DNA of 36,492 bases from Clostridia bacterium (GTDB lineage Bacteria > Bacillota > Clostridia > Oscillospirales > CAG-272): contig JAFYOX010000068.1 of NCBI GenBank assembly GCA_017547755.1, positions 1 to 36,492 of the forward strand. Direction: 5' to 3'. Below are positions 1-36,492 of the stretch, piece after piece (position 1 is the first letter of the stretch; each line of letters starts with the position of its first letter). The notes beneath the pieces are model-generated. The model worked only from the letters and a program-made list of their open reading frames with translations. It did not search any database and had not been told where the DNA came from. The translations under genes and the position numbers were made by a program.

Positions 1-579
1 ATCTTCGCAAACGCAACCCTCGTTGAAGTTTCCGGCCTCGAAGTAGAAGGCTCCAACACCGGCGACATGGCGTTCGACGGCGACCTCGCTACCAGATGGT
101 CCTCCAACACCGACGACGCGGCTCACATCATCGTTGACCTTGGCGCAGTTACCGTTGTTGACTCTCTCGACATCTACTGGGAAACCGCCTGCGCGGCTGA
201 TTACACCGTAGAAGTCAGCGAAGACAACGCAAACTGGACCGTAGTTGCGACCGTGACCGACAACGCGACCGCAGCTTCTCCCGCAGGTGAAGCAGTATCC
301 CACAGCTGGGACGCTGTTGCCGCTCGCTACATCAAGATCAACTGCACCAGAAGAAATACCGCATGGGGCAATTCCATCTGGGAAATGGTTGCATTTGCAT
401 CCGACGCTGTAATCGAAGCTCCCGTTGTTGAAGAAGAAGCTCCTGTTGAAGAAGTTGTTGAAACTCCCGCAGCAGCAGAAGTTGTTGAAGAAGCAGCTCA
501 GACCTTCGACTTCGGCGTGATCGCAGCAGTTGCTGCCCTCATCTCCGCAGCAGGCTACGCAATCTCCAAGAAGAGATAA
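1..579 (+). CDS. Surface protein, discoidin (F5/8 type C-like) domain plus C-terminal membrane anchor; 5' end missing
   Basis: The frame is open from base 1, so the start lies upstream; 192 residues are visible. The first ~130 residues read like the end of a discoidin/F5/8 type C (carbohydrate-binding) domain: an N-A-T...G..DGDLATRWSS block, then HIIVDLG, a W-E-x-A...Y.V..S.D...W..V segment and a closing R-Y-I-K-I strand. An acidic Glu/Val/Pro linker (about residues 137-166) follows, then a hydrophobic stretch of ~17 residues ending in Ser-Lys-Lys-Arg at the C terminus. That layout (linker, QTFD, hydrophobic segment, basic tail) resembles a cell-wall sorting signal or tail anchor, but there is no canonical LPXTG. 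Codon use leans to GTT, GCT and GAA, unlike most neighbours and like ebfC, which suggests high expression. The binding target is unknown. Confidence 0.75.
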   Translation: MFANATLVEVSGLEVEGSNTGDMAFDGDLATRWSSNTDDAAHIIVDLGAVTVVDSLDIYWETACAADYTVEVSEDNANWTVVATVTDNATAASPAGEAVSHSWDAVAARYIKINCTRRNTAWGNSIWEMVAFASDAVIEAPVVEEEAPVEEVVETPAAAEVVEEAAQTFDFGVIAAVAALISAAGYAISKKR

Positions 580-595
580 ATTTCCCGTAAATGAT

Positions 596-632
596 AAGCC
601 ACGCAGAAGTTCATCGCTTCTGCGTGGCTTTT
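596..632 (+). terminator. Rho-independent terminator after the surface protein gene
   Basis: Perfect 14-bp stem (596-609 with 617-630), 7-nt loop TTCATCG, and a T run overlapping the 3' arm. It begins 17 nt after the stop codon. Confidence 0.9.
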
Positions 633-666
633 GCCATTCCAGACCCGAAAGGACAGGTTATTTTCC

Positions 667-1725
667 ATGATTCAACTCAGTCAGCAGACCCTCGCTCTTC
701 TTGAGGATATCGAACACCGGATCGATCCGGAATCGGAAGAAGAGATGGCGGCACAGTGGCACGATTTTCTGTACGACCGTTTTGACGGCGACATTTTCCT
801 TCCGCAGAGAAAACGGATTTCTCCCGCAGGCGTTTCCCTGCCGGGCGTCAACATCAACGATGCCATTGAAGATTACGAACAGATGCTGATCGCACAGCTC
901 CAGCTCGTTTCCGGTGCGCTGAATTCGCCGAATCAGAATCTGTGTGTCCGCGCGAATTACGGCACGGGTATCCTCAGTTCCCTGTTCGGCGCGGAGATCT
1001 TTGTGATGCCGCGCGAAATGAACACGCTGCCCACGACGCGTGCCATCGGCGACACCGACCGCATCCGCGAACTCGTGGAACACGGTATGCCGGGTCTGTA
1101 CAGCGGATTCGGACGCAAGGTCTTCGAATTCAGCGAAATCTGCGCGGAAGTTTTCGCAAAATATCCGAACATTCAGCGGTATGTAGACGTCTATCATCCC
1201 GACACGCAGGGTCCGCTCGATATCTGCGAATTGCTGTGGGGATGCGATATGTTCATCGCCATGTACGAAGAACCCGAACTCGTCCACGCCATGATGGGAC
1301 TTCTGACGGACACCTACACGGCGTTCCTGAAAAAGTGGTTTGAGATCTTCCCCAAGGGAAGCGAAATGAACGTCCACTGGTCGGCACTCCGCCACCGCGG
1401 AACAATCCTGCTCCGCGATGACAGCGCGATGAACCTCTCGCCCGAGCTGTACAAGGAATTTGCCGCACCGTACGACGGCGCTCTTCTCGAACGTTTCGAC
1501 GGCGGCGCCGTTCACTTCTGCGGACGCGGCGACCACTACATCGATACCCTGTGCGCTCTTCCGAAGCTCTACGGCATCAATATGTCCCAGCCGGAACTGA
1601 ACGACATGGAAAAAATCTGGCAGAACACCGTCGACCGCGGCGTCAAAATGCTGATGTTCCCGCGCGGATGGGCACAGAAAGATCTCACCCGTCCCGGCGG
1701 ATATCATCATAATCTCAGCATATAA
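667..1725 (+). CDS. Uroporphyrinogen decarboxylase (URO-D/MtaA)-like protein
   Basis: 352 residues. I chose ATG 667 (MIQLSQQ...); an in-frame TTG at 631 lies on the 3' edge of the preceding terminator and is unlikely. A purine-rich GAAAGGA (647-653) sits 13 nt upstream, rather far. The C-terminal half has the URO-D superfamily layout: a GLLTDTYTAFL helix, D-D-S-A-M-N-L-S-P, then VHFCGRGDHYID (His283, Cys285), equivalent to the His-x-Cys zinc ligands of MtaA-type methyltransferases, and a final GVKMLMF strand. The third Cys ligand usual near the C terminus of MtaA is not visible. Catabolic relatives transfer methyl groups to or from corrinoids, but no corrinoid protein or activator is nearby. 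It is not a heme-pathway HemE by context. The family is fairly sure; the substrate is unknown. Confidence 0.75.
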   Translation: MIQLSQQTLALLEDIEHRIDPESEEEMAAQWHDFLYDRFDGDIFLPQRKRISPAGVSLPGVNINDAIEDYEQMLIAQLQLVSGALNSPNQNLCVRANYGTGILSSLFGAEIFVMPREMNTLPTTRAIGDTDRIRELVEHGMPGLYSGFGRKVFEFSEICAEVFAKYPNIQRYVDVYHPDTQGPLDICELLWGCDMFIAMYEEPELVHAMMGLLTDTYTAFLKKWFEIFPKGSEMNVHWSALRHRGTILLRDDSAMNLSPELYKEFAAPYDGALLERFDGGAVHFCGRGDHYIDTLCALPKLYGINMSQPELNDMEKIWQNTVDRGVKMLMFPRGWAQKDLTRPGGYHHNLSI

Positions 1726-1730
1726 GAAGC

Positions 1731-1757
1731 AAAAATCCCGCCATTAGGCGGGATTTT
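1731..1757. terminator. Bidirectional terminator between convergent genes
   Basis: Perfect 11-bp stem AAAATCCCGCC/GGCGGGATTTT (1732-1742 with 1747-1757) and loop ATTA. The A run on one side and T run on the other let it serve both the URO-D-like gene (+) and the sialidase-like gene (-), which converge here. Confidence 0.9.
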
Positions 1758-1772
1758 CTATATTTCTTCAAA

Positions 1773-2849
1773 TTACAGCGACCATTTGGTATACTGAAGG
1801 GACGTGAAACCGTCACCTTCGACCGTCTGATAGTAAACGGTCAGGATTTCCCCGGACGGAAGTTCCACAGAAGCCGGGTAACCGAGGTCACACGGGGCGG
1901 TTTCGTGGAGAATGTATTCGTCCTCCCAGGTCTCGCCGTTGTCACGGCTGACAAGTGCGCGTTCTCCGAACGGCACTTCACGGCGTCCGAAGGAGCAGAT
2001 GACCGCACCGCTCGAATGCTTCAGAAGATGCGGAGGCGAACCCGCAACATTCAGCGAAACGGGCATCGACCATGTTCTGCCGCCGTCTTCGGAGACGGTC
2101 TGGTACATCGTGAAGCCGTGGAAGACACCGGGCCCCTGCGCGCGGATCATGCCGAGCAGACGTCCGTCATCCAGTTCGATCATATGGGGTTCGTGGAAAT
2201 GATCCGGCGTGAGATCTTCCGGAATCGGAACACCGCCGAGGCGCTTCCACGTCTTTCCGCCGTCGGAACTGCCGTACGCCGCAACCGCGCCGTGTTCTTC
2301 TTCGTCGGTGTACATCGCCTTGCCGAGGTACACCAGATCGCCGTTTTTCAGAAGGCTCGGACCGTGCGGAGACGATACGGGAACCTTGATGGTTTCACCC
2401 CACGTATAGCCGCCGTCTTCGGACAGGCGGATAAAGGAACCGCCCTGCGCGTATTCTTCGGGAATGGATGCAAATGCGTCCAGAACCCCGCCGGCGCCGA
2501 CCCATACATTGCGGATCCCTTCCGCATATTCGTTCATATACGCCTTCGCGGGATGCGAGAACCAGGTCACGAGCAGTTTTTTGCCGCCGAGGGATACGAT
2601 CCCAGCGTCACGGTCGTCAAGATACGTATCGTTGATGACCATCGGGATGCTCCATGTTCTGCCGCCGTCAAAACTCTTGTACATCGCAGTCTTGCCGAAC
2701 GGGCAGACATGGGATACCCGGAATCCCGAGTCCACCGCGTAGAGTACGCCTTCGTCGTCAATGGCAACGGTCGGCCAGCCGTGATAACGGAAGAACGTGT
2801 TCGGAGAACGGTTTACGATCCCCTGTTCGGTTTTCGGTCGGATTTCCAT
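1773..2849 (-). CDS. Sialidase-like six-bladed beta-propeller (BNR/Asp-box repeats)
   Basis: 358 residues. Five Asp boxes (S-x-D-x-G-x-T-W) are visible near residues 59-66 (SFDGGRTW), 143-150, 194-201, 253-260 and 301-308 (SRDNGETW), spaced about 40-80 residues apart as in a sialidase-type propeller. A late strand L-P-S-G-E-I-L-T-V-Y-Y, then residues 341-358, closes the fold. No signal peptide is seen, so it is probably cytoplasmic. GH33 sialidases have an N-terminal R-I-P and an Arg triad; the start here (WPTVAIDDEGVLYAV) fits the first blade, but the complete triad cannot be confirmed by eye, so the family may be BNR repeat-like rather than a proven sialidase. AAAGGAG lies 6-7 nt before the ATG. 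It follows another propeller gene at 63 nt on the same strand, suggesting joint action on a glycan. Confidence 0.8.
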   Translation of the reverse strand: MEIRPKTEQGIVNRSPNTFFRYHGWPTVAIDDEGVLYAVDSGFRVSHVCPFGKTAMYKSFDGGRTWSIPMVINDTYLDDRDAGIVSLGGKKLLVTWFSHPAKAYMNEYAEGIRNVWVGAGGVLDAFASIPEEYAQGGSFIRLSEDGGYTWGETIKVPVSSPHGPSLLKNGDLVYLGKAMYTDEEEHGAVAAYGSSDGGKTWKRLGGVPIPEDLTPDHFHEPHMIELDDGRLLGMIRAQGPGVFHGFTMYQTVSEDGGRTWSMPVSLNVAGSPPHLLKHSSGAVICSFGRREVPFGERALVSRDNGETWEDEYILHETAPCDLGYPASVELPSGEILTVYYQTVEGDGFTSLQYTKWSL

Positions 2850-2912
2850 GTTGTTTCTCCTTTGCTGTCTGTATTTTTCTCCGGTTTCCCGGATAATTTT
2901 TCATTTTTTCTT

Positions 2913-4316
2913 TCAGGCGTCCGCAAAAATCATGGAATACAGCGCGGCATCCCGCATACGGAAGCGCAGACGCACCGGACGTCCGGCATACGCCGAGAAA
3001 TCGCTGCCGTCCGGGAAATAAACCGCTCTGTCAATGGAATCACCGTAAATTTCCACGCTTTCGCCGGACAGCGGTTCGCCGTCCGCGTCCAGTACCTGCA
3101 CATAAATGCCGCCGAACGCGGAGGTCGCCATATTCAGATGGAGCACATTGCCCTCGAACGTCAGAGGCTTGGTCACAAGTTCCCGTTCTCCGCCTTCCGC
3201 CATCCGGCAGGCAAAGCCGTCCTTGCGCAGTTCGTACCGGTACAGCTTTTTCGGAGCGTCCGACATTCCGTCCTTGTTCATGTAGAACGAGTACGTGTCG
3301 CCCGTATCCGTCAGCGGCCACGACGCGAAGCAGTCCCCGTAGATCCAGTTGATCCCGGTTTCCATCCCCGGCGTCAGATATGCCTGCGGATACCGGTGGA
3401 AATGCTGTCCGTCACGGCTGCACATGAACACGAGGTCGGTCACCGCCAGTGCGCACCGCAGCTCAATGGTTTCCGCGGCGTGCTTTTTACGATCCACACT
3501 GCCGAACTGGTCGTCGTTTTTCGTCCATACCTTCCGTTCCACGTACCGCGAAGGCATCCCGATCCGGATGTGCGGCGCACGCGGATACGGCATGACGTTG
3601 TTGGTGTACATCTGGAAATCCAGACCGTCATCGTACGAGAGCGGCACCGGCGCTGTCCAGTGGACGAAGTCCTCCGATTCCGTGACGCGGACATCCCGTA
3701 CAATGCCGCCCGCACCGTCGCCGTGCAGATTGCGGACATAGCTGTAGTATTTTCCGTTTTCCCAGAAGGTCGCGTTGAGGGTGTCAAACCGCCCCTGATC
3801 CGTCACCATTTCGCCTCTCGTGAAATGATATCCGTCAGGAGACGTCCAGCACCAGAGCGAACGGCGGTCCGTCGCGCGGTCAAGGAAGACCAGCGACAGC
3901 GCCTTGTACTTCGCTTCCGGCGGACAAGCCGGATTCGGATCACAGAAAACGCAGAGCGAACTGTCGTCCATGGTGTCAATGACAACGTTGTCCGCACCCG
4001 GCGTGACTGCCGGGAAAAGACCGAGCGCCGGACGTGTCCAGTGCAGTCCGTCCGCACTTTCGATCACGCGCATCCGGATCTTCTTTTTGCCGTGGGACGC
4101 CGGGTCGAAGGAAAGATAGTACATCCGGTATCCGTCCTCCGTCTGTACCACGTTGGGGTAGCTGACCGCGAATACTTCTTCCTCACGGTCGAAAAGAAAG
4201 ACACATTCTTTTTCCACGGGCGGAACCAGACGCGGAATTGCGGTCGTCCGCTGGGGATCGATCAGAAAATCATCCCAGAAAACCTCGCGCCGTCTGCCGA
4301 TAGAGATCGCTTCCAT
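2913..4316 (-). CDS. Glycoside hydrolase-like five-bladed beta-propeller protein with C-terminal beta-sandwich
   Basis: 467 residues. It starts with a short Arg-rich segment and DDFLID, then propeller-type blades (Y-P-N-V-V followed by DGYRMYYLSFD; RVIESADGLHWTRP; WTSPDGYHFTRGE; ESEDFVHWTAP; CSRDGQHFHRY). The repeated S-x-D-G-x-x-W/F pattern is seen in the GH32/43/68/130-like propeller group. The last ~100 residues (from about LTFEGN) form a separate beta-sandwich ending in a strand like the GRPVRLRFRMRDA motif common to this protein type. No signal peptide. ACGGAGG stands before the ATG. It lies 55 nt downstream of the pepF stop and 63 nt upstream of the sialidase-like gene. Activity is inferred only; it could be a non-catalytic binding protein. 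Confidence 0.6.
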   Translation of the reverse strand: MEAISIGRRREVFWDDFLIDPQRTTAIPRLVPPVEKECVFLFDREEEVFAVSYPNVVQTEDGYRMYYLSFDPASHGKKKIRMRVIESADGLHWTRPALGLFPAVTPGADNVVIDTMDDSSLCVFCDPNPACPPEAKYKALSLVFLDRATDRRSLWCWTSPDGYHFTRGEMVTDQGRFDTLNATFWENGKYYSYVRNLHGDGAGGIVRDVRVTESEDFVHWTAPVPLSYDDGLDFQMYTNNVMPYPRAPHIRIGMPSRYVERKVWTKNDDQFGSVDRKKHAAETIELRCALAVTDLVFMCSRDGQHFHRYPQAYLTPGMETGINWIYGDCFASWPLTDTGDTYSFYMNKDGMSDAPKKLYRYELRKDGFACRMAEGGERELVTKPLTFEGNVLHLNMATSAFGGIYVQVLDADGEPLSGESVEIYGDSIDRAVYFPDGSDFSAYAGRPVRLRFRMRDAALYSMIFADA

Positions 4317-4371
4317 AAGACTGCCTCCGTATTTTTTCGGTTGTCACCGTAATGTCCAATAATTTTTCCGG

Positions 4372-6159
4372 TTATTCTCTTTCTGCTGCAAATTCTTCCG
4401 CCAGTGCGCAGAATTCGTCGATCTCATCCGCAAAGCTCTGCAGTCCTGCCTTCCAGAACGCACAGTCGGTCAGATCGATGCCCGCGATCTTCGCGCAGTC
4501 TTCCACACTGCACACACTCGTCGCAAGGAGCAGATTCTTGTAAAGCGGAACGAATTCTTCGCCGAGTTCGCGGTATTTCGCGTACAGACCGCGCGCGAAG
4601 AGACCGCCGAACGCGTAAGGATAATTGTAGAAACTCAGACCGCCGCTGTAGTAATGGCTCTTCACAAGCCACATATACTTGTGACGGCAGTCTTCCGCGA
4701 GACCGTCGCCGTAGGCCTTCTGCTGTGCGTTCAGCATGAGTTCGGACAGGCGCGCGGCATTCATGAATTCCTCCGGACGGTTTTCGAACACGGAGGCTTC
4801 GAACAGATAGCGGGAGTAGATGTCGCAGATGATCTGGCAGGCATCCTGCAGCTGGCTTTCGATCAGCGCGAGACGGACCTGCTTGTCTTCCGTTTCCGCA
4901 ATGGCGGTATTCATTACGAGAACTTCGTTGAACGTGGACGCGGTTTCCGCGACGGGCATGGAATAATCCTGTGCCAGCGGTGCGTGACGGAAGGACTGAC
5001 GGTCATGGAAGGAATGTCCCAGCTCATGCGCCAGCGTGATCACATCGCTGAACGAGCCGTCGAAATTGGTAAGAACGCGGCTCTGTCCCGCACTGGGAAC
5101 GCCGCAGTCGAATGCGCCGCCGACCTTGCCCTCTCTGGGGTAAAAGTCGATCCACGCTTCATCAAAGGCACGGCGCACCATTTCGCAGAGTTCACCGTCG
5201 AATTTTGCGAAAATACCGGTAAGATATTCCTTGGCTTCCTCTACCGTATAGGTCTTGTCCGCCGATCCGACCGGCGCAAACAGGTCATACCACGGCAGAC
5301 CGCCTTCGTGACCGAGCAGTTTTGCCTTGGCACGGAGGTAGCGGTGGAAATGCGGGAGATATTCGTCCATGGAGGAGATCAGTGCGTCGAGGGTTTCGCG
5401 CTTCATCCGGGCGTTATGCAGGGACTTTGCCAGCGGCGACTCGAATCCGCGCAGTTCGCATTCGTTCAGCACCTGCAGTTTGATGCTGTTGAGCGCGAAC
5501 GCAACGCTTTCGTCCACGGTCGCGCATCCCTTCAGTTCCGCTTCGTACGCATCGCGGCGAACGGACGGATCCGGATCATACGCAAGATTGCGGACAGCGG
5601 GCAGTGTGATCTGATCTCCGCGGTAATCGATGCGGACGGTGCTGGTCAGACTGCTCTGGAGATCGCTCCACGCAGCCGCACCGGAAATATTCATCTTCGC
5701 AAACAGGGCTTCTTCCTTTTCGCTGAGCTGATACTTCGCATCGTCCCTGATGCTGTTCAGCAGATAGCGGTATTCTTCCGGCGCGGCACCGGATGCGATG
5801 ACCGCATCGATATCTTCGATCGCGGCGATCCGCTTGTTCAGAACGGCGTCGGATTCCGCATTCGCGCTGAGTTTGTTCATCAGGGTTCCGCTCATGCTGG
5901 CGGCTTCGGTGTCGCCGGTATTGGCGGAAAAACGAAGGTTGGCATAGATGAACAGTTTTCCGGAAAGCGCGTTCAGCGTTTCGCTCGCCGTGATCCAGCG
6001 GCGCACAAGATCGCTGTCGGACAGCGAAGAGGCATCGGCGGCAAGCTTTTTCATTTCCGCGATGCTGCGGTCAAGGGAGGAAAGATCCTCTCGGAATGCG
6101 GGATCGTCGAATCCGTTGTAAAGGATCGACAGGTCCCAGGTACGGTCATTGACAGACAT
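4372..6159 (-). CDS. pepF: Oligoendopeptidase F, M3 family zinc peptidase
   Basis: 595 residues, a normal length for PepF. The zinc-binding HEXXH is HELGH at residues 378-382, followed by a Glu-containing helix (MPVAETASTFNE, Glu405) that supplies the third ligand. The N-terminal helical region and the D-x-R-x-x-x-Y-E-A-E-L-K segment are typical of the family. The role is cytoplasmic breakdown of short peptides. I prefer ATG 6159 (MSVNDRTWDL), which has AAAGGAG at 7-nt spacing; an in-frame ATG at 6189 would place that ribosome site inside the gene. A vegetative promoter lies just upstream (6203-6231). The two propeller genes follow at short distances and may share its transcript. Confidence 0.95.
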   Translation of the reverse strand: MSVNDRTWDLSILYNGFDDPAFREDLSSLDRSIAEMKKLAADASSLSDSDLVRRWITASETLNALSGKLFIYANLRFSANTGDTEAASMSGTLMNKLSANAESDAVLNKRIAAIEDIDAVIASGAAPEEYRYLLNSIRDDAKYQLSEKEEALFAKMNISGAAAWSDLQSSLTSTVRIDYRGDQITLPAVRNLAYDPDPSVRRDAYEAELKGCATVDESVAFALNSIKLQVLNECELRGFESPLAKSLHNARMKRETLDALISSMDEYLPHFHRYLRAKAKLLGHEGGLPWYDLFAPVGSADKTYTVEEAKEYLTGIFAKFDGELCEMVRRAFDEAWIDFYPREGKVGGAFDCGVPSAGQSRVLTNFDGSFSDVITLAHELGHSFHDRQSFRHAPLAQDYSMPVAETASTFNEVLVMNTAIAETEDKQVRLALIESQLQDACQIICDIYSRYLFEASVFENRPEEFMNAARLSELMLNAQQKAYGDGLAEDCRHKYMWLVKSHYYSGGLSFYNYPYAFGGLFARGLYAKYRELGEEFVPLYKNLLLATSVCSVEDCAKIAGIDLTDCAFWKAGLQSFADEIDEFCALAEEFAAERE

Positions 6160-6202
6160 AGGGGTACTCCTTTTTTCGTGGAATTTCATATTATCTGTGA
6201 AT

Positions 6203-6231
6203 ATTATATCATTTTATACTTCCCGTGACAA
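6203..6231 (-). promoter_or_regulatory. Sigma-A type promoter for pepF
   Basis: On the minus strand TTGTCA (6226-6231), a 17-nt spacer and TATAAT (6203-6208). It gives a leader of about 40 nt before ATG 6159. Confidence 0.8.
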
Positions 6232-6233
6232 GT

Positions 6234-6261
6234 AGTGCGGTGCTTTTTACGGCACCGCACT
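6234..6261 (-). terminator. Inverted repeat, possible terminator of the MATE operon
   Basis: 10-bp perfect stem AGTGCGGTGC/GCACCGCACT (6234-6243 with 6252-6261) and 8-nt loop, 26 nt after the MATE stop codon. It lacks a T run on the minus strand, so it may be a weak terminator or a transcript-stabilising hairpin. Confidence 0.45.
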
Positions 6262-6287
6262 TCGGATTGTTTTTTATTATGTATGGA

Positions 6288-7679
6288 TCACAGTCCGGAT
6301 TTTCCGAGCCAGCGTCCGCTGATGAGCCGCCACAGGAAGCAGATCACACGGAAGATCCAGTCCACGGTCATGGCATACCAGACGCCCATCAGCCCGAGTC
6401 CCATCCCCGGGAACGTGAACAGACCGAAGAACGAAACGGTCTCCGGCGCAAGACAGTACGCCAGCGCCACGCGGAAGACCCACATGGAGAAAATCGCCGT
6501 CACCATCGTGAACATAACGTCGTTGGCGGCACGGAATGCGGGCGGCAGACAGAACGCTGTCGGCCACAGGATGACCGAGACTATGCTGTGGTAGATCAGA
6601 AGAATCCATGCCAGACGGGAGGATTCCGGCGTCAGTCCGAACAGGCCGAGAAGCGGTGCGGAAAAAATACAGAGAAGAAGATCGGTCCCTGCCACCATGA
6701 GATAACTGCTTCCCAGCAGGGAGCGGACATAATGCTTCGCCTGTTCCTTCTCCTTTGCGCCCACACAGCGCCCGACAACCGTGACCATGGTACTCTGCAC
6801 GGCACCGCCGACCGTATACTGAAAGTTCGCCAGAGAAAGTGCGGCGGCATTGGCGGCAATCGCAACCGTTCCCAGCGAAGATACCAGGCTGGCGGTCATC
6901 AGTCGTCCCATCTGGAACATACTGTTTTCAATCCCGTTGGGAACGCCGATCCGCAGAATGGAGCGGATAATGGACGCGTCCGGACGATAATGCAGCATCC
7001 GTTCCAGACGGATATACCGCTTGGAATCATGCGCGATCCAAAGCAGAACGGAAGCACCGACAAAACGGGAGATCAGCGTGGCAATCGCCGCACCTGCCGC
7101 ACCCAGATCGGCGCCGTAGATCAGCAGCGCATTTCCTGCAATGTTCAGCAGATTCATGAAGATCGACGTTTTCAGCGTGGTGATGCTGTCACCCTGCGCC
7201 CGGAACGCGGCGGAAATACTGTTTTCCACTGCAAGGAACGGAAAGGACAGAGCAACGATCGTGAAATACGACAGCGCATTGCGCATCACGCTTTCCTCCA
7301 CTTCCCCGAAGAGAAGCTTCAGCAGAGGAACGCGGAAGGTCAGCACCGAAACCGTGATCGCCGCCGCCGCGATGGCAGACGCATAAACAAGCTGTTTTGC
7401 GGATTCACAGGCATTCTCACGGTCACCGCGTCCCATCGCCTGTGCCAGTACGACGGAACCGCCGCTCGTAAGCGCGCCGAACAGGGTGATCAGCACCGTA
7501 TCGAGCGACCCGATCAGGGAAACGCCGGCAAACGCCGCTTCCCCCTTGTTGGATACCATCATCGAGTCCACCATGCCGATCGCCACCGAAAGGATCCCCT
7601 GCAGAGCCAGCGGGATCAGGATCCGGATCAGGTCCCTGCGGGTAAAGAGCATTGAAGTTTGTTTTTCCATATTCATCAT
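6288..7679 (-). CDS. MATE family multidrug/metabolite exporter
   Basis: 463 residues with about twelve hydrophobic segments in two homologous halves. The first half contains GMVDSMMVSNKGEAAFAGVS and the G-G-S-V-V-L-A-Q-A-M-G-R-G-D motif of MATE loop 2-3, and the second half the equivalent ANFQYTVGGAVQSTMVTVVGRCVGA. MATE proteins export substrates using Na+ or H+ gradients. Three in-frame ATGs compete (7679, 7676, 7670), and no strong ribosome site decides between them. It sits 13 nt after the Gfo/Idh/MocA stop and ends the three-gene operon, so it may export a product or a toxic analogue from that pathway. Substrate unknown. Confidence 0.9.
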   Translation of the reverse strand: MMNMEKQTSMLFTRRDLIRILIPLALQGILSVAIGMVDSMMVSNKGEAAFAGVSLIGSLDTVLITLFGALTSGGSVVLAQAMGRGDRENACESAKQLVYASAIAAAAITVSVLTFRVPLLKLLFGEVEESVMRNALSYFTIVALSFPFLAVENSISAAFRAQGDSITTLKTSIFMNLLNIAGNALLIYGADLGAAGAAIATLISRFVGASVLLWIAHDSKRYIRLERMLHYRPDASIIRSILRIGVPNGIENSMFQMGRLMTASLVSSLGTVAIAANAAALSLANFQYTVGGAVQSTMVTVVGRCVGAKEKEQAKHYVRSLLGSSYLMVAGTDLLLCIFSAPLLGLFGLTPESSRLAWILLIYHSIVSVILWPTAFCLPPAFRAANDVMFTMVTAIFSMWVFRVALAYCLAPETVSFFGLFTFPGMGLGLMGVWYAMTVDWIFRVICFLWRLISGRWLGKSGL

Positions 7680-7692
7680 TTCCCGTTCCGCT

Positions 7693-8946
7693 CTATTTCA
7701 TTCCGGGCGTGAGATCCACCTGTGCAAGCCGTTCCCGGACGGCGGCATAAACGCTTTCGTCCACGTCCGGCGTTCCGGATTTGTTCGTCGGCAGACGGAA
7801 TTCCTCCGGCGTGCGCGGATCGGTACTGTAAAAATCGTTCCGGTACCGTTCACGCACCGTAAGATCCCGCAGATCCGGCACCTCGTACGGCATTCCGTGA
7901 TCCACAATGGAACGATACGCCAGAAGTCCCGGCAAAGCCATGTCGAGTGCCTGATATACGTCGATGGAATACTTTTCTCCGAGCGGATCGCCAAGAATTT
8001 TTGCGATGAAATAGCCGAATCCGGTCAGATCGCTGTTGCTGATGCTGCCGTGATCCTTCTTCGGACGATGGGCAAACGGCATATACGATACGCTTTCGCC
8101 GGTGATGTCGTAATGGAATTCCTTATCGTAGCTGTAAACCGTGATCCGGCCCGGCTCGGCTTCGATCGACCCGTGTTCCCCGAAAATCCGGTAGGACGCG
8201 ATGTACGGATGCCGCAGATTCCCGTTGAGGCTCCGCGCCATGCCGCCGTTGTCCAGTTCCATCGTCTCCATCGCCGCGCTTCCGGAGCGTGCTCCGTTTT
8301 CCGCCATGTAATCCATGCGCGGCATCTCCAGTCCGTTCACCCGTACGGGACGGCGGCCGGTGGAAAACAGCAGCGGTCCGATGCTGTGCGAGCAGTAAAA
8401 CGTCGACGGAACATAATTCCGCCAGTGATCGCGGATACCGCGGGTCAGCAGATGCCATTTCGGGGAACAGTCGTTGCAGAATGTCCCTTCCAGACAGACG
8501 CCTTCGCCGATATCACCCGCTTCATACCGCTGGCGCATGGCAAAAATATTGTCCATGTAACAGTAATTTTCGCCGTAGGCATACACTTTTCCGCTTTTTT
8601 CCACGGCGTCGCAGAGAAGGCACGCTTCCGCCAGTGTCTGTACCGGCTGCACCTCGCTGTATACATGCACGCCGCGTTCGAGCGCACGGATCGCATATGT
8701 CGCGTGCTCGTTGGCGTAATTGGCAAGGATCACAAGATCGATCCCGCAGTCAAGCATTGCATCAAAACTGTCGCAGCAGAAAACGGTTCTCCCCTGCTCA
8801 CGGAAGAAATCCTCACATTTTTTCCGCAGGACAGGATATGTTTCGCACACGGCAGTGATCTCAGCGTATTCGTAATCCAGCAGCATCCGCATGGCAAAGT
8901 CCATTCCGCGGCTGCCGCCGAGGATTCCCACACGCAGTTTTTCCAT
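7693..8946 (-). CDS. Gfo/Idh/MocA family NAD(P)-dependent oxidoreductase
   Basis: 417 residues. The N-terminal Rossmann motif is GILGGSRG (residues 8-15). The usual E-K-P catalytic segment appears as S-E-V-Q-P (97-101), where Gln replaces the catalytic Lys; this is seen in some family branches. The C-terminal alpha/beta sheet domain includes CSHSIGPLLF, placing a His at the usual active-site helix. The family oxidises or reduces sugar and cyclitol hydroxyls. AGGGA lies 6-7 nt before the ATG. It is translated 27 nt downstream of the isomerase-like gene, a classic pair in inositol or sugar catabolism, but the substrate cannot be named. Confidence 0.85.
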   Translation of the reverse strand: MEKLRVGILGGSRGMDFAMRMLLDYEYAEITAVCETYPVLRKKCEDFFREQGRTVFCCDSFDAMLDCGIDLVILANYANEHATYAIRALERGVHVYSEVQPVQTLAEACLLCDAVEKSGKVYAYGENYCYMDNIFAMRQRYEAGDIGEGVCLEGTFCNDCSPKWHLLTRGIRDHWRNYVPSTFYCSHSIGPLLFSTGRRPVRVNGLEMPRMDYMAENGARSGSAAMETMELDNGGMARSLNGNLRHPYIASYRIFGEHGSIEAEPGRITVYSYDKEFHYDITGESVSYMPFAHRPKKDHGSISNSDLTGFGYFIAKILGDPLGEKYSIDVYQALDMALPGLLAYRSIVDHGMPYEVPDLRDLTVRERYRNDFYSTDPRTPEEFRLPTNKSGTPDVDESVYAAVRERLAQVDLTPGMK

Positions 8947-8973
8947 GAAAAATCCCTTCTTCCCTTATCCCGG

Positions 8974-9789
8974 TCAGATCTTCAGACCCTGTACATAGGC
9001 GATCGCACGACGATAGTGTTCCAGCGCGGGAAGATGCTCGATGATCATGGGAATGTCCGGATTCGCACGATTCGCCTCCCGGATGTAATGGGCAAGGTCG
9101 AGTCCGCCGGTGCCGCATTCCGTTTCACGGATGGATACGGTCAGGCTGTGATCGAGGATCGCATCCTTGACATGGCAGCTCACAACGTGCGGTCCCAGCA
9201 GGCGGAATGCTTCCGTAACCAGTTCACGGTTATGATAATACACGCGCGGCGACACCAGAATATTGACAATGTCCAGATGCACGCCGAAGCCGGGTCGGTC
9301 GATGTCCCGCAGGAGAGCGGCATAGCTTTCCGGAGAATCCGGCAGCATATGCGGCATCGGTTCCAGCGAATAGTGCGTCCGCACGGGCTTCACCTGATCG
9401 AGGAGCCACTGCGCGAACGATACGATCTCTTCATACATTTCCGGCGAATAGTTTTCCGCATAGGCACCGTCCCAGACTTCGCCCGCCGCGCCGCTGATAT
9501 TGACACAGCAGCACGCGCCGACGTATTCCGCCAGTTCGAGCTGACGGAGACAGCGTGTCCGGTTGGCCGCCCGCTTCACCGGATCGGGATCCATCGGATT
9601 GTTCCAGATCCCCACTTCCGCGATCGTCAGATCACAGGCGCGTGCAGCGGCGGCGTAACGGTCGATCATATTCACCGGCGCATCCCAGGACAGCGGAAAA
9701 ACGACCGCTCCCAGTCCGGCTTCCTTATGGAGTACTGCCCATTCTTCGGGATTCGAATGGGGAAAAGCAGCGGCAATACCGAGTCGCAT
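8974..9789 (-). CDS. Sugar phosphate isomerase/epimerase-like TIM barrel (xylose isomerase-like)
   Basis: 271 residues with the AP-endonuclease-2/xylose isomerase-like barrel pattern: MRLGIAAAFP at the first strand, C-V-N-I-S-G, then Y-S-L-E-P-M-P (Glu ligand), H-L-D-I-V-N (Asp ligand), S-C-H-V-K-D (His) and MIIEHL (Glu) near the end. These are the expected divalent-metal ligands. Relatives include IolE/IolI and tagaturonate-type epimerases. ACGGAGGT lies 6 nt before the ATG. First gene of the operon with the Gfo/Idh/MocA and MATE genes, transcribed from a strong promoter at 9898-9926 with a ~100-nt leader. The reaction is not resolved. Confidence 0.8.
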   Translation of the reverse strand: MRLGIAAAFPHSNPEEWAVLHKEAGLGAVVFPLSWDAPVNMIDRYAAAARACDLTIAEVGIWNNPMDPDPVKRAANRTRCLRQLELAEYVGACCCVNISGAAGEVWDGAYAENYSPEMYEEIVSFAQWLLDQVKPVRTHYSLEPMPHMLPDSPESYAALLRDIDRPGFGVHLDIVNILVSPRVYYHNRELVTEAFRLLGPHVVSCHVKDAILDHSLTVSIRETECGTGGLDLAHYIREANRANPDIPMIIEHLPALEHYRRAIAYVQGLKI

Positions 9790-9897
9790 AATATACCTCC
9801 GTGTCTTTTGACAGAATTTATTTTTTATTTTCCGTCATTCCCCGGACGTTCTGCTGGTTCCCGGAGAATGTACATTTTTCCTTATAAACGCAAGTAC

Positions 9898-9926
9898 ATC
9901 ATATCACAAATCGTCGGATTTGTCAA
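9898..9926 (-). promoter_or_regulatory. Near-consensus sigma-A promoter of the isomerase/Gfo-Idh/MATE operon
   Basis: Minus strand TTGACA (9921-9926), exactly 17 nt, TATGAT (9898-9903): one base from full consensus. It lies ~108 nt upstream of ATG 9789. Confidence 0.85.
9906..9923. promoter_or_regulatory. Palindrome in the promoter spacer, candidate operator
   Basis: ACAAATC-GTCG-GATTTGT: two 7-bp perfect arms (9906-9912, 9917-9923) around 4 nt. It fills the region between -35 and -10 of the operon promoter, where a dimeric repressor would block polymerase. No regulator gene is adjacent. Confidence 0.6.
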
Positions 9927-9965
9927 AGAAATTCAGGATATCCGCAAAATTTCTTTCCGGGAAAT

Positions 9966-11261
9966 TCATTTCCGGATGGTATACAGGCGATTGGCAATCG
10001 TCCACAGCGCAGGAAAATAGCGCATGATGTTCCATACTCCGGCACCGGTCAGTCCGTATTCCGCCACAAGCCGGAGCATGGCGTCCGCACTGCGCGCGTT
10101 TTCAAACCAGACGATATGCTCCACGGCATCGGCGTAGGTCTGCGGACGGTCATAGTAATTGTAGAACGGCGCCTGCGCCGTCTCATCGTATCCGATGGCG
10201 GCATTCCGTTCCAGCGCACGCTCCACCGCCGCGGTATTGCCGACGGACTGCGCGCGGGTCTCTCCGCGCACATACGGCAGAGGCCAGTCGTAGCCGTAAT
10301 TCGGGATCCCGACAAACAGTTTCTGCGGCGGAATCTCGGTCAGTGCGTAATCGATCACACGCCGCACCTCGTTGATCGGTGACACGGGCAGCGGTACACC
10401 GTACGTATATCCCCATTCGTATGTCATCAGCAGAGCCGCATCCGCCGCTTCGCCGAGTGCGGCATAATCGTGTCCCTGATACAGCAGTCCCTGCTGATCC
10501 GCGCTGTATTTCGGCGCAAGTGCGGCAAATACCGGAGTTCCTTCCCCGACCGCCGCACGTACCTCCCCGACAAACGCCGCGTAATCCGCCGCATTTTCCG
10601 CGGGAATGTATTCGAAATCCACGTCGATCCCGCCGTATCCCTTTTCACGGACGACGGCAGCCGCATTCTGTGCCAGTGCCGCACGCCGTTCCGGATCGCT
10701 CAGGATCGCCGCCGCACGCTCACTCGAAAAGGTTCCGCGTTCCGTGACGGATGTCAGCACAAGCAGAGGCACCGCACCGTATTCGCGTGCCAGCGCCACC
10801 AGTTCCGCATCATCTCCTGCCGGAGGAAGCAGTTCACCGTCTTCCGTGATACCGTACGAAAAGACCGAGAGATAGGTCAGATACGGCAGTGTCCGCCGCA
10901 GAACATCCCGGTCAATGGAGGTATACGCATAGCCGTTCAGCGAAATCTCACCGAGCGGCGGCGGATCGTACGCAATATTCAGGACCTGCCCCGGATAGAC
11001 CGCCGGCTTTCCGCCGAGAATGGGATTGTTCCGGTAAAGCTCCTGTACCGTCGTTCCGTACATCGCCGCAATGCCGGACAGATTTTCTCCGCCGCGCACC
11101 GTATGGGTCACCGTCGGGAACAGGATCACCAGATCCTGCCCGACCGCAAGCCTGCCGGGATTGTCGAGCAGATTGTCCGTAATGATCCGTGACGGCGGTA
11201 CACCGTATTCTCTGGCGACCGAATAAATGCTGTCGCCGCTCTGCACCGTATGAATCGTCAT
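9966..11261 (-). CDS. LysM-LysM-GH18 protein, spore-cortex/coat type (YaaH/SleL-like)
   Basis: 431 residues. Two LysM domains occupy about residues 2-48 (HTVQSGDSIYSVAREYGV) and 51-97 (HTVRGGENLSGIAAMYGT), followed by a GH18 barrel. The GH18 signature is GGIDVDFEYIP, with Asp213, Asp215 and catalytic Glu217. No signal peptide, as in SleL/YaaH-like proteins that are made in the mother cell and bind the cortex or coat. Relatives cleave N-acetylglucosaminyl bonds of peptidoglycan during spore germination. GAGG lies 5 nt before the ATG. It is divergent from enolase. I see no convincing vegetative promoter for it, which would fit a sporulation sigma factor, but this is inference. Confidence 0.9.
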   Translation of the reverse strand: MTIHTVQSGDSIYSVAREYGVPPSRIITDNLLDNPGRLAVGQDLVILFPTVTHTVRGGENLSGIAAMYGTTVQELYRNNPILGGKPAVYPGQVLNIAYDPPPLGEISLNGYAYTSIDRDVLRRTLPYLTYLSVFSYGITEDGELLPPAGDDAELVALAREYGAVPLLVLTSVTERGTFSSERAAAILSDPERRAALAQNAAAVVREKGYGGIDVDFEYIPAENAADYAAFVGEVRAAVGEGTPVFAALAPKYSADQQGLLYQGHDYAALGEAADAALLMTYEWGYTYGVPLPVSPINEVRRVIDYALTEIPPQKLFVGIPNYGYDWPLPYVRGETRAQSVGNTAAVERALERNAAIGYDETAQAPFYNYYDRPQTYADAVEHIVWFENARSADAMLRLVAEYGLTGAGVWNIMRYFPALWTIANRLYTIRK

Positions 11262-11372
11262 AAAAACCTCACTTTACCTGAAGGATATTCCAGTATATGC
11301 AAAAAAACAATGTCTGAACCGGAACAAAAAAATTTTCGCAAAAAAATTTTCCATTTATTTTCGAAAAATACC

Positions 11373-11401
11373 GTGTAAACTTCCTCCGGAAAGGTTATAA
11401 T
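11373..11401 (+). promoter_or_regulatory. Enolase promoter (good -10, weak -35)
   Basis: TATAAT at 11396-11401, with a poor -35 (GTGTAA, 11373-11378) at 17 nt. The stretch upstream (11301-11370) is rich in A and T runs, including a direct repeat of AAAAAATTTT, which may act as an UP-like element. Confidence 0.55.
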
Positions 11402-11437
11402 ATCTTAGGTTATTCCGAATACCAGCAGGAGGTTATT

Positions 11438-12751
11438 ATGAGTACAAAAAATATCATCGAAACGATCCGTGCCAGAGAGATCCTCGATTCCCGCGGAAAT
11501 CCGACCGTGGAAGCCACCGTGCTTCTCGAAGACGGTTCTTTCGGCACCGCGTCCGTCCCTTCCGGCGCATCCACCGGCAAATACGAAGCGCACGAACTGC
11601 GCGACGGCGACAACAGACGCTACGGCGGCAAAGGCGTTCTGAAGGCAGTCGAAAACATCAACGGAAAAATCTGCCGCGAACTGAAAGGCTGCCGCTGTGA
11701 TCCCGCGCAGATCGACGCCTCTATGATCCGTATGGACGGCACGGACAACAAAAAAATGCTCGGCGCCAACGCCATGCTCGCCGTTTCCCTCGCCGCCGCA
11801 CGTGCCGGCGCATCGTACGCAAAAATGCCGCTGTACCGCTATATCGGCGGGATTTCCGCAAAAAAACTGCCGCATCCGCTGATGAACATCCTCAACGGCG
11901 GCGCACACGCTTCCAACAATCTCGATATTCAGGAATTCATGATCGTTCCGGCGGAATTCGGCACGTATTCCGAATCGCTTCGCGCCGGTGTGGAAATCTA
12001 CCACAAACTCGGTTCCCTGCTGAAAGCGGACGGTCACACGACGCTCGTCGGTGACGAAGGCGGATTCGCACCGGATCTGCGTTCCGCGGACGAAGCCTTC
12101 GATTATATCGTCCGTGCCATCGAAAAAGCCGGTTACACGACCGATCAGGTGAAGATTGCCGTCGATGCGGCATCCAGCGAATGGATTTCGGACGGCAGCT
12201 CCTATCATCTGCCGAAAACCGGCACGGCATATTCCTCTGCCGAACTGGTGAAGGAATGGGAACGTCTGTGCAGCCGCTATCCGATCGTTTCCATCGAGGA
12301 CGGGCTCGGCGAGGACGACCACGACGGATGGAAGCACATGACGGACACGCTGGGCGGAAAAATCATGCTGGTCGGGGACGACTATTTCGTCACCAATCCG
12401 AAACGTCTCGCGGACGGCATCGAACACGGATGCGGCAATACGATCCTTGTAAAGCCGAACCAGATCGGTACGCTGACCGAGACCATCGAAGTCGTCTGCC
12501 TTGCCAAGGCGGCAGGTTACCGGACGATCCTCTCCCACCGTTCCGGCGAAACGGCGGATACCGCCGTCGCGGATATTTCCGTCGCGCTGAACACCGGATT
12601 CATCAAAACCGGCGCACCGTGCCGTGCCGAACGTACCGCAAAATACAACCGTCTGCTGAAAATCGAAAGCGAACTCGGCGGCGATGCGGTCTTTGAAATG
12701 GGAATTTTCAAAAACAACGGCATTTCCGGCAGGATCCCGGCAGAGATCTGA
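11438..12751 (+). CDS. eno: Enolase (phosphopyruvate hydratase)
   Basis: 437 residues, full length. It converts 2-phosphoglycerate to phosphoenolpyruvate in glycolysis. Catalytic residues are in place: Glu207 in VGDEGGFAP, Lys339 in LVKPNQIGTLTET, Mg ligands Asp243, Glu287 (SIEDGL) and Asp314 (GDDYFVTN), and the SHRSGET loop (366-372). The N-terminal SGASTGKYEAHELRDGD loop is also conserved. AGGAGG stands 5 nt before the ATG. It is a single gene between the divergent LysM-GH18 gene and the SRP RNA. Nothing is odd. Confidence 0.98.
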   Translation: MSTKNIIETIRAREILDSRGNPTVEATVLLEDGSFGTASVPSGASTGKYEAHELRDGDNRRYGGKGVLKAVENINGKICRELKGCRCDPAQIDASMIRMDGTDNKKMLGANAMLAVSLAAARAGASYAKMPLYRYIGGISAKKLPHPLMNILNGGAHASNNLDIQEFMIVPAEFGTYSESLRAGVEIYHKLGSLLKADGHTTLVGDEGGFAPDLRSADEAFDYIVRAIEKAGYTTDQVKIAVDAASSEWISDGSSYHLPKTGTAYSSAELVKEWERLCSRYPIVSIEDGLGEDDHDGWKHMTDTLGGKIMLVGDDYFVTNPKRLADGIEHGCGNTILVKPNQIGTLTETIEVVCLAKAAGYRTILSHRSGETADTAVADISVALNTGFIKTGAPCRAERTAKYNRLLKIESELGGDAVFEMGIFKNNGISGRIPAEI

Positions 12752-12772
12752 AAATTTTTCTGCAAAAATTTT
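12751..12772 (+). terminator. AT-only hairpin after enolase, weak terminator candidate
   Basis: 9-bp stem AAAATTTTT/AAAAATTTT (12751-12759 with 12764-12772) and loop CTGC, starting at the last base of the stop codon. It has no GC pairs, so termination would be inefficient. Confidence 0.35.
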
Positions 12773-12802
12773 AAATAAACCGTTAATAAATGCGCAGAGC
12801 TC

Positions 12803-12831
12803 TTGCATTGGGAAACGGTTTGTGATATAAT
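12803..12831 (+). promoter_or_regulatory. Sigma-A promoter of the SRP RNA gene
   Basis: TTGCAT (12803-12808), 17-nt spacer, TATAAT (12826-12831). The predicted start is about 12838, just ahead of the 5' strand of the SRP terminal helix. Confidence 0.85.
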
Positions 12832-12840
12832 ACCGGGGTA

Positions 12841-13168
12841 TGAACAAGCAAGAATAACTCGTGAATCAAGGCCATACCAGCCGGGGGAGCAGCGGGTCCC
12901 TGTACTCGAAGTCCGCTACAGCGAGGGTGGATTCCCGTTCCGAGGCTTGAGCTTGCGTAGTCTGTATTGTACGGACCGTGTTGACGAATGGGTCCTGCGC
13001 GATGGGCAGCTGTGAACCATGTCAGGTGGGGAACCAAGCAGCATTAAGCAGTGTTGGTCCATGTGCCGCAGGGCAGCCTGTTCTGAGCGGAAACTACAAT
13101 GTCGTGCGTGATCCTCAGGTCGAAGTTCGGGTGTATGGTCTTGATTTGCGGGTTATTCTTATCTTGTC
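12841..13168 (+). ncRNA. ffs: Signal recognition particle RNA, large (Firmicutes) type
   Basis: The 5' segment CAAGAATAACTCGTGAATCA... (12849-12878) pairs with the 3' segment ending GGGTTATTCTTATCTTG (13133-13166), giving the long terminal helix. Domain IV, the Ffh-binding hairpin, is present: ATGTCAGGTGG, the GGAA tetraloop (13030-13033), then CCAAGCAGCATTAAGCAG. An Alu-like domain occupies the 5' third. The RNA joins Ffh to target membrane proteins co-translationally. At ~325 nt it is somewhat longer than the ~270 nt of Bacillus. It precedes dnaX, the standard Firmicutes order. Ends are estimated from pairing. No separate terminator is clear before dnaX, so some transcripts may continue into it. 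Confidence 0.92.
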
Positions 13169-13194
13169 ATATTGAATCCGGAATCTTCTTTATC

Positions 13195-13201
13195 AAAGGA
13201 G
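13195..13201 (+). promoter_or_regulatory. Ribosome binding site that fixes the TTG start of dnaX
   Basis: AAAGGAG, 8 nt upstream of TTG 13210. Earlier in-frame starts (from 13099) would lie inside the SRP RNA gene. Confidence 0.8.
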
Positions 13202-13209
13202 TGTGCAAA

Positions 13210-14817
13210 TTGCATCAGGCGCTGTATCGGAAATACAGACCGCGCAGTTTTGATGACGTGTGCGGTGAAGAACATATTACCTCGGTCCTGCGGTATGAGG
13301 CAAAAATGGCGAAATTTTCCCATGCCTACCTTTTCTGCGGTCCGCGCGGTACCGGCAAAACGACCTGCGCAAAAATTCTTGCAAAGGCACTGAACTGCGA
13401 ATCTCCCGAAAACGGAAATCCGTGCGGAAAGTGCTTTGCGTGTACCTCCATTGACAACGGAACAGCAACGGACGTCCTGGAAATGGACGCGGCGTCGAAC
13501 AACGGTGTCGAATACATCCGCGATATCCGCGATGAAGTCACCTACACGCCCGCCGCTCTCAACCGGCGCGTCTACATCATCGACGAAGTACATATGCTCT
13601 CCGTGAGTGCATTCAACGCGCTTTTGAAGACCCTCGAGGAACCTCCGGAACACGTTGTCTTCATCCTTGCAACGACGGAACTCCACAAACTGCCCGCAAC
13701 GATCATTTCGCGCTGTCAGCGGTTCGACTTCCGCCGGATCAAAACGGATGTCATTGCGTCTCGTCTCCTGCAGATCGCGGAATGGGAAAACATCGCGCTC
13801 ACCCCTGACGCGGCGAAGATCATCGCCAAGCAGTCGCAGGGCGGTATGCGCGACGCGATCAGCCTGTTCGAGCTGTGTGCCTCCGGCGGATACGATGTCA
13901 CTGCAGAACGTGCTTCCGACATTCTCGGTCTGACCGGCACGGAACTCCTGTACAAAACGGCAGTTGCCGTGGCACGATCGGATGCCCGTGCAATTTTCAA
14001 TATCATTCAGACCGTCAGCGCGTCGTCGAAGGACATCGCGGTGTACTGGTCGGAACTGACGGAATTCTGGCGGGATATGCTGGTGTGCAAATTCCTCGGC
14101 GACGACGAAAAAGTCTCTTATCTTGACCTTACAGAACCGGAACTGCGCGTCCTGAACGATGCCGCACGACGGTTCACAAAAGAAACGCTGTCCTGGCACT
14201 TTGAGCTTCTGGACAACGCCCTGCGGGAAATGACACGGCTCCCGCAGACCAAGCGGATCACGGCGGAACTGACGCTGACAAAAATGAGCGACGCTTCGCT
14301 GAATTCCGGCACCGATGCACTTCTCGCACGGATCGCGGCACTGGAGGAAAAAATCAGTCTGATCGAATCCTCTCCGGTACCGATCGCTGTTCCCGCATCT
14401 CCCGCAGACCTCCCGGTCTCCAAGGCTCCGGTTGCATCTGCTGCATTAGATGCGACAGTCCGTGAAACGGCGGAAACTGCTCCGGAAGCGGAAGCATCCG
14501 TACCTCAGAAAGCGGCGGATGAGCTGCTCCCCGTTCCCGATCTCGGCGACGTCATCGAGCGGATCGGTATGCAGAATCCGATGTGTTCGGGATTCCTTGC
14601 GGAATGCGACTGCTTCACAACGCCCGACCGGATGAAAGTGATCATCCGTACCGGCGGTGATTTCGCAAAAACGGTACTGACGCGAGACTCCTCCATGCAG
14701 TCTCTGCGTGCTGCCCTTCATGCCTGCGGTATTTCGGGCGTAGGTGCGGAAGTGATCGTGGAAGTCGGTGCGGTACAGAAAAAACGTCCTCCGATGGACG
14801 AACTCACAGACATTTAA
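13210..14817 (+). CDS. dnaX: DNA polymerase III gamma/tau subunit
   Basis: 535 residues from TTG 13210, beginning HQALYRKYRPRSFDDV, the usual DnaX N terminus. The clamp-loader ATPase shows Walker A GPRGTGKT (44-51), a zinc module with Cys64, Cys72, Cys75 and Cys78, Walker B IIDEVHML (Asp-Glu at 125-126), sensor 1 LATTE and the SRC Arg finger (168-170). Domain III follows, then a Pro/Ala-rich linker from about residue 400 and a small C-terminal domain. It loads the sliding clamp and, as tau, bridges polymerases. It is followed by ebfC (52 nt) and recR. One GAAAAAG run occurs, but I see no convincing frameshift cassette. Confidence 0.97.
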   Translation: MHQALYRKYRPRSFDDVCGEEHITSVLRYEAKMAKFSHAYLFCGPRGTGKTTCAKILAKALNCESPENGNPCGKCFACTSIDNGTATDVLEMDAASNNGVEYIRDIRDEVTYTPAALNRRVYIIDEVHMLSVSAFNALLKTLEEPPEHVVFILATTELHKLPATIISRCQRFDFRRIKTDVIASRLLQIAEWENIALTPDAAKIIAKQSQGGMRDAISLFELCASGGYDVTAERASDILGLTGTELLYKTAVAVARSDARAIFNIIQTVSASSKDIAVYWSELTEFWRDMLVCKFLGDDEKVSYLDLTEPELRVLNDAARRFTKETLSWHFELLDNALREMTRLPQTKRITAELTLTKMSDASLNSGTDALLARIAALEEKISLIESSPVPIAVPASPADLPVSKAPVASAALDATVRETAETAPEAEASVPQKAADELLPVPDLGDVIERIGMQNPMCSGFLAECDCFTTPDRMKVIIRTGGDFAKTVLTRDSSMQSLRAALHACGISGVGAEVIVEVGAVQKKRPPMDELTDI

Positions 14818-14846
14818 TTCAGGCAATCCAATAATTTATATATAAT
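14818..14846 (+). promoter_or_regulatory. Possible internal promoter for ebfC
   Basis: TATAAT (14841-14846), with a poor TTCAGG (14818-14823) at 17 nt, in the 52-nt gap after dnaX. It would explain why ebfC codon use suggests higher expression than dnaX. Confidence 0.5.
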
Positions 14847-14869
14847 CAAAACAAAGGCGGTATAAATCC

Positions 14870-15226
14870 ATGAAAGCAAGATTACCCAAGGGTGTCGGCG
14901 CCGGCCAGCCCAATATGCAGAGCATGATCAAGCAGGCTCAGAAGATGCAGGAAGACATGACCAATCTTCAGGAAGACCTCGACGCACGCGAATACGAAGT
15001 AAACGCAGGCGGCGGTGTTGTTACCGTGAAGATCAACGGCAAGATGGAAATCCTCTCCATCGACATCAAGCCGGAAGTTGTTGATCCCGATGACATCGAA
15101 ACCATGTCCGACATTCTCGTTGCTGCTGTAAACGAAGCAATCAAGAAGGTCAGCGAAATCAACAGCACCGAAATGGGCAAGATCACCGGCGGTCTCAACG
15201 TCCCCGGCCTCAGCGGTCTGCTTTAA
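14870..15226 (+). CDS. ebfC: YbaB/EbfC family nucleoid-associated protein
   Basis: 118 residues. An N-terminal basic segment is followed by the family's helix MQSMIKQAQKMQEDM, then the beta core YEVNAGGGVVTVKINGKMEI, DIKPEVVDPDD and helix DILVAAVNEAIKKVSE, and a Gly/Leu-rich tail. It forms dimers that bind DNA with little specificity. AAAGGCGGT precedes the ATG. Its place between dnaX and recR is conserved across bacteria. Codons favour GTT, GCA and AAG, as in abundant proteins. The N-terminal segment (ARLPKGVGAG) is longer than in E. coli. Confidence 0.95.
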   Translation: MKARLPKGVGAGQPNMQSMIKQAQKMQEDMTNLQEDLDAREYEVNAGGGVVTVKINGKMEILSIDIKPEVVDPDDIETMSDILVAAVNEAIKKVSEINSTEMGKITGGLNVPGLSGLL

Positions 15227-15251
15227 TTTATAGTTTATAGATTCTGTTTGT

Positions 15252-15284
15252 TCGGGGAAAAACCTTCAAAAAGTTTTTCCCCGA
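15252..15284 (+). repeat. Palindromic repeat copy A (CGGGGAAAAAC family)
   Basis: Perfect 12-bp stem TCGGGGAAAAAC/GTTTTTCCCCGA (15252-15263 with 15273-15284), 9-nt loop, no head motif. It lies in the ebfC-recR gap 22 nt before ATG 15307, so it may attenuate or insulate recR transcription. Confidence 0.85.
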
Positions 15285-15306
15285 TTTTCATAAAAAGGAG
15301 ACTCCC

Positions 15307-15909
15307 ATGGCTGAAACGCTTGAACCTCTCGAGAGACTGACGGATATGTTCCGTAAGCTGGACGGCGTCGGCAAAAAGTCGGCGGCGCGGTATGCGTTCT
15401 GTGTTCTGAACTTCTCCGAACAGGAAGCACGCGATTTCGCGGAAGCGATCCTCGCGGCAAAAACGGAGATCCGTAAATGCTCGGTCTGCTGCAATATCAC
15501 GACCGGCGAAAAGTGCAAAATCTGCGAATCCCCTGCCCGCGATCATTCGATCGTCTGTGTGGTGGAAGACCCGCGTGCGGTGATGGCCATCGAAAAAACC
15601 CGTCAGTACAACGGCGTCTACCACGTCCTGCACGGAACCATCTCTCCGATGCGCGGCGTTACGCCGGATAAACTCACCATCCGCGAACTCCTCGCACGCC
15701 TGAACAATTCCGCTGTCAGCGAACTCATCCTCGCAACCAATCCCACCGTGGAAGGCGAAGCGACCGCCATGTACATCGCACGTCTCGCCTCTCCGCTCGG
15801 CGTCAAAGTCACCCGTATCGCCAACGGCGTTCCCGTCGGCGGTGACCTCGAATACGCCGACGAAGTCACCCTCCGCCGAGCCATGGAGGGGAGATATTCG
15901 ATCAATTGA
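15307..15909 (+). CDS. recR: Recombination mediator protein RecR
   Basis: 200 residues, the standard length. It contains the helix-hairpin-helix region LDGVGKKSAARYAF, the C4 zinc finger with Cys58, Cys61, Cys70 and Cys73, the Toprim domain beginning IVCVVEDPRAVMAIE (Glu87, Asp88), and the GTISPMRGVTPDKL loop. It works with RecO and RecF to load RecA on gapped DNA. AAAAGGAG lies 7 nt before the ATG. It is third in the dnaX-ebfC-recR series but separated from ebfC by palindromic repeat A. The composite inverted repeat begins 9 nt after its stop. Confidence 0.97.
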   Translation: MAETLEPLERLTDMFRKLDGVGKKSAARYAFCVLNFSEQEARDFAEAILAAKTEIRKCSVCCNITTGEKCKICESPARDHSIVCVVEDPRAVMAIEKTRQYNGVYHVLHGTISPMRGVTPDKLTIRELLARLNNSAVSELILATNPTVEGEATAMYIARLASPLGVKVTRIANGVPVGGDLEYADEVTLRRAMEGRYSIN

Positions 15910-15917
15910 ATTTTTTC

Positions 15918-15951
15918 CGGGGAAAAACTTTTTGAAAAAAGTTTTTCCCCG
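15918..15951 (-). repeat. Palindromic repeat copy B (inverted orientation)
   Basis: 15-bp perfect stem CGGGGAAAAACTTTT/AAAAGTTTTTCCCCG (15918-15932 with 15937-15951) and 4-nt loop. Its head motif lies to the right, so it points the opposite way to copies C-E. As part of the composite element it probably also ends recR transcription. Confidence 0.85.
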
Positions 15952-16107
15952 ACTTGCTTTGCAAGTCGGAGCCGGACACCCTTTTCAAAAACTTTCAAAC
16001 GATAAGTATAGACAAAGCAAGTGCAAATCTGAAGGAATAAAACAGCTGTATAGCTTACAGAAATTTTATTTCTTCAAATCTGCACTTTCTTTGTTGTAGT
16101 TATTGTC

Positions 16108-16161
16108 TGAAGTTTTTTGGAAAGGGTTCGGGAAAACCTTTTTGCAAAAAGGTTTTCCCGA
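16108..16161 (+). repeat. Palindromic repeat copy C with head motif
   Basis: Head GAAGTTTTTTGGAAAGGG, followed by a perfect 16-bp stem TCGGGAAAACCTTTTT/AAAAAGGTTTTCCCGA (16128-16143 with 16146-16161) around 2 nt. It ends 5 nt from the stop of the YhhN gene and likely folds at the end of that transcript. Confidence 0.85.
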
Positions 16162-16166
16162 GAACC

Positions 16167-16793
16167 TCACCCGCAGATAATAATAAAGATCTGACCGATC
16201 GGGTAGAACCACCAGATGGCGTCCTGCAGAGCCGGTGTGGTGTAGCCCATCAGGCGGTCGATGCCGATGATGTAGTCGGAGATGAAGAACGACAGCGCAC
16301 CGAGTGCCGCGAGGGAACGCCAGCTGCGGATCGACCATGAGTAGGAGAAGATCGTTGCGCAGGCAAGACCGATGATGCACATATACGACAGGCAGAGGAC
16401 GTACATGGCGATGCTTGCGTTTTTGTCCCGGAGAGAGAGAACGGTAACGATCAGCCCCGCCAGAAGGATCACGCCGGCCGCCGTCCAGAAGCCGGGATTG
16501 ATGTACTTGAATCCGTGTTCACGGATGAGCGTGAGATAGCCGCCCGTGTACAGAAAATGCGCGATGATGAAGAATCCGGCGCCGACGAAAAAATACGGTA
16601 CGGGCATCTTGTTCCCGATCCCGCGGAAGTTCATCAGAACGATGTCCCCGAGGCTCGACATGATCATCGCCGCGAGACACCACCAGCGGTCCTTCGTCCG
16701 GAAACAGAGCGCAAGCACCAGCGCCAGCAGCGACATCAGAACAGTCAGAACAAACGATCCGGGAAGCCCGAACCAGCGAAAAAAGTTATTCAT
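16167..16793 (-). CDS. YhhN family integral membrane protein (lysoplasmalogenase-like)
   Basis: 208 residues with about eight hydrophobic segments. The family's polar membrane residues appear as SSLGDIVLM in an early helix, and as F-F-I-S-D-Y-I-I-G-I-D-R, which aligns with the conserved Ser-Asp of YhhN/TMEM86. TMEM86 members hydrolyse the vinyl ether bond of lysoplasmalogens; bacterial YhhN function is mostly unproven. I chose ATG 16793 (MNNFFRWFG), preceded by AGAGGA. The frame opens further upstream to 16877, but those codons are simply repeat copy D translated. It follows the aldo/keto reductase gene on the same strand with copy D between them. Confidence 0.8.
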   Translation of the reverse strand: MNNFFRWFGLPGSFVLTVLMSLLALVLALCFRTKDRWWCLAAMIMSSLGDIVLMNFRGIGNKMPVPYFFVGAGFFIIAHFLYTGGYLTLIREHGFKYINPGFWTAAGVILLAGLIVTVLSLRDKNASIAMYVLCLSYMCIIGLACATIFSYSWSIRSWRSLAALGALSFFISDYIIGIDRLMGYTTPALQDAIWWFYPIGQIFIIICG

Positions 16794-16805
16794 AAAAATC
16801 CTCTT

Positions 16806-16867
16806 GTCTGAAAAGGTTTTGGGAAAGGGTTCGGGGAAACCTTTTTCCTCAAAAAAGGTTTCCCCGA
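16806..16867 (+). repeat. Palindromic repeat copy D with head motif
   Basis: Head GTCTGAAAAGGTTTTGGGAA (16806-16825) shortly before a perfect 16-bp stem TCGGGGAAACCTTTTT/AAAAAGGTTTCCCCGA (16831-16846 with 16852-16867) with a 5-nt loop. It lies between the aldo/keto reductase stop (16886) and the YhhN start (16793), so in the YhhN leader or as an intercistronic terminator. The first stem pairs GAAACC/GGTTTC instead of GAAAAC/GTTTTC, a compensated change. Confidence 0.85.
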
Positions 16868-16885
16868 AAAAGTTCATTTACCAAT

Positions 16886-18022
16886 TCATCTCATTTCTTC
16901 GTCAGCCTGCTTCAGCTTTTCGATGATCGGGAGCTGCTGCGGGCAGACACCTTCGCAGGCACCGCATTCGATGCACTTGTCCGCTGCGTGTTCATCTGCG
17001 ATGACCTTCTTGTAGCGGCCGTTTTCCTTCAGCTTGGAGCCGTAGAGGTTCAGGTCGTTCCAGATGGAGAAGATGCGCGGGATGTCAACGTCGTTCGGGC
17101 ACGGCATGCAGTAACGGCAGCCGGTACAGCCGATCTTGGTACGGCTGTTGTACGCGTCGCGTACCTTTGCGATGAGTTCTTCTTCTTCCGCGGTCATGCA
17201 GCCGATTTCACAGCGATCGAAAATTGCGAGGTTGTCGTCGCACTGTTCCATGTTGGTGATGCCGGAAAGAACCGTTGCAACTTCCGGCTGGCTGCAGAGC
17301 CAGCGGAACGCCCATTCCACGGGAGAACGCTTCACCGGGAATGCGTCGTACAGAGCCTGTACATTGTCCGGAGCCTTTGCCAGCTTGCCGCCGAGAAGAC
17401 CTTCCATGATAACGACCGGAATACCCTTTTCGCCGGCATACTTCATGCCCTTGAGGGTCGCCTGATTGTCGATATCCATGTAGTTCATCTGGATCTGGCA
17501 CATATCCCAGTCGTAGGAATCGATGATATCGATGAAGGTGTCGTAACCGTCGTGGAAGGAGAAGCACGCATACTTGATCTTGCCTTCCGCCTTTGCCTTG
17601 TCGAGGAATTCGCGGATGCCGAGATCGCGGATCTTTTCCCAGCTGCCCTTGTTCAGCGCGTGAACGAGATAGAAGTCGATGTAATCGGTTTCAAGATTTG
17701 CAAGCTGTTCGCCGAGAAGACGGTCCATGTCTTCGCGGGTGTTGCACGCCCAGGTCGGGAGCTTGGTCGCAACATATACCTTTTCGCGGTAGCCGTCACG
17801 GAGCGCGTGTGCGAGCATCATTTCGTTCTTCTGACCGGAATATACGTACGCGGTATCCATGTAGTTTACGCCGCTGTCGATCGCATGGCGGATCACGGGA
17901 GTGGAAATGGATTCATCGACAACTTCCGTACCGTCTTCGAGCTTGATCATCGGGAAACGCATGCATCCCATACCGAATGCGGATACTTCGATGCCGAGTT
18001 TGCCCATCTTTCTGTATTTCAT
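16886..18022 (-). CDS. Aldo/keto reductase with C-terminal 2x[4Fe-4S] ferredoxin domain
   Basis: 378 residues. The AKR barrel carries the tetrad Asp56, Tyr61, Lys87 and His121 (YMDTAYVYSG, ATKLP, FYLVHALN). From about residue 299 it has two clusters of ferredoxin-type cysteines: Cys299, 302, 305 and 308 (CTGCRYCMPCP), and Cys350, 353, 356 and 360 (CIECGACEGVCP). This AKR-ferredoxin architecture is common in anaerobic Clostridia and may couple NAD(P)H and ferredoxin-type electron flow. The start is ATG 18022 (MKYRKMGKLG) with GGAGAA upstream; an in-frame ATG at 18052 lacks a site. Its promoter is at 18061-18089. Substrate unknown. Confidence 0.93.
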   Translation of the reverse strand: MKYRKMGKLGIEVSAFGMGCMRFPMIKLEDGTEVVDESISTPVIRHAIDSGVNYMDTAYVYSGQKNEMMLAHALRDGYREKVYVATKLPTWACNTREDMDRLLGEQLANLETDYIDFYLVHALNKGSWEKIRDLGIREFLDKAKAEGKIKYACFSFHDGYDTFIDIIDSYDWDMCQIQMNYMDIDNQATLKGMKYAGEKGIPVVIMEGLLGGKLAKAPDNVQALYDAFPVKRSPVEWAFRWLCSQPEVATVLSGITNMEQCDDNLAIFDRCEIGCMTAEEEELIAKVRDAYNSRTKIGCTGCRYCMPCPNDVDIPRIFSIWNDLNLYGSKLKENGRYKKVIADEHAADKCIECGACEGVCPQQLPIIEKLKQADEEMR

Positions 18023-18060
18023 GATAATTCTCCAATCTGTGCAAAAATTCACATGATATC

Positions 18061-18089
18061 ATTGTACCTGTAAAATTTCATTTTGTCAA
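18061..18089 (-). promoter_or_regulatory. Sigma-A promoter of the aldo/keto reductase gene
   Basis: Minus strand TTGACA (18084-18089), 17 nt, TACAAT (18061-18066), about 40 nt upstream of ATG 18022. Confidence 0.85.
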
Positions 18090-18135
18090 GATATTTTTAA
18101 ATTTAAATGCTGTTGATTTATTTTTGTTGCAATCT

Positions 18136-18176
18136 GCAAAAATATGCGGCAGAAAACCGTCGTTTTTGCCGCATAT
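18136..18176 (-). terminator. Rho-independent terminator of the lipoprotein gene
   Basis: 10-bp stem ATATGCGGCA/TGCCGCATAT (18142-18151 with 18167-18176), followed on the minus strand by TTTTTG. It lies 16 nt after the lipoprotein stop and just ahead of the reductase promoter. Confidence 0.85.
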
Positions 18177-18191
18177 AATCATGAAATAAAA

Positions 18192-18611
18192 TTATTCCGC
18201 AAACAGATTTTCGAGATAAACCGTGTCCACGCCGAACGTGATCGCCTTGTACGTATATTCCCCGATCACATAGGACGAACCGGAAAGTACGTAGATCACC
18301 GTGTCGCCGTCGAGTGCGTGGAACGTGACCGTGAACAGTACGCCGTCCGCCGGTACACCGCTTCCCTTCTTGCGGGTACACTGTACACCTTCAAAGATCA
18401 TACGGATATTGTCCTGCATCTTCGGATCGGTATATTCGATCGACTCACCGGTCGCTCCGTTCTGCACCGTCACCTTTTCCACGTGCGGATACTGCGTTGA
18501 AATGTCGATCAGTTCCGGAATGATGTCGTCAAGAAAATAGTCCGACGCGCAACCGGTCAGGAGAAGTACGGCAAACAGCGCTGCCAGCAGAATTCCAAAA
18601 TTTCGTTTCAT
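18192..18611 (-). CDS. Small predicted lipoprotein of unknown function
   Basis: 139 residues. The N terminus MKRNFGILLAALFAVLLLTG-C is a signal peptide with a lipobox (Leu-Leu-Thr-Gly-Cys21), so the mature ~119-residue protein should be lipidated at Cys21 and held on the outer face of the membrane. The mature part has alternating beta-strand patterns (KVTVQNG, GVLFTVTFHALDGDTVIYVL) but no motif I recognise. The start is ATG 18611: GAGGAGG is 6 nt away, while the in-frame ATG at 18617 abuts the site. It has its own promoter (18642-18670) and terminator, and is divergent from polA. Confidence 0.8.
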   Translation of the reverse strand: MKRNFGILLAALFAVLLLTGCASDYFLDDIIPELIDISTQYPHVEKVTVQNGATGESIEYTDPKMQDNIRMIFEGVQCTRKKGSGVPADGVLFTVTFHALDGDTVIYVLSGSSYVIGEYTYKAITFGVDTVYLENLFAE

Positions 18612-18641
18612 ATGCATCCTCCTCATTTTTGTTCTACAAAT

Positions 18642-18670
18642 ATTATACAATAGATTTTCCGCTATTGCAA
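18642..18670 (-). promoter_or_regulatory. Sigma-A promoter of the lipoprotein gene
   Basis: Minus strand TTGCAA (18665-18670), 17 nt, TATAAT (18642-18647). Confidence 0.85.
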
Positions 18671-18721
18671 GATAAAAAAAGCAAATATTCTTAAAATTCT
18701 GTTTTCTTTGCCATCGCATTA

Positions 18722-18730
18722 TGCTATAAT
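18722..18730 (+). promoter_or_regulatory. Extended -10 promoter of polA
   Basis: TGC-TATAAT, an extended -10 with no good -35. A start near 18737 would place all of palindromic repeat E in the polA leader. Confidence 0.6.
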
Positions 18731-18740
18731 TTAAATAGTA

Positions 18741-18799
18741 TTAAAAGGTTTTGGAAAGGGGTTCGGGGAAAATCTTTTCCTCAAAAAGGTTTTCCCCGA
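18741..18799 (+). repeat. Palindromic repeat copy E with head motif, in the polA leader
   Basis: Head TTAAAAGGTTTTGGAAAGGG (18741-18760), then a 16-nt arm TCGGGGAAAATCTTTT (18763-18778) pairing with AAAAGGTTTTCCCCGA (18784-18799) with one wobble. It ends 15 nt before the polA ATG. Confidence 0.85.
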
Positions 18800-18814
18800 G
18801 AAACTTTATTTCTC

Positions 18815-21331
18815 ATGAAAAAATTCCTCATTATCGACGGAAACAGCATCGTCAACCGCGCGTTTTACGGGATCCGTCCGCTTTCCACGAAAGACGGACT
18901 GCCCACCAACGCCGTATACGGCCTGCTGACGATCCTGAAAAAACATCTCGACGCGCTGGAACCGGATTATATCGCCTGCGCCTTCGACGTGCATCAGCCG
19001 ACCTTCCGCCACCTTACCTATGCGGATTACAAGGGAAACCGCAAGGGGATGCCGGACGAGCTCAAGGCACAGATGCCCTACGCAAAGCGCGCCGTCGCCG
19101 GACTCGGCTTTGAAGTGATCGAATGTCCCGGATGGGAAGCGGACGACGTCATCGGCACCGCCGCACAGATGGCACGCGACCACGGCGGCATCGAAACCTA
19201 CATCCTCACCGGGGACCGCGACTCCCTCCAGCTGATCGACCCGACCACCACGGTCATTCTCGCTAAAACCAAGGAAGACGTCCTCTTCACCGAAGAAAAA
19301 TTCGCCGAAGAATACGGCATCACGCCCGGTCAGTTTGTGGACGTCAAGGCTCTCATGGGCGACTCGTCCGACAATATCCCCGGCGTTGCGGGCATCGGTG
19401 AAAAAACCGCACTGAAGCTCATCCAGACCGCCGGTTCTCTCGACGCCCTCTACGGCGACCGCGAAAACAATTATTTCAAGCAGACCGCCGGTACCGTCAA
19501 AAAACTGGAAGCCGGCGAAGAAAGCGCGTATCTTTCCCGTGATCTCGCACGGATCCGCCGCGACGCGCCGATCCTTTCGAAAGACGAACTCTTCCGTACC
19601 CGTCCGACGGACAAGACCGCACTCATCGATCTGTTCGGTGAACTTGAATTCACCGGCATGACCAAGCGCTTCGGACTCGAGGAAGAAACCGCAGAGGAAA
19701 CGGCGGAAATCCCGCTCACCGAAGCCGCTTCCGTCGGCGGACTGCACTTTGATGCACCGGCCGCCCTCGTTTACGATGCGGAAAACAACCAGATCACGCT
19801 CTGCACGGGCACCGAAACGATCGTCTGCCGGAATGCCGATCCCGACGATGCGGCCGCATTCCTGCGCGGAAACCGGATCATCTGCCACGATTTCAAGGGA
19901 CTTCTCCGTTCCCTGCATATCGACGGCCATGCCGTTGACTGCGTGTACGACACCATGCTGGCAGCGTACCTGCTCAACTCCGGCGGCGGCAAGTTCGGTC
20001 TGAACGTCATCGCGGAACAATACCTCAAAATGAGCGAGATCAAACCGGACAGTGCAGCGTATACCGTCTATCGCCTGTATGAAACGACCTCTCCCCTGCT
20101 TGAGGAAACCGGTATGACCTCCCTCATGCACGACATCGAGATCCCGCTGTCGAAGGTTCTTGCCTCCATGGAAGAAACCGGTTTCAAGATCAATCCGATC
20201 GGCATCAAACAGTACGCGGACGACCTGTTCGTCGCGGAAAACGCGCTGGCCGATGCCATCTGGGCACAGGCGGGACACCAGTTCAATATCAACTCTCCGA
20301 AACAGCTCGGCGAAGTCCTGTTCGAAGAGATCGGACTTCCGTCCGGCAAGAAGACCAAGACCGGCTACTCCACCGACGCGGAAACCCTCGAAGACCTCCG
20401 TCCGTACCACAGCATCATCGGCGATATTCTTCTCTACCGTCAGACCGCCAAGCTGCGCGGCACCTATGGGGATCCGCTGATCGCCTTCGCGGACGAAAAC
20501 GGACGCATCCATACGAAACTCAATCAGGTCGGTACGGCGACCGGACGTCTCGCATCGAGCGACCCGAACCTGCAGAACATCCCCGTCCGCGCGGAAATGG
20601 GACGCGAACTGCGGAAATACTTCATCGCGGACGACGGCTGTGTCCTCATCGACGCGGACTATTCCCAGATCGAACTGCGTCTTCTCGCCGCTCTTTCCGG
20701 CGACGAAGCAATGAGCGAAGCCTTTATCAACGGCTGCGACATCCACACCGCCGTCGCGGCACAGGTGTTCGGCGTGGACGAAGACGAAGTAACGCCCGAA
20801 CTGCGCCGCCGTGCAAAGGCGGTCAATTTCGGCATCGTCTACGGCATCGGGGAATTCTCCCTCTCGAAAGACCTCGGCATCACCCGCCGTCAGGCGAAGG
20901 AGTACATCGACAATTACCTCCGCACGTATTACGGCGTCGACGCCTACCTCAAGCAGACCATCGAAACGGCGAAGGAACAGGGATACACGACCACCCTCTT
21001 CGGCAGACGTCGGTACATTCCGGAGCTGAAATCCACCAACCGGAATCTGCGCGCGTTCGGCGAACGTGTGGCGATGAACAGCCCGATCCAGGGAACGGCG
21101 GCGGACGTCATCAAAATCGCGATGATCCGCGTGGACAAAGCCCTGCGCGAAGCCGGGATCGACGCCCGACTGATCATGCAGGTACACGACGAACTGATCG
21201 TGGAAGCGCACGAAAGCTGCGCGGATCAGGCGTCGGAGATCCTCGTACGCGAAATGGAAAACGCCGTGAAGACCACCGTTCCGCTGACCGCCGACGGCGG
21301 CATGGGCACGAGCTGGTATGAAGCGAAGTAA
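18815..21331 (+). CDS. polA: DNA polymerase I (5'-3' exonuclease plus polymerase; proofreading site degenerate)
   Basis: 838 residues. The N-terminal 5'-3' exonuclease (about 1-290) has LIIDGNS, AFD, GWEADDVIGT, TGDRDSLQL and GDSSDNIPG. The central 3'-5' exonuclease-like domain (about 310-430) lacks the catalytic acids: DAENN stands near the DxE motif, HDFKGLL lacks the exo II Asp, and the exo III Tyr-x3-Asp is absent. The polymerase has motif A DADYSQIELR (Asp615), motif B RRRAKAVNFGIVYG and motif C MQVHDELIVEA (Asp792). It repairs gaps and removes Okazaki primers. No Shine-Dalgarno is evident; the ATG follows repeat copy E closely. The DUF4838 gene lies 24 nt downstream. Confidence 0.98.
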   Translation: MKKFLIIDGNSIVNRAFYGIRPLSTKDGLPTNAVYGLLTILKKHLDALEPDYIACAFDVHQPTFRHLTYADYKGNRKGMPDELKAQMPYAKRAVAGLGFEVIECPGWEADDVIGTAAQMARDHGGIETYILTGDRDSLQLIDPTTTVILAKTKEDVLFTEEKFAEEYGITPGQFVDVKALMGDSSDNIPGVAGIGEKTALKLIQTAGSLDALYGDRENNYFKQTAGTVKKLEAGEESAYLSRDLARIRRDAPILSKDELFRTRPTDKTALIDLFGELEFTGMTKRFGLEEETAEETAEIPLTEAASVGGLHFDAPAALVYDAENNQITLCTGTETIVCRNADPDDAAAFLRGNRIICHDFKGLLRSLHIDGHAVDCVYDTMLAAYLLNSGGGKFGLNVIAEQYLKMSEIKPDSAAYTVYRLYETTSPLLEETGMTSLMHDIEIPLSKVLASMEETGFKINPIGIKQYADDLFVAENALADAIWAQAGHQFNINSPKQLGEVLFEEIGLPSGKKTKTGYSTDAETLEDLRPYHSIIGDILLYRQTAKLRGTYGDPLIAFADENGRIHTKLNQVGTATGRLASSDPNLQNIPVRAEMGRELRKYFIADDGCVLIDADYSQIELRLLAALSGDEAMSEAFINGCDIHTAVAAQVFGVDEDEVTPELRRRAKAVNFGIVYGIGEFSLSKDLGITRRQAKEYIDNYLRTYYGVDAYLKQTIETAKEQGYTTTLFGRRRYIPELKSTNRNLRAFGERVAMNSPIQGTAADVIKIAMIRVDKALREAGIDARLIMQVHDELIVEAHESCADQASEILVREMENAVKTTVPLTADGGMGTSWYEAK

Positions 21332-21355
21332 ACGAATCCGACAGGAGAACACACT

Positions 21356-23107
21356 ATGAACCAATTGACCATAGCTTCCGGAGGAACTGCGCATCTCCCC
21401 ATCTGCATTGCGGAACAGGCGGACATTGCTGTCCAGACCGCCTCCAAAGAGCTTTCCCATTTTCTCCGGCGCATCACCGGTGCAGAGTTTTCTGTCCGTA
21501 CTACAGATGACAATCCAGCCATCCGGATCGCCGTCGATCCTTCTCTTTCTGAAGAAACGTATCGCATCCGCTGTGACAGTACCGGACTGACCATCACCGG
21601 CGGAAGCGGACGCGGCGTCAACTACGGCGTCTTCGGCTTTCTGGAAAACGTTCTTGGCGTACGTTTTTACACGCACGATATAACGAAAGTCCCCCAATGT
21701 CCGGAACTCATTCTGGACGAAATGGAAATTACAGAATCCCCCGTATTTGAATATCGTTACTGTGATTACAATATGCCTCCCGAATGGCGCGTCCGTAACG
21801 GTATGAACGCCGGTATTCCCGGGATGTTCGGCGGCAGCAAAACGTATGCTCTATTTGTCCATTCCTTCAACTGGCTTGTGAATCCGGATCAGTATTTCGA
21901 TACCCATCCCGAATATTTTTCTATGGTAAACGGTCAGCGGGTAAAGCACCGTTCCCAGCTCTGTCTGACCAATCCGGAAGTGATTGCGATTGCCACAGAG
22001 CGTGCGAAACAATATCTGCGGCAGAATCCGGATGCAACGTTGATTTCCGTGTCGCAGAACGACTGCTATAACCCCTGTGAATGCCCGGAATGTGCAAAGA
22101 TCGACGCAGAAAACGGCAGTCACGCCGGTTCCCTGCTCCATTTTGTCAATGCCGTCGCGGCAGGCATCGAAGAGGAATTCCCTCATGTGATCGTGGACAC
22201 ACTGGCGTATCAGTATACCCGGACTCCGCCGAAAGTCATCAAACCCCGTCATAACGTCTGTGTCCGGCTGTGCAGCATCGAATGCTGTTTCGGTCATCCG
22301 ATGGAAACGTGTCGTCATACGGCAAGTTTTGCGAAAGTCGCAAAAACCTCCGAACAAACCTTTCAGGAAGATCTGATCGGCTGGAGCAAAATCTGTGACC
22401 GCATCTACATCTGGGACTATGTTACAAACTATGCCCACTACTGGCTTCCCTTCCCGAATTTCCATGTAATCGGTCCCAATATGCGTTTCTTCGCGGCAAA
22501 CGGCGTCAAGGGTGTGTTTGAAGAAGGAAACGGACATTCCGTCAGTCCGGATATGACCGAAATGCGGACATGGCTTCTGGCAAAACTTCTCTGGAATCCC
22601 GATTTTGATGTAGAACAGGGGATTTTCGAGTTCACCGAAGCGGTTTACGGTTCCGCCGCCGCAGAAATACGCGCCTACATCAAACTGCTTGAAAAGCGTG
22701 TAACCGAAGGAAATATCCATTTCGGTATCTACGATTTCCCCTTTGTGGGTTATCTGGATCCGGAAACCCTTGCAGAAGCGCAGAAACTGCTATCCGCCGC
22801 ACTGAAAAAAACGCTGACCTTCTCCGAACGGGTTTATGTAGAAAAAGCTGCACTTTCCATCGAATATGCCGCCGTCGCTCAAGCCGCGCTGCTTGGTCAG
22901 ACGGATCACGACCGAATGGACGCAATGTTTGAGAAAGCACGCACGCTGGGAATCACCCGTATCAGCGAATGGCTGGACTGGTATCCTTCCACCCGTATCC
23001 TGCGCGAATGGAGTCCCGCCAAATCAATTACGGAAAATCTTGCCGGTATCGCATCCATTGCGGATATTACTCCGCTTGCAGATGTAGAAAATGTCATAAG
23101 TCTGTGA
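21356..23107 (+). CDS. DUF4838 domain protein, glycoside hydrolase-like
   Basis: 583 residues. The N-terminal ~120 residues match the alpha-glucuronidase/GH20 domain-2 type fold (ASKELSHFLRRITGAEF, GRGVNYGVFGFLENVLGVRFY). The DUF4838 core follows with HPEYFSMVNGQR (184-195), QLCLTNPEV, S-V-S-Q-N-D (231-236) and a CECPEC cysteine pair region (241-246), then W-D-Y-V-T-N-Y and a C-terminal helical part. Such proteins occur in polysaccharide-degrading Clostridia, Lentisphaerae and Planctomycetes, but no reaction is established to my knowledge. No signal peptide. CAGGAG lies 8 nt before the ATG. It may be co-transcribed with polA. Its base composition looks more AT-rich than polA's, which may reflect separate acquisition. 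Confidence 0.8.
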   Translation: MNQLTIASGGTAHLPICIAEQADIAVQTASKELSHFLRRITGAEFSVRTTDDNPAIRIAVDPSLSEETYRIRCDSTGLTITGGSGRGVNYGVFGFLENVLGVRFYTHDITKVPQCPELILDEMEITESPVFEYRYCDYNMPPEWRVRNGMNAGIPGMFGGSKTYALFVHSFNWLVNPDQYFDTHPEYFSMVNGQRVKHRSQLCLTNPEVIAIATERAKQYLRQNPDATLISVSQNDCYNPCECPECAKIDAENGSHAGSLLHFVNAVAAGIEEEFPHVIVDTLAYQYTRTPPKVIKPRHNVCVRLCSIECCFGHPMETCRHTASFAKVAKTSEQTFQEDLIGWSKICDRIYIWDYVTNYAHYWLPFPNFHVIGPNMRFFAANGVKGVFEEGNGHSVSPDMTEMRTWLLAKLLWNPDFDVEQGIFEFTEAVYGSAAAEIRAYIKLLEKRVTEGNIHFGIYDFPFVGYLDPETLAEAQKLLSAALKKTLTFSERVYVEKAALSIEYAAVAQAALLGQTDHDRMDAMFEKARTLGITRISEWLDWYPSTRILREWSPAKSITENLAGIASIADITPLADVENVISL

Positions 23108-23116
23108 ACAGGAACG

Positions 23117-23150
23117 AAAAAATCACCGTCTTTGCAAACGGTGATTTTTT
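23117..23150. terminator. Bidirectional terminator between the DUF4838 and GH5 genes
   Basis: Perfect 13-bp stem AAAAAATCACCGT/ACGGTGATTTTTT (23117-23129 with 23138-23150) and 8-nt loop, with A and T runs on both sides, between convergent genes. Confidence 0.92.
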
Positions 23151-23154
23151 GTCA

Positions 23155-24177
23155 TTATTTTCTTGCAATCGCTTCGACCATGCGGATATCGTGTACCTCA
23201 TTCCGCGCATCCGTGATCTTCGCAAATCCGCGGTAGCTCCAGACTGCACGTCCGATGCCGTATTCGAGGCACAGATCAGCGACGTCATTGTACCAGCGCA
23301 CCGCCGAATCGTCGTCGCAGTTCGCAATCGCGCCGTATTCGCCGAGGTACAGCGGACGGTTGTTCTTTGCGATGAATTCCGCCGCCGGAGCGAAAATTTT
23401 GCGGAGGTATTCCTTATCGACCATACCGCCGCGTTCCATCTGTGCGGGAAGATGTCCGCCGTAATATTCCAGATGATCGTCCGCCGCAAAGGGATACGTG
23501 ACCGGCTTCGTGTACGCCACATGATTCGGGATCCACGACGCTCTCTGATGCGAGAAGATAAAGGGTTCGTACATATGGAAGGTGTACACGATGTTCGGAT
23601 TGTCCGTCACGTACAGATTTTTCAGTTCCCAGACGGAATTCCACTTGTTCCCGCCGACGATGATCTTACGTTCCGGCGTGACCGCGTGGATCGCCGACAC
23701 CGTTTCCTGCCAGAGCGCGTTCCACGGATCGGAATTGTCCCACACCAGCTCGTTCAGCAGTTCAAAACGGAGGTTTTCCCCTTCGTCCGCATAACGGTGC
23801 GCGAAATTTTTCCAGATATTGATGTAGCGCGTCTTGCTTTCGGTATTCGTGAACAGGTCGTTCTTTTCTCCGTTCCCGAAGAAAAATCCGGGCGCGTGAT
23901 GCAGGTCGAGCACGACGTTGATGCCGTATTTCTTCGCCCACGCGATCGTATTGTCCACATACTTCATCCCGGATTCAAGATAAACACCGGGATTGTCGTC
24001 TTTTTCAAAGATGAAATAGTCCACCGGCAGCCGGACGTGATCCACGCCCCATTCTGCCATTCTCGCAAAATCGGGTTCGGTAATATAGGTATCCCAGTGT
24101 TCCGCACCCTTTTTACCGTACTGGGAGATCCAGTGACCGAGGTTGCATCCTGCCATATAGCCGTTCATGGTGTACAT
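23155..24177 (-). CDS. GH5-like (cellulase family) glycoside hydrolase, cytoplasmic
   Basis: 340 residues from ATG 24177, with AAAGGAGG 6 nt upstream; an upstream in-frame ATG at 24216 overlaps the end of the PHP gene and lacks a site. The (beta/alpha)8 pattern of clan GH-A is clear: DHVRLPVDY (Arg49), VVLDLHHAPG (His93-His94), FELLNEL with acid/base Glu143, TFHMYEP (His201, Tyr203), PLYLGEYGA with nucleophile Glu280, and AVWSYRGF (Trp313). No signal peptide, so it should act on imported oligosaccharides such as beta-glucosides or beta-mannosides. Last gene of the GH36-like/PHP/GH5 operon. Confidence 0.88.
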   Translation of the reverse strand: MYTMNGYMAGCNLGHWISQYGKKGAEHWDTYITEPDFARMAEWGVDHVRLPVDYFIFEKDDNPGVYLESGMKYVDNTIAWAKKYGINVVLDLHHAPGFFFGNGEKNDLFTNTESKTRYINIWKNFAHRYADEGENLRFELLNELVWDNSDPWNALWQETVSAIHAVTPERKIIVGGNKWNSVWELKNLYVTDNPNIVYTFHMYEPFIFSHQRASWIPNHVAYTKPVTYPFAADDHLEYYGGHLPAQMERGGMVDKEYLRKIFAPAAEFIAKNNRPLYLGEYGAIANCDDDSAVRWYNDVADLCLEYGIGRAVWSYRGFAKITDARNEVHDIRMVEAIARK

Positions 24178-24212
24178 AAAACTCCTCCTTTTCCGCTCTG
24201 TGGAGTCCGGAT

Positions 24213-25016
24213 TCACGGGATCCGGAATTTGTCGCTTTCCTTCAGATCCAGCAGACGGACGGCACGTTCGAAAATCTCATGATTCTGCTTCAGTTTTTGA
24301 CGGTCATGCGCGTCTCCGCCGAGATAAAACCGGCATCCGCAGGCTTTTGCGATCCGGAACATCCGCAGGACCGTGTCCGCTTCCGGTTCCGCAAAATTCA
24401 TGTCGTTGGAATTCAGTTCAATGCCGATGCCGCGTTCCGCCGCTTTTGCAAACAGGCGTTCCATCGTATCGGAAGAGATCCGCTCCAGCGTTTCCAGATA
24501 GGCGCCGCGGGACGTCGGATTGATCAGCCGGCAGGCAAGATGCGCGATCCCCATTTTCCGAAACGGCAGATCCGCTTCCAGAACGGCTTCCAGACGTTCC
24601 GCCCAGTGTGCCGCCAGCGCACCGACGCTCCGGTCTTCCCACTTCGGCCCCGTCATATGGTTGAAATGCGTCGTTGACAGGATCATGAAGCCGAAATCGT
24701 CCCAGCGGGAAGGCGGTACGCCGATCCTGTTGTCGCTGTCCAGATCCGCTTCACAGCCGAACAGGAACCGGATCCCCGATTCCTGCGGCAGAGGAAGGGA
24801 CTGTGCGATATAATCGAAATTCTGCCGTTCGTACCACCAGTTGACCACCGTATTGCAGGGGACCGTACGGTCCCAGTAATGGTCGGTCAGACAAATCGTG
24901 TTCCATCCCGCAGATTTCGCATGATTTAAGATCGCTTCCGGCGTCTGTCCGGGATCGCCAGAACAGATCGACAGATGCGTGTGAATATGAAAATCATGAT
25001 CGATCCGATACCTCAT
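24213..25016 (-). CDS. PHP domain metal-dependent phosphoesterase
   Basis: 267 residues. It starts with the PHP motif I DFHIHTHLS, then LTDHYW (motif II), FGCEAD (motif III, Glu), TTHFNH (motif IV region) and, near the C terminus, LGGDAH. These supply the His and Asp ligands of a trinuclear metal site. Relatives include histidinol-phosphatase and 3',5'-nucleotide phosphatases. Its position between two glycosidase genes (35-nt gaps either side) suggests dephosphorylation of a sugar phosphate, but that is inference. AAAGGA lies 4 nt before the ATG. Confidence 0.85.
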   Translation of the reverse strand: MRYRIDHDFHIHTHLSICSGDPGQTPEAILNHAKSAGWNTICLTDHYWDRTVPCNTVVNWWYERQNFDYIAQSLPLPQESGIRFLFGCEADLDSDNRIGVPPSRWDDFGFMILSTTHFNHMTGPKWEDRSVGALAAHWAERLEAVLEADLPFRKMGIAHLACRLINPTSRGAYLETLERISSDTMERLFAKAAERGIGIELNSNDMNFAEPEADTVLRMFRIAKACGCRFYLGGDAHDRQKLKQNHEIFERAVRLLDLKESDKFRIP

Positions 25017-25051
25017 CGCATCCTTTGCCCCCTTCCTGCCTTCGTCTTTCT

Positions 25052-26764
25052 TTATTCTTTGTCGCCGTACATCGCGTCAATGCGGTCGGTGTATTCCTTC
25101 CATACCTGCGCCAGAGCCGCGAGGTCGTCCTTGTTGAAGCCGAACGACGGCAGAGGCGTTACGCAGTAAATATCCGGGATACCGGTCTGCGGCTGCTTGA
25201 GCATCCAGCGCATCGTATCGCGGCGGGTGTTGAAGCCGGCGTTGTCGGTGTCGAGCAGCGTGCCGGGCATCGCAATACGGTACATCTTCGCACGGAATTC
25301 GAGGTCTTCGCCGCAGAAGCGGTTGCGTCCATCGTAGTCATGGAGACGTCCGTGGTCACAGATGTGTGCGAAGTACGGATGGCACGGGCTGCAGTTGATG
25401 ATCGCGTGCGGCTTGATCTTCTTCGCAAACGTGTAGATGTGTTCCATGAATTCGTACAGCAGTTCCACGCCGTACTTGCCGGAATAGGTCTTCATTTCGC
25501 GGCCGATCGGGATCTGGAACGCGTAGTCAATCTTGATACCGTCGCAGTCATAGCATCCTTCGTCGGACGAGAAGATACGGTAGAGTGCGTCGTCGAGTAC
25601 CTTGAGGAAATACGGATGGGAAACGTCAATGCGCTTGCCGCTGCGTTCGGTGGTCACGCAGGCTTCGTCGCAGTCGAGTCCGTCCGGGTCGAAAATCTTG
25701 AACCACAGCATCGTGTGGATGCCTTCGGCATGACGGCGGTCAACGAATGCGCGCAGATCCGGGAATTTGTCGGGATCGGCAATGTCAATGGCGTAGTTCT
25801 TCTGCCACTTGTCGTCGATGATGAGGCAGCGCGGATAGAGTCCGGCTTCGTGCATCCGCTTCAGATAGTCTTCGTAAACTTCTTCGCACGCGAGATCCAT
25901 CGGATTGATGTTCTTGTCGTAGTACCGTGCAAACTGTTCGATCCAGCCGCAGGCGATCGGACCGTGCCAGAACTTCGGCGGAAGTTCCGCTTTCTTCACC
26001 TTTGCGATACCGGAACCGAAATAGTAGTCCGTATACTTCTTCATCGCGTCGAATTCGTCGTCCGCGCCGTAGCCGACGATGTGCGGAGCCGTCCATTCGC
26101 CGTCCACTGTGTTGGTTCCCACCACGGTGTGACCGTCCTGGTCGGTAGAGAGGAAGAACGTGGTGCCCCAGTTATGCTGCGGAACGGGATTGTAGGTGAA
26201 CGAGTTGAAATTGTGTTCACCGCGTTCAGCCGCCAGACCGAGTGCGAGCTGACGCGCAAGACCTTCACAGCGGAACGCATAGCAGAACATGGGCGGAACC
26301 ATCAGCACCGACCAGCGGTAGCACTTCTGGGACGCCTTGAAATAATAATCTTCTTCATTGTACCACGAAATGCACGGGTTGAAGCCCCACTGGAATTCGT
26401 AATCGCTGCCGTGACCGGGAGCGGCGCAGTTGCCGGTGAAGTATTCGATGCCGTCGACTCTGCCCTGTCCCTTTACGCTGACCTTATAAATGAAGCGGAG
26501 AGGCGTGCATTCGAGGGTATACGTCTTTTCTTTCCAGAGTGCGCTCTTGTTCTTCCACGTGAAGAGCATATTGCCGTTCACTTCTTCCGCGGAGACGAGT
26601 GCGGGGATTTCGGGTTCTTCGTCGCGGATGGTTTTCAGATCGTCGGACGTCTGATGCACCGCCGAACGTACGTCCAGTCCGGCAACAGTACATCCGTCGA
26701 GGATCACATTGATCTTCGCGCCGTCAATTTCCAGTTCGTATGCGAGCTTTTTGATGTTATACAT
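25052..26764 (-). CDS. GH36-like (clan GH-D type) alpha-galactosidase-related glycoside hydrolase
   Basis: 570 residues from ATG 26764, with AAGGGAG upstream. An N-terminal beta domain (about 1-230) precedes a TIM barrel: WHGPIACGW, LIIDDKWQKNYA (Asp317-Asp318), MLWFKIFDPDG, DGIKIDYAF with the likely nucleophile Asp413, then NCSPCHPYF and TLLDTDNAGFNTRRDTMRW, which would carry the acid/base. This order resembles GH36/GH27 and raffinose-synthase relatives, though the substrate pockets are unlike any member I can name. No signal peptide. It leads the operon with the PHP and GH5 genes. The frame continues open upstream through 28573, but that extension is antisense to the ABC gene and has no start signal. 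Confidence 0.6.
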   Translation of the reverse strand: MYNIKKLAYELEIDGAKINVILDGCTVAGLDVRSAVHQTSDDLKTIRDEEPEIPALVSAEEVNGNMLFTWKNKSALWKEKTYTLECTPLRFIYKVSVKGQGRVDGIEYFTGNCAAPGHGSDYEFQWGFNPCISWYNEEDYYFKASQKCYRWSVLMVPPMFCYAFRCEGLARQLALGLAAERGEHNFNSFTYNPVPQHNWGTTFFLSTDQDGHTVVGTNTVDGEWTAPHIVGYGADDEFDAMKKYTDYYFGSGIAKVKKAELPPKFWHGPIACGWIEQFARYYDKNINPMDLACEEVYEDYLKRMHEAGLYPRCLIIDDKWQKNYAIDIADPDKFPDLRAFVDRRHAEGIHTMLWFKIFDPDGLDCDEACVTTERSGKRIDVSHPYFLKVLDDALYRIFSSDEGCYDCDGIKIDYAFQIPIGREMKTYSGKYGVELLYEFMEHIYTFAKKIKPHAIINCSPCHPYFAHICDHGRLHDYDGRNRFCGEDLEFRAKMYRIAMPGTLLDTDNAGFNTRRDTMRWMLKQPQTGIPDIYCVTPLPSFGFNKDDLAALAQVWKEYTDRIDAMYGDKE

Positions 26765-26775
26765 AGGTTTCTCCC

Positions 26776-26804
26776 TTGCAGTTTCTGTGTGAATATGGTA
26801 TAAT
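26776..26804 (+). promoter_or_regulatory. Sigma-A promoter for the ABC exporter pair
   Basis: TTGCAG (26776-26781), 17 nt, TATAAT (26799-26804). It gives a ~110-nt leader and lies inside the leader of the divergent glycan operon. Confidence 0.8.
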
Positions 26805-26815
26805 CCGTTAAGGAA

Positions 26816-26844
26816 ATTATAACTTATTTTCGCATGGATTGAAA
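26816..26844 (-). promoter_or_regulatory. Promoter of the GH36-like/PHP/GH5 operon
   Basis: Minus strand TTTCAA (26839-26844), 17 nt, TATAAT (26816-26821). It points toward the ABC promoter, so transcripts from the two would overlap in opposite directions. Confidence 0.65.
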
Positions 26845-26920
26845 TGAGCAAAGACGCCAAACTTCCCACGGCGGTTTTGTCAGTAATCCACAACTTCAAG
26901 AAAGGATCGGACATTCTCCT

Positions 26921-28660
26921 TTGAAAAATCTCTTTCATTATCTGAAATCCTACACGCTGGAAGCGATTCTCGGACCGCTGTTCAAGCTGCTCGAGGCCAT
27001 GTTCGAACTGTTCGTGCCGCTCGTCGTCGCGGACATCATCGACCGCGGGATCGCCGCCGGGGACAAGTCCTACATCATCGGACGTTCCCTCATTCTGGTC
27101 GCGCTCGGCGTTATCGGGCTGGTCTGCTCGCTGACCGCACAGTATTTCGCGGCACGTGCCGCCGTCGGAACGTCGTGCAGCATCCGCCGTTCCCTGTATG
27201 AGCATATCCAGAAGCTCTCCTTCTCCGATATCGACCGTGCCGGGATCCCGACGCTCATCACCCGTCTGACCGGCGACGTCAATCAGGTGCAGAACGGCAT
27301 CAACCTTGCACTCCGTCTGCTCCTGCGTTCCCCGTTTGTCGTTTTCGGCGCCATGATCATGGCGTTCACGCTCGATGCGAAAGCCGCCCTGATCTTCCTC
27401 GCGGTCATCGCCGTTCTGTCCGTGATCGTCTTCGGCATCATCCTCGGCTCCGTTCCGGCCTACAAAAAAGTGCAGTCCGAACTGGATGCCCTGACCGGCA
27501 CAACCCGTGAAAGCCTGTCCGGTGCCCGCGTGATCCGCGCGTTCGGCATGGAAGACAGCGAAAGCGAGACCTTCGCCAAGCACAACACCTCGCTGAAACA
27601 GCGTCAGCAGTTCGCCGGAAAAATCTCCGCGCTGATGAATCCGATGACGTTCGTCATCCTCAATCTCGGCATCATCGCCCTGCTGCAGTCCGGCGGAAAC
27701 CGGGTCATGACGGGCGCGCTCCTGACCGGGGAAGTCGTTGCGCTCTACAACTACATGACGCAGATCCTCGTTGAACTCGTCAAGTTCGCGAACCTGATCA
27801 TCACCATCACCAAGGCGATCACCTGTATGCAGCGCATCGACGCGGTGATCCACACCGAACCGGAAATGACCTTCCCGGAAACCATTCCGGCAGAAACCGC
27901 ATCCGCTCCGGCGATCGAATTCCGTTCCGTCTCCGTTCAGTATACGGAAGGCAGTGATCCTGCCCTTTCGGACGTTTCGTTCCGCATCGAACGCGGTCAG
28001 ACCGTCGGCATCATCGGCGGTACCGGCTGCGGCAAATCGACGCTCGTTTCGCTGATCCCGCGCTTCTATGACGTTTCCGCAGGCGAAATCCTCGTGAACG
28101 GCGTGAACGTACGCGAATACCCGGCGGACAAGCTCCGCGACAAGGTCGGCTACGTCCTGCAGAAGGCGCTCCTCTTCAAGGGTACCATCCGCAGCAACCT
28201 CCTTTACGGCACCGCCTCCGCAACCGATGCCGACATGACCGAAGCCATCGCTTTCGCACAGGGCTCCGATGTTCTCGCGGCAAAGGAAAACGGTCTGGAT
28301 TCCGTGGTCGAACAGGGCGGACGCAATTTCTCCGGCGGTCAGCGTCAGAGACTCACGATCGCCCGCGCACTCGTCCGCAAACCGGAGATCCTCATCCTCG
28401 ACGACAGCGCTTCCGCGCTCGACTTTGCGACCGACGCGGCACTCCGCAGGACCATCCGTAGTCTTCCCGAACGTCCGACCACGCTGATCGTATCCCAGCG
28501 TACCGCTTCGATCATGGACGCGGATCAGATCATCGTTCTGGACGACGGCAAGGTAGTCGGCATCGGCACCCACAGTCGTCTGCTGGAAACCTGCGATGTT
28601 TACCGCGAAATCTACGAATCCCAGTACAATACCGGGAACAAGTCCCGTCAGGAGGCGTGA
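26921..28660 (+). CDS. Heterodimeric ABC exporter, subunit with degenerate ATP site
   Basis: 579 residues, reading from TTG 26921; the next residues (KNLFHYLKSYTLEAILGPLFKLLEA) are typical of the family's first membrane helix. The nearest AAAGGA is ~14 nt upstream, rather far, so the start is tentative. Six membrane segments (about 1-300) precede the ATPase: Walker A GGTGCGKST (366-374), signature FSGGQ (470-474) and Walker B LILDD (491-495). The catalytic Glu is Asp495 and the H-loop His is Gln526 (SQRTAS). This is the degenerate half seen in TM287/288- or BmrCD-like exporters. The substrate is probably a drug, lipid or peptide; no lead is visible. Confidence 0.93.
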   Translation: MKNLFHYLKSYTLEAILGPLFKLLEAMFELFVPLVVADIIDRGIAAGDKSYIIGRSLILVALGVIGLVCSLTAQYFAARAAVGTSCSIRRSLYEHIQKLSFSDIDRAGIPTLITRLTGDVNQVQNGINLALRLLLRSPFVVFGAMIMAFTLDAKAALIFLAVIAVLSVIVFGIILGSVPAYKKVQSELDALTGTTRESLSGARVIRAFGMEDSESETFAKHNTSLKQRQQFAGKISALMNPMTFVILNLGIIALLQSGGNRVMTGALLTGEVVALYNYMTQILVELVKFANLIITITKAITCMQRIDAVIHTEPEMTFPETIPAETASAPAIEFRSVSVQYTEGSDPALSDVSFRIERGQTVGIIGGTGCGKSTLVSLIPRFYDVSAGEILVNGVNVREYPADKLRDKVGYVLQKALLFKGTIRSNLLYGTASATDADMTEAIAFAQGSDVLAAKENGLDSVVEQGGRNFSGGQRQRLTIARALVRKPEILILDDSASALDFATDAALRRTIRSLPERPTTLIVSQRTASIMDADQIIVLDDGKVVGIGTHSRLLETCDVYREIYESQYNTGNKSRQEA

Positions 28661-28663
28661 GTC

Positions 28664-30427
28664 ATGGCTGACAAGAAGAAAACAAAAATCGAAAAGAAAA
28701 CCTGGCTCCGTCTCGGTGCCTATCTAAAAAAATATACCGCGCTGATCCTTCTCACCATCGTCCTTGCGGCGGCGGTCGTGTTCTTCACCCTCTACATCCC
28801 GATCCTCTGCGGCCGTGCGATCGACTGCATGATCGGTGCCGGAGACGTGGATTTTGACGGCATTGCGAACAATCTCCTGCAGATCGCGTTCTGCGCGCTG
28901 GCTTGCGGCGTCCTGCAGTGGATCATGAACACCGTCAACAACAAGATCACCTACTCCGTGGTCTGCGACGTACGCCGCGACGCGTTCGACACGATCACCG
29001 AACTTCCCCTCTCCTACATCGACAGCCACCCGCACGGCGGTACCGTCAGCCGTGTCATCTCCGACGTGGACCAGTTCGCCGACGGTCTTCTTCTCGGCTT
29101 CACACAGCTCTTCTCCGGCGTGATGACGATCCTCATCACCCTCGTCTTCATGGTGATGATCCACCCGCTGATCGCGCTGATCGTCGTTCTCCTGACCCCG
29201 CTGTCCCTGTTCGTGGCGTCGTTCATTGCAAAGAAGACCTTCACGATGTTCAAACTCCGCTCCGAAACGAACGGTGAGCTGACCGCGTTCATCAACGAAA
29301 CGGTCGGCGGTCAGCAGGTCATCCGTGCGTTCTCGCAGGAAGACGAAACCCTCGCCCATTTTGATGAAATCAACGACCGTCTGAAGAAATATTCGCTCCG
29401 CGCGATTTTCTTCTCCTCGATCACCAATCCGGCGACCCGCTTCGTGAACAACATCGTCTACGCGGCGGTCGGTCTCACCGGCGCACTTGCGGCGGTTGCC
29501 GGCTCCATGACCGTCGGCGGTCTGACGAGCTTCCTTGCGTACGCAAACCAGTATACGAAGCCGTTCAACGAAATTTCCGGCGTTGTCACCGAGCTGCAGA
29601 ACGCACTTGCCTGTGCCGGACGCATTTTCGAACTGATCGATGAACCGCGCTACACGCCCGACAAGGAAAATGCCCCCGCACTCACCGATGTGGAAGGCAA
29701 TATCGATCTCGACAACGTGGAATTCTCCTATACGCCCGATCGTGAACTCATCAAGGGACTGAATCTCCACGCGAAAAAGGGTCAGCGCATCGCCATCGTC
29801 GGCCCGACCGGCTGCGGCAAGACCACGATCATCAACCTGCTCATGCGTTTCTACGACGTAAACGGCGGTACGATCAGAATCGACGGGCAGGAAATCCGCG
29901 ATGTAACCCGCAAGTCCCTCTGCGGCTCGTATGGTATGGTGCTGCAGGACACCTGGCTCCTGCACGGGACCATCCGCGACAACATCAAAATGGGACGTGA
30001 AGCAACGGACGACGAAGTCATCGCGGCGGCAAAAGCGGCACACGCACACAGCTTCATCCGCCGTCTGCCGAAGGGATACGATACCGTCATCAGCGACGAC
30101 GGCGGCGCATTGTCCGCAGGCCAGCGTCAGCTGCTGTGCATCGCGCGCGTGATGCTCGAGATCCCGCCGATGCTCATCCTCGACGAAGCAACGTCCTCGA
30201 TCGACACCCGTACGGAACTGAAGATCCAGCAGGCGTTCCAGACCCTCATGAAGGGACGCACGAGCTTCATCGTCGCGCACCGTCTGTCAACCATCAAGGA
30301 AGCGGACACCATCCTCGTTATGAAAGCCGGAAAGATCATCGAATCCGGCACGCACGACGAACTCTTAAAAAACGGCGGCTTCTACGCAAACCTGTGGGGC
30401 AGTCAGTTTGAGTCGGCGGATATGTAA
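28664..30427 (+). CDS. Heterodimeric ABC exporter, subunit with intact Walker B and degenerate signature
   Basis: 587 residues, 3 nt after the partner's stop. AGGAGG lies 8 nt before the ATG. After a Lys-rich start, six membrane segments (about 25-310) precede the ATPase: Walker A GPTGCGKTT (380-388), Walker B LILDEAT with Glu508, and H-loop His539 (VAHRLST). The signature is LSAGQ (483-487) instead of LSGGQ. Combined with the partner's intact FSGGQ, one ATP site is fully consensus and the other degenerate, as expected for the obligate heterodimer. A strong terminator follows. Confidence 0.95.
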   Translation: MADKKKTKIEKKTWLRLGAYLKKYTALILLTIVLAAAVVFFTLYIPILCGRAIDCMIGAGDVDFDGIANNLLQIAFCALACGVLQWIMNTVNNKITYSVVCDVRRDAFDTITELPLSYIDSHPHGGTVSRVISDVDQFADGLLLGFTQLFSGVMTILITLVFMVMIHPLIALIVVLLTPLSLFVASFIAKKTFTMFKLRSETNGELTAFINETVGGQQVIRAFSQEDETLAHFDEINDRLKKYSLRAIFFSSITNPATRFVNNIVYAAVGLTGALAAVAGSMTVGGLTSFLAYANQYTKPFNEISGVVTELQNALACAGRIFELIDEPRYTPDKENAPALTDVEGNIDLDNVEFSYTPDRELIKGLNLHAKKGQRIAIVGPTGCGKTTIINLLMRFYDVNGGTIRIDGQEIRDVTRKSLCGSYGMVLQDTWLLHGTIRDNIKMGREATDDEVIAAAKAAHAHSFIRRLPKGYDTVISDDGGALSAGQRQLLCIARVMLEIPPMLILDEATSSIDTRTELKIQQAFQTLMKGRTSFIVAHRLSTIKEADTILVMKAGKIIESGTHDELLKNGGFYANLWGSQFESADM

Positions 30428-30434
30428 GCCAAGC

Positions 30435-30480
30435 AAAAAAAGACCGTTTCTCCGATTTCACATCAGAGAACGGTCTTTTT
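30435..30480. terminator. Bidirectional terminator after the ABC genes
   Basis: 12-bp stem AAAAAGACCGTT/AACGGTCTTTTT (ending at 30480) with a 20-nt loop that can extend by CTC/GAG. A and T runs on both flanks. It lies between the convergent ABC and Sel1-repeat genes. Confidence 0.85.
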
Positions 30481-30492
30481 CCATGGAAGTCT

Positions 30493-31302
30493 TCAGAGGA
30501 GCCGCTCAAGTTTATACTCCGCTTCGTCATCCCCCTGTTCGGCAGCTTTGCGGTACCATCGGATTGCCTCCTCTTTATCCATCGGCACGCCGTTTCCCTC
30601 CAGATAACAATCGCCAAGAACACACTGTGCTTCTGTACTGCCCTGCTCTGCGGCTTTCCGGAACCACTGGAGCCCCGCATCATTGTAATATTTTGCCAGC
30701 TTTTGCATCGCTTTCGGAAATCCCATCCCGGCAGCTTTCCGATAACACTCCACAGCCGCTTCATCGTCAGGCTCCGCACGGATTCCCTTCTCATACCATG
30801 TGAGTGCTTCCGCTGAGTCAGCCGTTTTCCACGATTTCATATATATGGGATCTGTTGCTTTCTCATACCACGGACAGGATATATCATTGAAATAATAGAT
30901 TCCCAAATCGAACATTGCCTGCACATGCCCCATTTCTGCCGCTTTCAGGTACCATCGAATCGCTTCTTCCTTGTCCTTTTCTGCTCCTCTGCCATAATCA
31001 TAACACTTGGCGAGGGTATATGCCGCTTCCATATGGCCCATATCGGCCGCTTCGCGGTACCACCGGATCGCTTCCGTTTCATCACATTCCACGCCGTTTC
31101 CCCACCTGTAGCATTCTCCCAGAGAATACGCCGCTTCCATATGGCCCATATCGGCCGCTTCGCGGTACCACCGGATCGCTTCCGTTTCATCACATTCCAC
31201 GCCGTTTCCCCACCTGTAGCATTCTCCCAGAGAATACGCCGCTTCCGCATCTCCCTGTACCGCCGCTTCGAAGTATCTTTTTACATCTTTATTCCTTTCC
31301 AT
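30493..31302 (-). CDS. Sel1-like repeat (TPR-like) protein
   Basis: 269 residues from ATG 31302, with GAAAGG 7 nt upstream; an in-frame ATG at 31317 is possible. It consists of about six Sel1 repeats of ~36 residues (A-A-Y-S-L-G-E-C-Y-x-x-G-N-G-V-x-x-D-x-x-E-A-I-R-W-Y-R-E-A-A-D-M-G-H), the middle ones degenerate. Two adjacent repeats near residues 24-98 are identical in DNA and protein. Sel1 repeats form alpha solenoids that bind other proteins. No signal peptide, so it is probably a cytoplasmic scaffold; partner unknown. Base composition is more AT-rich than the flanking genes. Confidence 0.85.
   Translation of the reverse strand: MERNKDVKRYFEAAVQGDAEAAYSLGECYRWGNGVECDETEAIRWYREAADMGHMEAAYSLGECYRWGNGVECDETEAIRWYREAADMGHMEAAYTLAKCYDYGRGAEKDKEEAIRWYLKAAEMGHVQAMFDLGIYYFNDISCPWYEKATDPIYMKSWKTADSAEALTWYEKGIRAEPDDEAAVECYRKAAGMGFPKAMQKLAKYYNDAGLQWFRKAAEQGSTEAQCVLGDCYLEGNGVPMDKEEAIRWYRKAAEQGDDEAEYKLERLL
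31023..31246 (-). repeat. Exact tandem duplication of 108 bp inside the Sel1 gene
   Basis: Units 31023-31130 and 31131-31238 are identical base for base, with another 8 bp of match to 31246. The period equals one 36-residue Sel1 repeat, so the frame is kept. Confidence 0.95.
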
Positions 31303-31368
31303 CGTCATACCTTTCATTTTTCAATGCTAACTTCCCTGTCCGCACTTCCTAAGCCGCGGAACAAAGAT

Positions 31369-31404
31369 GCGGGGAAAAACTCTTTCCAAAAAGTTTTTCC
31401 CCGC
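31369..31404. repeat. Palindromic repeat copy F
   Basis: 13-bp stem GCGGGGAAAAACT/AGTTTTTCCCCGC (31369-31381 with 31392-31404) and 10-nt loop, no head motif. It lies 10 nt after the stop of the phosphodiesterase gene on the minus strand, so it may end that transcript. Confidence 0.85.
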
Positions 31405-31413
31405 GAAATCCTA

Positions 31414-32136
31414 TTATTCAAGAATGTTCGTCGTGATATAGTCAATGCCCCAGGAGATGAGCTTTTCGGCGTCTTCGGGATTGTCGACGGTCCATGCGTT
31501 GACTTCAACGCCGGCGTCGTGGCATGCCTTGATGCGTTCTTCAGTCAGCTGTGCGTAATGGATATCGAGACCCATGCCGCGTGCCTTGAGCATTTCCGGA
31601 TAGCTGTCGTCCCACTTGCTGGAAAGGAACTGGCAGTGCTGATCGGGAAGGATGTTCTTCACGAGGTCAAGGTTGGCAATATTGAACGCGATGAAGCAGG
31701 TATTTTCAAGATAACCGTCGAAAATTTCGAGGATATCCTTGATTTCTTCCTGCGTGAAGTTGGACTTGAGTTCCGGTACGCAGATCTTTTCGTACTTCTG
31801 GCAGATCTTCTTGTATTCGTACGGCGTGCAGAGCATGATTTCGCGGCGGTCGGTCGCGCCGTCCTTGTCACGGAGAGTGAGCGCACGGAGTTCGAAGAGA
31901 GAGGACTCTTCCATTACCAGGTCAACGTCGCAGATACGTCCGCTGCGGCCGTCGTGGTTGCAGATGTAGCTTGCATCCGCAGTTCTCCAGATGTCAGTTT
32001 CGGTACCGTAATAGGTACGGTTGCCCGCTGCGATGAACGCCGCTGCGGTGTTTTCCGTTTCGAGACCGCTGCAGCCGCGGTGTGCGACAAACTTCGTATT
32101 GCCCTTGTTCGGGATCTTGATGGTGTTGCTTGCCAT
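31414..32136 (-). CDS. Glycerophosphodiester phosphodiesterase family protein
   Basis: 240 residues from ATG 32136 (MASNTIKIPN), with AAAAGGAG upstream; an in-frame ATG at 32178 is poorer. The GDPD signature is present: VAHRGCSGLETENTAAAF (His19-Arg20), Y-G-T-E-T-D-I-W (Glu46, Asp48) and ICNHDG (His61), then a barrel with PELKSN and a final AWTVDNPEDAEKLISWGIDYITTN, all characteristic. It hydrolyses glycerophosphodiesters to glycerol-3-phosphate and an alcohol. No signal peptide, so it is cytoplasmic, unlike secreted GlpQ. It has its own promoter (32193-32221). Confidence 0.93.
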   Translation of the reverse strand: MASNTIKIPNKGNTKFVAHRGCSGLETENTAAAFIAAGNRTYYGTETDIWRTADASYICNHDGRSGRICDVDLVMEESSLFELRALTLRDKDGATDRREIMLCTPYEYKKICQKYEKICVPELKSNFTQEEIKDILEIFDGYLENTCFIAFNIANLDLVKNILPDQHCQFLSSKWDDSYPEMLKARGMGLDIHYAQLTEERIKACHDAGVEVNAWTVDNPEDAEKLISWGIDYITTNILE

Positions 32137-32192
32137 GGTGTTTCTCCTTTTATGTAAAAATAAATTTGTTCCGTACAATTCCTAGTATTGCT

Positions 32193-32221
32193 ATTGTATC
32201 ACAACACATTCGTTTTTTCCA
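32193..32221 (-). promoter_or_regulatory. Promoter of the phosphodiesterase gene
   Basis: Minus strand TGGAAA (32216-32221), 17 nt, TACAAT (32193-32198) preceded by an extended -10 TGA. Confidence 0.6.
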
Positions 32222-32257
32222 TACTTTTTAGAATTTTCAAAAAATAATTCCCGGTAC

Positions 32258-32286
32258 TTGATAAATTCCGAATGATACTGTATAAT
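32258..32286 (+). promoter_or_regulatory. Sigma-A promoter of the glycyl radical enzyme gene
   Basis: TTGATA (32258-32263), 17 nt, TATAAT (32281-32286). It leaves a ~47-nt leader before ATG 32340. Confidence 0.85.
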
Positions 32287-32339
32287 GGTCTCAGAAAATC
32301 TTGAATGTTTTTTGGTAGAATTTCACCAAAGGAGGAACT

Positions 32340-34454
32340 ATGGAATTTTTCTGCGGTACCGGATTCAAACGCCCCGTCCGCTTATGTGAAGCGACCCGCC
32401 GCTTCGCCGACGAAAGTCTGCGCGGAAAATACGGCGATGAAGCCATGAAAACACCGTTTGTCTATGTGGACGATATCCCCGGATTCGACGATATGGTGGA
32501 CTACGACCGCTACACGTACTGCATCGATAAGATCGTGCGCGAATGCCCGCTCCGCCTGATCGACGGCGAACGTGTGATCGGTGCGGCAACCCTCGGCGCG
32601 GCGATCAAGCATGTGGTTCCGGCGGTACGCGGCCGTTATTATGCGTTCGGCTCCGTCAGCCATGTAACGCTCGGCTTCGACCGTGTGCTGAAACTCGGTC
32701 TTCAGGGCATGGAACAGGAACTTTTCCACTACAACGACCGTCCGTACAACGAATATCTCCTGCGCGTTATCCATCATTTCCGCATCTGGCACGCCCGTTA
32801 TGTTGCGGCTTCTGCGGAAAAGAACCCGGAATGCCACAATCTGCTGCTCCGTGTACCGTTCCAGCCGGCACGGACCTTCCATGAAGCGGTCCAGAGTCTG
32901 TGGTTCTGCTTCGCTTTCACGCGCCTCTGCGGCAACTGGTCGGGCATCGGACGCATCGACGAAATGCTCGGTCCGTATCTGAAGAAAGATCTCGCCGACG
33001 GTACGATCACGCTCGACGAAGCACGCGAGATCCTCGCGCACTTCTTCATCAAGGGATGCGAATGGATCCAGAAGGATACTCCGGTCGGCACCGGCGACGC
33101 CCAGCATTACCAGAATATCGTCCTCGCCGGAATCGATACCGAAGGAAACGAAGTCACGAACGAAGTGACCTACCTCGTTCTCGATATCATCGAGGAACTC
33201 GGCATTTCCGATTTCCCGGTGACCGTCCGTCTCTCGAAAAATTCGGATGAAAAACTCATGCGCCGCATTGCGGAAGTCACCCGGTACGGCGGCGGCGTTC
33301 TCGCGGTCTATAACGAAGACCTGATCCTGCAGTCCCTCGATGACATCGGCTACGATCCCATCGAAGCCCGGAAATTCGCCAACGACGGCTGCTGGGAGAT
33401 CCAGATCCCCGGACAGACCTACTTTATCTATCAGCCGTTCGACGGCTATTCCATGCTGATGAAGGATGTCATCGGTCTGCCGGACAATCCGCGCACGTTT
33501 GACTCGATGGAAGAACTCTGGGAAGCCTACTTCGCGCGCCTGAAGGAACACGTCGACGTCAGCTTCGACAACGTCCAGCGTGACCGGAACCGTCACTACG
33601 AGGCCGGCGACTGGAAATGGCGTCAGTCCGGTCCGCCGTGCGAAGTCATCTCGCTGTTCATCGAAGACTGCGCGAAAAACGGCCGTCAGTATCACCGCGG
33701 CGGTCCGCGCTACACGGTCGTATCGCCGCACATCGGCGGTGCACCGGACGCTGGCAACAGCCTCCACGCCATCGATGTTCTCGTCTTCAAGGAAAAGCTC
33801 GTCACGTTCCCGGAACTGATGAAGATCCTGCAGGACAACTGGGAAGGTCACGAAGAACTGCGCCAGTACGCTCTCAACCGGATCACCTACTACGGCAACG
33901 ACGACGAAGAAGCGGACTCCTACGTCGTACGGATCCTCGACACCTTCGCGGATCTCGTTCTAAGCCACTGCAACGAATGTCCCGTGAAATTCATCCCGGG
34001 CGTTTCGACGTTCGGACGTCAGATCGATTGGATGCACATCCGCGTTCCCTCTCCGATGGGCACCAAACAGGACGCGATCCTCTCCGGCAACGACTCGCCG
34101 ACTCCCGGTACGGATACCGAAGGCGCAACAGCGGTCATCAAATCCTACTGCAAGGCAAATCTCCGGAAGCAGGCGTGCGGCGCTGCGCTTGACATCAAGC
34201 TGCACCCGAGCGCAGTCTCCGGCGAAAACGGCATTGCGGCACTTGTCGCCATGCAGAAAACCTTCGTTCAGCTGGGCGGCTTCTTCATGCAGACCGACGT
34301 CATCGACGCGGAAGTGCTGAAGGATGCCCGCGAACATCCCGAACAGTATAAGACCCTTTCCGTCCGCGTTTCCGGCTGGAATGCCCGCTTCATCACCCTC
34401 AACAAGGAATGGCAGGACATGATCATCGAACGCACCTCCGGCGGAACGGTCTGA
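32340..34454 (+). CDS. Glycyl radical enzyme of the pyruvate formate-lyase superfamily, substrate unknown
   Basis: 704 residues, shorter than most members (~760-850). The PFL-like barrel has the Cys loop N-D-G-C-W-E (Cys351, Glu353), whose Cys-x-Glu pattern is that of dehydratase/lyase-type members rather than the Cys-Cys of PFL. The glycyl radical motif is L-S-V-R-V-S-G-W-N (Gly679), 25 residues from the end, with Trp replacing the usual Tyr after Gly. AAAGGAGG precedes the ATG. Such enzymes need a radical-SAM activase, and none lies in the window; it must be supplied elsewhere. The gene is monocistronic between its own promoter and terminator. The reaction cannot be named from sequence. Confidence 0.9.
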   Translation: MEFFCGTGFKRPVRLCEATRRFADESLRGKYGDEAMKTPFVYVDDIPGFDDMVDYDRYTYCIDKIVRECPLRLIDGERVIGAATLGAAIKHVVPAVRGRYYAFGSVSHVTLGFDRVLKLGLQGMEQELFHYNDRPYNEYLLRVIHHFRIWHARYVAASAEKNPECHNLLLRVPFQPARTFHEAVQSLWFCFAFTRLCGNWSGIGRIDEMLGPYLKKDLADGTITLDEAREILAHFFIKGCEWIQKDTPVGTGDAQHYQNIVLAGIDTEGNEVTNEVTYLVLDIIEELGISDFPVTVRLSKNSDEKLMRRIAEVTRYGGGVLAVYNEDLILQSLDDIGYDPIEARKFANDGCWEIQIPGQTYFIYQPFDGYSMLMKDVIGLPDNPRTFDSMEELWEAYFARLKEHVDVSFDNVQRDRNRHYEAGDWKWRQSGPPCEVISLFIEDCAKNGRQYHRGGPRYTVVSPHIGGAPDAGNSLHAIDVLVFKEKLVTFPELMKILQDNWEGHEELRQYALNRITYYGNDDEEADSYVVRILDTFADLVLSHCNECPVKFIPGVSTFGRQIDWMHIRVPSPMGTKQDAILSGNDSPTPGTDTEGATAVIKSYCKANLRKQACGAALDIKLHPSAVSGENGIAALVAMQKTFVQLGGFFMQTDVIDAEVLKDAREHPEQYKTLSVRVSGWNARFITLNKEWQDMIIERTSGGTV

Positions 34455-34491
34455 GGAAAAACTTTAAACGATCTGTTTCCATAAAAAAATT

Positions 34492-34525
34492 CAGGGAGTG
34501 ACTTTTTACAGTCACTCCCTGTTTC
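34492..34525. terminator. Bidirectional terminator after the glycyl radical enzyme gene
   Basis: 12-bp perfect stem CAGGGAGTGACT/AGTCACTCCCTG (34492-34503 with 34510-34521), 6-nt loop, TTT after it and an A run before it. It separates convergent genes. Confidence 0.9.
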
Positions 34526-34533
34526 CTATAAAC

Positions 34534-35985
34534 TTAAAAAATCTGGATTTCCTTATCGTACAGCATGGCGTTGATGACGTTGACGCTGTGCCAGGTGTAG
34601 ACCGCCCAGATCAGCGTTACAGCGGTGTTGATGATCACGATCAGGGTCATATCGACCATGATGAAATGGTACGCGCCGGCGAGGATGAAATTGATAACGG
34701 TAAGGATCGAGCTGAGCAGGAGCATACCGCCGGAGGTGTTGTAAGTTTCGATATCGCGGCTGAGCTTGCTGTACATGACGGTCTCGTGCTGGATCCCGCA
34801 GATCTCCAGATGCTTTTTGATGGCACGAAGGAGGAAGAACATATACATGAGGATCCCGACCGCCGCAAATGCTGCTTCGACGCATTCGAACGACGCCATA
34901 CGGTAATACTGTTCCGCCGCTTCGGTCACAAATTCCACGGCGAGTTCATCGTATTCGGCGTAGTAATTGTACTGCAGGACGAGATTCACGAGAGAGAGCA
35001 CACCGCGTACGGCGGCAAACGGAATGATGATCTTCGCCGACGGGATGTAGCGCTTCAGAATCACCGCCGCACCGATCAGGAACGAGGCAGAAATAACACC
35101 GACGAGAACATTCACATCGTCAATAGTGACCACCATCGACGTAAAGACCGCGCTGGTAAAGCAGACAAGCGACTGCTTCATGCCGCGCGCGATGAAGAAC
35201 GTATCGTGCGGCAGGACGTCAAGACGGTACTTGTCGTCCATATTTTTGAGAAAAAGCGTATCCTTTGCGACTGCCTTGAAGAAAGCGGATACCGTACGGA
35301 TATGCTTGATCCCGAGAACGAGAACGGTCACACCGAGGATGACGTAGAGGAACGGCTTGTAATAAGCGAAACTGCGGGAGAACGCCGAAACTTCCCCGAG
35401 GTTGTCGTACAGCTGCAGTTCGGTCAGTTCGGGAACGAGCGTTGCGCAGACACGGAAAATATAGAAGAACAGGACCTGATCCCGCACATAGGTGATCCAT
35501 TCCACCTTGTGAGCGTAGGTGCGCTTTTTATATTTCTTGCCGGTGACACGTTCGATCAGGCGTGCAGCGGGTTCCCATTCGGAAATCTTCACCATCAGCT
35601 TGGCAAGCGGGCGCTTGAACGTCTTTTTTTCGTACATGACCGTCGCGCCGTACCAGAGTCCGGCAAACGACAGACCTTCAAAGAGATAATTGACCGCCGG
35701 AACGAAGAGGAACGCTTCCACAAGACCGAAAACGAACGTCTGGAGGACAATATCCGAGCCGGACGCATACGGAACCGTGAGGATCATGAAACTTTTTACT
35801 GCCTCTGCGAGGGCGAGTTTGATGAACAGGCTGCGTGCCTGTTCGATCTTGCCGATGAAAAAGGACATTTTCGTCAGTCCCATCACGATCAGCAGAAAAC
35901 CGAGTGCATCGGGTACCAAATCCACAACATGGATCACCGGGTTGAACAACAGCGCAAAACCGGCGATCACCAATCCAAATCCCAT
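34534..35985 (-). CDS. Polytopic membrane protein of unknown function
   Basis: 483 residues from ATG 35985 (MGFGLVIAGF), with AAGGAG upstream; an in-frame start at 36057 would overlap the promoter. About twelve hydrophobic segments are distributed along the protein. A more polar stretch (roughly residues 130-170, rich in Lys/Arg and including GKKYKKRTY) probably faces the cytoplasm. I recognise no family or catalytic motif. It has its own promoter at 36029-36057. The adjacent upstream gene also encodes a membrane protein, so the two may form a unit. Transporter, sensor or envelope assembly roles are all possible. Confidence 0.75.
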   Translation of the reverse strand: MGFGLVIAGFALLFNPVIHVVDLVPDALGFLLIVMGLTKMSFFIGKIEQARSLFIKLALAEAVKSFMILTVPYASGSDIVLQTFVFGLVEAFLFVPAVNYLFEGLSFAGLWYGATVMYEKKTFKRPLAKLMVKISEWEPAARLIERVTGKKYKKRTYAHKVEWITYVRDQVLFFYIFRVCATLVPELTELQLYDNLGEVSAFSRSFAYYKPFLYVILGVTVLVLGIKHIRTVSAFFKAVAKDTLFLKNMDDKYRLDVLPHDTFFIARGMKQSLVCFTSAVFTSMVVTIDDVNVLVGVISASFLIGAAVILKRYIPSAKIIIPFAAVRGVLSLVNLVLQYNYYAEYDELAVEFVTEAAEQYYRMASFECVEAAFAAVGILMYMFFLLRAIKKHLEICGIQHETVMYSKLSRDIETYNTSGGMLLLSSILTVINFILAGAYHFIMVDMTLIVIINTAVTLIWAVYTWHSVNVINAMLYDKEIQIF

Positions 35986-36028
35986 AGTCCTCTCCTTGTT
36001 TTGATGTATTTTGCTGGAATATGTAATA

Positions 36029-36057
36029 AGTATAACGGAAGAAATTACGTCCGTCAA
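36029..36057 (-). promoter_or_regulatory. Promoter of the membrane protein gene
   Basis: Minus strand TTGACG (36052-36057), 17 nt, TATACT (36029-36034). It lies 17 nt after the stop of the upstream gene. Confidence 0.75.
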
Positions 36058-36074
36058 GTATTTTTACAGATTAT

Positions 36075-36492
36075 TTACTTCTTCTTTTTGTGTGAATGCT
36101 TCCCGTTTTTTCCATTTTTCTTCTTTTCGGCGACACGGCGGTCGGCTTCCGCCATCGCAAGTTTCACGGATTCTTCACGGTAGCGGACACGTTCTTCATC
36201 GATGGCGTCCACCTTGTCGCTGATTTTATTGATAAAGGCAAAGCGGGAACGCTTTTTTTCGTTTTCGTCTTCCTCTGCGGGACAGAGAATACCGAAGCAT
36301 TTGTAGATCAGAACGAGATTCAGCAGGATGCAGACGATATGGTAGAGATATACGATCGTGCTGACGTACTGCGTGGCGCCGCCCAGAATGGGGCTTGCCG
36401 CCAGAACGAGCAGGTAGAGCGCGTAATAAACCATCGTGAGGGTCAGATTCCGTTCCGCAGTGCGGATGAGCTTTGCGGCATCGGCACCGAGC
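36075..36492 (-). CDS. Membrane protein with basic C-terminal tail; 5' end beyond the window
   Basis: The frame stays open to the window edge, so the start lies upstream; 138 residues are visible. A short polar piece (AAKLIRTAERNLTL) is followed by two hydrophobic segments (YYALYLLVLAAS and a second of ~20 residues ending in IYKCFG), then a long charged tail with EEDENEKKRSR, a helical KVDAIDEERVRYREESVKLA stretch and a Lys-rich C terminus (KKKNGK...HKKKK). The tail probably lies in the cytoplasm and could bind nucleic acid, lipid heads or another protein. No family recognised. It precedes the 483-residue membrane protein on the same strand, which has its own promoter. Confidence 0.75.
   Translation of the reverse strand, partial: LGADAAKLIRTAERNLTLTMVYYALYLLVLAASPILGGATQYVSTIVYLYHIVCILLNLVLIYKCFGILCPAEEDENEKKRSRFAFINKISDKVDAIDEERVRYREESVKLAMAEADRRVAEKKKNGKNGKHSHKKKK

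Follow-up and report, generated by a model that had tools for sequence, protein, structure and literature searches.

A dispersed gene-end element of gut Clostridia: two inverted, putatively triplex-forming hairpin units around a lineage-specific palindrome

The 244-bp intergenic region between recR and a YhhN-family gene (positions 15918-16161) appears to be one copy of a dispersed and largely vertically inherited 3′-end element, in which two inverted units, each a hairpin (H) followed by a tract (T) and predicted to be capable of triplex formation, surround a lineage-specific palindrome. We give this reading a probability of about 0.55. On our best reading the element would be a variant of the known intrastrand-triplex repeats of the PIT/BoxC type; BoxC, PIT and TM_ECO repeats are known, inverted pairs included (Holder et al. 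2015, PMC4666352; this and the other papers given by PMC number are cited from excerpts). The comparative evidence is that the putative third strand has kept pace with its hairpin over many sequence changes, a pattern seen in several species and at shared genomic sites.

The composite in the window

The window, that is the whole stretch of DNA that was analysed, is the 36,492-nt contig C60 of our own genome (G000), a 3.05 Mb MAG. The composite, its neighbours and the other family members in the window are listed below, with scores against R2, a covariance model of H plus T made from 40 units.

15307..15909, plus strand: recR, with Pfam RecR domains; its stop codon ends 8 nt before H1
15918..15951, plus strand: H1, left hairpin, with purine arm GGGGAAAAAC, T-run, loop, A-run and GTTTTTCCCC
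15949..15969, plus strand: extra stem-loop within the 3′ side of H1, enclosed by outer CCGG pairs (from the fold)
15979..15995, plus strand: T1, mirror tract, CCCTTTTC and then AAAAACTTT
16011..16095, no strand assigned: lineage-specific palindromic core, arms 16011-16042 and 16064-16095 with a small centre between them
16110..16126, minus strand: T2, mirror tract of the right unit, reading CCCTTTCC and then AAAAAACTT on the minus strand
16128..16161, minus strand: H2, right hairpin, with arm GGGAAAACC on the minus strand
16167..16877, minus strand: YhhN-family gene (Pfam YhhN), convergent with recR; stop codon 5 nt from H2
16808..16867, minus strand: solitary H-T unit after an aldo/keto reductase gene; R2 match of 72.1 bits
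18740..18799, minus strand: solitary H-T unit with arm GGGGAAAACC and tract CCCCTTTCC; R2 match of 73.1 bits; folded
31368..31404, minus strand: solitary family hairpin, H part only; R2 match of 34.8 bits

The first-pass annotation had described 15918-16161 as a composite inverted repeat, and the palindromes at 15918-15951 and 16128-16161 together with the two inner arms bear this out. For the 257-nt segment 15910-16166 the predicted folding energy is -123 kcal/mol, whereas shuffles average -55.5 (sd 4.8; z -14.06) and none of the 200 equalled it. RNA folding left T unpaired in all three window units that were folded; at two other loci (L297 and L273) T takes part in a second hairpin, and in the fold of the L299 stretch a second hairpin lies next to H.

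The extra stem-loop of the left hairpin at 15949-15969 had escaped the earlier annotation. Across the composite loci a script flags such a stem-loop between H and T at 17 of 148 hairpin sites, one of which (G000_C22) we judge to be a different arrangement, leaving 16. These inserts are ~25 nt long and lie between H and T or within the 3′ arm of H; their sequence varies by copy and the pairing is kept.

A search of the whole window against Rfam at gathering thresholds gave SRP RNA as the sole match, outside the composite. At 12872-13138 the window holds a large bacterial SRP RNA adjoining dnaX.

The hairpin is conserved as structure and the core mainly as sequence

Of the 95 full cores collected (see below), the 74 with full length and flanks entered the pairing tests. 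They offered 148 hairpin sites, of which 137 passed parsers that accept clean hairpins only; 131 were used in the arm test, 133 in the T parse and 120 in the T test. Units within one genome are kin, so that the z-scores given here overstate independence.

Within a copy the arms of H are Watson-Crick paired at 0.989, against 0.714 when arms were re-paired between copies (z 23; 131 hairpins, chosen as best palindromes). The sequences are diverse, 58 of 67 left hairpins being distinct, and an alignment of 40 units contained 99 cells with two-sided change against 36.3 after shuffling and a maximum of 42 in a slid register. G.U pairs are scarce in singly folded hairpins, with 9 of 2148 pairs in the composites and 4 of 650 in an independent set described below. 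Counting by fixed columns in the 40 aligned units gave 25 of 643 cells (our own sum), most of them an effect of shifted columns, because folding those units individually yields only 9 of 669. The arms are pure purine up to an end C in 115 of 120 composite and 34 of 40 independent units. Directly after the stem the consensus of 40 units reads GAACCCC, with no U-tract there; a loose tail rule flags two of the four family hairpins in 15000-19500.

The core gave a different picture. RNAalifold found no consensus pair in it, and pairing within a copy was 0.747 as compared with 0.745 in re-paired copies; the core arms alone showed a small gain (0.801 and 0.777, z 4.7). On these grounds we rejected the core as a structured RNA. 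Conservation of the core arms is stronger in sequence than in pairing, so the arms are probably protein-binding sites or remnants of whatever event created the inverted pair.

The tract mirrors the purine arm of its own hairpin

T follows a rule. It complements the purine 5′ arm of H in parallel (mirror) orientation, minus one base, and is followed by the arm's end-C count and then by an A-run. In the window T2 obeys the rule exactly for the arm GGGAAAACC, and CCCTTTTC of T1 has one C fewer than its arm predicts. The native units differ in arm, for example GGGGAAACC, GGGGAGGAAC and GGGGAGAGAAAC.

In the composites the length of the arm minus that of T was 1 in 112 of 120 units (r 0.945; the highest of 2000 shuffles reached 0.325). 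An independent set was drawn from four other genomes as 60 regions (20 from G034, 20 from G008, 14 from G023 and 6 from G018) taken from the upper R2 list, which hence resemble the model, although R2 itself encodes no link between T and H. Forty of the 60 gave clean units (13, 16, 5 and 6, respectively) and 20 were dropped. In this set the difference was 1 in 34 of 40 units, with arms of 7-14 and r 0.970. Leaving out six regions inside loci already analysed, of which three contain units already seen in an earlier look with a rigid pattern, gave 30 of 34 and r 0.976. That rigid pattern, applied to other loci, had given an r of only 0.667 for 23 units, partly because of truncated arms. Examples of arms and their tracts in the independent set are GGGGAGAGAAAC with CCCCTCTCTTC, GGGGGAAAGAAAC with CCCCCTTTCTTC and GGGGAGGGAGCC with CCCCTCCCTCC.

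The relation has an orientation. Scored against permuted T letters in the independent set, the parallel complement gave z 13.6, the reverse complement -8.9, a direct copy 0.4 and a reversed copy -1.3. For units of equal length a code with C opposite G and T opposite A beat shuffles with z 7.7 (120 units) and 4.5 (52 distinct types). The exact rule held in 19 of 40 independent units (tracts taken from other units gave a mean of 1.9 and a maximum of 7) and in 63 of 120 composite units (mean 11.4, maximum 22); within one mismatch it held in 33 of 40 and 103 of 120. Two figures count against the rule, namely its exact fit per distinct type, at only 15 of the 52 in composites and 16 of the 36 in the independent set, and the weak correlation between the A-run of T and the T-run of H in the composites (r 0.345; 0.80 in the independent set). 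The end-C count is equal in arm and T in 107 of 120 composite and 36 of 40 independent units.

Other partners for T were considered. T as the Watson-Crick partner of H was rejected, the reverse-complement score lying below that of permuted letters; the same score exceeds that of T from other units (z 5.7) because the lengths are coupled. Pairing of T with T′ across the core showed no co-change (0.854 and 0.855) and was likewise rejected. A Watson-Crick partner downstream of T gave a weak signal in G034 only of the four genomes (7.38 against 6.46, sd 0.35).

Copy number and distribution

Matches to the full stretch in the own genome numbered at least 113 on both strands, the best 40 of 300 candidates being scored. 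The fetched stretches contained 95 full cores, 33 in the own genome (the present one counted), 44 in G013 and 18 in G004, besides 24 partial cores. The annotation had named as its counter-case a sole composite with the same sequence here in distant relatives; the siblings in the own genome and in two sister species instead make this a dispersed family of composites rather than a single local structure. A core sequence model gave at least 150-153 matches per genome on both strands.

The composite is narrowly distributed. At E 1e-12 the core was matched in 3 of 25 genus genomes, and a core-arm pattern in 3 of 10 genomes tested, with no control matches. In a collection of 84,980 species, which may omit the own genome, the exact core-arm pattern was found only in the goat-caecum 'Clostridia bacterium' RGIG1778 and in 'Oscillospiraceae bacterium' SIG618.

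The half unit reaches further. R2 gave at least about 150 matches in each of G000, G004 and G013, and elsewhere 102 in G008, 67 in G018, 51 in G023, 48 in G034, which belongs to another genus, and 12 in G031. Altogether, R2 was matched in 22 of 36 genomes, 19 of them among the 33 non-carriers of the core; of these 19, nine have at least 7 matches and ten have 6 or fewer, some of them weak. As R2 matches extend to genomes without the core, the half unit is most simply taken to be wider and older than the composite, and the earlier suggestion that the composite is the parent from which the solitary half-copies derive does not fit these 19 genomes. The three core carriers are MAGs that are 70-75% complete, and most of the relatives are also incomplete; kinship, parser and MAG limits bear least on the independent genomes and on the comparison of orthologous sites.

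Each half stands behind a stop codon

A heuristic, simple codon-based caller gave both neighbours for 81 of the 95 full cores, of which 54 lie between convergent, 26 between tandem and 1 between divergent genes; 14 were incomplete. As a small yardstick, our own count found 5 convergent pairs among 25 neighbours within the window. In the convergent cases the stop codon lies, judged by eye, mostly 40-55 nt from the edge of the core model, which puts H ~5-15 nt past the stop codon.

For H-T matches with a gene called, taken from the window and from loci mostly of other species, the gene runs into H in 47 of 57, with its stop codon within 36 nt in 41 of these 47; a further 6 matches had no gene. 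Without the loci held twice (L036/L220, L037/L219 and L042/L241) the figures are 44 of 53 and 38 of 44. These placements show each half to be a gene-end unit with the order stop codon, hairpin H, tract T.

The three strands change together at orthologous sites

A flank in common with a sister-species composite was seen on at least one side for 22 of the 33 own copies and on both sides for 16; in two of the 22 the flanks look paralogous. The comparison covered 39 of 46 orthologous hairpin sides, the other 7 having no clean hairpin. Two-sided change was seen in 118 of 468 H pairs and one-sided change in 9, the corresponding counts for the control stretch T-core-T′ being 88 and 358 out of 1466; length changes partly shift the register, so that the two-sided H count is not a number of events.

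The tract could be followed on 32 orthologous sides. Where the arms are unlike, on 24 sides, T is unlike too in 23, and it is a better fit to its own arm than to that of the partner in 20, with 4 ties and none worse. The 8 sides with identical arms split evenly, 4 having one and the same T and 4 a different one, the latter counting against the coupling. The aligned sites show that both arms of H and T change together. This joint change could stem from exchange of whole units, which leaves the code itself unexplained. Orthologous cores are 0.776 identical, as compared with 0.72-0.73 for random pairs, and 5 of 22 orthologous pairs fit better with the core, itself palindromic, flipped.

The recR composite itself sits on a synteny break, since recR and yhhN lie apart in G004. 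There recR is followed by H and T with the core absent and other neighbours, and yhhN lies elsewhere with no H-T visible; in G013 the yhhN contig stops within the unit.

A proposed third strand on the hairpin

T does not Watson-Crick pair with the arm because the complement is parallel, and the third strand of an intrastrand triple helix follows just such a mirror code. In the model that we favour, two inverted H-T units, one for each of the convergent genes recR and yhhN, flank the palindromic core, and T would lie as the third strand on H. The triplex would belong to class III (pyrimidine motif) on the mRNA strand or to class I (purine motif) on the opposite DNA strand (terms as in PMC4666352). 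The rarity of G.U and the pure purine arm are features that a triplex would demand and a lone hairpin would not. The folded unit may end or protect the transcript, and the inverted pair may separate the convergent genes; from placement alone we infer such an end or cap role. Against it count the missing U-tract directly after H and the PIT elements of E. coli, closest to the present units in design, in which terminator activity was not seen (PMC4666352).

The likeness to PIT, BoxC and TM_ECO (PMC4666352) lies in a hairpin with a third strand, intergenic location, many copies, occasional inverted pairs and a mirror-code design. The homopurine arm in a Watson-Crick stem that characterises PIT elements is present, as is the third tract with triplex code, orientation and short loop, although the exact code is found only in the 19 of 40 and 63 of 120 units given above. 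The loop to the third strand is 3 nt in TM_ECO, and here the tract starts 0-4 nt after the stem. The differences from TM_ECO as described in the excerpt are several: it is of the purine motif (pyrimidine, purine, purine), whereas the mRNA strand here would be class III (purine, pyrimidine, pyrimidine); its sequence is near-constant, whereas here it varies with co-change of three strands; it has no strand bias or correlation with gene orientation, whereas the present units stand behind stop codons; and here the pairs are linked by a palindrome confined to the lineage.

Intrastrand triplexes of the pyrimidine motif are found in RNA, where those of the purine motif cannot form (PMC4666352). A tentative extension of our model is that hundreds of gut-Clostridia genes end in an RNA triple helix, the tract after the purine-armed hairpin lying in the major groove as a coded third strand and capping the 3′ end. 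Genes in convergent pairs would then bear two 3′ caps back to back, and the three-strand covariation would be comparative evidence of selection on a bacterial 3′-end triplex. Against this, we read the end C of T as a non-canonical pyrimidine-motif triplet on the mRNA strand. C+*G-C triplets also form only with protonated C, and four of them in a row are disfavoured.

RNA triple helices at the 3′ ends of eukaryotic and viral RNAs include those of the PAN ENE and MALAT1, in which U-rich stems take up an A-rich tail. If the RNA reading is right, the present units resemble them in that a third strand closes on a hairpin at the RNA 3′ end, and differ in having a G/A arm with a C/U tract and in occurring at many bacterial gene ends. 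Catalogues of intrastrand-triplex motifs exist for bacterial genomes; in vivo footprints do not support a stable triplex and earlier functional tests were without effect, as reported in the excerpt of PMC4666352. The narrow position of the units after the stop codon and their putative coded third strand make formation and action of a triplex in the cell directly testable. Among the open-licence PMC papers searched we found neither three-strand covariation nor a bacterial 3′-end triplex family, which does not prove their absence; the family may define a transcript-end signal that we did not come across in those papers.

Alternative explanations

The composite could be a plain bidirectional terminator or a pair of mRNA 3′-end hairpins, H working alone as in REP sequences and intrinsic terminators, with T a mere tail and the core padding. 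H lies close behind the stop codon, is strictly paired and is often placed between convergent genes, and intrinsic terminators (PMC5381666) share the stable hairpin soon past the stop codon, the compensatory evolution and the use by convergent genes. In the B. cereus terminators, where compensatory change is known, G.U is the most frequent intermediate (PMC5381666), however, whereas here it is almost lacking (9 of 2148 and 4 of 650). Nor does a terminator predict a tract that mirrors H, and the family further departs from intrinsic terminators (PMC5381666) in its coupled third tract and in the missing U-tract directly after the stem. It also has two separate hairpins, with a core of ~110 nt between the T tracts. 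We regard this explanation as rather doubtful.

A second alternative, to which we assign similarly low odds, keeps the mirror relation and moves it to DNA. The third strand would be the complement of T on the non-coding strand, in the purine motif, crossing strands at the end C, and would act in replication or recombination rather than in the mRNA. The end G and the T-run would also suit triplets on that strand, where the path of the third strand along the purines could continue past the end C. A synteny break coincides with one composite, and instability at such motifs is reported (PMC4666352). The units are mostly oriented to the stop codon of the upstream gene, however, which points to the transcript.

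The first-pass annotation had favoured a MITE, and a non-autonomous transposon recognised by a transposase at the core arms or the H units would account for several features: as MITEs generally are, the composites are dispersed, palindromic, non-coding, bounded by terminal inverted repeats and lineage-restricted, and the copy by recR sits on a synteny break. That part of the claim stands, and the part that would make it a classical MITE is not supported. Target duplication is at chance, the longest direct match at the flanks of 60 copies averaging 3.30 against 3.15 (sd 0.10) for re-paired flanks, with 1 abutting 4-mer against 0.43; direct flank matches of up to 7 and 11 nt occur at single copies. 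The closest cores within a genome are 0.859 (G000), 0.819 (G004) and 0.856 (G013) identical in the set of 74, which gives no sign of a recent burst, and many sites are old and common to the sister species. Spacing to the stop codon is narrow. The exact core-arm pattern had zero matches in viral contigs, and no transposase partner was found: the matches listed include no IS-sized pair of core arms, although in three MAGs that are 70-75% complete an autonomous partner could be missing from the data. We consider a MITE improbable.

REP/BIME or REPIN sequences mobilised by a RAYT-like gene of the own genome are a highly improbable source, since the only Y1_Tnp (RAYT-like) gene in their favour, 2.2 kb from one composite, has its own GTAG-type inverted palindrome pair downstream, the consensus H-T or core query matches none of ten Y1 loci, and the core carrier G013 (73% complete) has no Y1_Tnp match. 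The family is BIME-like in form, with short extragenic 3′-end palindromes that are single or in inverted pairs, some spacers conserved, and many copies between convergent genes (PMC2817692, PMC3733652). Unlike REP/BIME it showed no RAYT link and, in the consensus of 40 units inspected by eye, no GTAG or CGTC tag by the palindrome. The mirror third strand seen here is not described for REP/BIME in the excerpts of those two papers. The RAYT was rejected as mobiliser, having its own palindromes at the sole Y1 match of G000 and no family match in its locus.

Neighbouring elements

The RAYT-like Y1 transposase gene of the own genome and its downstream palindrome pair of the GTAG type, GTAGGGGCGATTCACGAATCGCCC, lie at ~1280-1430 and 1459-1977 of locus L131 (C89). 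A survey of GTAG repeats assigns such repeats to other phyla (PMC3733652, as excerpted). Locus L130 of G004 (C113) has, at ~1340-1990, a RAYT-like reading frame within which two GTAGGGACACGGC-type palindromes stand in inverted orientation.

One G004 composite (C119, ~2327-2515; loci L091 and L174) carries a 63-residue ribbon-helix-helix gene between T1 and the left core arm. The orthologous composite of G013 lacks this gene, and a relative in G000 (L175) lies elsewhere with no core in view. We rejected the gene as a part of the element, the core being unseen beside three orthologues (G000 C91, G009 and G016). Directly past the ribbon-helix-helix gene of L175 (G000 C91) is an inverted repeat, GGGGCTGTCGCAAAT...ATTTGCGACAGCCCC, perhaps a different miniature element.

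Downstream of recR in L098 (G004 C17) a separate inverted repeat around AGAAAATCGTCAGCGACCTCGTTACCTCGGC lies past the solitary H-T unit. In the window itself a Sel1-repeat gene with 108-bp repeats occupies 30509-31275, and two adjacent copies of its repeat are 97% identical at the DNA level.
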